From Polyangium spumosum (GTDB taxonomy: Bacteria > Myxococcota_A > Polyangia > Polyangiales > Polyangiaceae): 64,000 bases of DNA. The stretch is from contig NZ_WJIE01000006.1 in the NCBI RefSeq assembly GCF_009649845.1, forward strand, positions 620,001 to 684,000. Direction: 5' to 3'. Position 1 is the first letter of the stretch, and each line of letters starts with the position of its first letter. The notes beneath the pieces were generated by a model. It worked only from the letters and a program-made list of their open reading frames with translations. It searched no databases and was not told where the DNA came from. The position numbers and the translations under genes are program-made. This document shows positions 1-64,000 of the stretch, one piece after another.

Positions 1-2
1 TC

Positions 3-1997
3 TCGACCTTCCACCTGCGCGCCGATCGGCTCGGCGAGACCGTCCGCGAGATCGCCGCGTATGCGCCGCGCGTGGTCGTCGGGTACACGACGCCGCTCTT
101 CTTGATCGCGCGCGCCGCGCTCGAGCACGGCATCGAGATCCCGCCGCCGCGGGGCATCATCACGGCCGCGGAGAAGGTCTTCGATCATCAGCGCGAGGTG
201 ATCGAGCGCGCGTTCGGGGCGCCCGTCTTCGATCGGTACGGCTGCCGCGAGGTGATGCTCATCGGCGCCGAGTGCGAGCGTCACGAGGGCCTGCACCTGC
301 ACGCCGAGGGGGTCTTCGTCGAGCTGCTCTCCGGAGGACGCCCGGCCGCCGTGGGCACGCCCGGCGAGGTGGTCGTCACCGACCTCTACAACCGCGCGAT
401 GCCCTTCATCCGCTACCGCAACGAGGACGTGGCGATCGCGAAGGCGGGGGCCTGCGCGTGCGGCCGTGGTTTGCCGCGCCTCGCCTCGGTCGAGGGGCGC
501 ACGCTCGACCTCATCCTCGGCGAGGACAGCCGCATCGTCGCCGGCGAGATGTTCCCCTTCCTGTTCAAGGACCTGCCGGTCGAGCGCTACCAGGTCCACC
601 AGCGCGCCGATCGCACGGTGACGCTGAAGATCGTGCCCGGCCCGGACTACGGGCCCGAGGTGACGAAGCTCGTCGACGAGCGCCTCCGGCTCGTGCTCGG
701 CCCGAACGCGCCGCTCGACGTGCAGCTCGTGCGCGACATCCCGCTCACCGCCGCGGGCAAACACCGCGTTACCGTCTCGGAGGTGCCCGTGGATCTCGGC
801 AGCGTGACGATCACCCGGCCGAACCGGGAGAGGGACCAGCCGACGTCGCTCGGGGGCGGGCTCGGGTCGCGTCGGCTTCGCACGCGGGTCGCGCACGTGG
901 TGCTCGGGCTCCGGGCTGGCGGGCTCGAGCGCGTGGTGCTCGACCTCGTGCAGGGCATGGACCGCGCGCGCTTCGATCCCATGATCATCGCGCTCGACGA
1001 GCCGGGCGAGCTCGCGCCGCGCCTCGCGCCGATGGATGTGCCGCTGCGCCTGCTCCGGCGCGGGCAGGGGCTCGATCCGGCGGTGATCGGTGATCTCGCG
1101 GAGCTCTTCGGCCGCGAAGGGATCGACCTCGTGCACACGCACAACCCGCGCCCGCACGTGCACGGCGCGCTCGCGGCCCTCGCCGCGCGGCGCGTGATCG
1201 GCAAGCGACCGCGGGTGGTCCACACGAAGCACGGGCGCAACTACCCGGACGACGCCGGGCGCGTGCTCGCGAGCCGCATGGCCTCGGCCCTCTCGGATCG
1301 TATCGTGGCCGTCAGCGACGACGCGCGGCGCGTGGCCCTCGAGATCGAGCGCGGCAGCGCGCGGCGGCTCGTGACCATCCGCAACGGCGTGGACACGCGC
1401 GTCTACGAGCCCGGCGACGCCGCGCGAGCCCGGCAGGCGCTCGACGTGCCCGCGGACGTGCTCCACGTGGGCTGCGTGGCGCGCCTCTCGGCCGAGAAGG
1501 ATCACGCCACGCTGATCCAGGCCTTCGCCCGCGTGCGCACGAGCCACCCGGGCGCGCGGCTCACGCTCGTCGGCGACGGGCCGGAGCGCGAGGCGCTCGA
1601 GGCGCTGGTCAAGAAGTTTGGGCTCCAAGGAGCGGTGCACTTCCTCGGGCACCGCGACGACGTGCCCGTGCTCCTGCCCGGCTTCGACCTCTTCACGCTC
1701 GCCTCGCGCACCGAGGGGACGAGCCTCACGCTCCTCGAAGCCGCCGCCGCGGGCCTGCCGATCGTGGCCACGCGCGTCGGCGGAAATCCCGAGATCGTGA
1801 CCCACGGCGAGACGGGCCTGCTCGTCCCCGCGGGCGAGCCAGCCGCGCTCGCGGACGCGATCTCGAGCGTGTGGACGCGCCCCGATCGGGCGCAGATGGG
1901 CCGAGCCGGCCGCGCGCTCGTGCAAGCGCGGTACGGCATCGGCCAGATGATCTCCGCCTACGAGACCCTGTACGCCGAGGTCCTGCGCCTCGCCTGA
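3..1997 (+). CDS. CapK/PaaK-type adenylate-forming enzyme fused to GT4 glycosyltransferase (5' end outside window)
   Basis: The frame is open from the first bases, so this is the 3' part of a longer gene (664 codons visible). The first 260 or so visible residues match the C-terminal half of the phenylacetate-CoA ligase/CapK family: the segment LYNRAMPFIRYRNEDVA near nt 385-435, a CACGRG cysteine pair just after it, and the terminal lid ending in GKHR. After a short basic linker a complete GT-B glycosyltransferase of family 4 follows (from about nt 880). It has an N-terminal LGLRAGGLERVVLDL glycine loop and a C-terminal RTEGTSLTLLEAAAAG (the E-x7-E nucleotide-sugar site, about nt 1707-1755). 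CapK-like proteins and GT4 enzymes often share polysaccharide loci, which suggests surface glycan or glycolipid synthesis; acceptor and sugar are unknown. The fusion in one frame is unusual. Confidence 0.8.
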   Translation, partial: STFHLRADRLGETVREIAAYAPRVVVGYTTPLFLIARAALEHGIEIPPPRGIITAAEKVFDHQREVIERAFGAPVFDRYGCREVMLIGAECERHEGLHLHAEGVFVELLSGGRPAAVGTPGEVVVTDLYNRAMPFIRYRNEDVAIAKAGACACGRGLPRLASVEGRTLDLILGEDSRIVAGEMFPFLFKDLPVERYQVHQRADRTVTLKIVPGPDYGPEVTKLVDERLRLVLGPNAPLDVQLVRDIPLTAAGKHRVTVSEVPVDLGSVTITRPNRERDQPTSLGGGLGSRRLRTRVAHVVLGLRAGGLERVVLDLVQGMDRARFDPMIIALDEPGELAPRLAPMDVPLRLLRRGQGLDPAVIGDLAELFGREGIDLVHTHNPRPHVHGALAALAARRVIGKRPRVVHTKHGRNYPDDAGRVLASRMASALSDRIVAVSDDARRVALEIERGSARRLVTIRNGVDTRVYEPGDAARARQALDVPADVLHVGCVARLSAEKDHATLIQAFARVRTSHPGARLTLVGDGPEREALEALVKKFGLQGAVHFLGHRDDVPVLLPGFDLFTLASRTEGTSLTLLEAAAAGLPIVATRVGGNPEIVTHGETGLLVPAGEPAALADAISSVWTRPDRAQMGRAGRALVQARYGIGQMISAYETLYAEVLRLA

Positions 1998-2059
1998 GGC
2001 TGCCTGGTCTCGCATTCCGGGCTTGGCGAGATGCGCGCTTACAGGGTATCGGAGAGAGG

Positions 2060-2740
2060 ATGTCCGACGGTCGCCAGAAGCTCCCGCCCAAGAAGGAGGT
2101 CGCGCTCGCCCTGCTCGAGGGGCCCAGCATGTTCGTGCACCTCGACCCCCGACGCCAGGGCGTGCTGGTGCCGAAGCGCTTCCTCGACCAGCCGCAGCTC
2201 GTCCTGCAGGTCGGCATGAACATGTTCGTCCCGATCACCGACCTCAAGGTCGACGACGAGGGCATCACCTGCACGCTCTCGTTCGATCGGGCCCCCTTCT
2301 GGTGCCGCATGCCGTGGAACGCGATCTACGCCCTCGTCGGCGAGGACGGCCGCGGCATGATGTGGCCGACCGACATCCCGCCCGAGGTGGTGGCGCAGAT
2401 GCAGGCCCCGCCGCAGCAGGCGAAGGACGCGCAGAAGCCCGCGCAGAAGAAGCCGCGGGCCAAGCTCGCCGCGGTCGCGGACGCGCCGCCCGAGCAGAAG
2501 CCCCAGCCCGAGGCGCCCATGCGCGTCGTGCCCGCGGAGCCCGAGCCCGAGCCCGAGCCCGAGCGCGAGGCGGAGGTGGCAGCGAAGGAGAGTTCGTCGG
2601 TCGAACCTGCGGCCGCCGAGGCCGCGGAAGAGCCGAAGATCGAGGAAGCCACGGAGCCTGCGCGCCCCGCGCCTGCCCCCGCGGCGCCGGGCCGCAAGCC
2701 GCGCCGCGAGTTGCCGCCCTACCTGCGGGTGGTCAAGTAG
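2060..2740 (+). CDS. sspB: SspB-type ClpXP adaptor with long Pro/Glu/Ala-rich linker
   Basis: 226 aa. The first 110 residues match the SspB substrate-binding fold (ALALLEGPSMFVHLDPR, then GVLVPKRF and CTLSFDRAPFWCRMPWNAIYAL), which captures ssrA-tagged or other substrates for ClpXP. The last residues, YLRVVK, match the SspB tail that docks on the ClpX zinc-binding domain. The roughly 100-residue linker is low-complexity; four tandem GAGCCC hexamers (2537-2560) encode an EPEPEPEP run. The ATG at 2060 is chosen because the fold starts directly after it and GGAG lies 5 nt upstream; the open frame upstream overlaps the previous gene and has no sense as protein. It stands alone, 58 nt before livM. 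Confidence 0.85.
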   Translation: MSDGRQKLPPKKEVALALLEGPSMFVHLDPRRQGVLVPKRFLDQPQLVLQVGMNMFVPITDLKVDDEGITCTLSFDRAPFWCRMPWNAIYALVGEDGRGMMWPTDIPPEVVAQMQAPPQQAKDAQKPAQKKPRAKLAAVADAPPEQKPQPEAPMRVVPAEPEPEPEPEREAEVAAKESSSVEPAAAEAAEEPKIEEATEPARPAPAPAAPGRKPRRELPPYLRVVK

Positions 2741-2798
2741 CAACGCGCGTCACTCCTGCTTGACCGTGGGAGCCGACCGCGCGAGTTTTCCACCGCCC

Positions 2799-4027
2799 AT
2801 GCCCCCCTCGACCGTGGGGGACGCTGCTCGGACGAGCCGAGCCGTGTCGCCCGATTCCCTCCTGCGCCGCATCCTGGTCACGCTGGCCCTCATCGGCGCG
2901 GTCGTGGGGCTCGAGTTCTCGTTCGACCTCTTGATCCCCGACGTGGCCCTGCAACAGCTCGCGCTGTTCGCCATGGTCAACGTCATCGTGGCCCTGTCGC
3001 TGAACGTCATCAACGGCATGGCGGGGCAGTTCTCCATCGGCCACGCGGGCTTCGTGGGGATCGGCGCGTACACCGCGGCCATCGTCGCCGGCCACATCCA
3101 CAAGGCGCTCGGCGCCGAGGACGTGTTCTTCTCGAACTCGTTCATCGTCATGCCCGCGGCGATCCTCGCGGCGGGCGTCGTGGCCGCGATCTTCGGGTTC
3201 GTCGTGGGCTTGCCGAGCCTCCGGCTCCGGGGCGACTACCTGGCGATCGTCACGCTCGGCTTCGCGGAGATCTTCCGGCTCGTGATCGCCACGGCGCAGA
3301 CGGGCGGCGACGTCGAGGGGCCGGTGGCCGAGTTCCTCGCCTACCTCGGCGGGCAGAACGGCTACGCCGGTCCCGATCGCAACGGCGTGCCGCAGTACGC
3401 CGGCCCGTTCTGGATCTTCGGCGCGGTCGTGGTCTGCGTGATCATCGCGTGGCGGCTCAAGTTCTCGGGCTGGGGGCGCGCGCTCCGGGCGCTGCGCGAG
3501 GACGAGATCGCCACGGCGAGCGTGGGCGTCGATCCGACGCGGTACAAGGTGACCTCGTTCGTCCTCGCGGCGACGGGGGCCGGCATCGCGGGCGCGATGC
3601 TCGCGTCGATGCGCAACGGCAACCCCACCGTGCAGCCCGATCAGTTCACGTTCGCCTACTCGTTCGACGCGATCACCATGGTGATCCTCGGCGGCTCGGG
3701 CAGCGTGTCGGGCGCGATCGTGGGCGGCGTGTTCGTCACCTTCACGGTGAAGATGATCGAGCAGCTCCAGCGCTTCGAGTCGGTGCAGGCGCTCCAAGCG
3801 GCTTACCCTGCGCTCGACCTCAACGCGCTGCGCATGGTCGTCTACGCCTCCGTCTTGATCGGCCTCATGATCCTGCGCCCCGAGGGCATCTTCGGCGAGC
3901 GTGAGCTCGTGCGGCGCAAGCCGCGGCATCGCCTGAACCAGGCTCCTCCCGAGCCTCTGCCGGCGCGCACCGAGGCCGAGGCCCACCCGGAGGAGGGCAC
4001 GGGTCCGCTCACGGGAAAGGCGGAGAA

Positions 4028-4031
<4 letters not shown>
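2799..4031 (+). CDS. livM: Branched-chain amino acid ABC transporter permease LivM
   Basis: About 410 aa, inner-membrane permease of the high-affinity leucine/isoleucine/valine importer family. It has eight or more hydrophobic segments and the family hallmark stretches NVINGMAGQFSIGHAGFVGIGAY, GDYLAIVTLGFAEIFR and GSGSVSGAIVGG (the last two near the ATPase-coupling loop). The C-terminus carries a short polar tail after the typical LRPEGIFGERE end. The start is uncertain: ATG 2799 is taken, but a GTG at 2766 or at 2814 is in frame and none has a clear ribosome site. It overlaps livG by 4 bp (GTGA), so livM-livG-livF form one operon. No livH permease or substrate-binding protein gene is adjacent, so partners must lie elsewhere; the substrate could be another liv-type ligand such as urea or amides. 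Confidence 0.88.
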
Positions 4032-4845
<814 letters not shown>

Positions 4846-4849
<4 letters not shown>

Positions 4850-5604
4850 AGACCGCGCACCCCACGCGCAAAGCGCCCGCGGCCGAGACGGGCACACCGC
4901 TGCTCGTCGTCGAAGACCTCGCGGTCTCGTACGGTGGGATCAAGGCGCTGAAGGGCGTGAGCCTCGAGGTGCGGCGCGGCGAGATCGTCGCGATGATCGG
5001 CGCGAACGGCGCGGGCAAGACCACGACGCTGAAGACGATCGTGCGGCTCTTGCCGATCGCCTCGGGCAAGGTCGTCTACGACGGCAAGGACCTCGCGGGC
5101 GTGCCCGCCGAGCAGATCGTTGGCCTCGGCATCTCGCTCGTCCCCGAGGGCCGCGCGATCTTCCCGAACCTCACGGTGCGCGAGAACCTGGAGATCGGCG
5201 CGTGGAACCACAAGGACCGCGTGACGATGGACGAGACGCTCGAGGACGTGGTGCGCCTCTTCCCGCGCCTCGGCGAGCGCATGAAGCAGGAGGGCGGCAC
5301 GCTCTCGGGTGGTGAGCAGCAGATGCTCGCGATTGGCCGCGCGCTGATGGCGCGGCCTTCCATGCTCCTGCTCGACGAGCCTTCGCTCGGCATCGCGCCC
5401 CGGCTCGTCGCGGACATCTTCGAGGCGATCGCGCGTGTCGCGCAGGCCGGCACGACCATCCTGCTCGTCGAGCAGAACACGCGCCTGGCGCTGAAATACA
5501 GCATGCGGGCGTACGTGCTCCGTACCGGCGAGATCGCGATGAGCGGCGATTCGAAAGCGCTCGCGGCGAACGAAGAGGTCCGCGCGGCCTATCTCGGCGG
5601 CTAG
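4846..5604 (+). CDS. livF: Branched-chain amino acid ABC transporter ATP-binding protein LivF
   Basis: 252 aa. Walker A GANGAGKTT, the LivF-typical SLVPEGRAIFPNLTVRENL, signature LSGGEQQMLAIGRAL, Walker B MLLLDEPSLGIAP and the switch region VEQN are all present. GTG 4846 overlaps the livG stop by 4 bp; the frame is open upstream through livG but that extension is a shadow. Last gene of the liv operon; a 156-nt gap follows. The role is ATP hydrolysis for import together with LivG. Confidence 0.93.
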
Positions 5605-5639
5605 GGCTACGCGCCTGGCCTCGCCTGCCGCGAATTGAC

Positions 5640-5656
5640 GCGGCACGTGATGTGCA
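5640..5656 (+). promoter_or_regulatory. Candidate sigma-54 promoter
   Basis: GGCACG-TGAT-GTGCA: GG at 5642-5643 and GC at 5654-5655 with the exact 10-nt spacing of -24/-12 elements (consensus TGGCACG-N4-TTGCA). It lies about 105 nt upstream of the receiver-like gene at 5761, in the only sizeable gap after the liv operon. The match was found by eye and is not tested; GC-rich DNA makes chance GG-N10-GC pairs common, though this one matches most consensus bases. Confidence 0.4.
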
Positions 5657-5760
5657 ACCCCGATCGCACCACGCCGCCCCTCGCGCCGCGCCGAACCTCG
5701 CTTCGTGGGTTTTGCCGGCTGCTGGGCCTTCGGCGTGTCTTTTGCTAGGGGCGAACCATC

Positions 5761-6129
5761 ATGGTGAACGATTCCGCGATACGCGTCCTGGTCATCGACG
5801 CCGACCCCACGAGCGCAGGTGATCTCGCGTCGTTTCTCACGGCCCATCATTACGACGTGGCGACCTGCTCCGCCCTGGACGGGGCCCGGAGCGCGGTCTC
5901 GTCGCGCAGGCCGCACGTGCTCGTGCTCGCGACCAAGGATCACCCGCACGCCGAGGTCGAGGAGGTGCGGAAGGTGTATCCGAGGCTCCCGCTCGTGCTC
6001 TGGACGGCCGAGGCGGGGCAGGAGCTCCTGCTCGACGTCGAGGCCTTCGCCCCCGCGGTCCCCGCCTGCCCCTCGCGTGGCTTCGGCGACGTCGAGTCGG
6101 CCGTCGAAGCGCTGGCGCACTTTTCCTGA
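5761..6129 (+). CDS. Degenerate response-regulator receiver domain protein
   Basis: 122 aa, a single receiver-like domain. The start RVLVIDADPTSAGDLASFL resembles receiver beta1 with an acidic pair, and a beta3-like PHVLVLATKDHP follows near residues 51-62. The phospho-acceptor Asp normally ending beta3 is replaced (VLATKD), and the usual C-terminal Lys-Pro is absent (ACPSRGFG). This suggests a phosphorylation-independent pseudo-receiver. No histidine kinase or output domain is adjacent. ATG 5761 is followed by a plausible beta-strand; the upstream 17 bases (CTAGGGGCGAACC region) give only a weak ribosome site. Confidence 0.6.
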   Translation: MVNDSAIRVLVIDADPTSAGDLASFLTAHHYDVATCSALDGARSAVSSRRPHVLVLATKDHPHAEVEEVRKVYPRLPLVLWTAEAGQELLLDVEAFAPAVPACPSRGFGDVESAVEALAHFS

Positions 6130-6204
6130 CCCCCCTGCACATCGATCCTCTCGCGAGGGCCCACGGGTTCGTCGTGGCTCGGCGGACACACGTGCGTGTC
6201 TGAG

Positions 6205-6227
6205 CGCCGCGCTTGCGGAGCGCGGCG
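6205..6227. repeat. Perfect inverted repeat, 9-bp arms
   Basis: CGCCGCGCT (6205-6213) and AGCGCGGCG (6219-6227) enclose a 5-nt loop. It lies between the receiver-like gene and the large surface-protein gene, 115 nt before the start codon of the latter. It could be a terminator for the former (no T tract follows) or a structured leader for the latter. Confidence 0.4.
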
Positions 6228-6342
6228 GGAAAGGCGACCATCCGGCCCCCTGGTCAGAGTACGACCCAGCTTGGGCGCGCTCACATTTACTTGCAGCGCC
6301 TTCGCCGAGGCTCCCGCCTCGCTCGCGCCCTCCGGAGGACCG

Positions 6343-9300
6343 ATGTCGAAATTCAAGGGCTTCCTCGCCGTCCTTGCGGCGCTGTGCGTCTTCGTGTTCG
6401 CGCAGCGCGCAGAGGCGACGCACTTCCGTTACGGCAACATCACCTGGACTGTCCCCAATCCGAACGAGGAGCCGCGCACGGTCGCGTTCGAGGTCACGGT
6501 CGCGTGGCGCTCGGATTACATCGACTCGACCATCCTCAACTTCGGCGACGGCTCCACGAACCCCTCCACGCAGGGCACCTTCCTCGGCACGGGGTTCGAC
6601 ACCGGGGGCAATGAATACTCGTTCTACCGGTACCGCGTCCTGCACACCTACGCGACGGCCGGGCAATACACGGCGTTCTTCACGAGCTGCTGCCGCATCT
6701 CGGAGCTCATCAACGCCGGCGACGATACCTTCCGCGTCGAGGCCAAGGTCGACCTCACGCCGGGCAACAGAGGCAACGCGATCTCCGTGCTCCCCGCGAT
6801 CGTCCAGATGCAGGTGGGCGGGATCCGCACGATCCAGATCCCGGCCATCGATCCCGACGGCGCGCCGGTGAGCTGCCGCTTCGCCAAGAACAACGAGATC
6901 GGCGACACGACCACGATCATGCCCCCCGTGATCGGCGGCACGGCGCCGACCCTCACGCAGAGCAGCAACCCTCCCGGCTGCACGCTCACCTGGGACACGA
7001 CCGCCGGGGTGGGCGGCTCGCGTTATGCGGTCCAGGTCGTCCTCGAGTCGACGAACCCGCAGAACAACAACGTGAGCAGCGCCGCGCTCGACTTCATCCT
7101 CGAGCTCGTGCAGTCGCCCGTCCCCACGTGCACGGGCAGCGGGAGCTGGGTCGCCGAGGTCGGCGATACGCTGACGAAGACCTTCACCGGCACGCTGCCG
7201 AACTCGACGCTCCTGTTGACGTCGATCGGCTCGATCGGCGTCCTGAACCCGGGCATCAACACCACGAACCCGAGCCCGTTCGGGACGACGCTCACCTGGA
7301 CGCCGAGCAAGTTCGACGCGGGCACACACGTGCTCGCGGTCATCTTCACGACCCCGCAGAACATCAGCGGCTACTGCACGGCCACGATCACCGTGCCCCA
7401 GTGCCCCCAGTACGGCACGCCCTGCAGCGGGGGTGTCGGCGCTTGTTACACGCCGGGGATCCTGAAGTGCTCCGGGCCGAACGTCGTGTGCACGGCCGTG
7501 CCCAAGAACCCGTCGCCCGAGATCTGCAACAACATCGACGACGACTGCAACGGCACGGTCGACGACAACAACCCCGAGTCGAACCTGCCCTGCAACACGC
7601 CGTTCCCCTCGATCTGCAAGCCGGGCGTGACGAACTGCAACGCAGGCGTGCTCGAGTGCGTGGGCGACGTCGCGCCCGGCAGCGTGCCCGAGACCTGCAA
7701 CACGATCGATGACGATTGCGACGGTCAGGCCGACGAGGGCTACGGCACCGGCGTCGACTGCTCCGACGGCATCGGCGTGTGCCAGGTCTACGGCAAGATC
7801 GTCTGCGACGGGCCGGAGAGCACGAAGTGCAGCGCCATGGCCAACGGCCCCGGCTCCGAGCTCTGCGACGGCATGGACAACGACTGCGACGGCGAGGTCG
7901 ACGAGGACCTCGGGCTCGGGGACGCTTGCACGTCGGGCCTCGGCGAGTGCCAGGCGAGCGGCGTGAACGTCTGCGGCGCCCAGGGCGCCGTGGTCTGCAG
8001 CGGCACGGCGGGCACGCCGGTCTTCGAGGTCTGCTTCGACGGCCTGGACAACGACTGCGAAGGCACGGTCGACAACGGCTGCGGCGACGCGGACGGCGAC
8101 GGCATCTTCGACGGGGTCGAGGAGCGCGAAGGCACGGACCCGAACGACGCCGACAGCGACGACGACGGCGTGCTCGACAACGACGAGCCGCTCTGGGACG
8201 AGGACTCGGACGGCGACGGGCTCATCAACGCGCTCGACCCCGACAGCGACGACGACGGCGTCTTCGACGGCACCGAGCTCGGCAAGAACTGCGACGACCC
8301 GGCCACCGAGGCAGAGCTCGGCCACTGCAAGCCCGACGGCGACAGCGGCCAGACGGTGACCGATCCGCTGAACGCCGACACCGACGGCGACGACAAGAGC
8401 GACGGCTCGGAGGACCCGAACCTGAACGGCGTCATCGACCTCGACGAGGGCGACCCGCAGAACCCCGGCGACGCGAGCAAGACGAAGGACTTCGACGACG
8501 ACGGCCTCGGCGACGCGCTGGAGAAGACGCTCGGCACGAACGAGAAGGACGCCGACAGCGATGACGACGGACTGCTCGACGGCGACGAGCGGAACCCGAG
8601 CGACGACACCGACGGCGACGGGCTCATCAACGTGCTCGACGTCGACAGCGACAACGACGCGCTCTTCGACGGCACCGAGGCGGGCAAGGGTTGCCAGCAC
8701 CCCTCGACGGACAAGATGGCCGGCCACTGCCGCGCCGACGGCGATCTCGGCGGCACGAAGACGTCCGTGGTCTCGCGCGACACCGACAAGGGCGGCGTGA
8801 TCGACGGCTCCGAGGACGCGAACCTGAACGGCGTGGTCAACGCGGGCGAGCTCGACCCGCGGAGCGGCGACGACGATCAAAACGTCGTGGACAGCGACGG
8901 CGACGGCCTGAGCGACGCGCTCGAGGGCGCGCTCAAGACGGGCGTGAACGACGCGGACTCGGACGACGACGGCCTCGCCGACGGCGACGAGCCGAACCCG
9001 AGCGACGACAACGACGGCGATGGCGGCATCAACCTGAAGGACTTCGACGCCGACAACGACGGCCTGTTCGACGGCACGGAGGCGGGCCGCGCGTGTGACG
9101 GCGAGGGGACGGAACTCTCGGCGGACAAGTGCATCGCCGACATGGACAGCGGCGTGACGAAGACGCTCGTGCTCGTCGCGGACACGGACGGCGGCTCGAA
9201 GAACGACGGCGACGAGGACAAGAACCGCAACGGCGTCGTCGACGCGGACGAGACGAACCCGCTCTTCGCCGGCGACGACCTCGGGACGTCGCCCGGCTGC

Positions 9301-9600
9301 GGGCGGGACGCGGACTGCGGCAACACGTCGAGCGGCATGATCTGCGAGGACGGGAGCTGCGTCGCCGGCTGCCGCGGCGTCGAGGGCAACACCTGCCCCG
9401 AGGGTCAGGTGTGCAACTCGACGACGAACGCGGCCGGCCAGTGCGAGCCGAAGCCGCCCGTCGACGAGGTGCCGGGCACGCCGGGCAGCGCCGAAGGTTG
9501 TGGTTGCCGCACCGCGCCTTCGCAGGGCGGCGCGTTGCCCATCACGCTCACCCTCGTCGCGGGCCTCCTGCTCGCGACGCGCCGCCGCCGCGCGGCCTGA
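6343..9600 (+). CDS. Secreted MopE-type / thrombospondin type 3 repeat protein with MYXO-CTERM-like tail
   Basis: 1085 aa surface protein. A signal peptide (FLAVLAALCVFVFAQRAEA) is followed by about 350 residues of beta-rich, PKD-like sequence (TVPNPNEEPRTVAFEVTVAW). Next come four MopE-type putative metal-binding motifs (CNNIDDDCNGTVDD, CNTIDDDCDGQADE, CDGMDNDCDGEVDE, CFDGLDNDCEGTVDN). About 400 residues of Asp-rich thrombospondin type 3 repeats follow (DADGDGIFDG, DSDDDGVLDNDE and so on), expected to bind many calcium ions, then a Cys-rich segment. The end is GCGCRTA, a hydrophobic helix (LPITLTLVAGLLLATR) and an Arg cluster: the MYXO-CTERM arrangement for sorting to the cell surface. ATG 6343 is preceded by GGAGG at 6334-6338. 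A C-terminal Cys-anchored adhesin or matrix role is inferred; the ligand is unknown. Confidence 0.85.
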   Translation: MSKFKGFLAVLAALCVFVFAQRAEATHFRYGNITWTVPNPNEEPRTVAFEVTVAWRSDYIDSTILNFGDGSTNPSTQGTFLGTGFDTGGNEYSFYRYRVLHTYATAGQYTAFFTSCCRISELINAGDDTFRVEAKVDLTPGNRGNAISVLPAIVQMQVGGIRTIQIPAIDPDGAPVSCRFAKNNEIGDTTTIMPPVIGGTAPTLTQSSNPPGCTLTWDTTAGVGGSRYAVQVVLESTNPQNNNVSSAALDFILELVQSPVPTCTGSGSWVAEVGDTLTKTFTGTLPNSTLLLTSIGSIGVLNPGINTTNPSPFGTTLTWTPSKFDAGTHVLAVIFTTPQNISGYCTATITVPQCPQYGTPCSGGVGACYTPGILKCSGPNVVCTAVPKNPSPEICNNIDDDCNGTVDDNNPESNLPCNTPFPSICKPGVTNCNAGVLECVGDVAPGSVPETCNTIDDDCDGQADEGYGTGVDCSDGIGVCQVYGKIVCDGPESTKCSAMANGPGSELCDGMDNDCDGEVDEDLGLGDACTSGLGECQASGVNVCGAQGAVVCSGTAGTPVFEVCFDGLDNDCEGTVDNGCGDADGDGIFDGVEEREGTDPNDADSDDDGVLDNDEPLWDEDSDGDGLINALDPDSDDDGVFDGTELGKNCDDPATEAELGHCKPDGDSGQTVTDPLNADTDGDDKSDGSEDPNLNGVIDLDEGDPQNPGDASKTKDFDDDGLGDALEKTLGTNEKDADSDDDGLLDGDERNPSDDTDGDGLINVLDVDSDNDALFDGTEAGKGCQHPSTDKMAGHCRADGDLGGTKTSVVSRDTDKGGVIDGSEDANLNGVVNAGELDPRSGDDDQNVVDSDGDGLSDALEGALKTGVNDADSDDDGLADGDEPNPSDDNDGDGGINLKDFDADNDGLFDGTEAGRACDGEGTELSADKCIADMDSGVTKTLVLVADTDGGSKNDGDEDKNRNGVVDADETNPLFAGDDLGTSPGCGRDADCGNTSSGMICEDGSCVAGCRGVEGNTCPEGQVCNSTTNAAGQCEPKPPVDEVPGTPGSAEGCGCRTAPSQGGALPITLTLVAGLLLATRRRRAA

Positions 9601-9615
9601 ACCTGCCCTCCCTCA

Positions 9616-9641
9616 CCCCTCTCCCGCGTGCGGGAGAGGGG
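9616..9641. terminator. Palindromic hairpin between convergent genes (terminator or REP-like repeat)
   Basis: CCCCTCTCCCG (9616-9626) and CGGGAGAGGGG (9631-9641) pair perfectly around a CGTG loop. The outer flanks CCCTC (9606-9610) and GAGGG (9650-9654) can extend the structure. It sits in the 58-nt gap between two convergent stop codons, where it could act as a two-way terminator. The CTCTCCC-GGGAGAG theme resembles dispersed palindromic repeats of GC-rich genomes. Confidence 0.6.
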
Positions 9642-9658
9642 CCGGGGGCGAGGGGCTC

Positions 9659-10768
9659 TCAGCCCGTCCCCTCGTCCGCAGCGACGAGCCCATCGTAAAA
9701 CTCGGCCACGATCGACGCGAGCCACGCCTGCGCCGCCGGCGTCCCCAGCGTCGAGAGGAGCGCGGGGAACGTCGCGTCCGCGAGCTTCTCGACGAGCTCG
9801 CGCGGGGGTTTGTCCGGGAGCCCGAGCGACGCGAGCACCTCGGAGACCGGCTTCTCTTCGTTTTCCTTCACCCACGCGAGCACGAACGCCCGCCGCCGCG
9901 CCGCGAGCGTCGCGTGGGCCGCGAGGTGCGCCGCCACGTCGACGCCGATCCGTGCGCCTTGCGTCGTCGCGTCGACGTCGAGCATCACCTCGGCGAAGCG
10001 TTGCTCGAGGAGGAACTCGGCCAGCCTCTGCCGCAGCGCGACGAAGGGCGGCTCGCTGCCGCGCGCGAGGATCGACTCCGCGGCGTTCTTCACGGCCTTG
10101 CCCGAGAAGCCCAGCAGAAACTTCCGGATTTCCGGATCGAGCCGCTTCTCGAAATCTACGCGCAGCCCGTCGATCGCCTTGCCCACGCCGCCGAGCCCGA
10201 ACGGCCCGAGCTTCTTCATCAGCGAGGGCAGCCCCCACTCGGCGACGAACGGGTTCACGCGCTCGGAGAACTGCTTCAGCGCGTCGGCCATCACCTCGCG
10301 CATGACCTCGCGCGCCGCCTCGCTCTCGGCGATCTCGCGCACGAGCTTCGGCGGCAGGACGTCGGGGCGCGCGAAGAGCGCGGCGAGCTCGCGCCTCGCG
10401 TGCTCCGGTACGAACGAGCCGATCGTCGCGTCCTCCTTCACCAGGACCGCGTGCACCTCGCGCGCGAGCCGCTCGATCGCGGGGCGCAGCTTGGTGTCGA
10501 CCGTCTGCTTGGTGATCGCCGCGTCGAGGGCGGAGACGAGCGAGCTCGGCTCGACGACGCGACCGAGCGGCGCGAACCGGAGCTCGTCGAGCACGTCGGC
10601 CACGGTCTTCTGCCACTCGGCGCGCGCCGCGGGCGAGGAGAGCCGCGCTCGCAGGAAGGCGATGTGCCGCGTCTTGAGGTCTTCGAGCGCGGCGCGGGTC
10701 GTCTGCACGGATCGTTCGTTCACCTTTCGAGCGTAACCCGGGTGTCGAGGTTCGTCAGGACTTGTCAC
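9659..10768 (-). CDS. Conserved hypothetical protein, alpha-helical
   Basis: 369 aa. I do not recognise a named family. The sequence is soluble, strongly helical and rich in Ala, Glu, Arg and Leu, with no signal peptide, membrane segment or catalytic motif that I can name. Repeated helical blocks (for example EIAESEAAREVMREVMADAL and RQRLAEFLLEQRFAEVMLDV) suggest a helical bundle or scaffold. GTG 10768 is used; another GTG about 42 nt inside the gene is in frame. It is convergent with the surface-protein gene and divergent (144 nt) from the GT2 gene. Confidence 0.65.
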   Translation of the reverse strand: MTSPDEPRHPGYARKVNERSVQTTRAALEDLKTRHIAFLRARLSSPAARAEWQKTVADVLDELRFAPLGRVVEPSSLVSALDAAITKQTVDTKLRPAIERLAREVHAVLVKEDATIGSFVPEHARRELAALFARPDVLPPKLVREIAESEAAREVMREVMADALKQFSERVNPFVAEWGLPSLMKKLGPFGLGGVGKAIDGLRVDFEKRLDPEIRKFLLGFSGKAVKNAAESILARGSEPPFVALRQRLAEFLLEQRFAEVMLDVDATTQGARIGVDVAAHLAAHATLAARRRAFVLAWVKENEEKPVSEVLASLGLPDKPPRELVEKLADATFPALLSTLGTPAAQAWLASIVAEFYDGLVAADEGTG

Positions 10769-10912
10769 GGCCGGCCGGGCCCTCGCGGCGCGCCGTGACG
10801 AACGGAGACAAACGGAGACAACGTTTTACAAGTCCATGACAACTATGACGGCCGGGCTCTGGTACTCCCTCGTCGTTCTGCTGTTTTTTTGCGCCCGAGG
10901 GAGGCGCGCACG

Positions 10913-12448
10913 ATGCTCCACACGATGCTCGTCGTCCTGTACTTCGCCGTCCTCCTCGCTCTCAGCTCCTACGGCCTGCACCGGCTGCACCTCGTGTTCC
11001 TGTGCTTGCGGCATCGCCGCGAGATCGAGCGCGCGAAGCAGATGCCCGAGGTGGCCGAAGAAGACCTGCCGCGCGTGACGATCCAGCTCCCGCTCTTCAA
11101 CGAGTCCACCGTGGCCGCGCGCCTGCTCGACTCGACCGCGCGTATGGATTACCCGGCGGACAAGCTGGAGATCCAGGTGCTCGACGACTCGACCGACGAG
11201 ACGCAGGCGCTCGTCCGCGCGCACGTCGACCGCCTGCGCGAGCGCGGCGTCGACGCCGTGTACCTGCACCGGACGAACCGCGTCGGCTACAAGGCGGGCG
11301 CGCTCGACGAGGGCCTCAAGGTCGCCAAGGGTGACCTCATCGCCATCTTCGACGCGGACTTCATCCCGCAGCCCTCGTTCGTCCGCAGCATCGTGGGTCA
11401 CTTCCAGGACCCGAAGATCGGCATGGTGCAGACCCGCTGGGGCCACCTGAACCGCGACCACTCGGTGCTCACGAAGGTGCAGGCGCTCATGCTCGACGGC
11501 CACCACCTCGTCGAGAACCGCGCGCGGTACGGCGCCGACCTGCTCTTCAACTTCTCCGGCACCGGCGGCATGTGGCGCAAGAACGCGATCCACGAGGCCG
11601 GCGGCTGGCAGCACGACACGCTCACCGAGGACCTCGACCTCTCGTACCGCGCGCAGCTCGCGGGCTGGAAGTTCGTCTACCGCGAGGACGTGGTCTCGCC
11701 GTCGGAGCTGCCCGAGGACGTCTCGGCGCTCCGCGCGCAGCAGTACCGCTGGGCCAAGGGCACGGTGCAGACGGCCCGCAAGCTCCTCAAGCGCGTGCTC
11801 TCGTCGGACATCAGCTTCTCGCAGCGCCTCGAGGCGTTTTTCCACCTCACGCCGCACTTCGCGTATCCGCTGCTCGTGACCCTGAGCGTCCTGCTCCTGC
11901 CCGCGCTCGTGCTCATGCCGGCCACGGACACGCTCACGATGCTCATCGTCGACCTGCCGCTCTGCGTGGCCACGACGGGCTCGCTCGCGGCCTTCTACAT
12001 GCTCGCCGAGGCGGCCCAGGGCCGGAGCCGCCTCAACGCGCTCACGCGCCTGCCGATGCTCATCGCCCTCGGCACGGGCCTCGCGCCGCACCTTTCGAAG
12101 GCGGTCTTCGAGGGCCTGCGCCACATGGCCGGTGAGTTCGTCCGGACGCCCAAGCAGGGCGTCAACAAGGGCCGTTACCGCGCCCGCGCCGACCTGCCGC
12201 TGCTCGAGACGGGCCTCTGCCTGCTCTCCTTCGGCGCGACGGTCGCCTCGATCCAGACGGGCCACTACTTCGCCACGCCCTTCGCGGCGCTCTTCACGAT
12301 CGGCTACGGCTACGTGGCCATGCTCGTGGCGCACGAGCAGGCGACGCGCCGCCGTGAGGCCGCGCCCTCGCTCCTCGCCGCGTCGAGCGAGCGCCCCAGC
12401 GAGCCCACGGCCGCCGCCGAGCAGCCCGTCGGCAAGCTCGCCGCCTGA
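10913..12448 (+). CDS. Cellulose-synthase-like family 2 glycosyltransferase
   Basis: 511 aa membrane enzyme. An N-terminal membrane helix (residues 5-30) precedes a GT2 domain with all processive-synthase motifs: LPLFNE (59-64), DDS (91-93), DAD (147-149), TED (238-240) and QQYRW (276-280, the QxxRW motif). Three to four C-terminal membrane segments follow. The overall form resembles CSLA-type mannan/glucomannan synthases more than BcsA, and no PilZ domain is present. It probably polymerises a beta-linked polysaccharide across the inner membrane; the sugar is unknown. ATG 10913 is chosen because AGGGAGG lies about 8 nt upstream; a TTG at 10889 is in frame but less likely. No export or deacetylase genes are adjacent. 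Confidence 0.87.
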   Translation: MLHTMLVVLYFAVLLALSSYGLHRLHLVFLCLRHRREIERAKQMPEVAEEDLPRVTIQLPLFNESTVAARLLDSTARMDYPADKLEIQVLDDSTDETQALVRAHVDRLRERGVDAVYLHRTNRVGYKAGALDEGLKVAKGDLIAIFDADFIPQPSFVRSIVGHFQDPKIGMVQTRWGHLNRDHSVLTKVQALMLDGHHLVENRARYGADLLFNFSGTGGMWRKNAIHEAGGWQHDTLTEDLDLSYRAQLAGWKFVYREDVVSPSELPEDVSALRAQQYRWAKGTVQTARKLLKRVLSSDISFSQRLEAFFHLTPHFAYPLLVTLSVLLLPALVLMPATDTLTMLIVDLPLCVATTGSLAAFYMLAEAAQGRSRLNALTRLPMLIALGTGLAPHLSKAVFEGLRHMAGEFVRTPKQGVNKGRYRARADLPLLETGLCLLSFGATVASIQTGHYFATPFAALFTIGYGYVAMLVAHEQATRRREAAPSLLAASSERPSEPTAAAEQPVGKLAA

Positions 12449-12566
12449 TCCTCCCGCCTCCCGCGTCGCCCTGACGCCCCGTCACCCCACGATCTCGATC
12501 AACTCCCCCCTGGATATTCCCGGCCCGGGCTCTTATCCTCGGCGTCGTACAGGCGGGACTTCGTCT

Positions 12567-12893
12567 ATGACCAAGGCCGAAATCGTACAAGCCGTCTATG
12601 GCCGGCTCGGGGGGTTCTCGAAGAAGGAGTCTGCGGACCTCGTCGATCTCGTCTTCGAGACGATGAAGGAGACCCTCGGCCGCGGCGAGAAGATCAAGAT
12701 CTCGGGCTTCGGCAATTTCGTCCTGCGCGACAAACGTCAGCGTCAGGGCCGGAATCCGCAGACGGGCGATCCGATCGTGATCACCGAGCGCCGCGTCCTC
12801 TCCTTCAAGGCGAGCCAGATCCTGAAGCACGCGCTCAACCAGCGCGCCTCCGGGAGCAACGGCGCCGCGGCGTCCGCCGTCGCGGAGGAGTGA
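12567..12893 (+). CDS. ihfA: Integration host factor alpha subunit (HU/IHF family)
   Basis: 108 aa. MTKAEIVQAVYGRLGGFSKKESADLVDLV and KISGFGNFVLRDKRQRQGRNPQTGDPI are classical IHF-alpha signatures; the Pro in GRNPQTG is the residue that intercalates into bent DNA. The length is slightly above the family norm because of an Ala/Ser-rich tail of about 12 residues. It overlaps the downstream merR gene by 4 bp (GTGA). In many proteobacteria ihfA follows pheS-pheT; here the gene upstream is a glycosyltransferase, so that linkage is lost. Confidence 0.93.
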   Translation: MTKAEIVQAVYGRLGGFSKKESADLVDLVFETMKETLGRGEKIKISGFGNFVLRDKRQRQGRNPQTGDPIVITERRVLSFKASQILKHALNQRASGSNGAAASAVAEE

Positions 12894-13288
12894 GCGGCTT
12901 GTCCGGGCGTCGAGAGCTTCCCGCGAAGCTCTACTACCGCATCGGAGAGGTCGCCGGGATCGTCGGCGTCGAGACGCACGTGCTCCGTTACTGGGAGAGC
13001 GAGTTCCGCTCCATCCGGCCGCAGAAGTCCGCCAAAGGGCAACGCGTCTACTCGCGTCGCGACGTGGAGACGTTGCTCAAGGTGAAGGACCTGCTCTACG
13101 CGCACCGCTTCACGATCGCGGGCGCGCGCCGCAAGCTGCGCGAGGGCGGCATCGAGCCGCCCGGCGAGGACGATCCGAGCGTGGAGCAGGCGCGCAGGAT
13201 GCGCGAGGCGCTGCTCGACATCCGAAGCGAGCTCGTCGCGATGATGCGTGAGCTCGACGAGCCCAAGGCCGCGGCGAAGAAGAGCTAG
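12890..13288 (+). CDS. MerR-family transcriptional regulator
   Basis: 132 aa. A winged helix-turn-helix at residues 14-80 (YRIGEVAGIVGVETHVLRYWESEF, then RRDVETLLKVKDLLY) is followed by a charged helix that probably dimerises. There is no C-terminal effector domain or metal-binding cysteine. This short MerR type is the one commonly coupled to ihfA; here the GTG start lies within the GTGA overlap, so the two are co-translated. Target genes are unknown. Confidence 0.85.
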   Translation: MSGLSGRRELPAKLYYRIGEVAGIVGVETHVLRYWESEFRSIRPQKSAKGQRVYSRRDVETLLKVKDLLYAHRFTIAGARRKLREGGIEPPGEDDPSVEQARRMREALLDIRSELVAMMRELDEPKAAAKKS

Positions 13289-13299
13289 CGCGGAGCGTG

Positions 13300-13956
13300 A
13301 TGACCGAGCGGCGCGAGGAGGCGCTCTCCGGCGGGGCCGTCGTGCGCTTCGACGTGCCCGCGGGCGCGGCGGAGGAGCGAGCCGAGGCGCTGCCGCGGAT
13401 CGAGGTGTCGAGCCTGAAAGGCGCGCGCGTGAGCCTGCGGCGTGGCTTCGTGGACGAGGTGGGCCTGCGGCTTCGCGTGGCGTGCGTGGAGGCGCCGTCG
13501 GATCGGTTCGCGCCGGGCCTCGAGGAGGTCGTGTTCGGCATGGCGACGCACCTCGCGCGCGGCGCGGCCTCGGAGGGCGTGGCGCTCGAGCGCTGGGACG
13601 CCGAGGGCATCACGCGGCACGACGGTCGCTTCGAGCAAGCGCTCACGGGCCGAGGCGCGCGTGGCGACGCTCCCGTCACGTTTCGAGGCCGGCACGTGCT
13701 CGGCTTCGAGGGCGCGGCGCGCGAGGCGGTCTTGTGTACGTTCGTCTGCGAGGAGCCACGAACGGGCGAGCGTTGCGGCGAGCTCGTGGCGAAGGCGGAG
13801 CTCGGCTCGCTCGTGCCGCCTCCGCCGCCGAGCTTGCTCGTGCGTTCGATCTTGATGGCTGCCGAGCGGCCGCGTGACGCGGCCTTGCTCGGCGCGGGGA
13901 TCGGGGTGCTCTTCGTCGTGGTGCTGCTCGCGCGAAGGCCGCGACCTTCGCCCTGA
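13300..13956 (+). CDS. Hypothetical protein with C-terminal membrane anchor
   Basis: 218 aa, family not recognised. The first 190 residues look cytoplasmic (alternating beta strands, two CxxC-like Cys pairs near FVCEEPRTGERCGEL). A Pro run (VPPPPPSLLV) precedes a single membrane helix (LLGAGIGVLFVVVLLA) and a short RRPRPSP tail, i.e. a tail-anchored arrangement. ATG 13300 has GGAG 4 nt upstream; a GTG sits one codon earlier. It starts 11 nt after merR and probably belongs to the ihfA operon. It converges with ssb, with stop codons 2 nt apart. Confidence 0.6.
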   Translation: MTERREEALSGGAVVRFDVPAGAAEERAEALPRIEVSSLKGARVSLRRGFVDEVGLRLRVACVEAPSDRFAPGLEEVVFGMATHLARGAASEGVALERWDAEGITRHDGRFEQALTGRGARGDAPVTFRGRHVLGFEGAAREAVLCTFVCEEPRTGERCGELVAKAELGSLVPPPPPSLLVRSILMAAERPRDAALLGAGIGVLFVVVLLARRPRPSP

Positions 13957-13958
13957 GC

Positions 13959-14579
13959 TCAGAACGGGATGTCGTCGCCGCCGTCGTAGCCGAAGTCGTC
14001 CGGCGGAGGTCCGGGATCCGGCGCAGGCCGGCCACCGCCGCCACCACCACCGCCGCCACGTGGAGCGCCGCCGCCACCACCGCCGCCGCCGCGCGGGGCG
14101 CCGCCGCCGTAGCCGCCACCGCCGCCGCCGCCACGTGGAGCGCCGCCGCCGCCGCCGAAGTCGCCGTAATCGCCGCCGCCGCCGCGCGCGGGCGGGCCGC
14201 CGAAGTCGGCGGGCGGGCCCGTGTCGTCGCCTGCGGGCGCGCCGCGACCGCGGCCGGCGAGGATCACGTTGTTCGCGATGACCTCGGTCTTGTAGCGCTT
14301 GTTGCCGTCGCGATCGTCGTAGCTCGACGTGCGGAGCGAGCCCTCGACGAACAAGGACGAGCCTTTGCCGAGGATCTTCGCGAGCGCCTCGCCGCGCTTG
14401 CCCCACACGACGACGTTGTGCCAGTCGGTGCGCTCGCGGCGGACCTTGTCCTTGTCGAGGTAACTCTCGGTCGTGGCGAGGCGGAGGTTGAGCACGGCCT
14501 GGCCACCCTGGGTGAACCGGAGCTCGGGATCCGCGCCCAGATTTCCGAGCAACATGACGCGATTGAAGCCTTCCGCCAT
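13959..14579 (-). CDS. ssb: Single-stranded DNA-binding protein with very Gly-rich linker
   Basis: 206 aa. Residues 1-108 form the SSB OB-fold ([45 protein letters not shown]). Residues 115-190 are almost only Gly with Pro, Arg, Ala and Tyr. The end, DDIPF, is the acidic tip that recruits replication and repair proteins. The linker is encoded by near-perfect triplet tracts (see the repeat entry), so its length may vary among strains. It is monocistronic here, 87 nt downstream of mgtE on the same strand, and not next to rpsF/rpsR. Confidence 0.93.
14020..14215. repeat. GCC/GGC-type triplet-rich low-complexity tract inside ssb
   Basis: About 190 bases of imperfect CCG/CCA/CCT triplets with three copies of a CCACGTGGAGCGCCGCCGCC-like unit (near 14058, 14093 in altered form, and 14131). 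They encode poly-Gly blocks separated by APRGG. Slippage or unequal exchange would stay in frame and change only linker length. Confidence 0.7.
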
Positions 14580-14666
14580 CGACTTGTCCTTCCTGTCGTC
14601 TGCATGTCCCCTGTTCGCGGCGACGCGTCAAGGGCGAGGGTTTTTCGTCGCGCTCGTCCGCCTGCC

Positions 14667-16055
14667 CTAGTGCGAGCCTGTCGCGGCTTTCGCGATCACC
14701 TCGGCGAGCAGGAGCTTCGCGACATTCAGGTAAATCAAGATCCCGAGCACGTCGATCAGGGTCGCGATGAAGGGCGTCGAGCTCGTCGCCGGGTCGAGGC
14801 CGAGCTTGCGCAAGAGCAGCGGCAGCATCGATCCCACCGTGCAGCCCATGATCACGATGAAGAGCAAGGTGAAGCCGACGGTGAACATCAGCGGCAGACC
14901 GTCGCCCCACAGGTAGATACGCGTCATGCCGATGATCGCGAGCATCAGGCCGAGCACGAGCCCCTGGCCCGCCTCGCGCACGAAGACGCGCTTCCAGTCC
15001 ATCGGCTTGACGTCGCCCACGGCGAGGCCGCGGATGATGAGCGACGACGACTGCGAGCCCGTGTTGCCGCCCGTCGAGATCAGCATCGGCACGTAGTAGG
15101 CGAGCTTCGAGACCGCCTCGATGATGGCGTCGTAGTGGCGCATGACGGTGCCCGTGATGAACTCGCTCACGAGCAGCGCGGCGAGCCAGGGCGCGCGCTT
15201 CTGGATGAAGGTCCAGAAGCTCGTCTGGAAGTAGCCCTCCTCGATCGGCTCGACGGCCGCGAGGCGCTGCATGTCCTCGGTCTGCTCCTCGGTGAGCACG
15301 TCCATCACGTCGTCGACCGTGATCACGCCGAGCAGCTTTCGATCCGGGCCGACCACGGGCATCGCGGCGAAGTCGTACTTCGCCATCTTCCGCGCGACCT
15401 CCTCCTGATCGGTCTCGGGGCTCAGCGCGAAGATGTTCTCCGTCATCACGTCGGTGATCCGATCCGTCGACGTGGCGAGCAGGAGATCACGCAAGGACAC
15501 GATGCCGAGCAGGCGCTCGTCGTCCGAGAGGACGTAGACGTAATAGATCGTCTCCGCGTCGCCGGAGGCCTCGCGGATGCGCTCGATCGCCTCGGCGACC
15601 GTGATCGAGGGCGGCACCGAGACGTAGTCGGTGGTCATCAGGCCGCCGGCGCTGTCCTCGGGCCATTTCGCGAGCTCCTCGACCTCGGCGGCGGCCTCGG
15701 GGTCGAACTTCTCGACCCTCTCGAGCAGCTTGTCGCCGACCTCCTCGGGCAGGTTCTCGATGAGGTCGGTCCGCTCGTCGGCGGACATCTCGGAGACGAT
15801 CGGCGCGGCGTCCTCGACGCCGAGCTCTTCGACGAGCGCCTCCTGCCGATCCTCGTCGAGACGCTCGAAGATCGGCGCGGCCTCCTCGGGCTTGAGCGTC
15901 TTCAGGATGAGGGCCGCCTCGTGCTCCTCGAGCATGCCGATGAGGTCGGCGAGGTCCTCGTCGTGGATCTCCTCGAGCAAGGCGCCGATCTGCGCGGGAT
16001 CTTCGGCGAGGAGCTCTCGCACCTCGGGCAGCATCGCGACGGCGACTCGCATCAT
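14667..16055 (-). CDS. mgtE: Magnesium transporter MgtE
   Basis: About 462 aa, the usual size. An acidic N-domain of about 130 residues (ALLEEIHDEDLADLIGMLEEHE) is followed by paired CBS domains (TDYVSVPPSITVAEAIERI and LLGVITVDDVMDVL), a plug helix and five membrane segments with the selectivity-loop region LISTGGNTGSQSSSLIIRGLA. The N-domain and CBS pair act as an intracellular Mg2+ sensor that closes the channel. Start: two adjacent ATGs (16055 and 16052); the frame is open further upstream but encodes Arg/Gly/Pro-rich nonsense, so that is excluded. No strong ribosome site is seen. Divergent from the VWA lipoprotein gene across 398 nt. Confidence 0.92.
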   Translation of the reverse strand: MMRVAVAMLPEVRELLAEDPAQIGALLEEIHDEDLADLIGMLEEHEAALILKTLKPEEAAPIFERLDEDRQEALVEELGVEDAAPIVSEMSADERTDLIENLPEEVGDKLLERVEKFDPEAAAEVEELAKWPEDSAGGLMTTDYVSVPPSITVAEAIERIREASGDAETIYYVYVLSDDERLLGIVSLRDLLLATSTDRITDVMTENIFALSPETDQEEVARKMAKYDFAAMPVVGPDRKLLGVITVDDVMDVLTEEQTEDMQRLAAVEPIEEGYFQTSFWTFIQKRAPWLAALLVSEFITGTVMRHYDAIIEAVSKLAYYVPMLISTGGNTGSQSSSLIIRGLAVGDVKPMDWKRVFVREAGQGLVLGLMLAIIGMTRIYLWGDGLPLMFTVGFTLLFIVIMGCTVGSMLPLLLRKLGLDPATSSTPFIATLIDVLGILIYLNVAKLLLAEVIAKAATGSH

Positions 16056-16179
16056 CGCGCGCCAATCAGCCAGAGGAGCCGCGCGCCCGCAAGCAGGATC
16101 GCGGGGGCACCCCGAGCTCCCCCGGCCGCCGCCGCGTCCCCGCCCAGGGGCCCTCCGCCGGATCGGCCCGCTTGTTGTC

Positions 16180-16206
16180 CATGGTGCCAACCGAGTTGGC
16201 ACCATG
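16180..16206. promoter_or_regulatory. Perfect palindrome, 11-bp arms: candidate operator or RNA hairpin
   Basis: CATGGTGCCAA (16180-16190) and TTGGCACCATG (16196-16206) are exact reverse complements around CCGAG. It lies 125 nt upstream of mgtE and about 36 nt upstream of the sigma-54-like site. A dimeric regulator site or a stem-loop in the mgtE leader are both possible; no T tract follows on either strand. Confidence 0.55.
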
Positions 16207-16241
16207 CCTTCATGAAACTCCACGAAGGTCCACGTTTGCAG

Positions 16242-16258
16242 TCGGCACGACTTTTGCT
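16242..16258 (+). promoter_or_regulatory. Candidate sigma-54 promoter upstream of VWA lipoprotein gene
   Basis: CGGCACG-ACTT-TTGCT: GG 16244-16245 and GC 16256-16257, exact 10-nt spacing, and agreement with TGGCACG-N4-TTGCW except the first base. It would start transcription near 16269, leaving a leader of about 185 nt. Found by eye only. Confidence 0.5.
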
Positions 16259-16320
16259 TTGTCCCCTCCTTTGATCGCGGGCTTTCCTGCAAATGGGCTG
16301 TTCCCAGGCCGGATCTCGAA

Positions 16321-16350
16321 TTGACAGCCTTCCCGGGAGGTCCCTAGCAT
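16321..16350 (+). promoter_or_regulatory. Candidate sigma-70-type promoter upstream of VWA lipoprotein gene
   Basis: A full TTGACA (16321-16326), an 18-nt spacer and TAGCAT (16345-16350), about 104 nt upstream of the ATG. The -35 box is perfect and the -10 matches four of six bases of TATAAT. Confidence 0.5.
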
Positions 16351-16453
16351 CGAGGCCATCGATCACGGGCGGGCCCGGCAGTGTGGGTCCCGTTCGTCGC
16401 GGCAACTCCGTTTCTGGGACGAGCCCAGCGTAAGGTCGGCTAAGGAGCTCAGC

Positions 16454-18847
16454 ATGAAAGGCTTACAGCGTCAGAAAAGCTTCCTGGGGAAGCGCGCGGC
16501 CCGAGCGGCCCTCTCGATGGTCGTAGCCACGACGGCGGCTGGCGCCGCAGGCTGCCTCGATCGGCCCCTCGAGCGCGTCGAGCCCCGTATCACGGCGACG
16601 ATCGTCGAGCGGCTCACCCAGAGCTCGGTCGACAAGATCGACATCCTGCTCGCCATCGACAACTCCCGCTCGATGGCCGACAAGCAGAACATCCTCTCGC
16701 TCGCGGTGCCCGACCTCGTGGCGGGCCTCGTGAACCCGCGCTGCATCGACGAGAACGGCGTGCCCGCGGCCATGCAGCCCGGCTACCCGACCGACGACTG
16801 TCCGGCGGGCACGAAGCGCGAGTTCCAGCCGGTGCTCGACATCCACATCGGCGTCATCAGCTCCTCGATCGGCGGCCACGGCGCAGACTCCTGCCCGAAC
16901 TCCGACGCGAACAGCAAGGAGTGCTCGCCGCAGCCCAACACGACGAACAACGACAAGGGCCACCTGCTCTCGCGTATCGGTCAGTGCGGCGGCGCCTCGG
17001 TCGACACCTACCCGTACGGCTCGGGCAGCGCCGACAAGGGCTTCCTCGCCTGGGATCCCTCACAGCCGCCGAAGCTCTCGCCGCCCGGCGAGGCCGACAT
17101 CCCGAGCCTGCAGGCGGACCTGCGCGACATGGTCGTCGGCACGGGCCAGATCGGCTGCGGTTACGAGTCCCAGCTCGAGAGCATCTACCGCTTCCTCGCG
17201 GACCCCGATCCGTACGAGTCGATCTCCGTCGTCAACAACCGCGCGACGCCCGAGGGCACGGACACGATCCTCCTGCAGCAGCGCGCCGAGTTCATGCGGC
17301 CCGACTCGCTGCTCGCGATCGTCATGCTCACCGACGAGAACGACTGCTCCATCAAGGAGTACGGCCAGTTCTACTACGTCGGCCAGCTCCGCATCGGCGC
17401 GACGAACGTCCGCATGCCGCGCGCGCGTCAGGAGTGCGCCGTCGATCCGAACGACCCGTGCTGCAAGTCGTGCGGCCAGGATCCGGGCGAGTGCCCCGCC
17501 GATCCGACCTGCACGAACCCGCAGGGCGGCCCGGCGCTGCTCTCGCCCGAGGAGGACGACATCAACCTGCGCTGCTGGGATCAGAAGCGCCGCTTCGGTA
17601 TCGACTTCCTCTACCCGACGTCGCGCTACGTCCAGGCGTTCTCCTCCGCGGAGATCCCGGATCGCTCGGGCACCATGGTCCCGAACCCGATCTTCTCGGA
17701 CCTGAACCCGCAGGACAACATCACGAACATCCGCGACCCGGGGCTCGTGTTCTTCGCCGGCATCGTCGGCGTGCCCTGGCAGGACATCGCGCGCGACAAG
17801 ACCGACCTGACGAAGGGCTTCAAGAACGCGAACGAGCTGCAAGCTCCGCTGCCCGACGGCAGCGGCTACTCGACCTGGGACGTCATCCTCGGCAGCGAGA
17901 AGACGAACGGCCAGCCGCTCGATCCGCTCATGATCGAGTCGATCGCGAAGCGCACGGGCACGAACCCGATCACGGGGGATCCGCTCGTCGACGCCTCCAC
18001 GCCGAACGGCAACCCGATCAACGGCCACGAGTGGACGATCCCGGACGACGATCTCCAGTACGCGTGCATCTTCCCGCTGCCCGCCGCGGATCAGCGCGAC
18101 TGCACGGACACGAACCTCACGGCCTGCGACTGCACGCAGTCGAACGACAACCCGCTCTGCCAGCCCGACCCGGCGAACAACAACGCGCCGACCTACCAGG
18201 TCCGCGCGAAGGCGTACCCCGGCGTCCGTCCGCTGCAGGTCATGCGTGACCTCGGCGAGCAGGGCATCGTCGCCTCCGTGTGCCCGGCGAAGATCGAGCA
18301 GGTCGACATCGACAAGCCCGACTTCGGTTATCGCCCGGCCATCGGCTCGATCATCGATCGGCTGAAGAGCGCCCTCAAGGGCCAGTGCCTGCCGCGTACG
18401 CTCACGCCCGATCCGGCCACGGGCAACGTGCCGTGCCTCGTCCTCGAGGGGCGCAACACGCAAGGCGGCGCCTGCCAGTGCGACCCGAACACGGGCCGCG
18501 CCGACATCCCGAACGAGGGCCCGAAGAAGACGGCCGTCGACCTCGCGAAGGAGGACCCGGCGGCGAAGAAGGCGGGCCTCGACTGCTTCTGCGAGATCAC
18601 GCAGGCGACGGGCGACGCGCGCACGGCGTGCCAGGACGACGCGTCCGAGCAGCCGCAGCTCGGCGGCCAGCCCGTCAACGGCTGGTGCTACGTCGACGGG
18701 ACGACCGAGCCCCCGACGGGCAACGCCGAGATCGTGAAGGACTGCCCGGCGAACGAGCGGCGCATCATCCGCTTCGTCGGCGCCGGCGAGGCGCAGCCCG
18801 GCGCGATGCTGTTCATCACCTGCTCGGGTGACACCGGCGGCGGCTGA
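16454..18847 (+). CDS. Large lipoprotein with interrupted von Willebrand factor A-type domain
   Basis: 797 aa. An N-terminal basic stretch and hydrophobic segment end in AAGC (Cys34), a lipobox. ILLAIDNSRSMADK (about residues 64-77) carries the DxSxS metal-ion-dependent adhesion site, and IVMLTDENDC about 220 residues later supplies the later acidic metal ligand. The VWA fold is therefore split by Cys- and Pro-rich insertions (for example CCKSCGQDPGECPADPTC). The C-terminal third is also Cys-rich. This type of lipoprotein is frequent in large myxobacterial genomes; a cell-surface binding role is inferred and the ligand is unknown. ATG 16454 has AAGGAG 7 nt upstream. A strong terminator follows. 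Confidence 0.8.
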   Translation: MKGLQRQKSFLGKRAARAALSMVVATTAAGAAGCLDRPLERVEPRITATIVERLTQSSVDKIDILLAIDNSRSMADKQNILSLAVPDLVAGLVNPRCIDENGVPAAMQPGYPTDDCPAGTKREFQPVLDIHIGVISSSIGGHGADSCPNSDANSKECSPQPNTTNNDKGHLLSRIGQCGGASVDTYPYGSGSADKGFLAWDPSQPPKLSPPGEADIPSLQADLRDMVVGTGQIGCGYESQLESIYRFLADPDPYESISVVNNRATPEGTDTILLQQRAEFMRPDSLLAIVMLTDENDCSIKEYGQFYYVGQLRIGATNVRMPRARQECAVDPNDPCCKSCGQDPGECPADPTCTNPQGGPALLSPEEDDINLRCWDQKRRFGIDFLYPTSRYVQAFSSAEIPDRSGTMVPNPIFSDLNPQDNITNIRDPGLVFFAGIVGVPWQDIARDKTDLTKGFKNANELQAPLPDGSGYSTWDVILGSEKTNGQPLDPLMIESIAKRTGTNPITGDPLVDASTPNGNPINGHEWTIPDDDLQYACIFPLPAADQRDCTDTNLTACDCTQSNDNPLCQPDPANNNAPTYQVRAKAYPGVRPLQVMRDLGEQGIVASVCPAKIEQVDIDKPDFGYRPAIGSIIDRLKSALKGQCLPRTLTPDPATGNVPCLVLEGRNTQGGACQCDPNTGRADIPNEGPKKTAVDLAKEDPAAKKAGLDCFCEITQATGDARTACQDDASEQPQLGGQPVNGWCYVDGTTEPPTGNAEIVKDCPANERRIIRFVGAGEAQPGAMLFITCSGDTGGG

Positions 18848-18883
18848 GCTCGGACGTTCGTAACATCTGACCAGCAGCAACGT

Positions 18884-18916
18884 GACGAGGCCCGGCATCG
18901 GGCCTCGTCGCGTTTT
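18884..18916 (+). terminator. Rho-independent terminator
   Basis: GACGAGGCCCG (18884-18894), loop GCAT, CGGGCCTCGTC (18899-18909): a perfect 11-bp stem followed by GCGTTTT. It ends transcription of the VWA lipoprotein gene, 36 nt after its stop codon. Confidence 0.9.
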
Positions 18917-18937
18917 GTGATAAGACGGCGCCCCGAG

Positions 18938-19633
18938 GTGACGTCGAAGAAGAAGATCCTGATCATCGAGGACGAGCCGCACATCGTCCTCGGCCTGACC
19001 GACGCGCTCGAGTTCGAGGGGTTCTCCGTCGTCTCGGCGGGCACGGGCAACGCCGGCGTGTCGCTCGCGCGGCAGGAGAAGCCGCAGGCGATCCTGCTCG
19101 ACCTGATGTTACCCGACACGAACGGGTTCAAGGTCTGCGAGGAGCTGCGGCGGTGGGACGCGTTCATCCCGATCATCATCCTGACGGCGCGTGGCCAGGA
19201 GCTCGACAAGATCCGCGGCCTCGACGCGGGCGCCGACGACTACGTCACGAAGCCCTTCAGCGTGGGCGAGCTCATCGCCCGCATGCGCGCCATCTTCCGG
19301 CGCACGACGCGCGGGCCCGGGGATCCGACGCCCGAGGTCTTCACGATCGGTCAGGCCAAGATCAACATGACGACCCACACGGTCGCGCGCGGCTCGAAAT
19401 CGAGCCCGCTCTCGTTCTACGAGGTCGAGCTCCTCCGCCTGCTCTACGAGCGCGTGGGCCAGCCCGTCTCGCGCGAGGAGATCCTGCAAAAGGTCTGGGG
19501 CGTCGAGGGCTCGCCCACGAACCGCACGGTCGACAACTTCATCGTCAAGCTGCGCAAGAAGATCGAGAAGTCCCCGGACAAACCGCAGCACATCCTGACG
19601 GTGTACGGACACGGTTACAAATTGGCGCCTTGA
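18938..19633 (+). CDS. OmpR/PhoB-family response regulator (orphan)
   Basis: About 231 aa. Receiver domain: [10 protein letters not shown] (acidic pair), [10 protein letters not shown] (phospho-acceptor Asp near residue 50), LTARG (switch Thr) and DDYVTKPF (Lys). A winged-helix output domain spans residues 135-231 ([52 protein letters not shown]). No sensor kinase gene is adjacent. GTG 18938 is used because the alternative GTG 18917 touches the upstream terminator; both lack a strong ribosome site. DNA target unknown. Confidence 0.88.
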
Positions 19634-19634
19634 G

Positions 19635-19683
19635 GTGGGGGGCTCCGGTCGCCTCGCAAAGCGAGGCTTCCTCTACCCCCCAC
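19635..19683. terminator. Two-part hairpin between convergent genes
   Basis: An outer pair GTGGGGGG (19635-19642) with CCCCCCAC (19676-19683) encloses an inner hairpin GCCTCGC-AAA-GCGAGGC (19651-19667). It fills the 62-nt gap between two convergent stop codons and could end transcription in both directions. Confidence 0.6.
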
Positions 19684-19695
19684 ACCCCCCGCGGA

Positions 19696-20499
19696 TCAGC
19701 GCAGGGGCAGCGTGTTGCGGATGTCGACGGGCACGCTGACGATGTCCTCGCGGAGACGGGAGGCGTCGAGGCCGCCGAGGCTCGTGCCTTCGCGGAGCTG
19801 GCGCGCTTCGAGGTAGAGGCCCGTCCGGCCGCGGAACGCGCTGTCGCCGATGACGCCGATCTCGTCGCCGTCCTCGAGCGGCGCGCCCACGACCGCGCGT
19901 TCGCTCGGCCGCTCGAGGTTTCCGTGCACGAGCAGCAACTGCCGCAGCCGGCCCCCGTCCCGCACGAGGTGCGCCGTGACCACCGTCGCGCCGACGAGCT
20001 CGCCGACGAACGCCACCTCCGCCGGCCCCTCCTGTCCTTCGAGCGAGAGCGACACGACCGGCTCGCCGCTCGCCGCCTCGAGCAACACGGCGCCGGGCCC
20101 GGGGGAGACGTCGCCCGCTTCGAGCGAGAGATCGAAGGGCCGATCGAGCCCCCCGAGCACCGACGGCGCTGCCTCGGGCGTGAGCGGGAAGCGGTAGGCC
20201 GCGACCTCGGCGGGCCGGTCCGGGCGGCGTGGGACGAGCGGGCTCCGCTCGGCCAGGGGGGTGTCTTCCGCCGGCAGGGTTTCGCGCCCGTCCGGCTGCG
20301 GCGCTCGACCCGGCGGGGGCAGGGGGATACACACGTCCCCCTCGGGCAACGAGCGCGGGCCACACGACGCGGCCACCGCCGGCGCCACCGTGGAGGCCGG
20401 TTTTGCGGGCTCGGGCGCCTTCCGCCTGGGGGTTTTCCCGAGCGCACCGAGGGCCGCGAGCAGGGCGGCGAGGGCGGCGGCTCGGACGAGCGGCTGCAT
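19696..20499 (-). CDS. Exported protein with degenerate LytM/M23-like domain
   Basis: 267 aa. An N-terminal hydrophobic segment (LVRAAALAALLAALGAL) suggests export. A Pro/Ala linker follows, then a beta-rich domain at residues 110-250. The stretch LLVHGN...VVGAPLEDGDEIGVIGDS...TGLYLEAR follows the spacing of the M23 endopeptidase core (HxxL...G..V..GQ.IG..G.TG...HLHFE), but the HxH motif is replaced by LYL. If related, it cannot bind zinc and may act as an activator or binding protein, like EnvC/NlpD-type factors. ATG 20499 has GAGGGGG just upstream. Homology is inferred from pattern only. Confidence 0.55.
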   Translation of the reverse strand: MQPLVRAAALAALLAALGALGKTPRRKAPEPAKPASTVAPAVAASCGPRSLPEGDVCIPLPPPGRAPQPDGRETLPAEDTPLAERSPLVPRRPDRPAEVAAYRFPLTPEAAPSVLGGLDRPFDLSLEAGDVSPGPGAVLLEAASGEPVVSLSLEGQEGPAEVAFVGELVGATVVTAHLVRDGGRLRQLLLVHGNLERPSERAVVGAPLEDGDEIGVIGDSAFRGRTGLYLEARQLREGTSLGGLDASRLREDIVSVPVDIRNTLPLR

Positions 20500-20646
20500 C
20501 CCCCTCGATATAGCCCAGGAGGGCCCATCCATCGAGCCGCCCGCAGCATGACGGAGCGCCCCGAACGAACGCCTGCCCGGCGCCGTGGAGCTTCCTACCT
20601 TCAACCTGGCTTGCGTCGGCTCGACGCTGTTGATAGCTCCTGTCTC

Positions 20647-21345
20647 GTGCAAGACCGCTCCTCGATCGAAAAGTCCCTGAACGCGCTCTTCGACGCCGAG
20701 CGCACGGTTCGCCGCCTGCATGACGAGCTCGCCGACAAACCCGAAGGTGTGCTGCTCGACGTGCTCACCGACGCGATCGCGGGCGCCCTGAAGGAGGGCG
20801 ACGAGGACGAGTCGGCGCTCAGGCTCGTGCGGATCGCGTCGCTGCTCGGCGAGCTGCAGGGCCCGCGGGTCGTCGACGCGATGATCGACGTGCTCTCGTC
20901 CGAGCACCCGGAGGCCCGCCGCGCGGCGGGCGAGCAGCTCGAGGAGCTCAGCTTCGAGCGGTTCAAGGAGGTCGCGCTGGGCATCGAGCGCGCGCTTCGG
21001 CGCCTGCCCGTCGGCTCGCCGGCGCTGCCCGAGCTCCCGTACATCCTCGCCGACGTGCCCGAGCCTGGCGTCACCAAGGTGATCGGCCAGTTCTTGAAGC
21101 ACGGCGACGCCGACGCGGTCGCGGCTGCGATCGAGTCGCTCGTGCAGATCGGCGATCCGGCGGCGGCTCGGCTCATCGAGCCGCTCGTCGACGACACGCG
21201 CACGGTCGAGCTGGAAGAGGACGGCTCGGACGCGACGACCGAGGTCACGATCGGCGAGCTCGCCGAGGAGGCGCTCGAGATGCTCGAGGCCATGGGTGGG
21301 GACGACGAGGGTGAAGGGAGCGGCGGGAACGGGAGAGCCTCGTGA
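20647..21345 (+). CDS. HEAT-like repeat protein
   Basis: 232 aa, all helical. Pairs of amphipathic helices of about 30 residues recur (RIASLLGELQGPRVVDAMIDVL, QFLKHGDADAVAAAIESLVQIG, AARLIEPLVDD), typical of HEAT/armadillo-like scaffolds. The C-terminus is acidic and Gly-rich. No catalytic motif is seen, so a protein-protein interaction role is inferred. GTG 20647; its stop overlaps the methyltransferase start (GTGA), so the two are co-translated. Confidence 0.65.
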   Translation: MQDRSSIEKSLNALFDAERTVRRLHDELADKPEGVLLDVLTDAIAGALKEGDEDESALRLVRIASLLGELQGPRVVDAMIDVLSSEHPEARRAAGEQLEELSFERFKEVALGIERALRRLPVGSPALPELPYILADVPEPGVTKVIGQFLKHGDADAVAAAIESLVQIGDPAAARLIEPLVDDTRTVELEEDGSDATTEVTIGELAEEALEMLEAMGGDDEGEGSGGNGRAS

Positions 21346-22169
21346 GCCTCGGGACCCCGCTCACGGGGGCGGAGGCGGCGGTCTTCGACACGTCGGTCAT
21401 CCCGCGGTACCTCGCGTATTTCGGCACGTCCGCGGTGGAGATGGTGATCCCGTATTCACCGGCGGCCGTGGCCGACATCGGCTGCCGCACGGGGTACGTC
21501 GAGCCCTTGCTCGCGGAGAAGCTGCCGGGCGCGAACATCGTCGGCGTCGACCCTTCGCCCGAGGCGCTCACGCTCGCGCGCGCGAAGGCCTCGGCGCTCT
21601 CGGGCGTGAACATCACCCTCGAGCAGGCGACGGGCATGCCTTTGCCGCTGCCGGACGCGAGCTTCACGCATGGCTTGCTCGTGCATCCGGTGGTGAGCGC
21701 GCAGGCGCGGTATGCGCTGCTCGCCGAGCTCCGGCGCATCCTCGTCGTGGGTGGTCAGGGCCTCGTGGCGCTGCCCGTGCGTGGCTCGTTCCCCGAGATC
21801 TACGACATGCTGCGCGAGTATGCTCTCCGGCAGGACCTCGCGGATTTCGGCAAGGCCGTGGAGGTCGCCGCGGCGAGCCGCCCGACGATCGAGTCGCTCT
21901 CGGAGGAGCTCGAGAAGGTCGGGCTCGGCGAGGTGGACGTCGACGTGCAGCTCATCGGCGTCGCGTTCAACAGCGGCAAGGAGTTCCTGGAGGATCCGAT
22001 CGCGCAGATGGTCGTCTTCCCCGACATGCGCGCGCTGCTCGAAGCCGACCCCAAGGCCGTCGAGGCGGGCTTCCGCTACGTGGGCGACGCGATCACGAAG
22101 TACTGGTCCGAGGGCAACTTCGAGCTGACGGTCAACATCGGCGTCGCGAGCGGCCGGCGCTTCGAGTGA
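21342..22169 (+). CDS. Class I SAM-dependent methyltransferase
   Basis: 275 aa. Motif I is VADIGCRTGYVEPLL (residues 43-57) and the acidic end of beta2 is IVGVDPSPEAL; motif II/III follows as MPLPLPDASFTHGLLV and LRRILVVGGQGLVALP. This is the Methyltransf_11-like fold. The substrate cannot be told: no lipid, tRNA or quinone signature is clear. GTG start overlaps the HEAT-like gene by 4 bp, suggesting that the two products act together. Convergent with the lipoprotein gene at 22178, 8 nt away. Confidence 0.8.
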   Translation: MSLGTPLTGAEAAVFDTSVIPRYLAYFGTSAVEMVIPYSPAAVADIGCRTGYVEPLLAEKLPGANIVGVDPSPEALTLARAKASALSGVNITLEQATGMPLPLPDASFTHGLLVHPVVSAQARYALLAELRRILVVGGQGLVALPVRGSFPEIYDMLREYALRQDLADFGKAVEVAAASRPTIESLSEELEKVGLGEVDVDVQLIGVAFNSGKEFLEDPIAQMVVFPDMRALLEADPKAVEAGFRYVGDAITKYWSEGNFELTVNIGVASGRRFE

Positions 22170-22177
22170 TCCTCGGC

Positions 22178-23581
22178 TCAACGTAGAACGAAGAACGGCA
22201 CGAGCGCCCAGCCGCCCGCATCTACTTTGACGTCAAACGTTCGCCTCTGACCTCGCGCTTCGAGCGTGATCATGTGTGTGCCTGCCGGGACGCGGGTCCT
22301 TGCGATCGCGATGCGCGCCGGCAGGGTCGCCCACGAGCGCGTGTCGGGCGTGTCGAGCGCCGACATCGTCAGGCTCGTGGCGAAGCCGAGCAACATGCCC
22401 ACGGCTGCGGCCGTCCCGTCGCCGCGCCGCCTGTCGTCCTGCGCCGCGTTGATCCCGGCCGTCGTCGCGCCTGCCACGGCCACGCTCGCCGCCGTGCGCG
22501 CGAGCAGCCGCGTGATCGCCGCGAGCACGAGCGTCCCCTCGCGCTTGTGCCAGGCCGATCGCACCTCGCCTTCCACGTCGAGCGCCTGCTCCAGCGCGAG
22601 CGGCTCTGCGCCGAGCGACGCCTTCGGCACCTCGTAACCTCCGCGGCCCTGGCCCAGCGTGGGGTAGTTGATCCACGCGACCGCGCCTTGCATGACGAGC
22701 GCGTCGACGTCTCTGCGCTCCATCGGCGAGAGCTCGTGCCCCACGATCTGCATCGCCATGCCGATCGGGATCCGCACCGGCGTCTTCGGCGGCACGCGCC
22801 CGTAGCCCATGACGACCACGATCTCCGCTTCGCCCGTCTCCTCCACCGGCGCGAGTGGCTCCGCTCCCGCGACGAGCGCGTCGACCTCCTCGTGTGTCGT
22901 CGTCTTTTGCCCACGCGTCAGCGCGCGCAGGGGATCTCGCAAGGACCGGTACTTCGTGTAGGCGAGCGCCTCGTCGTAGTGCAAAAGCGCCTCGTCGCGT
23001 TGCTTCGACTTCTCGTACGTGAAGCCCGCGAGCAGGCTCCCGAGCCCGAGCAGCGCGCCTTCGTCGCCGACGCTCTCGAGGTACTTCTGCATGACCACGA
23101 GCCGCCGCGCCTCCACGCGCGCCCCGTTGAGGTCGTGCCGCGCGAGGTAGCTCATCATGTTGAGCGTGTTCAGGAGGAGCTTCTCGTACGCCGGCGCCTT
23201 GTACGGCCCGGCGTCGTCAGAGAACACGTAGCGGCCGATGTCCGCGGCTTTGCTCGTCGAGAGGTCGAGCACCTCGATGGCCTGGTCGGCGGCGCCGAGG
23301 TCACGCGAGGCCTGCTCGTACTTTCCCATCGCGAGGTGGATGCTGCCGCGGTCGAGCAGGAGCAGCGCCTCGTCGCGCGTGACGGCGGGGATCTCGCCCG
23401 GCTTCTTCACGCCGAGCTCGCGGTCGAGGGAGGCGACCGCTTGCTCCATCGAGCCGCGATCGAGGGCGATGAGCGAGTCGCGCACCCGCACCTCGTGCCC
23501 GGCGCAGCCCGCGTTGCCGAGAGCGGCGAGGGCGAACGTGACAACGCAGGCGGCGCGCCGGAGGCCGAGGAGCGCCTTCAC
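22178..23581 (-). CDS. COG3014-like periplasmic lipoprotein
   Basis: 467 aa. A signal sequence ends in NAGC (Cys26). The N-terminal half is helical with TPR-like features (LLLDRGSIHLAMGKYEQASRDLGAADQAI, then NMMSYLARHDLNGARVEARR). The middle contains PVRIPIGMAMQIVG and a segment of small hydrophobic residues near residue 370-400, and the end is a beta-sandwich-like THMITLEARGQRRTFDVKV. The layout fits the COG3014 lipoproteins that accompany lpoB homologues. GTG start 1 nt after the lpoB stop; third gene of the leuS-lpoB group. Role inferred: outer-membrane lipoprotein linked to LpoB function. Confidence 0.7.
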   Translation of the reverse strand: MKALLGLRRAACVVTFALAALGNAGCAGHEVRVRDSLIALDRGSMEQAVASLDRELGVKKPGEIPAVTRDEALLLLDRGSIHLAMGKYEQASRDLGAADQAIEVLDLSTSKAADIGRYVFSDDAGPYKAPAYEKLLLNTLNMMSYLARHDLNGARVEARRLVVMQKYLESVGDEGALLGLGSLLAGFTYEKSKQRDEALLHYDEALAYTKYRSLRDPLRALTRGQKTTTHEEVDALVAGAEPLAPVEETGEAEIVVVMGYGRVPPKTPVRIPIGMAMQIVGHELSPMERRDVDALVMQGAVAWINYPTLGQGRGGYEVPKASLGAEPLALEQALDVEGEVRSAWHKREGTLVLAAITRLLARTAASVAVAGATTAGINAAQDDRRRGDGTAAAVGMLLGFATSLTMSALDTPDTRSWATLPARIAIARTRVPAGTHMITLEARGQRRTFDVKVDAGGWALVPFFVLR

Positions 23582-23582
23582 G

Positions 23583-24200
23583 TCAATCCTGGTTGAGCAG
23601 GGCCTTCGTGAAGGCCGCCTTGTTTTGCCAGCGGACCGCGCTGGTTTCGGTCTCGATGACCTGCATGAACATGAAGTACTGCACGCGCCGCCCGCCCGCC
23701 GTGCGCTCGTCCGAGGTGTAGACCTTGCCGGTCATGTAGTACTTCGCGCCGAGCTGACGGCCGTACTGCGCTGCGTGGTTCGGATCGAAGTGGCCGCCGT
23801 TTTGCCGCTCGACCTCGGCGATCATCTGGTTCTGCCGCTCGCGGCTCACCACCGTGACGAGCTCGGAGTTCACCATGAAGGTCTCCGCGTCCGAGAGCAC
23901 GGCCTGGAGCTGGCTGTCGATGTGCTGGCTCGTCTCGTTGAGCATCGGGAAGATCGCGAGCGTGGGCTTGTCGCCCGCGTCGGCCAGGGACTTCGCGAAG
24001 GAGGAGGCCACGAGGTGCTTCATGTTCTCGTGGAGGAGCTGCTCCATGTCGCGTTTGTCGATGCCGGTGCTCATCGGCGGGTCGTCGAGCCCCTCGACCT
24101 CCGAGCCGCGGACGAACACGGGATCACTCGAGCAGCCCGCCCCGAAGGGCACGAGCAGGGTGGAGGCGAGCGCGAAACCAAGGAAGCGTGCGTTTTTCAT
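23583..24200 (-). CDS. lpoB: LpoB-type penicillin-binding protein activator
   Basis: 205 aa lipoprotein. The signal peptide ends in GAGC (Cys23). The LpoB fold covers residues 45-200: HLVASSFAKSL, KPTLAIFPMLNETSQHID, VVSRERQNQMIAEVERQNG and GRQLGAKYYMTGKVY. In enterobacteria LpoB crosses the periplasm to stimulate PBP1b; distant homologues are widespread. The long disordered linker of E. coli LpoB is short here (about 20 residues). It is 19 nt downstream of leuS and 1 nt upstream of the COG3014-like gene. Confidence 0.82.
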   Translation of the reverse strand: MKNARFLGFALASTLLVPFGAGCSSDPVFVRGSEVEGLDDPPMSTGIDKRDMEQLLHENMKHLVASSFAKSLADAGDKPTLAIFPMLNETSQHIDSQLQAVLSDAETFMVNSELVTVVSRERQNQMIAEVERQNGGHFDPNHAAQYGRQLGAKYYMTGKVYTSDERTAGGRRVQYFMFMQVIETETSAVRWQNKAAFTKALLNQD

Positions 24201-24219
24201 GGGGGTGTGGATGTGACGC

Positions 24220-26751
24220 TCAAGCCACGACGAGATTCACGATCTTGCCGGGCACGTAGATGAACTTCTTCAAAGTCTTGCCGGTCGTGAACGCAGAGAC
24301 ACCCTCGGCTGTGAGCGCTGCTTTACGGGCCTCGTCCTCGCTCGCCTTGACGGGCAACGTCACGCGGCCGCGGACCTTGCCGTTCACCTGCACGGCCATC
24401 TCGATCACGTCGTCGACGCAGAGCGCCGGATCGAACGTCGGCCAGGGCTCGAGCGCGATCGAGCGCTCGTTGCCCCAGAGGCGAAAGACCTCCTCGGCCA
24501 CGTGGGGCGCGAAGGGCGAGACGCAGAGCAAGAGGCCCTTCGCCGCCTCGCGCGGTAGCTCCTTCAGCGAGCCGAGGTGGTTCAAGAGGACCATCATCGC
24601 GCTGATCGCCGTGTTGAACGAGAGCGCCTCGATGTCCTCCGTGACCTTCTTGATGGTCTTGTGGGTGAGGCGCTTCGTGGCGTCGTCGATCGCGTCGACG
24701 AGCGGCCGGCCCGTGAGGATCGAGAAGACGCGGTCGCGGAAGCGGACGACGCCCTGGATCTGCGCGGACTGCCAGGGTTTGACCGCCTCGAGCGGGCCCA
24801 TGAACATCTCGTAGAGGCGCAGGCTGTCGGCGCCGTAGGCCTTCACGATGTCGTCGGGGTTGACCACGTTGCCGCGGGACTTCGACATCTTCTCGCCGTC
24901 CTCGCCCAGGATGAGGCCCTGGTGGACGAGCTTCAGGAACGGCTCGGGGTGCTTCACCTTGCCGATGTCGAAGAGCACCTTGTGCCAGAAGCGCGCGTAG
25001 AGCAGGTGCAAGACCGCGTGCTCGTTGCCGCCGATGTAGAGGTCGACGGGCATCCAGTCGTCGTAGGCCTTCCCGCTCCAGGGCTCGGCGTCGTTCTTCG
25101 GGTCGATGAAGCGCAGGTAGTACCAGCACGAGCCCGCCCATTGCGGCATCGTGTTCGTCTCGCGCGCGTACCACTGCCCGTCTTTCTGGAAGAACCGCCA
25201 ATCGACGGCGCGCGCGAGCGGGCCCTGCGGGTCGTCGCCGGGGCGGAAATCGACGAGGTCCGGCAGGCGCAAGGGCAGCTCGTCCTCGGGCACCGCGAGG
25301 GGTTTGTCGTAACGGATCACGTGCGCGTCGCCCTTGCGCGGGTCGCCGGCCGGATCCTTCATGTCGACCGGGAAAAACACCGGGATCGGCTCGCCCCAGT
25401 AGCGCTGCCGCGAGAACACCCAGTCGCGCAGCTTGTACGTGACCTTCGGCGCGCCTTTGCCCAGGGAGACGAGCTCGTCCACGATGGCGCGTTTGCCGTC
25501 GGTCGACTTCATCCCGTCGAACTTGCCGCTCCGCACGAGGACGCCCTCGTCGACGAAGGCCGCGTCGAGCGAATCGTGCAGCTCGCCGTCGGGGCTCACG
25601 ACCTCGAGGATCGGCAGGTCGAAGGCCTGGGCGAAGGCGAAGTCGCGCACGTCGTGGCCCGGGACGGCCATGACGGCGCCCGTGCCGTAGCCGCCGATGA
25701 CGTAGTCGGCGACCCAGATCGGCACGGCCGCGCCGGTGATCGGGTGGATCGCCATCGCGCCCGTGGGCACGCCGGTCTTCGTCTTCACGACGGCGGAGCG
25801 TTCGAAGTCGCTCTTGCGCGCGGTGGCCTCGACGTACGCGCGCACGGCGTCGACGTTCTCGGCCGAGGTGATCTTCGAGACGAGCGCGTGCTCGGGCGCG
25901 AGCACGACGTAGGTGCAACCGAGCAGCGTGTCGGGCCGCGTGGTGAAGACGTCGATCTTCGCGCCCTCGAATCCTTTGACGTCGAACGAGATGAGCGCGC
26001 CCTCGCTCCGACCGATCCAGTTGCGCTGCGCGGCGAGGGTGCCTTCGGGCCAGTCGACGAGGGAGAGGTCCTCGGCGAGGCGGTCGGCGTAGGCGGTGAT
26101 GCGCAGCATCCACTGGCGCAGCGGGGTGCGGATCACCGGGTGATTGCCGCGCTCGCTCTTGCCGTCGACGACCTCCTCGTTGGCGAGCACGGTGCCGAGG
26201 GCGGGGCACCAGTTGACGAGGACGTTGTCCTGATAGGCGAGGCCACGCTCGAAGAGCTTGACGAAGATCCACTGGGTCCAGCGGACGTAACCCTCGTCGA
26301 TCGTGCCGATCTCGCGCTCCCAGTCGTAGCTGAAGCCGAGCATCTCGAGCTGGCGACGGAAGGTGTCGATGTTCTTGCGCGTGGTCTCGGCGGGGTGGGT
26401 GCCGGTCTGGATCGCGTACTGCTCGGCGGGCAAGCCGAAGGCGTCCCAGCCCATCGGGTGCAGGACGTCGTAGCCCTTCATGCGGCTGTAGCGGCAGAAG
26501 ATGTCCGTCGCCGTGTAGCCCTCGGGGTGGCCGACGTGGAGCCCCGCGCCCGAGGGATAAGGGAACATGTCGAGCACGTAGCGCTTGGGCCGGCCTTCAT
26601 GGCGGACGGCGCGGAAGACGCCGGTCTCTTTCCAGAAGCGCTGCCAGCGGGGCTCGGCCTCGGCGTGAACGTAACGAGCGGGCTCCGGAGCTGCCGGAGC
26701 GCCGTCCGCAGGCGTGCTCGGCGAGGGCGTGTTCGCGGTGGGGGACGTCAT
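24220..26751 (-). CDS. leuS: Leucyl-tRNA synthetase
   Basis: 843 aa, normal for bacterial LeuRS. HIGH-type motif in PYPSGAGLHVGHPEGYTATD, CP1 editing domain with TTRPDTLLGCTYVVLAPEH and GTGAVMAVPGHDVRDF, KMSKS in GEKMSKSRGNVVNPDD, and C-terminal anticodon-binding domains ending in IVNLVVA. A Pro/Ala/Thr-rich N-terminal extension of about 25 residues precedes the conserved YVHAEAEPRWQ. It attaches leucine to tRNA-Leu in the cytoplasm. First gene of the leuS-lpoB-COG3014 group. Confidence 0.97.
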   Translation of the reverse strand: MTSPTANTPSPSTPADGAPAAPEPARYVHAEAEPRWQRFWKETGVFRAVRHEGRPKRYVLDMFPYPSGAGLHVGHPEGYTATDIFCRYSRMKGYDVLHPMGWDAFGLPAEQYAIQTGTHPAETTRKNIDTFRRQLEMLGFSYDWEREIGTIDEGYVRWTQWIFVKLFERGLAYQDNVLVNWCPALGTVLANEEVVDGKSERGNHPVIRTPLRQWMLRITAYADRLAEDLSLVDWPEGTLAAQRNWIGRSEGALISFDVKGFEGAKIDVFTTRPDTLLGCTYVVLAPEHALVSKITSAENVDAVRAYVEATARKSDFERSAVVKTKTGVPTGAMAIHPITGAAVPIWVADYVIGGYGTGAVMAVPGHDVRDFAFAQAFDLPILEVVSPDGELHDSLDAAFVDEGVLVRSGKFDGMKSTDGKRAIVDELVSLGKGAPKVTYKLRDWVFSRQRYWGEPIPVFFPVDMKDPAGDPRKGDAHVIRYDKPLAVPEDELPLRLPDLVDFRPGDDPQGPLARAVDWRFFQKDGQWYARETNTMPQWAGSCWYYLRFIDPKNDAEPWSGKAYDDWMPVDLYIGGNEHAVLHLLYARFWHKVLFDIGKVKHPEPFLKLVHQGLILGEDGEKMSKSRGNVVNPDDIVKAYGADSLRLYEMFMGPLEAVKPWQSAQIQGVVRFRDRVFSILTGRPLVDAIDDATKRLTHKTIKKVTEDIEALSFNTAISAMMVLLNHLGSLKELPREAAKGLLLCVSPFAPHVAEEVFRLWGNERSIALEPWPTFDPALCVDDVIEMAVQVNGKVRGRVTLPVKASEDEARKAALTAEGVSAFTTGKTLKKFIYVPGKIVNLVVA

Positions 26752-26873
26752 GGCGACCGTACGATTAGCACCGACGCGGCGCGTGTGTCAGCGGGCGGGC
26801 ACGGGAGGCGCGGCGAAGGAACGAGGGAGAAAGCCGCGAGGCGGTGGGGACGAACGAAGAACGCCGGACAACC

Positions 26874-28310
26874 TCAGCGCGCATGGGCCTTGGGCCGGCG
26901 CGTGATCCCGAGCTCCGCCGCCACCCATCGCCGCAAGAGCTCCGCGTCCCTCGCCCGCAGGGCCCGCGTTTCGAGCCGCGGCTGCGTCATCGCCGCGGCC
27001 AGCTCCTCCCCGTCGAGCGCCCTCTTTTTCGCGCCGTCGATCACGATGAACAGCCTTCGCGCGGCCCGATCGACCACGAGGCACGCCCAGCTCGGCCCTT
27101 CCTCCGCGTGGACGAGCGTCCCTGCGATCACGCTGTCGAACGGCGTCGGCACGCCATCGTGCACGACATGCATTCGCTCGCCGTCGTCGGCGAGGTAGGC
27201 GTGGTATCGCCCGTCGGCGCTCAGGACCAGGTCCCCCGCCCAGGCAAAGGGCCTCTGCTCGCGACCGTCGAGCACCACGAAGCGCGCCCCGCGGCTCGCG
27301 GCGACGTAACCGAACGTCGATCCGCGTCGCGCGAGGACCGGGCGATCCACGGCGTCGTAGGCCGGTCCCTCCTCGCCATTCACGACGACGTGCCATCCAC
27401 GCCCGCGCCGCGCTGCATACGAGAGTTTTTGGCCAGCGTCGCCGAAGACCAGGCTCCCGGGCGCGATCTCGTCGTACGGCGGGCCCTCCTCGTCGTCGAG
27501 GACGATCACCTCCCCGTCCGGGCGACCTCCGGCATAAACGACATGCGCGCCGTCTTCGCTGAACGAGACCTCCGAGATACGAGCATAAGGCGCGGATTCG
27601 GCGCCGTCGACCGTGACGCGCCACTTCCCCTCGCGCTTCGCCACGTAGGCGAATCGACCACCGCGCGGCGCGAGCGCATGATACGCGATCGCCTCCGCCG
27701 GTGGAGATTCGCGGCCGTTCATCCAGAAAAACGCCTCCTCTCCGCGCCGCCCGACGTGCGCCACCGCGGCCCCGTCCTCGCTGAACCGCAAGGCGCCGAT
27801 GCCGTCGTAGAGCGGCCCGGCCGCGCCGTCGACGACCGCGCGCACGGAGGCATTTTGCCGGGCCACATACGCGAAACGGCCGCCGTGGCCGAAGAGGAGC
27901 GTGCCCTCCAGAATGGCGTCGAAGGCAGGGCCCGGCTCCCCGTCGAGCACGACAAACCACGCGCCGCCGCGCGCTGCCGCATACGCCACGTGCCCTCCGT
28001 CCGGGCTCAGCGCGACCTCGCCCAATCCCTCGAAGACCGGGCCCGCCTGCCCATCCACGACGAGCGACCAGCCTTTTTCGCGGCGCGCGGGGTAGGCGAG
28101 GCGGCGGCCGTCCGCGCTCCACACGATGGATTCGATCCCGATGCCCAGGTATTCCACGCCGTCCACGCCGTCGACGCGGACGCGCTGCTTGCCGGCGCTC
28201 TCGAGCACCTCGAGGTGATGCCTTCGATCGGGGCTATGGCCCAGCCAAACCACGGAGGGCGCGCATCCCGCCGTGATCGCGAGCGCGAGCAGGAGGCCGA
28301 GCGCCTTCAT
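26874..28310 (-). CDS. Beta-propeller lipoprotein (WD40/TolB-like repeats)
   Basis: 478 aa. A short signal peptide ends in TAGC (Cys16). At least seven blades of about 50 residues repeat a pattern FSEDGAHVVYAGGRPDGEVIVLDDEEGPPYD: a Ser/Asp-Gly turn, a Tyr-Ala strand, then VVDG and GPxYD. This is a PD40/TolB-type propeller expected in the periplasm or on the outer membrane. Its ATG overlaps the dehydratase stop (ATGA 28307-28310), so it is the last gene of the KS-CLF/ACP operon rather than a bystander. A role in binding or delivering the operon's product is an inference. Confidence 0.75.
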   Translation of the reverse strand: MKALGLLLALAITAGCAPSVVWLGHSPDRRHHLEVLESAGKQRVRVDGVDGVEYLGIGIESIVWSADGRRLAYPARREKGWSLVVDGQAGPVFEGLGEVALSPDGGHVAYAAARGGAWFVVLDGEPGPAFDAILEGTLLFGHGGRFAYVARQNASVRAVVDGAAGPLYDGIGALRFSEDGAAVAHVGRRGEEAFFWMNGRESPPAEAIAYHALAPRGGRFAYVAKREGKWRVTVDGAESAPYARISEVSFSEDGAHVVYAGGRPDGEVIVLDDEEGPPYDEIAPGSLVFGDAGQKLSYAARRGRGWHVVVNGEEGPAYDAVDRPVLARRGSTFGYVAASRGARFVVLDGREQRPFAWAGDLVLSADGRYHAYLADDGERMHVVHDGVPTPFDSVIAGTLVHAEEGPSWACLVVDRAARRLFIVIDGAKKRALDGEELAAAMTQPRLETRALRARDAELLRRWVAAELGITRRPKAHAR

Positions 28311-28921
28311 CCGAAGATCGGCGCGGGCAGCGGCGGGATGCTCCGGGTGCTGGTCATCACGCCCTTCGCCACCGTGCGCCCCTCCACGCGGGCCTCGACC
28401 TCGTAACGGGCGAGGTCTTCCATCAGGTGCGACTGCGAGACGAGGTATTCGAGCCGCTGACCGGCGAACACCGGCTGGAGCAGCTTCACGTCCACCGAGG
28501 CGCTCATCCCGACGTGCGAATGGGAATGGGTCTTGAGCGATTCGATGAGCGCCGCCGACATCTCGGGCTTGTACCCGGGTTGCATGCGATATCCGAGGGC
28601 CAGGTTCTGCAGGGCCTCGAGCACCTCGTTCGGGTCGCGGCCCTTTTTCTCCCAGGCGTCCTGGTAGGCGGCGATGATGCCGAGGAGGTTACTGCTCTGG
28701 CCGAGCCCCTCGATCGTGTACACGCCCGGCCAGAGGTGGAGGCCCGGGAAGTGGCCCTCGAAGACGGGCTCGTTCGCCGAGACGTGGCGCGCGGCCCGCA
28801 ACGTCGGCCGCGGGGTGCGCTCGTACGATTCGATGACGTCGACCATCGAGAAAGGGCGGCGATGCGGGATCAGGAGGTTTATCACGTCCGCGCCGAGGGA
28901 CAAACGCGAGCTCGGTTTCAT
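28307..28921 (-). CDS. FabZ/FabA-like 3-hydroxyacyl-ACP dehydratase (hot-dog fold)
   Basis: 204 aa, longer than FabZ (about 150). LLIPHRRPFSMVDVI, EPVFEGHFPGLHLWPGVYTIEGLGQ and LQPVFAGQRL follow the FabZ pattern; His57 (GHFPG) and Glu71 (IEGLGQ) match the catalytic pair. An insertion of about 60 residues (YQDAWEKK...KTHSHSHVG) sits between the active-site helix and the third strand, which may shape an unusual substrate tunnel. ATG 28921 overlaps the acyltransferase stop (ATGA). Predicted step: dehydration of beta-hydroxyacyl-ACP made by the neighbouring ketoreductase. Confidence 0.82.
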   Translation of the reverse strand: MKPSSRLSLGADVINLLIPHRRPFSMVDVIESYERTPRPTLRAARHVSANEPVFEGHFPGLHLWPGVYTIEGLGQSSNLLGIIAAYQDAWEKKGRDPNEVLEALQNLALGYRMQPGYKPEMSAALIESLKTHSHSHVGMSASVDVKLLQPVFAGQRLEYLVSQSHLMEDLARYEVEARVEGRTVAKGVMTSTRSIPPLPAPIFG

Positions 28922-29892
28922 GAGAGGCTCCTCCGCAGCGCGTCCGCCGTGCGCCGGATGTCGGCCGTGTTTTCGGTCGCGTGGATCCGAACGTCGGGGC
29001 CGAGGTTCGTCCGGACGAGCGACCGCAACACCGCGCCCGGGGCGATGGTCACGTAATCCGTGACGCCGCGGTCTTTCAGCGTGGTCATGACGTCGGTCCA
29101 TCGAACGGCACTGACGAGCTGGCCGGCGAGGAGGCGCGGGACGCTCCCCTCCTCCTCGGCGAGTTTTCCGGTCGCATTGAGCACCAAAGGGACCCGCATG
29201 GCCCCGCGCCGCGCGCGCGTGAGCGCCGCTTCGAGCTCGGGGACCGCGTCCTTCATCGATTCGCTGTGCCAGGGGCCGGCGACCGGCAAACGTCGGAAGT
29301 GGAATGGCTTATTGTCGTTGAAACCACCTTGGGCGTCCTCCAACGTCTTCACCAATTTGCCGATGGTTTCTTCATCACCACTCACCACCAGTTCATCAGG
29401 TGTATTCGTTGCCGCGATCGTGACCTTGGATCCGCAACGTGCGATCGCGCGCTGGAGTGTACCTCTCAGAAGGACGGGCGAGAGCTCGGCGCAGGATAAC
29501 GCCAACATCATACCCGGGTGCCGCGCCGCTTCCCGCGCCATCAACCGTCCACGGAGCGCCGCAATCATGATCGCATCCTCGGGCGTGATGGCGCCCGTCG
29601 CGGCCCAGGCCGGGAGCTCTCCGAGGGAATGACCTGCCACGAAATCGGGCGGGATTCCCGCAGCGAGGAGCTCCACGTGCACGAAGAGCGCGATCGCCGT
29701 GAGCGCCGGCTGCTGGACCTCCGTTCGTTCGAGGGCGCGCCCGCCCTTCGCCAGGAGCTCGCTCGGCGCGATGTCTGTCGCCTCCGCCGCCCGATCGAGC
29801 ATCTCCTTGCCCCGCGGCTCGTTCGCCACGAACGACGCGGCTTCGAAGAGGCCCTTGGCGCCCTGCCCAGGAAACAGAAAGGCCACCGTCAC
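28918..29892 (-). CDS. fabD: Malonyl-CoA:ACP acyltransferase (FabD-like)
   Basis: 324 aa. FLFPGQG at the N-terminus, nucleophile Ser89 in GHSLGE, an Arg in AALRGRLM, and His209 in GPWHSESM match FabD. Codon use and base composition dip locally (29280-29500 is richer in A/T than its neighbours). It loads malonyl (or another acyl) units on the operon's ACP. GTG start overlaps the ketoreductase stop (GTGA 29889-29892). A housekeeping fabD probably exists elsewhere, since this copy is embedded in a specialised operon. Confidence 0.88.
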   Translation of the reverse strand: MTVAFLFPGQGAKGLFEAASFVANEPRGKEMLDRAAEATDIAPSELLAKGGRALERTEVQQPALTAIALFVHVELLAAGIPPDFVAGHSLGELPAWAATGAITPEDAIMIAALRGRLMAREAARHPGMMLALSCAELSPVLLRGTLQRAIARCGSKVTIAATNTPDELVVSGDEETIGKLVKTLEDAQGGFNDNKPFHFRRLPVAGPWHSESMKDAVPELEAALTRARRGAMRVPLVLNATGKLAEEEGSVPRLLAGQLVSAVRWTDVMTTLKDRGVTDYVTIAPGAVLRSLVRTNLGPDVRIHATENTADIRRTADALRRSLS

Positions 29893-30638
29893 AACGTCAG
29901 CCCCCCATCCACCACGAGCGCCTGGCCGATCACGTACGAAGCCTCTTCCGAAGCCAGGAACAACACCGCCCGCGCCACCTCGTCGCCGGTCCCGAAACGC
30001 CCGAGCGGGATCCGGGCGCGCGTCTTCTCCGCGATACGTTTGTCCAGGCGCTTCGCCATTCCCGTGCCGAGCAGCCCCGGCACCACCGCATTGACGCGAA
30101 TCCCCCGCGGGGCGAGCTCGGCCGCGAGCGTGCGGGTGAACGCGAGGATCGCGCCCTTCGAGGCCGCATAGTTCGCCTGCCCGGGGCTCGCGTGCTGGCC
30201 CGCGACCGAGGCGACGTTGACGATCACGCCCCGCCGCTTCGCCATCATCGGCCGCACGACGGCGCGGCAGCCGTGAAAGACGCCGCCCGCATTGACGCGG
30301 ATCACCTCGTCCCAGCTCTCCTCGGCCATCAAGGGGAAGAGCTCGTCCGCCGCGACGCCGGCATTGTTCACGAGCACGTCGATCCCGCCCCGCGCTTCGA
30401 GCACACGCTCCACGGCCGCGTTCATCGACGCCGCGCTCGCCACGTCCATCGCGAGGAGCGCGCCACGCCCGCCCGCTTCTTCGATCGCGCGCAGCGTCTC
30501 CTTCGCCTCGTCCTCGCGCGACTTGTATCCCACGAAGACGAACGCCCCTTCGGCCCCGAACGCCGCCGCGATGCTCCGGCCGAGGCCCCGGGAGGCGCCG
30601 GTCACGATCACCGTGCTGTCGTCGAATCGGATATTCAT
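29889..30638 (-). CDS. fabG: 3-oxoacyl-ACP reductase (FabG-like SDR)
   Basis: 249 aa short-chain dehydrogenase. NAD(P)-binding TGASRGLG (14-21), NNAG, catalytic Ser in NVASVAGQ, YAASK, and the C-terminal GQALVVDGGLTL typical of FabG. It reduces beta-ketoacyl-ACP formed by the KS-CLF. ATG 30638 is chosen because the Rossmann fold starts right after it; it overlaps the GcvT-like stop (ATGA 30635-30638). The frame continues upstream but reads as a shadow of the GcvT-like gene. Confidence 0.9.
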   Translation of the reverse strand: MNIRFDDSTVIVTGASRGLGRSIAAAFGAEGAFVFVGYKSREDEAKETLRAIEEAGGRGALLAMDVASAASMNAAVERVLEARGGIDVLVNNAGVAADELFPLMAEESWDEVIRVNAGGVFHGCRAVVRPMMAKRRGVIVNVASVAGQHASPGQANYAASKGAILAFTRTLAAELAPRGIRVNAVVPGLLGTGMAKRLDKRIAEKTRARIPLGRFGTGDEVARAVLFLASEEASYVIGQALVVDGGLTL

Positions 30639-31684
30639 GGCGAAAGCACGAACGGCGGCATCTTCGATTCGTCCCGCTCCCGGTAGCTGTGCCGCTGCGG
30701 GCTCACGTACAGGCTGCGGTTGTTGATGAGCGGCGCCGAGACGGTGCGGAGGGGGCGGCGCTCGCCCGCGTGGGAGGCCTCGAAACGATCGATACCCGGG
30801 AACGCATACGATCGATCGAGGAGCAGGAGCGCGACCCATTCACCGCGGATGACGGAGAATCCGGTTGCGAGCACGGCTCCGATCCGCTGTTCGTCCAGAA
30901 AAACGTCGTCTCCCTCGGCCACGGCCGCGCCTGCGACGGCCCAGACGACCCGCGCCTTCGCCCCCGCCTCGCGCCGGGCCCGCAGCGCGGCGGAGCCCAC
31001 GTATTCCTTGCGGTTCGAGACGCGCCATTGCAGGCCGAGCTCCAGCGGCGAGAGGCCGGCCCGGCCCTCGCGGCGGACGTTGAAGATGCCATTCTCGAGG
31101 GCACACTGATCCAGCGCGGGCAAACCCGCGAGGGCGAGGTCGAAGGCCCGACCCTCGGTGAGCAGCGCCTCGCGGACGGCGGCGAGCTCGCCCGGGGAGA
31201 TCAGGAGATCATAACCATACTCGCCGGTCTTTCCCGAACGAAAACACACAGCCTCGTCTGTCCGGTAAAACGCGAGGTAGGGGAGGCTGCCGACGTCGGG
31301 TCCGAGCACCGCCGTGCAGAGCTCCCAGGCATAAGGGCCGTGCACGGACAGGAGCGCCCCGTCGCAACATGTGGCCTTCGCGTCGATCCCCGGGGGAAAG
31401 TGTTTGTCGAAGTATTCGACGAGCTCGCCGGGCGACGGGCCCTCGGCGAGCAAGTAAAACGCCTCGTCGTCACGCGCCACGTGGATGTCCGCGAAGGGGC
31501 GGGCCTGCTCGTCGAGCAGGAGGCTCGGGCGCATCTGCCCGTCCTGCAAGAAGAGGTCGCAGGCGACGACGGCGTCGAGCGCCTCGTACGCGCCTTCGCC
31601 CTCGATGCGCAGGCACGTGACGTGATCTCCCGCGGCGAGCGCGACGCTCGTGCGCAAGGCGCGGATCTCGTCATCCATCGACAT
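30635..31684 (-). CDS. GcvT-fold (aminomethyltransferase/folate-binding) protein in the KS-CLF operon
   Basis: 349 aa. The pattern CLRIEGEGAYEALDAVVACDLF, FRTGKTGEYGYDLLIS-like block (SGKTGEYGYDLLIS) and LENGIFNVRREGRAGLSPLELGLQW...KEYVGSAALRARRE follows the GcvT domain, followed by the C-terminal beta barrel. The YgfZ signature KGCYxGQE is absent. Real GcvT works with GcvH and GcvP, none of which is here; its place between ACP and ketoreductase genes suggests a folate-dependent one-carbon or demethylation step, or a folate-independent role, on an ACP-bound chain. Start 31684 (MSM) or 31678; both overlap the ACP stop. Confidence 0.75.
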   Translation of the reverse strand: MSMDDEIRALRTSVALAAGDHVTCLRIEGEGAYEALDAVVACDLFLQDGQMRPSLLLDEQARPFADIHVARDDEAFYLLAEGPSPGELVEYFDKHFPPGIDAKATCCDGALLSVHGPYAWELCTAVLGPDVGSLPYLAFYRTDEAVCFRSGKTGEYGYDLLISPGELAAVREALLTEGRAFDLALAGLPALDQCALENGIFNVRREGRAGLSPLELGLQWRVSNRKEYVGSAALRARREAGAKARVVWAVAGAAVAEGDDVFLDEQRIGAVLATGFSVIRGEWVALLLLDRSYAFPGIDRFEASHAGERRPLRTVSAPLINNRSLYVSPQRHSYRERDESKMPPFVLSP

Positions 31685-31973
31685 CGTCCGTCCTCCCGTG
31701 GGCGAGGGCCAGGTCGACGAGCGTGTTCACGGTGCGCATGGCCGCGCGGGAGAGGCCCTCGTTCGGCAATTTCACGCCGAGCTCGGATTCCATGCTGACC
31801 AGCAATTCGACGGCGTCGACCGAATCCAGGCCGAGCCCCGTGCCGAAGAGCGGCGCGTCCGGATCGATCTCGTCGAGCGCGCGGGCGACGTGCAGGTGCT
31901 CGACGAGGATCCGGCGCACCTTGTCGAGGACACGCTCGCGACGCGTGATGTACCGGGCAAGCTCGGGGGTCAT
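31671..31973 (-). CDS. Acyl carrier protein
   Basis: 100 aa. The phosphopantetheine attachment site is the Ser in GLGLDSVDAVELLVSME (about residue 51), with a helical four-helix ACP pattern. Longer than housekeeping AcpP (about 78) through a basic N-terminal helix (ARYITRRERVLDKVRRILVEHL). ATG 31973 overlaps the KS-CLF stop (ATGA). It carries the growing chain for the operon's KS-CLF, FabG-like and FabZ-like enzymes. No phosphopantetheinyl transferase is in the window, so it must be supplied elsewhere. Confidence 0.87.
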   Translation of the reverse strand: MTPELARYITRRERVLDKVRRILVEHLHVARALDEIDPDAPLFGTGLGLDSVDAVELLVSMESELGVKLPNEGLSRAAMRTVNTLVDLALAHGRTDDVDG

Positions 31974-34030
31974 GCGGCTCCTTTTCGGCTGAAAACGACG
32001 GCGGCCGCGGCGGTGCCGCCCGGCTCGGGGACGAGCACGTGCTCCCAGGTCCCCCGCAGAATGGAATGGACGGCGAACGCGCAGGCGAACAGCGCCGCAA
32101 TCGAGGGCGCAGGGCCGAGCACGGGCGCGACCGGCGGCGCCACGAAGACATCGCGCGCGTCGAGGCCGGCCATTCGAATGGCGAGGCGCGTGGCCTCCTC
32201 CGCCTGCCCAGGGCCCGCGAGCGCGAAGCCCGAGAGGCGCACGGCCCTCGATTCGCTCGAAGCCGGGCCTTTTCCGAGGACCAGGCAAGCCGCGCCTTCG
32301 CCCTCGTGCACCTCGGGATCGAGGGAGACGCGTTCGTCGACGCCAGCCGCGAGGAGGAGATCGACGTCGGACCGCGTCGAGAGGTGCATCGCTGCATAGA
32401 CGAGCGCGACGAGGCCGCTGCCCTCGCCCGAGGTGAGCGTCGTCGTCGGGCCCTTGAGCGCGCAGACCTTCGTGCACGTACCCGCGGACGCATTCAGGAC
32501 CATACGCGTGAACGCCGTCGCCGAGAGGCGCACGAGACCGCGCTCGCGAATGCTGTCCCGGAACTCGCGCTCGCTCTGCGTCGAGGCGCGCGTCGTGCCG
32601 ACGAAGAGCCCCGCCCGGTCGCGTCTCGCGCCGCGCAGCGTGATCCCGGCATCCGCGAGCGCGAGCGCCGCGGCGGCCGAGAGGAACCGCGAGGCCGGAT
32701 CCATCCCATTGCCATCGGCCGTGGGGATCAGCCTCTCGATGGCGATCGCGGGCGCGCCGCGGCGGAGCGGTACACTTTCGGCGAGCGCCTCCCCGAGCGC
32801 GTCGAGATCCATCCCGTGCGGGCCGACGGCGGAGGCGCCGAGGACGAACAGCTCGGAAATGAGTTTTCGGGGCGTAACCATTCCGGTGTTGCCCACGACC
32901 AGGGCCGCATTCGCGCCCCCGAAGGCGGAGTTGTTGCAAATCGCTCGCTCGACGCGGGTCACGCGGGGCCGGTCCCCGGCCACCGGATCGGGCGGGCAGC
33001 GGGGCCGGGCCTTGTCGAAATGGAGCGTGGGAGGGATCTTGCCCCTCGCCATGCCGCAGAGGGTCGCGATGAGCTCGAGCACGCCCGCGGCGCCCTGGGC
33101 GTGGCCGAGGAAGCTCTTCGTGGAGCTCACGGGCAGACGCGCCGCGCGCGCGCCGAAGACCTGCTCGATGGCGCGAAACTCGGCGGCGTCGTTGGCCGCG
33201 GTGCCCGTGCCGTGGGCATTGACGTAATCGACGCCGGCTTCGTCCGTCCCCGCGTCGAGGAGCGCTCCGCGGAGCGCGCGCGCGACGCCGGCGCCCGTGG
33301 GATCGGGCGAGGTCGGGTGGTATGCGTCGGCCGAGAGGCCATAACCGAGCAGCGTCGCGAGAGGGCGCGCGCGCCGGGCAGACGCCTCGTCGCCACGCTC
33401 GAGGACCAGAAACCCGGCGCCCTCGCCCAGCGTCGTCCCCACGGGCTCGCTGAAGGGCGCGCATTTCGAGGGGCAAAGCAACCCGAGCGCGTGAAAGCCC
33501 GCGAAGATCTCCGGCGTGAGCTCGTCCGTGCCGCCCGCGAGGGCCACGTCGCAGAGGCCCGCGTCGAGCAGATCCCGGCCGAGCCCGATCGCGTTCGTCG
33601 AAGAGGAGCACGCCGTCGAAATGGTCACCGTCGGGCCCGCGATTTCGAGCGCGCGCGCGACCTCCGCGGCGACGAGGTGCAGGCCGTCCACGTGAATGCC
33701 GAGGCTCGTGCCGAGGACGAGCGCCACGCGGCTCCCGGAGACGCCGCCCGCGCCGATCGAGAGGCCCGCATGCGCGAGGGCCTCCCGCGCCGCCTCCGCG
33801 GCGAACGCGACGCAAACGTCCCCTGCGGCCGCGCCCGGCACCATCCCGCCGAGCGACACGGAAAAACCTTCGGTCGAGAATCGCTCGATCGGGCGAATGC
33901 CGTCGCGGCCCTCCTCGATGGCCGCCCACAAAGCAGACGCGCCGACGCCGAGCGCGGAGACGGCGCCCATTCCCGTGATCACGATCGGGGAGCCCGACGC
34001 CGGGGTCTCGCTGGCCTCTCGCGGGAACAT
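31970..34030 (-). CDS. Ketosynthase fused to Cys-less chain-length-factor-like domain (KS-CLF)
   Basis: 686 aa, far above a single FabF/KS (about 410). Residues 14-382 are a full ketosynthase: Cys141 in TISTACSSS, His273 in NAHGTGT, Lys305 and His310 in TKSFLGHAQG, and the NNSAFGGANAALVV end. Residues 388-686 are a second thiolase-fold unit (ASRFLSAAAALALADAGI, LFVGTTRAST, GPTTTLTSGEGSGLVALV). There the active-site Cys is replaced by Glu536 and the two His motifs are missing. This recalls KS-alpha/CLF pairs of type II polyketide and aryl-polyene systems, but on one chain. It would condense malonyl-ACP units and set chain length. It starts the ATGA-coupled run, 15 nt after the Tat lipoprotein gene. 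Confidence 0.83.
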   Translation of the reverse strand: MFPREASETPASGSPIVITGMGAVSALGVGASALWAAIEEGRDGIRPIERFSTEGFSVSLGGMVPGAAAGDVCVAFAAEAAREALAHAGLSIGAGGVSGSRVALVLGTSLGIHVDGLHLVAAEVARALEIAGPTVTISTACSSSTNAIGLGRDLLDAGLCDVALAGGTDELTPEIFAGFHALGLLCPSKCAPFSEPVGTTLGEGAGFLVLERGDEASARRARPLATLLGYGLSADAYHPTSPDPTGAGVARALRGALLDAGTDEAGVDYVNAHGTGTAANDAAEFRAIEQVFGARAARLPVSSTKSFLGHAQGAAGVLELIATLCGMARGKIPPTLHFDKARPRCPPDPVAGDRPRVTRVERAICNNSAFGGANAALVVGNTGMVTPRKLISELFVLGASAVGPHGMDLDALGEALAESVPLRRGAPAIAIERLIPTADGNGMDPASRFLSAAAALALADAGITLRGARRDRAGLFVGTTRASTQSEREFRDSIRERGLVRLSATAFTRMVLNASAGTCTKVCALKGPTTTLTSGEGSGLVALVYAAMHLSTRSDVDLLLAAGVDERVSLDPEVHEGEGAACLVLGKGPASSESRAVRLSGFALAGPGQAEEATRLAIRMAGLDARDVFVAPPVAPVLGPAPSIAALFACAFAVHSILRGTWEHVLVPEPGGTAAAAVVFSRKGAA

Positions 34031-34045
34031 GCAACGCGGGCGGGA

Positions 34046-35050
34046 TCAGCCCTCGGACGCCCGGATGGCCGCGCCGACGATGAGCGTGATGAGGCCCCCG
34101 ATGCCGAGGAGCGCGCCGACCGTCATGACGAACGCGCCGACGAATCCGCCCGACGAGACGATGATGCCGCCGACGAGCAAGGACAGCGCGCCCACGCCGA
34201 GGAGAATGCCGCCGACCGTGAGGACCCTGCTGCTCCGCTGATGCGGATCTGCCGCCGGAGGCGCATTCGGGCCGGCGCCGTCGTTCGCGGCCTGGCCCGC
34301 GCTCGCCACGTTCCAGCGCCGCGCGAGCGCCTCCGTGCGCTCCCGGTACTGGAAAAACGCCTCCTCGCCCATTTGCGCGACGAGGCGGCGCTCGAACTCG
34401 GCCACGTTCGCCGGCCGCGCGGCGACCTTGTTCACCTTGGTCACGTACTCGTCGATGAGCAGCGGCGTCGATTGCTTCATGCGCGAGCACGCCTCGACCG
34501 CGATCGCGCGCAGGTGCAGCCGCCGCTCCATGGGGATCCCCGCCTTGGCCGCGTCCTGGTCGATCGCCTCGACGATACGCATGCCGAGCCCCGGATCCTT
34601 GCGCATTCGAAGGCCGATGTCCGCGCGTTCGGTGGGGGTCAAAGAATCGAGCGCGCTCGTCATCCCGAGCATCGCTTCATCCATCTCGCCCATCCCGCTC
34701 CACATCCGGTCTTGCACCCCGGGATGCACGCGCCCCTCCTCGGGCAGGTCGTTGAACGAGCCCACGAGGAGCAGCGAGCGGAGCGTCTTGCGGACGAGGA
34801 CGTCCTGCTTCTGATGGTTCGAATCCGTAGAATCGAGCTTCGGAAACAGCGACGCGATCGAGCTCTCGCCGGTCTTCAGCTTGTCGAGGCCCCCGTCGAG
34901 GCGCGCGAGGAACCGGTCCATTTCCTCCGGGCTCACCAGCGCCACCGGAGGCGCGGCCGCGCCCGTCGTACCCGCGCAACCCAGGGTGCCCGCCGCCGCG
35001 GTCCCCGCCCCGCCGATCACGCCCACCTTCAAGAAATCGCGTCGTTCCAT
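34046..35050 (-). CDS. Tat-exported lipoprotein with C-terminal membrane helices
   Basis: 334 aa, family not recognised. The N-terminus ERRDFLKVGVIGGAGTAAAGTLGC has a twin-arginine motif and a lipobox with Cys25, so it is probably a Tat-exported lipoprotein. The middle is helical and charged. Two hydrophobic segments (TVGGILLGVGALSLLVGGIIV and AFVMTVGALLGIGGLITLIV) close the protein, so it would be held at both ends. ATG 35050 is preferred over an upstream ATG at 35077 because the RR motif then sits at positions 3-4. It is 15 nt upstream of the KS-CLF gene and 64 nt after the kinase gene, all on the same strand. Confidence 0.68.
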   Translation of the reverse strand: MERRDFLKVGVIGGAGTAAAGTLGCAGTTGAAAPPVALVSPEEMDRFLARLDGGLDKLKTGESSIASLFPKLDSTDSNHQKQDVLVRKTLRSLLLVGSFNDLPEEGRVHPGVQDRMWSGMGEMDEAMLGMTSALDSLTPTERADIGLRMRKDPGLGMRIVEAIDQDAAKAGIPMERRLHLRAIAVEACSRMKQSTPLLIDEYVTKVNKVAARPANVAEFERRLVAQMGEEAFFQYRERTEALARRWNVASAGQAANDGAGPNAPPAADPHQRSSRVLTVGGILLGVGALSLLVGGIIVSSGGFVGAFVMTVGALLGIGGLITLIVGAAIRASEG

Positions 35051-35114
35051 GGCCCACCCCGTGAGGATTTGTCGCAATGTACCCGATCACGCCGCCGAAT
35101 TCGAGGGGGACGCG

Positions 35115-38100
35115 TCAAGCCGCGCCCGGCGCCGGACCGAGCCACGCCTCCGCGAGCGAGAGGGTGCGCGCGTTGTCCGGCACGGCGCGCAAGAATCGCT
35201 CCCGGCGCGCCGGGGCGCCGATCTTCTCGGCCCGGCCGAGGAGATGCGCGCGCGCGGCGGAGAGCGCCTCTTTCGCGCGCTCGTGGCGACCATTCGCGAG
35301 CAGCGCCTCGGCATACACGAGCCGCACGAGCGGCTCGTCCGAGAGCAGCGCGCCGATCTGCTCGAGGAGCTGCATCGCCTCCTCCGCCGCCGACAGGGCC
35401 TCCGCGGGGCGGCCACACGCGAGCAGCACGCGCGCCAGCGTCGCGAGGTACGAGCAGCGGCGATTCGGGGGCGCGTCGACGAGCGCCACGGCCTCGATCG
35501 CGGCGCGCTCGGCCGCCTCGCTGTCACCCTGACGCACGAGCACGAGCGCGAGGAACTGCCGCACGTCGTGCGCCGAGAGCACGAGGCCCGCGTTCGTGAG
35601 GGTCTCGAGGATGTCCTCGAGCAGCGCGCGCGCCTCGGCGAGCGCACCGCGCGCCGCGAGCGCCTCGGCGAGGCCGTGACGCGCGCTCGCCGCGAGCATC
35701 GGCAAACACTGCGCCTCGGCCCGCGCCACGAGCGTGGCGAGCTCCTCCTCGGCGCGGGCGTGATCCCCGAGGTCGCAGAGCACGAGCGCCGCGTAGATCC
35801 GCATCGAGATGCCGAACCTGTCGACCTTCGCCTCCTCGAAGTGCCGAGCCGCTTCGAGGAAGAACTCGTACGAGGTCTCGAGGTCGCCCTCGACGAGCGC
35901 GCGCGTCGCCGCCACGGCCGCCCACTCGGCCGCGACGATGGGCTCACGGCGCGAGGCCTCGGGCGCCTGCGCGAACCGCTCGGAGAGCGTCTCGGCGGCG
36001 CTGCGCTGCCCGGACCGCAAGAGCATCCGCGCGATCCAGCCCATCGCCGCGAGCCTGCGCGTCTGCGGCGAGGCCTCGCGATCGGCGCGCTCGAGCATCG
36101 ACTCCGCGATCCCGAGGAGCTGGCGGCGCTCGCCGCGCGAGCTCTCGGCCCACGCCGCCGCGCTCGCCGCGCCGAACCAGAGCGGGCTGTCCGGCGAGAG
36201 GAGCTGCATCGCCTCGCGCGCGCGGCGCGCCGCCTCCGCGAGCTCACCGCGGTAGAAATGCGCCTCGGCTTGCGCTTGCCGCACCTCGCCGAGCAGCCCG
36301 CCGTCGGCGCCGCACGCCTCGGCGCGTTCGGTCCGCTCGAGCACGGCCTCGAAGTCGTTCGCGCTGAGCGCCTGCGTCGCGGCGTGGACGAACCACACCG
36401 CGGCCTTCTCGCGATCCTCGCCGCGCTCGCAGTGCACGGCGAGGGCCATCGCGTCACGCTCGCCCGCGGCCTCGAGCCACTCGGCCGCGAGCCTGTGCCC
36501 GAGCGCTCGATCGACCTCGGTGAGGGCCGCATACGCGACGTCACGCAAGAGGTCGTGCCGGAACGCGAGCTCCTCCTCGCCGGGGAAGCGGCTCTCCCTG
36601 CGCCGCATGAGCAGCTCTCGGTGAACGAGCGTCTCGATCCAGCGGTCCGCGTCGACCACGCTGCTCTCGCCGCCGAGCAGCGCGCGTACGCCGCCGCTCC
36701 AGAAGGTCTCGCCGAAGATGCTGCCCGCGCGGAGCAGCCAGCGCGCCTCGCTCGGCAGCGCTTCGAGCCGCGCCTGCAGCATGGCCAGCACCGTCTGCGG
36801 CAGCCCGGTCTCCTGGCCCTCGGCCACGGCGCGCAGGAGCTCCTCCAGGTAAAACGCGTTGCCCGCGGCCTGCGCCACCACACGCGCGAGCAAGGACTTT
36901 GGCGCGTCCTCGCCGAGCACGTGCCGCGCGAGGCGCTCGCTCGCGCGCCTCGACAGCTCGCCGAGCCGGATCTCCTGCATCCCTCGATCCGCCCAGAGCC
37001 CCGGGAACCTCTCGTGCACGTCGGGCCGCGCGAGCGCGAGGACGAAGAGCGATCGCTCGCGCGCGAGCCGCAGCGCCGCGTCGATGAGCTGCACCGTCGG
37101 CGTGTCGGCCCAGTGCAGATCCTCGAGCACGAGCACCACCGGGTGCGCCGCGCTCGCCGCGCTCACGAAGTCCTCGAAGCCGCGGCGGAGGTGATCACCC
37201 ATCAGCACCGGATCCTTGCGCGCCGCGCGCAGGAACGTGCTCGCCTCCTCGACGGTCCACGGAGCGCCCACGAACTCGCCGTAGAGCTCCATCACGCGCG
37301 CCGCGTCCGCGCCGAGGTGCCGCGTCACCGCGTCGCGGATCTTCTCCCGCCGCACCTCGATCGGATCCTCCTCGTGCAGCGACGAGGCGCGCCGCAAGAG
37401 CTCGGCGGCCATGCCGAAGGGCGCGCCCATGCGCGTCGGATCCCCCTGCGCGAGCCAGATCTCGGGGCGCGGCTCGGTCTCGGCGAGCCTCTGCAAGAGC
37501 TCGTGCCGGATGCGCGACTTGCCGATGCCGGCCACGCCCGTCACGAGCACCGCGCGCGCAGCGGGCTCGCTCGTGCACTCTTCGTAGAGCGCGAGCAGCG
37601 TCGAGAGCTCACGCTCGCGCCCCACGCACGGCGTCACCCGCCCGAGCAGCAGCCGCGATCCCTCCTGCGCCTGCGCCTCCCCCACGAGCGATCGGACATC
37701 GTCGCTCGCGTCGATCACGAAGCGCCCTTCGAGCAGCTCCGCCGTGAGCTCGTCGAGGCGCACGGGCCGCCGCGCGCGCGCCTCCGCTCCATCGTGCCTT
37801 GCCGTGCGCTCCTCCTCCTCGCGCAAGAGCCTCGCCGCGCGATCGATGCCCTCGCCGACGGGGAGCGCGTGCGAGAGCACCCCGCGTCCCGTCACGAGCA
37901 CGATCGGCGCGTCCGGCGCCATCGCGCGGAGCGCCAGCGCGCAGCGCGCGGCTTGTGTCGCCTGATCCGTCGCCATGCCCGCCCCCGAGAGCATCAGCGC
38001 CGCCGAACCGTCCGCCAGCGCCTCCACGCGCGCCCCGTACGATCGCGCGACCGTGCGCAGCGCGGCGAGCGGCGCGACCCCGGACGAGTTCATCGTGCCT

Positions 38101-39059
38101 GCCAGCGGATCGACGGCGCCTGCGACCTCCTTCGAGCTCGAGATCAAGATCAGGCTCACGAGCCGCTGCTCGCCGCTGCCGAGCGCGCCCTTCGAGCGGA
38201 GCGTGTGCGGCGGTTCGCTCGTGAACTCGTCGTTCGCCACGCGCGCGAGGGCGGCCATCAGCGCGTCGCCGTCCGCGAGGCGCTCCTCCGGGTGCTTCGC
38301 GAGCATCCGCGCGATGAGCATGTCGAGCGCGAGCGGCACGCCGGGCCGCAGCATCGAGACCTTGGGCACGTCCTCGAACAGCACCTTCGCCAGCACGGCC
38401 ACCACGTGTTGCCCGGTGAACGCGGGTTTGCCCGCGAGGCACTCGAAGAGCACGCAGCCGAGGGCGAACACGTCGGCCCGCGCGCTGAGGGCGCGATCTC
38501 CGCGGGCTTGCTCGGGGGCCACGTACCCGGGCGTGCCCATGAAGACGCCCGTGCGCGTCACGACGTGCGAGTCCGAGGCGCGCCGCGCGATCCCGAAGTC
38601 GAGCAGCATCGCGCGCCGCACGTCGCCGCCCTGCAGGAAGATGTTACTCGGCTTGATGTCGCGGTGGATGATGCCGTGCCGGTGCGCGAGCGCGAGCGCG
38701 CCGGCGATACGCTCGGCGAGCGCGAGTGTCTCCTCGACGCTCAGGCGCTCCCTCGTGATCCGCGCGTCGAGCCCCTCGCCCGAGAGCCATTCCATCGCGA
38801 GGTACGGCTCGCCCGAGTCGAGCTCGCCGTAGCCGAGGTAACGCACGACGGCCGGGTGGGAGAGCGCTGCGAGCAGGCGCGCCTCGCGGTCGAACCGGGC
38901 GCGCTCCTCGTCGCTCGCGCCGCTCATGATCTTGATCGCGACCTTCTCGCCGGTCTCCCGGTCGCGCGCCTCGAACACGGCCCCCATGCCGCCTTGGCCC
39001 GCGAGACGTACGAGCTCGAAGCGCTCGCCAACCGACACACCTACCCGCATCTCCACCAT
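35115..39059 (-). CDS. Ser/Thr kinase - cyclase-like - AAA ATPase - TPR regulator (giant, copy 1)
   Basis: 1314 aa. Kinase domain 13-275: GQGGMG, Lys43, HRD 132-134, DFG 154-156 and APEQ are intact, so it should be active. Residues 295-450 look like a class III nucleotidyl cyclase fold (RLVSLILISSS, VGEGIDRAARLL, ELLEGRFVI) without the metal-binding Asp pair, i.e. a pseudo-cyclase. CVGRERELSTLLALYEE opens an AAA_16/STAND ATPase with Walker A GVAGIGKS (508-515) and a VLVLEDLHWAD Walker B. About 500 residues of TPR-like helices end the protein. Such proteins transmit signals to transcription factors or enzymes. It lies upstream of the Tat lipoprotein/KS-CLF genes on the same strand, a possible regulator of them. 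Confidence 0.9.
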   Translation of the reverse strand: MVEMRVGVSVGERFELVRLAGQGGMGAVFEARDRETGEKVAIKIMSGASDEERARFDREARLLAALSHPAVVRYLGYGELDSGEPYLAMEWLSGEGLDARITRERLSVEETLALAERIAGALALAHRHGIIHRDIKPSNIFLQGGDVRRAMLLDFGIARRASDSHVVTRTGVFMGTPGYVAPEQARGDRALSARADVFALGCVLFECLAGKPAFTGQHVVAVLAKVLFEDVPKVSMLRPGVPLALDMLIARMLAKHPEERLADGDALMAALARVANDEFTSEPPHTLRSKGALGSGEQRLVSLILISSSKEVAGAVDPLAGTMNSSGVAPLAALRTVARSYGARVEALADGSAALMLSGAGMATDQATQAARCALALRAMAPDAPIVLVTGRGVLSHALPVGEGIDRAARLLREEEERTARHDGAEARARRPVRLDELTAELLEGRFVIDASDDVRSLVGEAQAQEGSRLLLGRVTPCVGRERELSTLLALYEECTSEPAARAVLVTGVAGIGKSRIRHELLQRLAETEPRPEIWLAQGDPTRMGAPFGMAAELLRRASSLHEEDPIEVRREKIRDAVTRHLGADAARVMELYGEFVGAPWTVEEASTFLRAARKDPVLMGDHLRRGFEDFVSAASAAHPVVLVLEDLHWADTPTVQLIDAALRLARERSLFVLALARPDVHERFPGLWADRGMQEIRLGELSRRASERLARHVLGEDAPKSLLARVVAQAAGNAFYLEELLRAVAEGQETGLPQTVLAMLQARLEALPSEARWLLRAGSIFGETFWSGGVRALLGGESSVVDADRWIETLVHRELLMRRRESRFPGEEELAFRHDLLRDVAYAALTEVDRALGHRLAAEWLEAAGERDAMALAVHCERGEDREKAAVWFVHAATQALSANDFEAVLERTERAEACGADGGLLGEVRQAQAEAHFYRGELAEAARRAREAMQLLSPDSPLWFGAASAAAWAESSRGERRQLLGIAESMLERADREASPQTRRLAAMGWIARMLLRSGQRSAAETLSERFAQAPEASRREPIVAAEWAAVAATRALVEGDLETSYEFFLEAARHFEEAKVDRFGISMRIYAALVLCDLGDHARAEEELATLVARAEAQCLPMLAASARHGLAEALAARGALAEARALLEDILETLTNAGLVLSAHDVRQFLALVLVRQGDSEAAERAAIEAVALVDAPPNRRCSYLATLARVLLACGRPAEALSAAEEAMQLLEQIGALLSDEPLVRLVYAEALLANGRHERAKEALSAARAHLLGRAEKIGAPARRERFLRAVPDNARTLSLAEAWLGPAPGAA

Positions 39060-39155
39060 CGTCGCACGTCACGCGTGGGCTCGGACGGGGCCGTCGGCAA
39101 GGTTGCTTCTTCCCCGGTCTTTCGCGGCCGGTTATCTTGCGCGCCCCTTTTGCCC

Positions 39156-40061
39156 ATGTCCATCCCTCTTGGAGAGATCGCGGCCCTCGGCACGGCCCTT
39201 TGCTGGACCGCGAGTTCGCTCGCGTTCGCGGCCGCCGGGCGCCGCATGGGCTCGTTGTCCCTCAACCTCGTACGCCTCGTCCTCGCGTTCGTTTTCCTCG
39301 GCGCCTACAACCTCGTGCGGCGCGGCCTCCTCTGGCCCTCGGACGCCTCGGCCGAGGCGTGGGGCTGGCTCCTCGTGAGTGGCCTCGTGGGGTTCGTCCT
39401 GGGCGACATGTGCCTCTTTCGGGCGTTCTTGCTCATTGGCCCGCGCGTCGCGATGCTCGTCATGTCGCTCGCTCCGCCGATCGCGGCCGTGCTCGGCTGG
39501 GTCCTGCTCGGCGAGCGGCTCTCTGCGCTCGGGATCCTCGGGATGGCCGTGACGCTCGTGGGCGTCGCGATCGTCGTGCTCGAGCGGACGAGCGAGGCGA
39601 AGGCCCCGGACGAGGATTCACCGGACAAACCCGGCAAGGGCGTCCTGCTCGCGTTCGGCGGCGCGGCGGGGCAGGCCGTGGGGCTCGTGCTCAGCAAGGT
39701 CGGGATGAAGAGCTACGACCCATTCGCCGCGACGCAGATTCGTATCATTGCCGGTATCATTGGTTTTTCCCTCCTGTTCACGTTCATTGGCTGGTGGGGT
39801 CGGACGGCGGCCGCGGTGAAGGACCGCGTGGGGCTCGGATACGCGGCGCTCGGCGCCATTGCGGGTCCTTTTGTGGGCGTCTCCTTGTCGCTCCTCTCCA
39901 TTCAGCACACGGAGACGGGTATCGCGGCCACGATCATGGCGACGACGCCCGTCCTCGTCATTCCGGCGGTCATCGCGCTCCACAAGGAGCACGTCAGCCT
40001 GCGCGCGGCCCTCGGCGCCCTCGTCGCGGTCGGCGGCGTGGCGCTGCTCTGGATCCGGTAA
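39156..40061 (+). CDS. EamA/DMT-superfamily transporter
   Basis: 301 aa with ten predicted membrane helices in two EamA halves (LGTALCWTASSLAFAAAGRR... and LLAFGGAAGQAVGLVLSKVG...). The halves are separated by a charged loop (SEAKAPDEDSPDKPGKG). The family exports small metabolites such as amino acids or drugs; the substrate is unknown. ATG 39156 has no clear ribosome site, but the first helix starts directly after it. Divergent from the kinase gene across 96 nt. Confidence 0.88.
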   Translation: MSIPLGEIAALGTALCWTASSLAFAAAGRRMGSLSLNLVRLVLAFVFLGAYNLVRRGLLWPSDASAEAWGWLLVSGLVGFVLGDMCLFRAFLLIGPRVAMLVMSLAPPIAAVLGWVLLGERLSALGILGMAVTLVGVAIVVLERTSEAKAPDEDSPDKPGKGVLLAFGGAAGQAVGLVLSKVGMKSYDPFAATQIRIIAGIIGFSLLFTFIGWWGRTAAAVKDRVGLGYAALGAIAGPFVGVSLSLLSIQHTETGIAATIMATTPVLVIPAVIALHKEHVSLRAALGALVAVGGVALLWIR

Positions 40062-40118
40062 CGGAATGCGGTAACCGTCGCCGGTAACAGCCGGTGCCGG
40101 TAAGGGAATGCGGTCAGC
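40056..40118 (+). repeat. Imperfect direct repeats after the transporter gene
   Basis: CCGGTAACGGAATGCGGTAA (40056-40075) and CCGGTAAGGGAATGCGGTCA (40098-40117) match at 18 of 20 positions, with a partial copy CCGGTAACAG at 40081-40090. The first copy includes the stop codon. Too few units to name; possibly a duplicated 3' end. Confidence 0.5.
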
Positions 40119-40239
40119 CGATTGCGCACTGGTCCCGCGATTTTCCATTGTGAAATTCGTGCTGAGACCGGCGACATGGCGCGAGACATTTGTTATCGTC
40201 GCGTCGTCGCTTTGCCAAAACAATGGGAGGTCCCTCGAA

Positions 40240-41904
40240 ATGAACTTCCGCAAGCTTCCTTGGTTCCGTGGCGTCGCGTTTTCCCTCGCCTTCGTCGCCA
40301 TCGGCTGCTCGCCGTCGCCCGAAAAGATCGGTGACGAGTGCGAGGTCGACGGTGATCCTTGCCCCTCGGGTTCGGTCTGCACCGCCTCTGGTGACGCGTA
40401 TACCTGCCAGGTCCCCGAGATCGAGGTGGGCGGCGCCTGCGACCCGGCCGGCCCGGACTACTGCAAGGGCGACGCCGTCTGCGGCAAGAACCCCGACGGC
40501 ACCGGCACGTGCGGCATCGCCAAGGGTGGCGCCTGCGATCCGGCCAATGCCCAGTGCGCCGGCGGCTTGACGTGCGCCGAGATGAGCGCGGGCGGCAACC
40601 AATGTCATCCGCTGGTCTTCATCAAGGGCATGGTGTTCGACTCCCAGACGGAGGGCGCCGTCAAGGCTGCCCAGGTCATGGCGCTCGACGATCAAGGCGC
40701 CTCCGTGAGCGACGTCGCGGTCACCGACGACAAGGGCAACTACGCGCTCGCCGTCCCCGTGGCGCGGCAAGACGACGGCACCCCGGTCACGGACGTCGCC
40801 TTCACCCTGCGCGCGAGCGCCGCCGATTACCAGACCTTCCCCGGCGGCCTCCGCACGGCCCTGCCCATCCTGTCGAGCGAGGCGAAAGCGCAGGAAAATG
40901 GCTGGGACATCCAGTCGACGCTCACGGACATCGCGCTCATCGGCCTGCCCATGGACCAGAAGGGTTTGCCCTCGATCTCCGGCAAGGTCGTCGCCGACGA
41001 CCTGTCGAGCGGCGTGCTCATCGTCGCCGAGGACGCGATGAGCCAAGGCTTCTCCGCGATCACCGACAAGAGCGGCGCCTACACGATCTTCAACGTCCCC
41101 GCCGGCGCCTACACGGTGCGCGGTTATGCCGCGGGCCTGCAGCTCACGCCGGCGAACGCAGACGTCGCCATGACGAACCTCACGGGCGTCGACCTCGCGC
41201 GCTCGGAGAGCGGGCTCGGCGTCGTGTCCGGCAACCTCAACATCGTCAATGCCTTCGGCGGCGCCGCCACCAGCGTCGTCCTCGTCGTCGCCTCCACGTT
41301 CAGCGATACGTTCGTCCGCGGCGAGGTGCCGCGCGGCCTGCGCACGCCGCTCTCCGGCCCGCCCGACGTCACCGGCGCCTTCACCATCAAGGACGTGCCC
41401 GAGGGCCGCTACAAGGTCCTCGCCGCCTTCGAAAACGACGGCCTCGTGCGTGACCCCGATCCGAACATCGCCGGCACCCAGATCGTCGAGGTCAGCATGC
41501 CGAGCCCGGGCCAGGACGTCTCGCTCTCCGACGCCTTCAAGATCACCGAGGCCCTGGCCGTCATCGGCCCCGGCGTCGACAAGGCGGAGGCCGTCACGAC
41601 CGCGCCGATGCTCACCTGGGCCGACGACAGCAGCGAGGATTTCTATACGGTCGTCGTCTACAATGCCTACGGCGAGCTCGTCTGGTGCCTCTCCGACCAG
41701 ATGATGGGCTGCGACGGCGGGAGTATCCCCGGCGTGAGCGGCCAGCCGAACGTCTCCGTGCCTTATGGCGGCCCGATGGAGCCGGGCATGTATTACCAGT
41801 TCCGCGCCACCTCGTGGCGCTCCTCCGGCGGCATGCCCGGCCCGATCGCGAACACCGAGGACCTGCGCGGCGTGTTCTACGTCGACGCCATGCCCTCCCC
41901 CTGA
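40240..41904 (+). CDS. Lipoprotein with Cys-rich head and carboxypeptidase-regulatory-like domains
   Basis: 554 aa. The signal peptide ends in VAIGC (Cys21). Residues 25-130 hold about a dozen Cys in EGF-like spacing (CEVDGDPCPSGSVC, CDPAGPDYCKGDAVC). Three beta-sandwich repeats of CarboxypepD_reg type follow (VFDSQTEGAVKAAQVMAL...TDDKGNYALAV; ISGKVVADDLSSGVLIV...SGAYTIFNVPAGAYTV; VTGAFTIKDVPEGRYKVLA). The C-terminus is a fibronectin-like fold. A cell-surface structural or adhesive role is inferred. ATG 40240 has GGGAGG 9 nt upstream; the open frame upstream is not supported. Confidence 0.78.
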   Translation: MNFRKLPWFRGVAFSLAFVAIGCSPSPEKIGDECEVDGDPCPSGSVCTASGDAYTCQVPEIEVGGACDPAGPDYCKGDAVCGKNPDGTGTCGIAKGGACDPANAQCAGGLTCAEMSAGGNQCHPLVFIKGMVFDSQTEGAVKAAQVMALDDQGASVSDVAVTDDKGNYALAVPVARQDDGTPVTDVAFTLRASAADYQTFPGGLRTALPILSSEAKAQENGWDIQSTLTDIALIGLPMDQKGLPSISGKVVADDLSSGVLIVAEDAMSQGFSAITDKSGAYTIFNVPAGAYTVRGYAAGLQLTPANADVAMTNLTGVDLARSESGLGVVSGNLNIVNAFGGAATSVVLVVASTFSDTFVRGEVPRGLRTPLSGPPDVTGAFTIKDVPEGRYKVLAAFENDGLVRDPDPNIAGTQIVEVSMPSPGQDVSLSDAFKITEALAVIGPGVDKAEAVTTAPMLTWADDSSEDFYTVVVYNAYGELVWCLSDQMMGCDGGSIPGVSGQPNVSVPYGGPMEPGMYYQFRATSWRSSGGMPGPIANTEDLRGVFYVDAMPSP

Positions 41905-41923
41905 ACGAGCACGTTTCGCCGCG

Positions 41924-41955
41924 ACCACGGCTGCGCCCCCGTGCGCGGCCGTGGT
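41924..41955. terminator. Long hairpin downstream of the Cys-rich lipoprotein gene
   Basis: ACCACGGCTGCGC (41924-41936) pairs with GCGCGGCCGTGGT (41943-41955) over 13 bp with one T-G wobble and a 6-nt loop. No T tract follows (ATCCTCCC), so it is a probable but not textbook terminator, starting 20 nt after the stop codon and 15 nt before the MAPEG start. Confidence 0.5.
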
Positions 41956-41970
41956 ATCCTCCCGCCCGTG

Positions 41971-42405
41971 ATGCCGCCAGCGTTCAAGATCTGGGTCGCC
42001 TCCCTGGTCGTCCTCTTCCTCAAAATGCACTTCAATTCGGGCCTGCAGAAGCGTGGCCGGCTCGACCAGGGCGGCTATCCGCGGCCCGAGGACGCGAAGA
42101 TGTTCGGCGTCGAGCAGAAGGAGGACACGGGCCTCGCGTGGCGCGCGGGTCGTTGCTGGCAAAACGACCTCGAGAACATCCCGCTCTACCTCTTCGTCTC
42201 CCTCGCGTACGTCCTCGCCGGCGGACCGGAGCTCTGGGCGTACATCCTCTTCGGCACGTACACGGCGGCGCGCGTGGCGCATACCGCGTGTTATCTGCTC
42301 GCCCTCCAGCCGTGGCGCCTCATCGCCTACGCCACGGCGCATTTCGCGCAGCTCGGGATCCTCGGGCTCGTCATCCAGCGGGTATTTTTCGCCAAACCCG
42401 GCTGA
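41971..42405 (+). CDS. MAPEG-family membrane protein
   Basis: 144 aa, normal for MAPEG (microsomal glutathione S-transferase/prostaglandin E synthase-like). Four membrane helices; the family-typical block GLAWRAGRCWQNDLENIPLYLFVSLAYVLAG is followed by AYILFGTYTAARVAHTACYLLALQPWR, which contains the helix-3/4 RxxH-type residues. Predicted inner-membrane enzyme acting on lipophilic electrophiles with glutathione or a similar thiol; activity unproven. ATG 41971 follows a GTG at 41968. Convergent with kinase copy 2 (1 nt between stop codons). Confidence 0.83.
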   Translation: MPPAFKIWVASLVVLFLKMHFNSGLQKRGRLDQGGYPRPEDAKMFGVEQKEDTGLAWRAGRCWQNDLENIPLYLFVSLAYVLAGGPELWAYILFGTYTAARVAHTACYLLALQPWRLIAYATAHFAQLGILGLVIQRVFFAKPG

Positions 42406-42406
42406 G

Positions 42407-46306
<3,900 letters not shown>

Positions 46307-46418
46307 CCCTGACGAATCAGTCTACCGGCCCGAACCCAACTTGCAAACACGGAAGCGCCCGCGCGCGCGCGCCTGGGAGGCGCGCTGCCCAGGGCGTCCT
46401 TTGCGACCTTTGCGACGC

Positions 46419-46958
46419 TCAGCGCGCGGGCGGCATTTTGGCAATCTTGCGCTGGAGCGAGCGCCGGTGCATGCGCAGCCGCCGCGCCGCCTCGGAGATA
46501 TTGCCGCCGCAATCGCCGAGCACCCGGTGCAGATACTCCCACTCCACGCGGTCGAGCGAGGGGACGTCCTCCGGCGCGCCCTCCGCGGAGGGGCGGCCGG
46601 CGAGGGCGCGCTCGCACGCCGCCGCGTTCACGGGCTTCGTCAGGTAATCGAACGCCCCCGCGCGCATCGCCTCCACCGCATTCGTGATCGTGCCATATCC
46701 GGTGAGCACCACGATACGCGTGCCCTCGTCGAGGGCCCGGAGCGAGCGCACGAGGTCGATCCCGCTGCCGCCCGGCATTCGCACGTCGACGAGCGCATAT
46801 TCGAAGACCTGCCGCTCGGCGAGCGCGAGCGCCGCCGCCGGCCCTTCGGCGAGCGACACCGAAAAACCTCGCCGCTCGAGCGCCTCGCCGAGCGCCGCCC
46901 GGAACGCGCCGTCGTCGTCCACCACGAGGAGCGTGGGTCTGCCCTCGGCCGCGCTCAC
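46419..46958 (-). CDS. regA: RegA/PrrA-type response regulator
   Basis: 179 aa, the size of RegA/ActR/PrrA. Receiver residues: acidic cluster VVDDD, phospho-acceptor Asp58 in LVDVRMPGGSG, LTGYGTITNAVEAM (a phrase highly typical of RegA), and Lys108 in LTKP. A short linker leads to a Fis-type helix-turn-helix (WEYLHRVLGDCGGNISEAARRLRMHRRSLQRKI, 145-175), near identical in pattern to RegA. GTG 46958 overlaps the sensor stop (GTGA). It would activate or repress redox-responsive genes in response to RegB. Confidence 0.9.
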   Translation of the reverse strand: MSAAEGRPTLLVVDDDGAFRAALGEALERRGFSVSLAEGPAAALALAERQVFEYALVDVRMPGGSGIDLVRSLRALDEGTRIVVLTGYGTITNAVEAMRAGAFDYLTKPVNAAACERALAGRPSAEGAPEDVPSLDRVEWEYLHRVLGDCGGNISEAARRLRMHRRSLQRKIAKMPPAR

Positions 46959-48262
46959 GCCCGCGCCTCCTCGAGCCGGATCGTCACGCGTGTCCCTCGC
47001 GGCTCCTTCGGCCCGATATCGAGCGTCCCACCGGCGATCTCCACGACGCGCCGCACGAGCCATAACCCGAGGCCCATTCCCTCGCCGGGCTCCTTCGTCG
47101 TCAAGAACGGCTCGCCGAGCCGCTCCGAGAGCGAAGCCGGCACGCCCGTCCCTTCGTCCTCCACCGAGAGGAGGATCCGCGCGCCCTCGCGCCGCACGGA
47201 GACGCCGATCGGCGCCGCCGCCGCGCCTCGTTTGCACGCGAAGAGCGCATTGTCGAGCAGGGCCCCGAGCGCGCCCTCCACCTCGGCCGCGGACAAACCC
47301 ACGCGCGCCTCCGGATCACACGACACGGAAATCGTGACATGTGCGTCGGGGTGCGCGGCCCGCCACGCCGACACGGCGCGCGTCGCGGCGTCCGTGATGC
47401 TCGCGTGTTCCCCCTCGGCGCCGCGCTTGCTGCCCGCCGAGAGCCGCGTGATCACCTGCCGGCACCGCTCGACCTGCGCGCCGATCGACGCGGCGTGCCG
47501 CTTCGACGCCTCGGGCTCCGCGCCGCCTTCGATCTCGTAGGCGAGCACCGCGATCGTGCCGAGCGGCGTGTTGAGCTCGTGCGCCGTCCCTGCCGCGAGC
47601 GTCGCGAGCGCCCGGAAGCGCGCGTTCACCTCGGCCTCGCGGCGCAGGCGCGCGATCTCGCGGCCCCGCGCGGCGAGCGCGCTCCGCACGCGCGTGACGA
47701 ACGTCGCGATGATCCCCGCCGAGATCGCGAAGGCGCACCACATGCCGTAGAGGTGCGTCGAGAAGGCGCCGTTCTCCGGGTGGCTCGGGCAACACGCGCC
47801 CGAGGGGACGCTGAAGAGCGCGAGGAAGAGGCACGCGGCGAAGGCCGAGAGCGCGAGCGTCGTGCCGAGCGGCAAGACCGCGGCCGAGAGCGCGACGTGG
47901 ATCAAAAAGAGCGCGCTCCACGGGTTCGCCGCGCCGCCCGAGCACGCGAGCACCACGAAGATGCCGACGAGGTCGAGCGCGAGCCCCGCGGCGAGCACGC
48001 GCGGCGAGGGCGGCGGGCGGCCGCTGCCGCGAGCCCTGGCCGCGCGCGCGGCGACCAGGGCGTTCGTCGCGGCGACGAGCAGCGTCGCGGGCACGGCGAT
48101 CTCGTAACGGACGTGAAACCCGAGGACGTGCTCGCTCACCGGCAGCGTCGCGAGCAGGAGGCCGTAGACCGCGATACGCAGCCCGGACAAACCACGCTCG
48201 ACGATACCGACCGCGTCGTCTTCTTCGTGGGCTGCCGGCAGGTCGAGGGGAGCGCCTTCCAT
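46955..48262 (-). CDS. regB: RegB/PrrB-type redox sensor histidine kinase
   Basis: 435 aa. Five to six membrane helices (residues 25-190) include GGAANPW (109-115), matching the GGxxNPF quinone-binding motif of RegB. H-box: AHELNTPLGTIAVLAYEI with His228. Cys267 in VERCRQVITRLS is in the position of the redox-active Cys of RegB. N and G boxes follow (LLDNALFACKRG, GMGLGLWLVRRVVE). The sensor reads respiratory redox state through quinone and Cys and phosphorylates the co-translated RegA. ATG 48262 is chosen; upstream in-frame sequence is Arg-rich and unlikely. Divergent (117 nt) from the outer-membrane-type gene at 48380. Confidence 0.9.
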   Translation of the reverse strand: MEGAPLDLPAAHEEDDAVGIVERGLSGLRIAVYGLLLATLPVSEHVLGFHVRYEIAVPATLLVAATNALVAARAARARGSGRPPPSPRVLAAGLALDLVGIFVVLACSGGAANPWSALFLIHVALSAAVLPLGTTLALSAFAACLFLALFSVPSGACCPSHPENGAFSTHLYGMWCAFAISAGIIATFVTRVRSALAARGREIARLRREAEVNARFRALATLAAGTAHELNTPLGTIAVLAYEIEGGAEPEASKRHAASIGAQVERCRQVITRLSAGSKRGAEGEHASITDAATRAVSAWRAAHPDAHVTISVSCDPEARVGLSAAEVEGALGALLDNALFACKRGAAAAPIGVSVRREGARILLSVEDEGTGVPASLSERLGEPFLTTKEPGEGMGLGLWLVRRVVEIAGGTLDIGPKEPRGTRVTIRLEEARA

Positions 48263-48379
48263 GGGGCGCGAGCGTAGCAACCGCGGCCGAGGTCGGCCTG
48301 CGTCGGATCGTCGCACCGCTCGGCTCGGACGCCTGCCCTGCGACAACGTGTCTCATGGATCTCTGCCGCGCGCGGCGCC

Positions 48380-49324
48380 ATGGATGAAGCCGTGGTGGTC
48401 CACCGGAAAACCTTTACTTCGGCCCTGCTCGCCTGCGCGCTCCTCGTGGGTTCGCGGGGCGCCTCGGCTTCGGCTTGTTGCGGCAGCGGTCACGGCCTCG
48501 GGCAGCGGCTCGGGCCGCTCGAGCGCGCGGCGGTGGGCCTCTCCTTTCGTTTCTCCGATCGGTTCGGCTCGCACGGACACGCGGGCGCTTTTTCGCTCGC
48601 CCCGGCCGGAACCCTGGACGCCGAGGGCCGCGCCGAGCTCGCTTGCCTCTTCGCGCCGCTCCCGCGCCTCCAGCTCGGCCTCGTCGCGCCCGTGCTCCTC
48701 AATGTCCGCAGCTCGCGGGACGACACGTTCGTGGGCGGCGGATTCGGGGATCTCTCGCTCTCGGCGCGCTTCGACATCGTCCGCCTCGACACCACGAGCG
48801 CCTGGCCCGCCATTGCGCTCACGGCTGGTCTGGGCCTGCCCACGGGCCGATCCGCGGCGATGGCGAGAGACCCGCTCGCCACGGACGCCACGGGCCTCGG
48901 CGCCGCCGAGGTTCGCCCCGGCGTGTTCGTCGAGAAAAACTGGGACGGCGAGGCCACGGCCGTCTTCAGCGCGTCGGTCGGGTTTCGCGCGCCGATGACG
49001 GGCGCGCGTGGCGAGCGTATCGAGCTCGGGCCCCGGGCGCGCTTCGTCGCGGCGGCGGGGCCTGTGTTCTCCTCGGGTTGGTCCCTCGCCGCGGGGCTCG
49101 TGCACGAGCGCGAGTCGGCCCCGTCGATCGGCGGCGCGGTCACGCCCGGCGCGGATCGGCGACGCACGGCCGGGCTCCTTTTTGCGGGATACGATTTCTC
49201 CGAGCGCTTCACGGCGCTCGCCTCGCTCGAGGTCGACCTGCCGGCCTCGTCCCTCGGCAAAAACGAACCATCGGCCGTGGCCTTCAGCATCGGCCTCCGG
49301 AGGTCATTTCCGCGATATGAATAG
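48380..49324 (+). CDS. Outer-membrane beta-barrel-like protein with N-terminal CCGSGHG
   Basis: 314 aa. A signal peptide (TSALLACALLVGSRGASAS) is followed at once by ACCGSGHG, a Cys-Cys-His motif that could bind a metal or heme. The rest is alternating amphipathic beta strands with Gly turns (ERAAVGLSFRFSDRFG, FGDLSLSARFDI, RTAGLLFAGYDF) and ends in SIGLRRSFPRYE, consistent with a barrel of about 12 strands. Its stop overlaps the next lipoprotein gene by 8 nt. Because it is divergent from regB, it is a candidate RegA target. Function unknown. Confidence 0.65.
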   Translation: MDEAVVVHRKTFTSALLACALLVGSRGASASACCGSGHGLGQRLGPLERAAVGLSFRFSDRFGSHGHAGAFSLAPAGTLDAEGRAELACLFAPLPRLQLGLVAPVLLNVRSSRDDTFVGGGFGDLSLSARFDIVRLDTTSAWPAIALTAGLGLPTGRSAAMARDPLATDATGLGAAEVRPGVFVEKNWDGEATAVFSASVGFRAPMTGARGERIELGPRARFVAAAGPVFSSGWSLAAGLVHERESAPSIGGAVTPGADRRRTAGLLFAGYDFSERFTALASLEVDLPASSLGKNEPSAVAFSIGLRRSFPRYE

Positions 49325-49757
49325 GACGAACCGCCTCTCCCGCGCCCGTTTTTCGCGGCTCCTCTTCGGCTCGCTCGCCGCCCTGTGGCTCGCCGCGTGT
49401 GGCGGCGCCGAAGACACCGGCGGAGGAGGCGAGCAAGAGTCGATCGGCCTTCGCGGGGCGATGGTCTTCACGCTCGTCCCCGAGGCGCCGCTCGTGCAGG
49501 GCGAGAACGACCTGCGATTGACGCTTCGAGACGCCGCGAGCGGCGCGTCGGTGGAGGGCGCCTCGATCGAGGTCATTGCGATCATGCCGGCGATGGGCCA
49601 TGAGGCGGCGGGCGCGCCTTCGATCGAGGAGGCGGGCGAAGGCGCCTACGCCGTGCGTGACCTCGCCCTCTCCATGCCGGGCCGCTGGGACGTGCACGTG
49701 AAGGTCGAGCACGAGGACCGGATCGACGAGGTCCACTTCGTCTACGACGTCCTCTGA
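49317..49757 (+). CDS. YtkA/FixH-like small lipoprotein
   Basis: 146 aa. Signal peptide ending in LAAC (Cys28). After a Gly-rich spacer comes a single immunoglobulin-like beta domain (MVFTLVPEAPLVQGENDLRLTLRDAASGASVEGASIEVIAIMPAMGHE...GRWDVHVKV) matching YtkA-like/FixH-type domains. MPAMGH supplies Met and His that resemble copper ligands of periplasmic copper chaperones. Overlaps the barrel gene by 8 nt; GGAGG at 49299-49303 is 13 nt from the ATG, rather far. With the CCGSGHG barrel protein and RegB/RegA it suggests a metal or respiratory module. Confidence 0.72.
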   Translation: MNRTNRLSRARFSRLLFGSLAALWLAACGGAEDTGGGGEQESIGLRGAMVFTLVPEAPLVQGENDLRLTLRDAASGASVEGASIEVIAIMPAMGHEAAGAPSIEEAGEGAYAVRDLALSMPGRWDVHVKVEHEDRIDEVHFVYDVL

Positions 49758-50512
49758 GCCTCCTCGATCACCCCGCAGAGCGCCTCGGCGAAGGCCGCCT
49801 TCGACCGTTCGAAGAGGTAAAAATGGCCTCCGTCGAAGATTCGCGAGGTGAAGGCCGCGCTCGTGTGCTCGCGCCAGGGCTCGATTTGCTCGGGGCGCGC
49901 CGAGGTATCCTGGCGACCGCCGAAGGTGGTGATGGGGATCGCGAGCGGCTCTGCGGGCTCGAACGTGTGCGTCTCGTACATCGCGAGGTCCGCGCGGAGC
50001 GGCGGCAAAAACAGATCCATCAGCTCGTCGTTCCCGAGCACGGCCTCGGGCGTACCACCATAACGGCGGATCGCTTCGATGAGCGCTGGCCTCGGAAGGT
50101 CGTGCAGGGCCATCCGCCCGAGCGGCAGGTGCGGCGCGCGGCTCGAGGACACGACGAGGGCCGCGGGAGCTCTTTCACCCCTCGCGCGGAGCGCCCGCGC
50201 GAGCGCATAAGCGACGTGCCCGCCGAAGCTATGCCCGAAAAACACGAAGGGCAGATCGAGCCTCGGGCCGAGCACGGAGACGAGCGCGTCCGTGAGGGAA
50301 GGCATCGATCGATAGGGCGTCGCCGTGAACAGGGATTCGCGGCCGGGGAGCTGCGCGGCGTGGAGCTCGGCCCAGGGCGGCAATCCCGCTGCGAGCGCGC
50401 GGTAGGGAAAAGCCCCGCTCCCCGCGTGGGGGAAAATGAAGAGGCGGAGCGCGGGCGTGGTCCTGGCGGGCACGCTGACGAGCTGAGGGGGCGGAGGCGG
50501 GATCTCGGCCAT
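49742..50512 (-). CDS. Type II thioesterase (GrsT/TesA-like alpha/beta hydrolase)
   Basis: 256 aa. IFPHAGSGAFPYRALAAGLPPWAELHAAQLPGRE is the classical thioesterase II opening; nucleophile Ser95 in GHSFGGHVAYALA; the Asp in TTFGGRQDT and the catalytic His in GGHFYL are present. These enzymes remove aberrant acyl groups from carrier proteins of NRPS/PKS lines or release their chains. No NRPS/PKS is adjacent; the nearest carrier protein is the ACP at 31.7 kb. ATG 50512; the 3' end overlaps the convergent YtkA-like gene by 16 nt. Confidence 0.88.
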   Translation of the reverse strand: MAEIPPPPPQLVSVPARTTPALRLFIFPHAGSGAFPYRALAAGLPPWAELHAAQLPGRESLFTATPYRSMPSLTDALVSVLGPRLDLPFVFFGHSFGGHVAYALARALRARGERAPAALVVSSSRAPHLPLGRMALHDLPRPALIEAIRRYGGTPEAVLGNDELMDLFLPPLRADLAMYETHTFEPAEPLAIPITTFGGRQDTSARPEQIEPWREHTSAAFTSRIFDGGHFYLFERSKAAFAEALCGVIEEAQRTS

Positions 50513-50598
50513 GGCTGGTAGCCATCACGAAGGCCCGCGGAGGTCAAGCTGCCACGTGGTTGACGGGCCGATCGCCTGTCCGTAGCCTCACCGGACCC

Positions 50599-51273
50599 AT
50601 GGAAAACCGCCCCGAACCCCGCGCCGCGCTCCCCGAGGCGCTCGCGGCCGACCCGCCCCTCGCCCGGCTCGTGAACGAGCTCTGCCTGCGGCATGGCTGC
50701 CATACCGTCGTTCTTTATGGATCACGCGCGCTCGGGACGGCGACGGCGGAGAGCGACTGGGACATGCTCGGGATCCGCGAGGGCGGCGAGGCGACCCGGG
50801 ATGCGCGGCTCGTGGACGGGGTTTTTCTGGACGCATTCATCGTCCCCGAGAGCGGCGTCGTGGGCGCCGGGGCGAGCTTCCTGCACCTGCGCGGGGGCAG
50901 GGCCGTACGTGATCCGCGGGGGCTCGGCGCGCGCCTGCTCGACGACGTCGCGGCCGCGCTCGCCTCGCCGCCCAGGCCCGTAGCCGAGGCGGAGATCGCG
51001 GCGCGGCGCGCCTGGTGTCACAAGATGCTCGGGCGTATCCGTCGCGGCGGCGACGCGGACGTGGAGGCGAACTACCGTCGCGCGTGGCTGCTCTTCGATC
51101 TGCTGGAGCTCTATTTCGTGTTTCGGGGCCGCCATTACCTCGGGCCGAAGGAGAGCTTCCGCTTCCTCGCGGCAGAGGACGGACCTGCGTACGAGGCGTT
51201 CTCGGCGGCGCTCGCGCCCGGCGCGCCCACCTCGGCGGTCGAGGCGCTCGTCGCGCGCGTGCTCTCCGGCTGA
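50599..51273 (+). CDS. MNT-like nucleotidyltransferase domain protein
   Basis: 224 aa. The Pol-beta-type core is TVVLYGSRALGTATAESDWDMLGI (GS-x10-DxD; residues 34-57), with a third acidic residue in the strand VFLDAFIV. The C-terminal half is helical (HEPN-like in look: WLLFDLLELYFVFRGRHYLGPKESFRFL). The combination suggests a nucleotidyltransferase linked to a substrate-binding helical domain; toxin-antitoxin MNT/HEPN pairs use these on two chains, while here both are on one. Target unknown. ATG 50599 is preferred over a start at 50560 because the promoter-side codons lack sense; no clear ribosome site. Confidence 0.72.
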   Translation: MENRPEPRAALPEALAADPPLARLVNELCLRHGCHTVVLYGSRALGTATAESDWDMLGIREGGEATRDARLVDGVFLDAFIVPESGVVGAGASFLHLRGGRAVRDPRGLGARLLDDVAAALASPPRPVAEAEIAARRAWCHKMLGRIRRGGDADVEANYRRAWLLFDLLELYFVFRGRHYLGPKESFRFLAAEDGPAYEAFSAALAPGAPTSAVEALVARVLSG

Positions 51274-51300
51274 CGTCATTCGATCGTTTGTCGGAGCGGG

Positions 51301-52008
51301 TCAAGCGAGGAGCCGCTCGAGCGCGCCACAAAAGCCCAGGGCAGCGTCGCTCCTCGATGGCGGCGAACCGCTCGGCCCGAGCCGCGCCCCCTGCGTCTGG
51401 AGGAGGAGGAGGGCGGGCGTGTCGCGGACGATCACCGCGTACTTGCCGAGAGCCTGGACGAATTGCACGGCCGTCTCGACCACGGTAGGCTGCGTCCGGT
51501 TCGTCACGGACACCTCGCAGAACCCGGCCAGCACCGCGGGGGCGAAGAAATGCAGTCCCAGGAAGTTCTCACGTACGTCGAGGCGGGTCGAGAGCGCGCG
51601 GAGCAGCGCCGTCGGGGCCGTCGTGGCCAGGATGGCGTGGCCGTTCGTGGCGCGCTCGGCCAGCTTCAGCAGGGTTTGTCGGTCTCTCCAGGGGAGCACG
51701 GTCGAATCGAGGACGAGGTCGGCGCTCGCCGCGGCCCCGATGTCGCCGGCCGCGCGGAATCGGCCGAGGGCGCGCGTGACGGCCTCCGGGTCGAGGCGGC
51801 CGTCCGCCCGTTTGTCCTCGAGCGAGGCGGAGAGCCGCCGCCGCGCCTCGGCGGCGCCGCCGGGCGTCGATCGAATCAGCGTCGTCGACAGGCCCGCGAG
51901 CAGGCAGGCCTCGATGACGCCGAGGCTCTTCGCGCCTCCGCCGATGACGGCCACGTCTTCGATCGCGCAGGCCGACCCATTGCCGTTCGCGTTCTCCAGT
52001 GGCTCCAT
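51301..52008 (-). CDS. 3-hydroxyacyl-CoA dehydrogenase N-terminal domain, stand-alone
   Basis: 235 aa. The Rossmann start VAVIGGGAKSLGVIEACLLAGLSTTLI fits 3HCDH_N, but the usual GxGxMG reads GGGAKS, and the catalytic-type His context LGLHFFAPA is kept (FLGLHFFAPAVLAGFCEV). The second domain (3HCDH C-terminal, about 100 aa) is missing; instead the chain stops after PALLLLQTQGARLG and a short Ser/Pro-rich end. It may be a remnant or a specialised reductase needing a partner. ATG 52008. Convergent with the nucleotidyltransferase gene, divergent from the DUF2400 gene. Confidence 0.68.
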   Translation of the reverse strand: MEPLENANGNGSACAIEDVAVIGGGAKSLGVIEACLLAGLSTTLIRSTPGGAAEARRRLSASLEDKRADGRLDPEAVTRALGRFRAAGDIGAAASADLVLDSTVLPWRDRQTLLKLAERATNGHAILATTAPTALLRALSTRLDVRENFLGLHFFAPAVLAGFCEVSVTNRTQPTVVETAVQFVQALGKYAVIVRDTPALLLLQTQGARLGPSGSPPSRSDAALGFCGALERLLA

Positions 52009-52169
52009 TCTCCCGATTCCCCCCGTCCCCCGGAACGCCCGCGGCCGAGCGCTCGGAGCACCATGTCGTATGGCTCCCACATGCGCACCGTCAATGCGGC
52101 CGAGTTCGTCTGGGCGAGGCGACGCCGGGGGCGCAATCGACGCGGCCCGTGCGTGCGAGGCGTAGGCGA

Positions 52170-53054
52170 ATGAGCCGCGGCGGATCCTCTCTACGAGGGG
52201 CGGACGCGGCGCTCTTGCGCGCGCTCGAGGAGGTGCGGGCGCGGTGCGACGTGGAGGCGCGCAAGGCGGCCGACCCGGTGCATTTCGTGCACCGATATGC
52301 CGAGCGCGACGATCAGGAGCTCGTGGCGATGATCGCGTCGGCGCTGGCCTTCGGCAACGTGAAGGCGCTCTGCGCGAAGATCGAGGAGGCGCTCTCGCGG
52401 CTCGGCCCGCGCGTCGCCGAGGTCGCGGACGATCCGGCGGCGGTGCGCGCGCGGCTCGCGGGGTTCCGGCATCGGGTGTATCGCGACGAGGATCTCGCCC
52501 GGCTCTTGATTGGGGCGCGGCGGGTGCAGCGCGCCCATGGCTCGCTCGGCAAGGCGCTCACGGACAAACTCGATGCGTTGGGGGATCTGCGCGAGGCGCT
52601 CGGGGCCTGGGTCGCCGAGATTCGCGAGAAGGGAGAGCTCGGCGCAGGCGCCGGAGGGCGGCGGGGCGCGACGCACATCCTGCCGGATCCGGGCAAGGGC
52701 AGCGCCGTGAAGCGAATCCTGCTTTTGCTCCGGTGGATGGCGCGGCCGGCGGACGGGGTCGATCTCGGGTTATGGGACGTGCCGACCTCGCGGCTCATCA
52801 TCCCGGTGGACACGCACATCCACAAGCTCTCGCGTAACCTCGGGCTCACGGCGCGGACGTCGGCCGATTTCCGGGCGGCGGAGGAGATCACGGCCGCGCT
52901 CGCGCGGCTCGACCCCGAGGACCCGGTGAAATACGATTTTTCCTTGTGTCACCTCGGGATGCTGCAGACCTGCCCGTCGAAGCGGGACCCGGTGGCGTGC
53001 GAGGGGTGCGGGGTCAAACCCGTGTGCCGGCACTGGCGGCGCGGTGCGCGCTAG
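52170..53054 (+). CDS. DUF2400/TIGR02757-family protein with C-terminal Cys cluster
   Basis: 294 aa, normal for the family. DPVHFVHRYAERDDQELVAMIASALAFGNV is the family opening and IIPVDTHIHKLSRNLGL is its conserved core. The end CPSKRDPVACEGCGVKPVC (C-x8-C-x2-C-x5-C) resembles the iron-sulfur loop of endonuclease III-type HhH glycosylases, whose fold this family is thought to share. A DNA- or RNA-repair link is inferred and unproven. ATG 52170 gives MSRGG; no clear ribosome site. Confidence 0.82.
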   Translation: MSRGGSSLRGADAALLRALEEVRARCDVEARKAADPVHFVHRYAERDDQELVAMIASALAFGNVKALCAKIEEALSRLGPRVAEVADDPAAVRARLAGFRHRVYRDEDLARLLIGARRVQRAHGSLGKALTDKLDALGDLREALGAWVAEIREKGELGAGAGGRRGATHILPDPGKGSAVKRILLLLRWMARPADGVDLGLWDVPTSRLIIPVDTHIHKLSRNLGLTARTSADFRAAEEITAALARLDPEDPVKYDFSLCHLGMLQTCPSKRDPVACEGCGVKPVCRHWRRGAR

Positions 53055-53118
53055 AGCGAGCCAACCGGGACGAATCCGGCTACAATGAGCCCTTCCACCG
53101 TTTCAGGAGGGCTTTCCC

Positions 53119-54696
53119 ATGCTGACTTTCTTTCGTCCTGCGCTCCTCGGCGCGTTCATTCTGGGTTCCCTCGTCGCCTGCTCGGGTGGCGGCGAGGGCG
53201 AGACCGCCGCGGCCTCCGGCGGATCGGGCGGCGCGGGCGCGTCGGGCGGCGGGGGGACGGGGGCCTCGGGCGGCGGCGGATCGGGCGGCGCCGGGGGAGG
53301 GGGCGCGCTCGGCGGGCCGTTCCGGTACGGCGTCAATTATGGATTCCCGAACGCGAGCTGGAACGACCAGGATCTCGCCTTCCTCTCGCGCGAGGCGGGC
53401 GCGAACAGCGCGCGGTTGAAGCTCTCGGAGGGGCACCTCGCGACGTGGGGTTACGACATCGAGGTCGCGGACATGCAAGGGTACGGCTCGCTCGGAATGG
53501 GCGAACACGTGGCCTTCCTCGGCGCGCCCACTTCCGAACACTCGACCGCGCCGGCGGGCACCCCGAGCTGGGAGCTCGAGCATCACATCCCGAAGAACCT
53601 CTACGAGCCGGTCTTCAACGGGGACGGGTCGATCAACCCGAACAATTACTGGGGCGCGTACGTGTACCAGACCGTGAGCACGTACAAGCCGTGGGTGCGC
53701 GTGTGGGAGGTGTGGAACGAGCCGGACTGGGTCGCGGACTGGCAGGTGACGCAGACGTGGGAGACGGAGCCGCCGACGAAGGAGCAGCTCGTGCGGTTCG
53801 GCGGCTCGATCTTCGATTACGTGCGCATGCTGCGCGTGAGCTTCGAGGCGGCGAAGAAGGCCGACCCCGAGGCGCGTATCGCCCTCGGCGGGATCGGGTA
53901 TCCGAGCTTCCTCTCGGCCGTCCTGCGGTACACGGACAACCCCGACGGCGGCGCCGTGACCGGCGAATACCCGAAGACGGGCGGCTCGTATTTCGACGTG
54001 GTGAGCTTCCATTTCTATCCGGTCTTCGGGCCCGAGACCTCGGACGACGGCGTCGCGGCTTTCCTGAACCTCAAATCGCAGCTCGAGGGAAAACTCACGG
54101 CCGCGGGGGTGACGGGCAAGGGGTGGATCGTCACGGAGACCGGCGGACCTCACGTCTCGGTGGGCGACGCGCCGGGCGGGGCCGACTACGCGCCGAATTA
54201 CCTGGCGAAGGTGATGATCGCCGCGCAATCGGTGGGGATCGAGCGGGTCGATTGGTTCTCCCTCTCCGACGGCAAGGCCCTCGGGCAGAGCACGAATCCG
54301 TTCGATTACATGGGACTTTACGAGGACGTCTCGGCGTTCGGACAGACGAGCGAGGCCGCGCGCACGGAGGCGGGCCGCGCATACCGGACGCTCGGCAAGC
54401 TCCTCGAGGGCGCGCGGTACGACACGGCGGGCACGACCGCGCTCGGCTTGCCCGACGACGTCGGCGGCGCCGCGTTCCGGCTGCCCGACATGCGCCGCGC
54501 GGTCGTGCTCTGGGCGAGGGCGACGGAGGGAAACGAGACCGCGAGCGCGGTGCACTCGTTTGCGGCCGACGGGCCGTACGAAGCGTACTGGCTCGATTGG
54601 AGCGCGACGGGTGACGTGGTGACGCTCGACCCGGTCGACGGAAAGATCGCGGTCATGCTCAGGGACGAGCCGTGGATTTTTCTGCAGAAGCCCTGA
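53119..54696 (+). CDS. Clan GH-A glycoside hydrolase lipoprotein
   Basis: 525 aa. Signal peptide with lipobox LVAC (Cys21), then a Gly/Ser/Ala linker of about 45 residues. A (beta/alpha)8 barrel follows: VWEVWNEPDW places the acid/base at Glu201, and KGWIVTETGGPH places the nucleophile at Glu340, the GH-A pair on strands 4 and 7. A C-terminal beta-sandwich (about 440-525) is present, as in GH39/GH30-like enzymes; I cannot fix the family. It would cut a polysaccharide outside the cell while held on the outer membrane. ATG 53119 has GGAGG 8 nt upstream. Confidence 0.83.
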   Translation: MLTFFRPALLGAFILGSLVACSGGGEGETAAASGGSGGAGASGGGGTGASGGGGSGGAGGGGALGGPFRYGVNYGFPNASWNDQDLAFLSREAGANSARLKLSEGHLATWGYDIEVADMQGYGSLGMGEHVAFLGAPTSEHSTAPAGTPSWELEHHIPKNLYEPVFNGDGSINPNNYWGAYVYQTVSTYKPWVRVWEVWNEPDWVADWQVTQTWETEPPTKEQLVRFGGSIFDYVRMLRVSFEAAKKADPEARIALGGIGYPSFLSAVLRYTDNPDGGAVTGEYPKTGGSYFDVVSFHFYPVFGPETSDDGVAAFLNLKSQLEGKLTAAGVTGKGWIVTETGGPHVSVGDAPGGADYAPNYLAKVMIAAQSVGIERVDWFSLSDGKALGQSTNPFDYMGLYEDVSAFGQTSEAARTEAGRAYRTLGKLLEGARYDTAGTTALGLPDDVGGAAFRLPDMRRAVVLWARATEGNETASAVHSFAADGPYEAYWLDWSATGDVVTLDPVDGKIAVMLRDEPWIFLQKP

Positions 54697-54700
54697 GCCG

Positions 54701-55609
54701 TCACGTCGGCCAGTCGACGTGAAAATGATCCATCGGCGACGTGCGCGCCCCGCCCTTCGGCAGGCCCGTGGCGCGCACGTCGAGGCCTCGATCCGTCGGC
54801 TCCAGAGTCAGGAAATGGAAGTCGCGAATCGAAGGTCCATCGAAGAGGTCGCGGAACACCTGCCGCGCCTTCGGGAGGAGCCGGTGCCGCGGCCCACCTC
54901 CGCCGCCGCAGACCACGAAATGGCGGCCGTCGCGGACGAAATGCTCGTAGGCGTGCACGTGACCCGAGAGCATGACGATACCCTTGCGGGAGCGCAAAAA
55001 CGCGGGGACGAACGAGCGCTCCACGAGGGACGAAGGGCCGGTGACGGTGCCGTTCGTGAAGGGCGGGTGGTGGACGAGCACGAGGACGCCCCGCACGCCC
55101 GGATCGGCGTCGAGCCGCGCCATGGTTGTCGCGTAAAACTGTATTTGTTCCGCCCAGGTCTGCGAGGGCATGAAGAGCCGGTTCGAGTCGAGGGCCACGA
55201 CGCCGAGGGGGCCGAGCCGGGCGGTGTAGAATCGGCGCCCGTCGAGCCGGGGGAAACGCGCGAAGTAATGGCGGAGCCCCCGCGGCCCGAAGGACCAGCA
55301 ATCGTGGTTGCCGAGGACCGGCAAGAGCTCGACACCCGCGGCGCGGAGCGGCTCGACGAGCCGATCGAAGAAGGCCCAGGCCCGCCGCGAGGCGCCGAGG
55401 AAGACGTGATCGCCGAGCAGGAGCGTCACGTCAGGGCGTGACGCCGCGAGCGCCGCGACGATGCCCGCCCGCTCGGCGTCGTTCTCTTCGGCGCGCAAGA
55501 AGACGCGCTCGACGAGGGCCGTGCGCTGCAGGTCGGAGACGACGGCGATGCGCGCGCGCTCGCGGAGCGGGACGTCGAGGGAAGGTGAGCGCGTCGAGGC
55601 AGGGGTCAT
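54701..55609 (-). CDS. Calcineurin-like metallophosphoesterase
   Basis: 302 aa, cytoplasmic by sequence. Motifs in order: IAVVSDLQ (usual DxH altered to DLQ), LLLGDH, LGNHDCW, VLVHHPP and LSGHVHAYEHF. Most of the two-metal site is kept, but the first His is Gln, which may change metal or activity. Substrate unknown. ATG 55609; the stop is 4 nt from the convergent glycosidase stop. Divergent from the EI24 gene by 38 nt. Confidence 0.85.
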   Translation of the reverse strand: MTPASTRSPSLDVPLRERARIAVVSDLQRTALVERVFLRAEENDAERAGIVAALAASRPDVTLLLGDHVFLGASRRAWAFFDRLVEPLRAAGVELLPVLGNHDCWSFGPRGLRHYFARFPRLDGRRFYTARLGPLGVVALDSNRLFMPSQTWAEQIQFYATTMARLDADPGVRGVLVLVHHPPFTNGTVTGPSSLVERSFVPAFLRSRKGIVMLSGHVHAYEHFVRDGRHFVVCGGGGGPRHRLLPKARQVFRDLFDGPSIRDFHFLTLEPTDRGLDVRATGLPKGGARTSPMDHFHVDWPT

Positions 55610-55647
55610 GGGCGAGGGGATGCTAGCGCGCGGAAGGCGTTGACCGG

Positions 55648-56508
55648 ATGCCCGACCGCTGGGACGTTCAGAGCCGGATGATCACCCCCGATGCGCCCCC
55701 CGGCGTCCCCGTCGCTCCTCTCCAGAGCCCGCCCGCGGCTCTCGTGACGCTCGAACGCCCCGGCTTCAGCGCGGGCCTCAAGGCCGTGCTCGGCGGCTAC
55801 GGCTACCTCTTCCGCACGCCGGACCTCTGGCCGCTCGCGCTCGTCCCCACGGGCATCGCGCTCGTGCTCGTGGTCGTGCTCGGCATCGTCGGCGTCAAGC
55901 TCGCGCCCTTGCTCGTCGCGTTGATCTTGAAGGATCCGGGCACGGGCGCGCTCTGGACGGTGCTCGGCGTCGTGCTCCAGGTCCTGTCGGTGGTGGTGAT
56001 GCTCGTGGCCGCGCTCGCCACCTCGTTCGCGCTCGCCAAGCCGCTCGCGGGGCCCGCGCTCGAGCGGATGGTGCGGCGCGCCGAGGCCGATCTCGGGGCG
56101 CCCACGTGGCCCGAGGTGAGCTTCTTCGGGGACATGTGGCGCGCGCTGCAGTCGTCGCTCGTGGCGCTCGCGTTCACGCTGCCGATCATCGTGGCGCTCG
56201 GCGTGCTGAGCCTCCTCTTCGCGCCGATGAGCATCGTCGCGTTCCCGCTGCAGCTCGCGGTGACGGCGCTCGCGGGGGCGTGGGACCTCTGCGACTGCCC
56301 GCTCTCGATCCGCGGCGTGCCCGTCGGCGAGCGTATCGATTTCGTGCGCCGGAACATCGGCGCCGTGATGGGCTTCGGCTTCGGGCTCGCGCTGCTCTCG
56401 TTCTTGCCGTGCGCGCTGCTCATCGTGTTGCCGGCCGGCGTCCTCGGGGCGGCGCGGCTCGTGGTCACGCTGGAGCGCTGGGAAGCCACGAAGAAGCTGC
56501 CGCGCTGA
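55648..56508 (+). CDS. EI24/CysZ-like membrane protein
   Basis: 286 aa with about five to six hydrophobic segments (LWPLALVPTGIALVLVVVLGIVGV, LWTVLGVVLQVLSVVVMLVAALATSF, LAFTLPIIVALGVLSLLFAPMSIVA, GFGFGLALLSFLPCALLIVLPAG). An opening FSAGLKAVLGGYGYLFRTPDLWPLALVP is typical of the EI24 family (CysZ sulfate transporter relatives). A transport role is likely, the ion uncertain. ATG 55648 is used; an in-frame ATG at 55678 is possible. It lies 63 nt upstream of hemE and may share its promoter. Confidence 0.8.
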   Translation: MPDRWDVQSRMITPDAPPGVPVAPLQSPPAALVTLERPGFSAGLKAVLGGYGYLFRTPDLWPLALVPTGIALVLVVVLGIVGVKLAPLLVALILKDPGTGALWTVLGVVLQVLSVVVMLVAALATSFALAKPLAGPALERMVRRAEADLGAPTWPEVSFFGDMWRALQSSLVALAFTLPIIVALGVLSLLFAPMSIVAFPLQLAVTALAGAWDLCDCPLSIRGVPVGERIDFVRRNIGAVMGFGFGLALLSFLPCALLIVLPAGVLGAARLVVTLERWEATKKLPR

Positions 56509-56571
56509 GCTTCCTCGCGCGGCGCGTGTTCCTCGTTGCCACGGGCGAGGCCCGGGGTCACTGTTCGGGCC

Positions 56572-57606
56572 ATGTTCGATCGGTTTTTGCGAGCCTGCCG
56601 CCGCGAGGCGACGGACGTGACGCCCGTCTGGTTCATGCGACAGGCCGGCCGCTACATGGCCGAGTACCGCGCGCTCCGGGAAAAACGCACGCTGCTCGAG
56701 ATCTGCAAGACGCCCGAGCTCGCGCTGGAGGTCACGCTGCAGCCGCTGCGCCTCGGCGTCGACGCGGCCATCCTGTTCGCGGACATCCTCCTGCCGCTCG
56801 AGCCGATGGGCGCGCCGTTCTCGTTCGAGAAGGGCGAGGGCCCGGTGATCCACGCGCCGGTGCGCGACCGCGCGGACATCGATCGGATGCGCGTCTTCGA
56901 GCCCGAAGAGGGGCTCGGCTACGTGCTCGAAGCGATTCGCCTCATCCGTCGCGAGCTCGACGGCAAGACGCCGCTCATCGGCTTCGCGGGCGCGCCCTTC
57001 ACGATGGCGAGTTACCTCGTCGAGGGCGGCAAATCGTCGGACTACTTCCGCACGAAGCAGCTCATGTGGGGCGACCCGGCGTCGTTCTCGCTGCTCATGG
57101 GCAAGATCTCCGAGGTCGTGCGCCGTTACCTGCACGCGCAGATCGAGGCCGGCGCGCAGGCGATCCAGCTCTTCGACTCGTGGATCGGCGCGCTCTCGCC
57201 CGAGGACTACAGGACACACGTGGCGCCCCACGTGAAGAACATCCTGCAGAGCGTGGAGACGACGGGCGTGCCGGTGATCCACTTCGGCACGAACACCTCG
57301 ACGCTGCTCGAAGCGCAACGCACCGCCGGAGGCACGGTGATCGGCGTCGACTGGCGGATGCCGCTCGGCGAGGCGTGGAAGCGCATCGGGTACGATCGGG
57401 CGATCCAGGGCAACCTCGATCCGCTCCTGCTCTGCGCGCCTCGCGAGGTGGCCGCGGCGCGCGCGCGGGCCGTGCTCGCGGAGGCCGCCGGAAGGCCGGG
57501 GCACATCTTCAACCTCGGGCACGGGATCGTGCCGCAGACGCCGGTCGACAACGTGAAGGCGCTCGTCGACGTGATCCACGAATACCGGCACGAGGGCGCG
57601 GCGTGA
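56572..57606 (+). CDS. hemE: Uroporphyrinogen decarboxylase
   Basis: 344 aa. PVWFMRQAGRYMAEYRALREK, ILFADILLPLEPMG, IGFAGAPFTMASYLVEGG and FNLGHGIVPQTPVDNV are HemE signatures; the essential Arg and Asp are in MRQAGR and FADILL. It decarboxylates uroporphyrinogen III to coproporphyrinogen III in heme synthesis. ATG 56572 is chosen as it begins the family sequence; an upstream frame (56536) is poorly supported. Overlaps hemY by 4 bp (GTGA). Confidence 0.96.
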   Translation: MFDRFLRACRREATDVTPVWFMRQAGRYMAEYRALREKRTLLEICKTPELALEVTLQPLRLGVDAAILFADILLPLEPMGAPFSFEKGEGPVIHAPVRDRADIDRMRVFEPEEGLGYVLEAIRLIRRELDGKTPLIGFAGAPFTMASYLVEGGKSSDYFRTKQLMWGDPASFSLLMGKISEVVRRYLHAQIEAGAQAIQLFDSWIGALSPEDYRTHVAPHVKNILQSVETTGVPVIHFGTNTSTLLEAQRTAGGTVIGVDWRMPLGEAWKRIGYDRAIQGNLDPLLLCAPREVAAARARAVLAEAAGRPGHIFNLGHGIVPQTPVDNVKALVDVIHEYRHEGAA

Positions 57607-59039
57607 ACGTTCGCCGCGTCGTCGTGGTCGGCGGCGGCGTGACGGGGCTCGTCGTCGCCTACCGCCTGCTCTCCGCGCAGAAAGACGCGCGGTTCGAGGT
57701 CACGCTGCTCGAGTCGCGGCCGAGGCTCGGCGGCAACATCCAGACCGAGCGCGAAGGTGGCTTCGTGATCGACGGCGGGCCCGACTCGTTCGTCGTCGCC
57801 AAGCCACAAGCCACGGACCTCTGCAAGGAGCTCGGCCTCGGCGAGCGGCTCATCGTCACCACGCCGAAGAACCGCCGCGTGTACGTCCCGCGCCGCGGCG
57901 CGCTGCACACGCTGCCCGAGGGGCTCGTGCTCGCGGTGCCCACGCGCTTCTTGCCGTTCGCGAAGACGCCGCTCTTCAGCCTGCCGGGCAAGGCCCGCAT
58001 GGCGCTCGACCTCGTCTTGCCCAAGCGCCCGAAGGAGAAGGGCGACGAGTCGATCGGGAGTTTTCTGCAGAGGCGCCTCGGAAAGGAGGCGGTCGACATC
58101 CTCGGCGAGCCCTTGCTCGGCGGCATCTACGCGGGTGACGTCGACCTGCTCAGCATCCGCAGCACCTTCCCGCAGCTCGCCGCGCTCGAGGACAACCACG
58201 GCAGCCTCATCCGCGGCGCGATCGCCGAGCGTCGGAAAAAAGGCACGACGAAGGGCCCGCCGCCGAGCCCGTTCCACTCGCTGCTCGGCGGCATGGGCGA
58301 GCTCATCGAGGCGCTCGCGCGGCGCATCGAGAAGGCCGGCGGCGACATCCGCGTGGGCGCGCCCGTCGTCTCCGTCGAGCGATCGAGCGGCGCGGACGCG
58401 AGCGCGCCCCCGCGCTGGGTCGTGCGTCACGGCGCGCGTGACGGGCAGACCGAGTCGATCGAGGCCGACGACGTGGTGATGGCGGCGCCCGCGAACGCGG
58501 CGGCGAGCGCGCTCGGTGATGTCGACGCGGAGCTCGGCGCGCTCCTCCGCGGCATCCCGTACCTCTCGACGGCCACGATCGTGCTCGCGTACGCGCGGCC
58601 CGACGTCCCGCATCCGCTCGACGCCGTGGGCGTGGTCATCCCCAAGGACGAGCGGCGTCGCATCCTCGCGGCCACGTTCATCTCGAGCAAGTGGACGGGG
58701 CGCGCGCCGCAGGACGCGGCGCTCGTGCGCGTCTTCGTCGGCGGGCATCGTGATCCCGGCGCGCTCGCGGCGACGGACGAGGCGCTCGTCTCGCTCGCGC
58801 GTGAGGAGCTTGGCTCGCTCATCGGCGTGAGGGCTGCGCCCATGCTCGCGCGGGTCTTCCGGTACGAGCAGGCGAACGCGCAGCCGATCGTGGGGCACGC
58901 TGCCCGCGTGCGTCGCATCCGCGACATCTCGCGCAGGCTCCCGGGCCTCTATTTCGCGGGCGCCGCGTTCGACGGCGTGGGCATCCCCGACTGCGTGCGG
59001 CAGGCGAACGAAGCCGCGGCGGCCGTCGCGGCGCGCTGA
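57603..59039 (+). CDS. hemY: Protoporphyrinogen oxidase, HemY type
   Basis: 478 aa flavoprotein. FAD-binding VVVVGGGVTGLVVAYRLL and LLESRPRLGGNIQTEREGGFVIDGGPDSF at the N-terminus, GGMGELIEALARRIEKAGG in the substrate domain, and the C-terminal PGLYFAGAAFDGVGIPDCVRQA FAD signature. Same length and pattern as the oxygen-dependent enzyme known from Myxococcus xanthus. It oxidises protoporphyrinogen (or coproporphyrinogen) with O2. The GTG start overlaps hemE, so both are co-translated. The remaining heme genes are outside the window. Confidence 0.95.
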   Translation: MNVRRVVVVGGGVTGLVVAYRLLSAQKDARFEVTLLESRPRLGGNIQTEREGGFVIDGGPDSFVVAKPQATDLCKELGLGERLIVTTPKNRRVYVPRRGALHTLPEGLVLAVPTRFLPFAKTPLFSLPGKARMALDLVLPKRPKEKGDESIGSFLQRRLGKEAVDILGEPLLGGIYAGDVDLLSIRSTFPQLAALEDNHGSLIRGAIAERRKKGTTKGPPPSPFHSLLGGMGELIEALARRIEKAGGDIRVGAPVVSVERSSGADASAPPRWVVRHGARDGQTESIEADDVVMAAPANAAASALGDVDAELGALLRGIPYLSTATIVLAYARPDVPHPLDAVGVVIPKDERRRILAATFISSKWTGRAPQDAALVRVFVGGHRDPGALAATDEALVSLAREELGSLIGVRAAPMLARVFRYEQANAQPIVGHAARVRRIRDISRRLPGLYFAGAAFDGVGIPDCVRQANEAAAAVAAR

Positions 59040-59067
59040 TTTTCCCCTATACTCCGGGCGCGCTGCG

Positions 59068-59919
59068 ATGTGCGAGCTGCTCGGGATGGAGTGCAACGTC
59101 CCCACGGACATCGTCTTTTCGTTCGCCGGTCTGCGCCAGCGAGGCGGCAAGACGGGCCCGCATGCGGACGGCTGGGGCCTCTCGTTTTACGAGGGCTACG
59201 CCGCGCGTGTGTTCCTCGAGCCGAGCCCCGCGGCCGAGAGCCCGCTCGCGCGTTTCCTCGCGCAGAACCCCATCAAGACCATGCTGGCGATCGGCCATGT
59301 CCGGAAGCGGACGCGTGGCCCCACGAGCCTCGCGAACACGCACCCGTTCGCGCGTGAGCTCTGGGGGCGGCACTGGGTCTTCGCGCACAACGGCACGCTG
59401 CCGCGCGTGAGGCAGCGCAAGCTCGGCCGCTTCGCCCCGATCGGCACGACCGACAGCGAGTACGCCTTCTGCGTGCTCCTCGAGGAGCTGCGCCGCACCT
59501 TCGACGATTATCCGCGCCGCCCGAGCGAGCTCTGGCGCGTGGTGGCCGACGTCGGCGCGCGCATCGCGCGAGACGGCACGTTCAACTTCTTGCTCGGTGA
59601 CGGGCGGCACCTGTTTGCCCGGTGCGGCACGCGGCTCTGTTACATCATCCGCAAGGCGCCGTTTGGCCTCGCGCACCTCGCGGACGACGACGTCGCGGTC
59701 GACTTCTCGGCCGTGACCACGCCGCGTGATCGCGTGGCGGTCGTCGCGACGGCGCCGCTCACGACGAACGAGACGTGGACGCAAGGCAAGCCCGGCGAGC
59801 TGTGGGTCTTCGATCACGGGCGCCTGCTCTCGACGTTGCCTTCGGGTTCTCCGGATCGGAAGGGCGCGCGGGCCGAGCGAGGGCTACGCGCGAGCCCCTC
59901 GCGAGGACGCATCACGTGA
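59068..59919 (+). CDS. Class II glutamine amidotransferase (YafJ-like)
   Basis: 283 aa. Cys2 after the initiator Met is the Ntn nucleophile (MCELLGMECNVPTD). GLRQRGGKTGPHADGWGLSFYEG, GHVRKRTRGPTSLANTHPF and WVFAHNGTL match the GATase_4/YafJ family. The last 30 residues are basic and unlike the family. It hydrolyses glutamine or a gamma-glutamyl compound, partner and substrate unknown. It starts 28 nt after hemY, possibly in the same transcript. Confidence 0.87.
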   Translation: MCELLGMECNVPTDIVFSFAGLRQRGGKTGPHADGWGLSFYEGYAARVFLEPSPAAESPLARFLAQNPIKTMLAIGHVRKRTRGPTSLANTHPFARELWGRHWVFAHNGTLPRVRQRKLGRFAPIGTTDSEYAFCVLLEELRRTFDDYPRRPSELWRVVADVGARIARDGTFNFLLGDGRHLFARCGTRLCYIIRKAPFGLAHLADDDVAVDFSAVTTPRDRVAVVATAPLTTNETWTQGKPGELWVFDHGRLLSTLPSGSPDRKGARAERGLRASPSRGRIT

Positions 59920-60240
59920 CGGCTTCGTCCGACGTCGACCGGACCAACGAGTCCGTCGCTGCTGTCTCGAGCGGGCGCCTTGCATTCGTACAATCGCCGC
60001 ACAAGAATGTCGCGACCTCGCCCTGGCCCCTGGGCAACCAGGCCCCCGCGAAGCGTCACGGCGAGGACGAAACCAGGTAATCGAATTCACCTTGACGCCT
60101 GCGCGGGGGGATGGATACGCTGACGTTGGAAGACTGGCTGGATCCGGGGTGGATGAGCTTCGGCCGGACGTCTCCGAGGGGCCCTGCTTCGATTGCTTCC
60201 CGACGCAACTGATGTCGCAGGCAGACCGGGCTGAAACCGC
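59920..60240. other. 321-nt intergenic region before the FHA-GGEEF gene
   Basis: No gene is supported. A weak promoter-like pair TTGACG (60092-60097) and GATACG (60114-60119, 16-nt spacing) faces the diguanylate cyclase gene. No clear terminator for the amidotransferase gene and no other structure stand out. Confidence 0.6.
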
Positions 60241-61146
<906 letters not shown>

Positions 61147-61228
61147 GCACGCAAGCGTCGGCCCTCGGACCTCCGGAGCACGCTCGTCACCGCTGCTCGC
61201 CGCGCCCGTGCGTGCTAGTTGAAAAGAC

Positions 61229-62578
61229 ATGCCCCTCAGCGAGTTTCCCGCTCCCGCAGAGGAACCGACGGGTGAAGAGCTCCCCGAGATCCGCGTAGCG
61301 CCTCCCGGCCCTGCGTCTCGCAGCCTGCTCGGCAGGCTCGAGCGCGTCGAGTGTCCGGCGTTCGGCTCACGGCGCAAGACCCGCGAGGAGTCGAGCGGCG
61401 CGGAGATGACGCCGATCGTCCTCGCCTCGGGCAAGGGCGCGAACCTGTTCGACGTCGACGGCAACCGCTACGTCGACCTCGTGGCCGGCTTCGGTTCGCT
61501 CCTGCTCGGTCACGGCGCGACGAGCGTGACGCGCGCCATCGAGGCGCAGACCGATCGGCTCATCCAGGCGCTCGGCGACGTGTACGCGGCCGACATCAAG
61601 GTCGCGCTGCTCGAGCGGCTCGCGTCGCTGCACCCGGGCTCCGCGCCGCGCGTGCTGCTCTGCCAGAGCGGCAGCGACGCGGTGACGGCCGCGTTGAAGA
61701 CGGTCACGCTCGCGACGGGCAAACCCGGCGTGGTCGCGTTCGAAGGCGCGTATCACGGCCTCGGTTACGGCCCGCTCGCCGTGCTCGGGCTACGCGACAG
61801 TTACCGCGAGCCCTTCAGCTCGCAGCTCAACCCGCACGTCAAGTTCGCGCCGTATCCCGCGGCGGAGGACGATCTCGATCGGTCCCTCGGCGCCGCGGAG
61901 AAGGCGCTCGCGGCCGGCAACGTGGGCGCGGTGCTGGTCGAGCCGATCCTCGGCCGCGGCGGCATCATCGTGCCGCCCGAGAGGTTCTTGCGTGACCTCT
62001 GCGAGCTCGCGCATCGGCACGGCGCGCTGGTCGTCGCGGACGAGATCTGGACCGGGCTCGGCCGTTCGGGCTCGATGGTGCGATCGACCGCGGTGGGCGC
62101 TTCGGTCGACGTGCTCGTGTTCGGCAAGGGCCTCGGCGGAGGGCTGCCGATCGCGGCGTGTATCGCGCCGGACGAGGTCATGCAGGCGTGGGCGCGTGAG
62201 GGCGAGGTCGTGCACACGTCCACGCACGCGGGGGCGCCGCTCGCTTGCGCGACGGCGATCGCCACGCTCGACTCGCTCAGGTTCCGGCAGCTCGTCACGA
62301 AGGCGCGCGAGATCGGCGCGCGGACGAAGGAGTACCTCGCCGCGGTGCTCGCGGGCGCGCCGGGCGTCGTCGAGGTGCGCGGCGAGGGCTTGATGCTCGG
62401 CGTCGCTTTCGAGAGCGGCGCGCTCGCCTTGCATACGATGCGCCGCATGCTCGAGGCCGGCTACGTGGTCATCACGGGCGGACAGAAGGGTGAGGTGATC
62501 ACCTGGACGCCGCCGCTCACGATCGCCGAGGAGCAACTCACGGCGGCCGCGAACGCGATGAAGGCGGCGATCGGCTGA
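61229..62578 (+). CDS. Class III PLP-dependent aminotransferase
   Basis: 449 aa. IVLASGKGANLFDVDGNRYVDLVAGFGSLLLGH, LLCQSGSDAVTAALKTV (phosphate-binding turn), VVADEIWTGLGRSG (the PLP Asp-Glu pair), and Lys300 in VFGKGLGGGLPIAA are all class III marks. The first 50 residues are an extra Pro/Glu-rich segment. It transfers an amino group to or from a carbonyl substrate (4-aminobutyrate, diamines, or an aldehyde). It is 59 nt upstream of the LuxE-like gene on the same strand, which fits a fatty-aldehyde amination role, an inference. Confidence 0.88.
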   Translation: MPLSEFPAPAEEPTGEELPEIRVAPPGPASRSLLGRLERVECPAFGSRRKTREESSGAEMTPIVLASGKGANLFDVDGNRYVDLVAGFGSLLLGHGATSVTRAIEAQTDRLIQALGDVYAADIKVALLERLASLHPGSAPRVLLCQSGSDAVTAALKTVTLATGKPGVVAFEGAYHGLGYGPLAVLGLRDSYREPFSSQLNPHVKFAPYPAAEDDLDRSLGAAEKALAAGNVGAVLVEPILGRGGIIVPPERFLRDLCELAHRHGALVVADEIWTGLGRSGSMVRSTAVGASVDVLVFGKGLGGGLPIAACIAPDEVMQAWAREGEVVHTSTHAGAPLACATAIATLDSLRFRQLVTKAREIGARTKEYLAAVLAGAPGVVEVRGEGLMLGVAFESGALALHTMRRMLEAGYVVITGGQKGEVITWTPPLTIAEEQLTAAANAMKAAIG

Positions 62579-62637
62579 CCTGCACGACAGGGCCGCTCGC
62601 TTGGCGACCCTGCCTCGCTCCTGCTAGGAATCGCCGC

Positions 62638-63753
62638 GTGACGGTGCGGCCTACGAGCGAAGCGCTGCATGAGCGCGTGCGTGCGTTCGTCCTGGGGACC
62701 CTCTCCGGCGCGGAGACAGAGCCCTTCGACGACCTCGCGCTCGCGCTCGCGCGTTTCCAGGCCGCGCACGTGCCCGCCCTCGGTCGCCTCGTCCGCGCGC
62801 GCGGGCTCGACCTCGCGAGCGCGCGTGACGCCTCCGTGATCCCCGCGCTGCCGTGTGACGTCTTCCGGCTCGCGCGTATCGCCGTGCACCCACCCGAGGA
62901 GGACACGCTCGTGTTCCGGACGAGCGGCACGTCGCAGGGCAGGGAGGCGCGCGGGGAGCATCCGTTCCGCACCACGGCGACGTACGAGCTCGTCGCGCTT
63001 CGCTGGGGCGAGCGGATGCTCTGGCCCGATCAGGAAGACCTCGGCGTGCTCGTGCTCGCGCCGTCCGTCGAGGAGGTCTCCGACTCCTCGCTCGGCTTCA
63101 TGCTCGATCGGTTCGCCCGCGAGCTCGGAGGCCCCGCGAGCTTTCACGTGCGCGGCGGCGAGCTCGACATCGAGGGCCTCTCACGCGCCGCGGCCGAGGC
63201 GCGTGCGCGGGGGCGGAGCATGCTCGTGCTCGGCGCGTCGTTCGCCTTCGTGCACCTGCTCGACGGCGCGGGGGCGCGGGATTTGACGCTCCCGCCGGGC
63301 AGCCGCGTGATGCAGACCGGCGGCTTCAAGGGTCGATCGCGCGAGGTCGAGCCGGCCGAGCTCCGGCGCGCGATCGCCGCCACGTTTGGCCTCCCCGAGG
63401 CGCACGTCGTGGGCGAGTACGGCATGACCGAGCTCTCCAGCCAGCTCTACGAGGGCACGCTCGCGGCTGCGCTCGGCGTGCGCGCGCCGGCGCGGCACGG
63501 CGTGTACGTGTCGCCGCCCTGGATGCGCGTGACGGCCGTCGACGCCGCGACCCTCGCGCCGCTCCCGCCGGGCGAGACGGGCATCCTGCGGTTCGTCGAC
63601 CTCGCCAACGTCGACGCGTCCGTGGCGATCCAGACCTCGGACCTCGGGCGCGTGACGGCCGAGGGCGTCGAGCTCTTCGGCCGCGCCCCGGGGGCCACGC
63701 CGCGCGGGTGCTCGCTCGCGATCGACGACGTCCTCGCGCGTGGATCGTCATGA
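62638..63753 (+). CDS. LuxE-like acyl-protein synthetase
   Basis: 371 aa. Adenylate-forming fold of the LuxE/PaaK type: VFRTSGTSQGREARGEHPF is the nucleotide loop, VVGEYGMTELSSQLYEG the A5-like motif, and TGILRFVDLANVDASVAIQTSDLGRV the C-terminal lid. In light-emitting bacteria LuxE activates fatty acid as acyl-AMP and passes it to LuxC. Here no luciferase genes are present. GTG 62638; its stop overlaps the LuxC-like ATG (ATGA). Confidence 0.85.
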   Translation: MTVRPTSEALHERVRAFVLGTLSGAETEPFDDLALALARFQAAHVPALGRLVRARGLDLASARDASVIPALPCDVFRLARIAVHPPEEDTLVFRTSGTSQGREARGEHPFRTTATYELVALRWGERMLWPDQEDLGVLVLAPSVEEVSDSSLGFMLDRFARELGGPASFHVRGGELDIEGLSRAAAEARARGRSMLVLGASFAFVHLLDGAGARDLTLPPGSRVMQTGGFKGRSREVEPAELRRAIAATFGLPEAHVVGEYGMTELSSQLYEGTLAAALGVRAPARHGVYVSPPWMRVTAVDAATLAPLPPGETGILRFVDLANVDASVAIQTSDLGRVTAEGVELFGRAPGATPRGCSLAIDDVLARGSS

Positions 63754-64000
63754 GCGACGGCGCCGAGGCGAGGGCGCGTGTCCTTCGCGTGATCGCCGCG
63801 GGCAGGCGGGTCGAGGATCCGCGTGATCCTCTCGGCGTCGAGGCGCGCGCGCGTTTGCCCGAGACGACCGGGCTCCACCCGAAGGGCGTCGAGCTCGCGC
63901 TCGGCGCGCACCTCGAGACGTCTCCGACCGACGCCGAGATCGACGCGCTCCTCGCGCGCACGGGCGTCGCGCCTCGTTGCCACGTCGTCCTCTCGGCCAA
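63750..64000 (+). CDS. LuxC-like acyl-CoA/acyl-protein reductase (3' end outside window)
   Basis: 83 codons visible. The N-terminal sequence (LPETTGLHPKGVELALGAHLE, DAEIDALLARTGVAPRCHVVLSA) agrees with the beginning of LuxC-type reductases in myxobacteria, with the VVLSA just before the nucleotide-binding fold. LuxC reduces acyl-enzyme from LuxE to aldehyde with NADPH. ATG 63750 overlaps the LuxE-like stop. The catalytic Cys lies beyond the end, so the call rests on position and the short match. Confidence 0.7.
   Translation, partial: MSDGAEARARVLRVIAAGRRVEDPRDPLGVEARARLPETTGLHPKGVELALGAHLETSPTDAEIDALLARTGVAPRCHVVLSA

Follow-up and report, generated by a model that had tools for sequence, protein, structure and literature searches.

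The window (the whole stretch of DNA analyzed, 64,000 nt of Polyangium spumosum from contig NZ_WJIE01000006.1, positions 620,001–684,000, assembly GCF_009649845.1) raises the question of what a class III aminotransferase (AT), a LuxE-like protein and a LuxC-like protein, whose genes lie head to tail at 61229–64000 in the ORF reading, would produce together. Our analysis suggests, with a probability of roughly 0.8, that this trio forms a preQ1 synthase route other than the usual one and would replace QueC and QueF in queuosine biosynthesis. Queuosine is a widespread modification of the wobble base of tRNA, for which the free base preQ1 serves as precursor. The basis of the proposal is the gene order, the conservation of key residues, the presence and absence of genes across genomes, and linkage to QueE and QueD.

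Gene structure and protein families

All features described here are located on the plus strand. The AT gene (61229–62578; ORF, Pfam match and alignment) encodes a 449-residue PLP enzyme that matches PF00202 with an E-value of 4e-83 (279.8 bits). K300 (codon at 62126–62128, placed by computation from the gene start), which from its position we take to be the PLP lysine, is invariant in all 38 orthologues that were aligned, out of 60. The second gene (62638–63753, GTG start; ORF, Pfam, alignment and fold match) encodes a putative LuxE-like/PaaK-fold acyl-adenylating enzyme of 371 residues that matches PF04443 (E = 1.7e-8, 34.2 bits; cut-off 24.9). In this protein, an EYGMTE sequence (residues 260–265, codons at 63415–63432), presumably the adenylation motif, and C358 (within RGCSL, codon at 63709–63711) are invariant in all 38 aligned orthologues (38 of 61 genes). 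C358 falls opposite the cysteine of the C-terminal KGCSL in LuxE (structure 7xc6), which we take to be the acyl-accepting site. The ATG of the putative LuxC-like acyl reductase overlaps the LuxE-like stop codon by four bases (ATGA), and its ORF is open to the window end (63750–64000). Reading on past 64 kb, as the initial annotation had advised, yielded the complete gene of 360 residues, which would end at window position 64832, so that its 3′ end and the codon of C207 fall outside the window. The protein matches PF05893 (E = 1.3e-19, 70.8 bits; cut-off 21), and C207 (GCLSP), aligned with the DQQACFS of LuxC, is invariant in 38 of 38 aligned sequences (38 of 54). A second PF05893 match in the same genome (26.8 bits, L002) was set aside as an ordinary aldehyde dehydrogenase-like protein on reading its sequence.

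Profile matches and key residues together place the three predicted proteins in PF00202, PF04443 and PF05893. The scores against the curated NCBIfam luminescence models NF052244 and NF052251 are far under the cut-offs (32.4 of 550 bits for LuxE and 22.9 of 750 bits for LuxC), so the two proteins are best regarded as family relatives and not as the LuxE and LuxC of luminescence. When a profile of 38 LuxE-like orthologues was compared with the PDB, LuxE itself (7xc6_E) was the sole match at E ≤ 0.01 (E = 4.6e-28). LuxC (7xc6_A) was found with the LuxC-like profile at E = 1.3e-16 and was also the closest fold match of the predicted LuxC-like model (TM 0.72). None of the trio proteins matched the QueF or QueC Pfam models at E ≤ 0.01, and the AT reached the cut-off of none of the 25 NCBIfam models listed.

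The overlaps suggest that the trio is transcribed as one unit; a sigma-70 promoter scan, which is uninformative in a high-GC genome, gave no match. In 52 of 61 loci of the order (60 and the one described here), the AT gene lies upstream of LuxE in the same orientation with a spacing of at most 100 bp, and in another seven the spacing is at most 2.7 kb. LuxC is on the LuxE strand in 54 of the 61 (within 100 bp in 47), and no LuxC was found near LuxE in the other seven loci; the distance is 7.8 kb in one locus. This confirmed that the arrangement is more than chance, and the one-strand set described in the initial annotation was thus borne out by ORFs, Pfam matches and order-wide conservation. 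That annotation would have been contradicted by an AT that clustered with glutamate-1-semialdehyde or 4-aminobutyrate enzymes and was transcribed apart. In a carefully built tree, which did not include enzymes of these two types, the window AT groups with the other trio ATs, apart from ten class III paralogues, and its gene is head to tail with that of LuxE. The LuxE tree was a quick one with SH-aLRT support only.

The trio had been interpreted as a fatty amine route, in which LuxE and LuxC turn fatty acids into aldehydes that the AT then converts to primary amines. This type of chemistry, from acid through aldehyde to amine, agrees with our reading, and fatty acids are the substrates of LuxE and LuxC in luminous bacteria. 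The AT PigE, which converts an alkyl aldehyde to an amine, is among the better NCBIfam matches of the window AT (243 bits, with 266 for the best and a cut-off of 850). A split PigE was considered and dropped, as the LuxC profile gave no match to PigE chain 4ppm at E ≤ 1. Against fatty substrates, the predicted LuxE-like model is nearest to PaaK-type ligases among the fold matches listed, several of them aryl-acid enzymes; 7xc6_E is absent from its best 50 fold matches, although the sequence profile does find it.

Queuosine genes in the order and the rest of its class

Gene inventories were compared between 183 genomes of the order of the window and 134 other genomes of its class, with kinship and completeness labels as supplied with the genome set and with LuxE, QueF, QueC and TGT counts made by hand from genome tables. 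LuxE-like genes are present in 174 of the 183 order genomes, and the rest of the class contains five weak matches in 134. QueF shows the opposite pattern, with 0 of 183 in the order and 111 of 134 outside it; of 27 weak QueF matches in the order, the only one above the Pfam cut-off (G197) is FolE. QueC, counted at 100 bits or more since many weak matches in both groups pass the 22-bit Pfam cut-off, was found in 7 of 183 and 121 of 134 genomes, respectively. Two of these seven (G225 and G285) adjoin DpdA, a DNA modification gene; the other five are without this explanation, and two of them are known by score alone. TGT is retained in both groups (176 of 183 and 125 of 134).

The upstream and downstream genes are also widespread in the order: at E ≤ 1e-6, QueD and QueA were each detected in 173 of 183 genomes and QueE in 144, the remaining 39 giving no QueE match with the one, distant protein query used, which came from a genome outside the order. 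P. spumosum itself has QueA and TGT over the cut-offs, QueE and QueD just short of the NCBIfam ones (270 of 300 bits for QueE, 79 of 89 for QueD), and no match to QueF or QueC. Nine order genomes have TGT and no LuxE-like match, perhaps because of incompleteness. Within the order, the trio belongs to the core operons, and its distribution mirrors the loss of QueC and QueF with TGT retained, a pattern that speaks against the fatty amine interpretation. The order-wide pattern of presence and absence may reflect one evolutionary event.

Relatives of the trio in other lineages

Fifty further genomes were selected by hand from 80 listed loci with LuxE relatives, without members of the order, loci on short contigs, the majority of the Bacteroidota or a small number of others; six of the 50 are Myxococcota or Deltaproteobacteria MAGs that are possibly order members. 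QueF is absent from 46 and TGT present in 49. Four QueF matches of 27–31 bits at the Pfam cut-off (G324, G332, G342 and G343) were rejected, since their sequences are FolE. None of the 34 further genomes with a trio-type AT has QueF. In 15 of them the AT is in the LuxE locus (including L101, with four genes between AT and LuxE), and in 19 it is outside the fetched locus. The AT search covered 32 genomes (P. spumosum and 31 of the 50) and did not include G326, G328, G356 and G366. Ten genomes lack both QueF and a trio-type AT (G333, G337, G338, G341, G343, G358, G360 and the Bacteroidota G363–G365); no class III AT was found at E ≤ 1e-20 in G333 and G343, which may be incomplete. Also counting against the proposal, G323 combines the trio with a QueC above the cut-off (170 bits), and G330, G343, G351 and G354 contain low-scoring QueC-like proteins. 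Three loci were not counted as trios: L114, whose AT the tree places among paralogues; L153, with an AT fragment at a contig end; and L155, where QueD and QueE are beside LuxE and a weak AT is on a very long branch.

Linkage to queuosine genes recurs in these lineages. QueE is directly upstream of the trio-type AT in 9 of the 19 loci with the AT apart from LuxE and LuxC, it directly precedes LuxE in L133, and the order in L142 is QueE-x-AT-LuxE-LuxC. In 16 Verrucomicrobia loci, LuxC is immediately followed by QueD, and in L101 QueD adjoins the AT. Both the co-occurrence with Que genes across genomes and the linkage to them point to a role of the trio in the queuosine pathway. Because of this linkage, we reject the fatty amine route, which is very improbable: no evidence in favor of fatty acids came to light, and no recurring lipid gene was noticed among the neighbors, most of whose clusters are unannotated. 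Neither the window nor 27 loci contained a preQ1 riboswitch at the gathering score, and four pattern matches in a viral collection included no LuxE relative.

The frequent position of QueD next to LuxC also fits an enzyme set that acts on another 7-deazaguanine or pterin acid (such as 6-carboxytetrahydropterin, which QueD forms) or yields some other amine or nucleoside, with preQ1 for TGT being salvaged; a Pseudovibrio locus combines the trio with QueD and AdSS-, IMPDH- and PRTase-family genes. Salvage of preQ1 by bacteria without QueF has been described (PMC5372724). We regard this explanation as unlikely, as QueE, which makes 7-carboxy-7-deazaguanine (CDG), is linked to AT and LuxE and retained in the order, and QueD and QueE would be useless to a pure salvager. 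It is also conceivable, at a very low probability indeed, that LuxE and LuxC reduce CDG only to an aldehyde or alcohol and that the AT uses another substrate within the same operon. One LuxE subclade keeps QueF, with a paralogue-like best AT in both genomes searched (G344 and G348), and a putative alcohol dehydrogenase-like gene is near LuxE-LuxC in L134 and L139, as it also is in the QueF-less L135 and L150. The AT is nearly always within the operon in the order, which argues against an unrelated AT substrate, as does its frequent pairing with QueE in Verrucomicrobia.

Proposed route to preQ1 and comparison with known systems

In the preQ1 route that we favor, each substrate, product and reaction is deduced from the genes. 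The LuxE-like enzyme would adenylate CDG, the QueE product, and hold the activated acid as a thioester on C358. The acyl group would pass to C207 of the LuxC-like protein and be reduced with NAD(P)H to 7-formyl-7-deazaguanine, which the AT would convert to 7-aminomethyl-7-deazaguanine (preQ1), the TGT substrate. This aldehyde is a vinylogous amide and chemically sluggish, which counts against the scheme. The net chemistry of COOH to CH2NH2 is exactly that between CDG and preQ1.

We consider it likely that an aldehyde-type second de novo route to preQ1, without QueC, QueF or preQ0, exists in several phyla (Myxococcota including the order of the window, Verrucomicrobiota, Gemmatimonadota, Vulcanimicrobiota, Omnitrophota, some Pseudomonadota and perhaps Chloroflexota), so that many supposed salvagers or genomes with pathway holes would make queuosine. 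To our knowledge, QueC and QueF form the only known route from CDG, and the open-access literature searched showed no report that connects LuxE or LuxC with the synthesis of queuosine. One study relied on the QueC and QueF genes to profile queuosine makers and salvagers (PMC11130926). If correct, the trio route would explain a whole order with TGT and no QueF, change predictions of preQ1 makers and importers, give LuxE and LuxC relatives outside luminescence a defined nucleobase role and offer a natural acid-to-amine cascade.

The canonical pathway (CDG to ADG, preQ0 and preQ1 by QueC and QueF) has the same substrate and product as proposed here, and QueD and QueE upstream and TGT and QueA downstream are common to both. 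The trio would differ from it in avoiding a nitrile intermediate and proceeding by adenylation, thioester, aldehyde and transamination in three unrelated protein families. Each turnover would consume one ATP and one NAD(P)H and require an amino donor. Luminous LuxC-LuxE (7xc6) shares both families, the aligned cysteines and gene adjacency with the trio, whereas similarity is low (34 bits for LuxE and 71 for LuxC, with NCBIfam cut-offs unreached) and the proposed acid is a heteroaromatic base instead of a fatty acid. Three phenazine biosynthesis structures (3hgv, 3l2k and 3hgu), which we take to be EhpF, are fold neighbors of the LuxE-like model (Z 20.9–21.8). EhpF/EhpG, of griseoluteic acid synthesis, reduce an aromatic heterocyclic carboxylate; they differ from the trio in their phenazine substrate, and we know of no aminotransferase step there. 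One paper lists ehpG as an aldehyde dehydrogenase-family gene adjoining ehpF (PMC11278526). A reductase combined with a class III AT, as in the trio, is found in the PigE/TamH type of prodigiosin and tambjamine synthesis. There, a thioester is converted to an aldehyde and then, by the class III AT, to an amine within one fused protein.

The aminotransferase–LuxE-like–LuxC-like unit in Polyangiales

The set of aminotransferase, LuxE-like, and LuxC-like genes on one strand that was described in the initial annotation is present, as judged by reading frames and Pfam, from position 61229 to beyond the window. It comprises a class III aminotransferase (AT; 61229–62578, plus strand), a LuxE-like protein (62638–63753, plus strand), and a LuxC-like protein (plus strand), all scoring over the Pfam cut-offs. 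The start of the LuxC-like frame (63750) overlaps the LuxE-like stop, and the window ends inside this three-gene unit. On the luminescence LuxE and LuxC models of NCBIfam, the trio proteins are far below the cut-offs.

The trio is a core operon of the order Polyangiales. LuxE-like matches were found in 174 of 183 genomes of the order versus 5 of 134 others of the class, and those five are weak. Of 61 loci of the order (60 fetched and that of Polyangium spumosum), 52 have AT ≤100 bp upstream of LuxE and another seven have it upstream within 2.7 kb; locus L061 has no AT and L056 only a distant AT fragment. LuxC is present in 54 loci, ≤100 bp from LuxE in 47; seven loci have none nearby, and in L059 it is 7.8 kb away. 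The median intergenic gaps are −4 bp (ATGA overlap). The relatives that carry names are Polyangium sp. 15x6 (L094), whose LuxE is 87% identical, and Minicystis rosea (L095).

An FHA-GGDEF gene (Pfam; window 60241–61146) precedes the trio, as it does in most loci of the same family and in few or none of the order's other families. Downstream, just beyond the window, Pfam places a GAF and PEP-utiliser-N protein (L003:4890–6311, where L003 position 1 is window 60001) that resembles the N-terminal part of PtsP, and in which Pfam found no catalytic PEP domain; several members of the family also have it 3′ of the trio. Across the order's 61 loci, neither gene is a constant neighbor of the trio.

Judging by alignments and models, the trio proteins look catalytically intact. 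The following are invariant in 38/38 aligned orthologues of each protein (out of 61 LuxE, 54 LuxC, and 60 AT genes): in the LuxE-like protein, C358 and the EYGMTE motif; in the LuxC-like protein, C207; and in AT, K300. Profile searches aligned C207 and C358 with the LuxC and LuxE cysteines of 7xc6. The LuxE-like and LuxC-like models have pLDDT values of 91.9 and 95.7, respectively; the structure nearest to the latter is LuxC 7xc6_A (TM 0.72), and those nearest to the former are PaaK-type ligases, with phenazine-biosynthesis structures, which we take to be EhpF, lower in the ranking.

Queuosine genes in the order

In the route described in passages of PMC5372724, FolE, QueD, and QueE yield 7-carboxy-7-deazaguanine (CDG), QueC forms preQ0, and QueF forms 7-aminomethyl-7-deazaguanine (preQ1), which is inserted by TGT, and QueA and QueG/H finish the pathway. 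QueF (PF14489) occurs in 111 of 134 class genomes outside the order versus 0 of 183 inside; 27 genomes of the order gave weak matches, the sole one over the cut-off (genome G197) being FolE. QueC, counted at ≥100 bits (many weak matches in both groups pass the 22-bit Pfam cut-off), occurs in 121/134 versus 7/183. Among these seven, QueC adjoins the DNA-modification enzyme DpdA in G225 and G285, and G298 scores 101 bits against a model cut-off of 150. The QueC/DpdA clusters (L241 in G225; L240 in G285, also with DpdB) contain genes of the 7-deazaguanine DNA-modification system, and both genomes carry the trio.

TGT is present in 176 of 183 genomes of the order and 125 of 134 others of the class; within the order, QueD and QueA are each found in 173 genomes and QueE in at least 144. 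In the P. spumosum genome, QueA and TGT are over the cut-offs, QueE (TIGR04349) scores 270 bits (cut-off 300), QueD scores 79 bits (cut-off 89), and searches for QueC and QueF gave no match to either. Because QueD, QueE, QueA, and TGT are kept and QueC and QueF are missing, the pathway is left with one hole, from CDG to preQ1, and we propose that the trio would replace QueC and QueF there. Nine genomes of the order with TGT and no LuxE-like match count against this proposal, as does the search for a preQ1 riboswitch, which found none at gathering score in 27 loci or the window. The swap across the order may have happened only once, and the strength of the proposal therefore lies in repeated linkage to Que genes across phyla.

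Que linkage and LuxE relatives in other lineages

The first clue to the substrate came from neighboring genes in other lineages, where a scan yielded 80 named loci from many phyla. Among LuxE-LuxC loci, a QueD-family gene directly follows LuxC in 16 from Verrucomicrobia. In Pseudovibrio (L101:409–8608), the row reads QueD, AT, HAD hydrolase, adenylosuccinate synthetase-, phosphoribosyltransferase-, and IMPDH/GMP reductase-like genes, LuxE, and LuxC, which resembles a 7-deazapurine nucleoside cluster of the toyocamycin type. An AT that groups with those of the trio (trio-type) shares the LuxE locus in 15 loci taken as outside the order, either before LuxE-LuxC or as LuxE-LuxC-AT (three Vulcanimicrobiota loci and L152); six of the 15 are Myxococcota or Deltaproteobacteria MAGs of no given order, whose LuxE either falls outside the clade of the order or sits on a long branch.

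AT was also searched by profile in 32 genomes including that of P. spumosum, mostly chosen since their LuxE has no adjoining AT. Scores were bimodal (354–506 bits for trio-type versus ≤294 for the other class III ATs listed), and in 19 of the 32 genomes a trio-type AT lies beyond the fetched LuxE locus. In nine of these 19 loci QueE is directly upstream of AT on the same strand, and in 9/9 the QueE stop is either no more than ~250 bp from the AT frame or inside that open frame; in L209 the last base of the QueE stop is 1425 and the first of the AT frame is 1426. Elsewhere, L142 reads QueE-x-AT-LuxE-LuxC, QueE immediately precedes LuxE in L133, and in L073 it is ~3 kb upstream of the trio with one opposite-strand gene between. 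In the AT tree, a 100/98 branch parts ten paralogues and L114 from the trio-type, remote, and QueE-linked ATs; L155, on a very long branch, cannot be placed on either side.

Of 50 further genomes with LuxE relatives, 49 have TGT, three have QueC of >190 bits, and four have true QueF (G328, G344, G348, G356); QueF matches of 27–31 bits in another four are FolE. QueF occurs in none of 34 genomes with a trio-type AT, one of which (G323) is alone in having QueC over the cut-off and counts against the proposal. The four QueF genomes share a LuxE subclade with L114, L122, and L157 (SH-aLRT 88). Trio-type AT is absent from G344 and G348, the two searched, which suggests a different job for the LuxE relatives of this subclade. 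The LuxE-LuxC pairs of QueF-keeping genomes (L116, L134, L139, L151) possibly serve another acid reduction pathway; by sequence reading, an alcohol dehydrogenase-like gene is near the pair in L134 and L139, and a xanthine/uracil permease-like gene in L139 and L151.

Ten of the 50 (seven of various phyla, three Bacteroidota) have neither QueF nor trio-type AT, which also counts against the proposal. Bacteroidota LuxE-like proteins (L154, L160, L162–L173) form a separate clade, with no LuxC or AT match nearby; a tyrosyl-tRNA synthetase, from sequence reading, is near the LuxE-like gene in six of these loci. The genomes of L154, L163, L168, and L171 contain TGT, and true QueF was not found in them.

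A candidate route from CDG to preQ1

The open-access library searched contained no paper joining queuosine with LuxE, and queuosine with LuxC matched, by title, only work on phages and liver cancer. Judged by titles and abstract starts, the matches listed for preQ1/QueF alternatives, QueF/QueC absence, missing genes, CDG with aminotransferase and aldehyde, non-orthologous preQ1, and preQ1 together with a transaminase or an acyl-CoA reductase held no such route; passages of PMC5372724, PMC11130926, PMC11278526, and PMC3175449 were drawn on.

In the proposed mechanism, CDG would be adenylated by the LuxE-like enzyme and bound as a thioester to its C358, from which the acyl group would be handed to C207 of the LuxC-like enzyme and reduced there to 7-formyl-7-deazaguanine; AT would then transaminate this aldehyde to preQ1. 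It counts against the proposal that an aldehyde of the vinylogous amide kind makes a poor substrate for transamination. Together, the reactions of LuxE, LuxC, and a transaminase convert a carboxylate to an aminomethyl group, the same conversion as that of CDG to preQ1.
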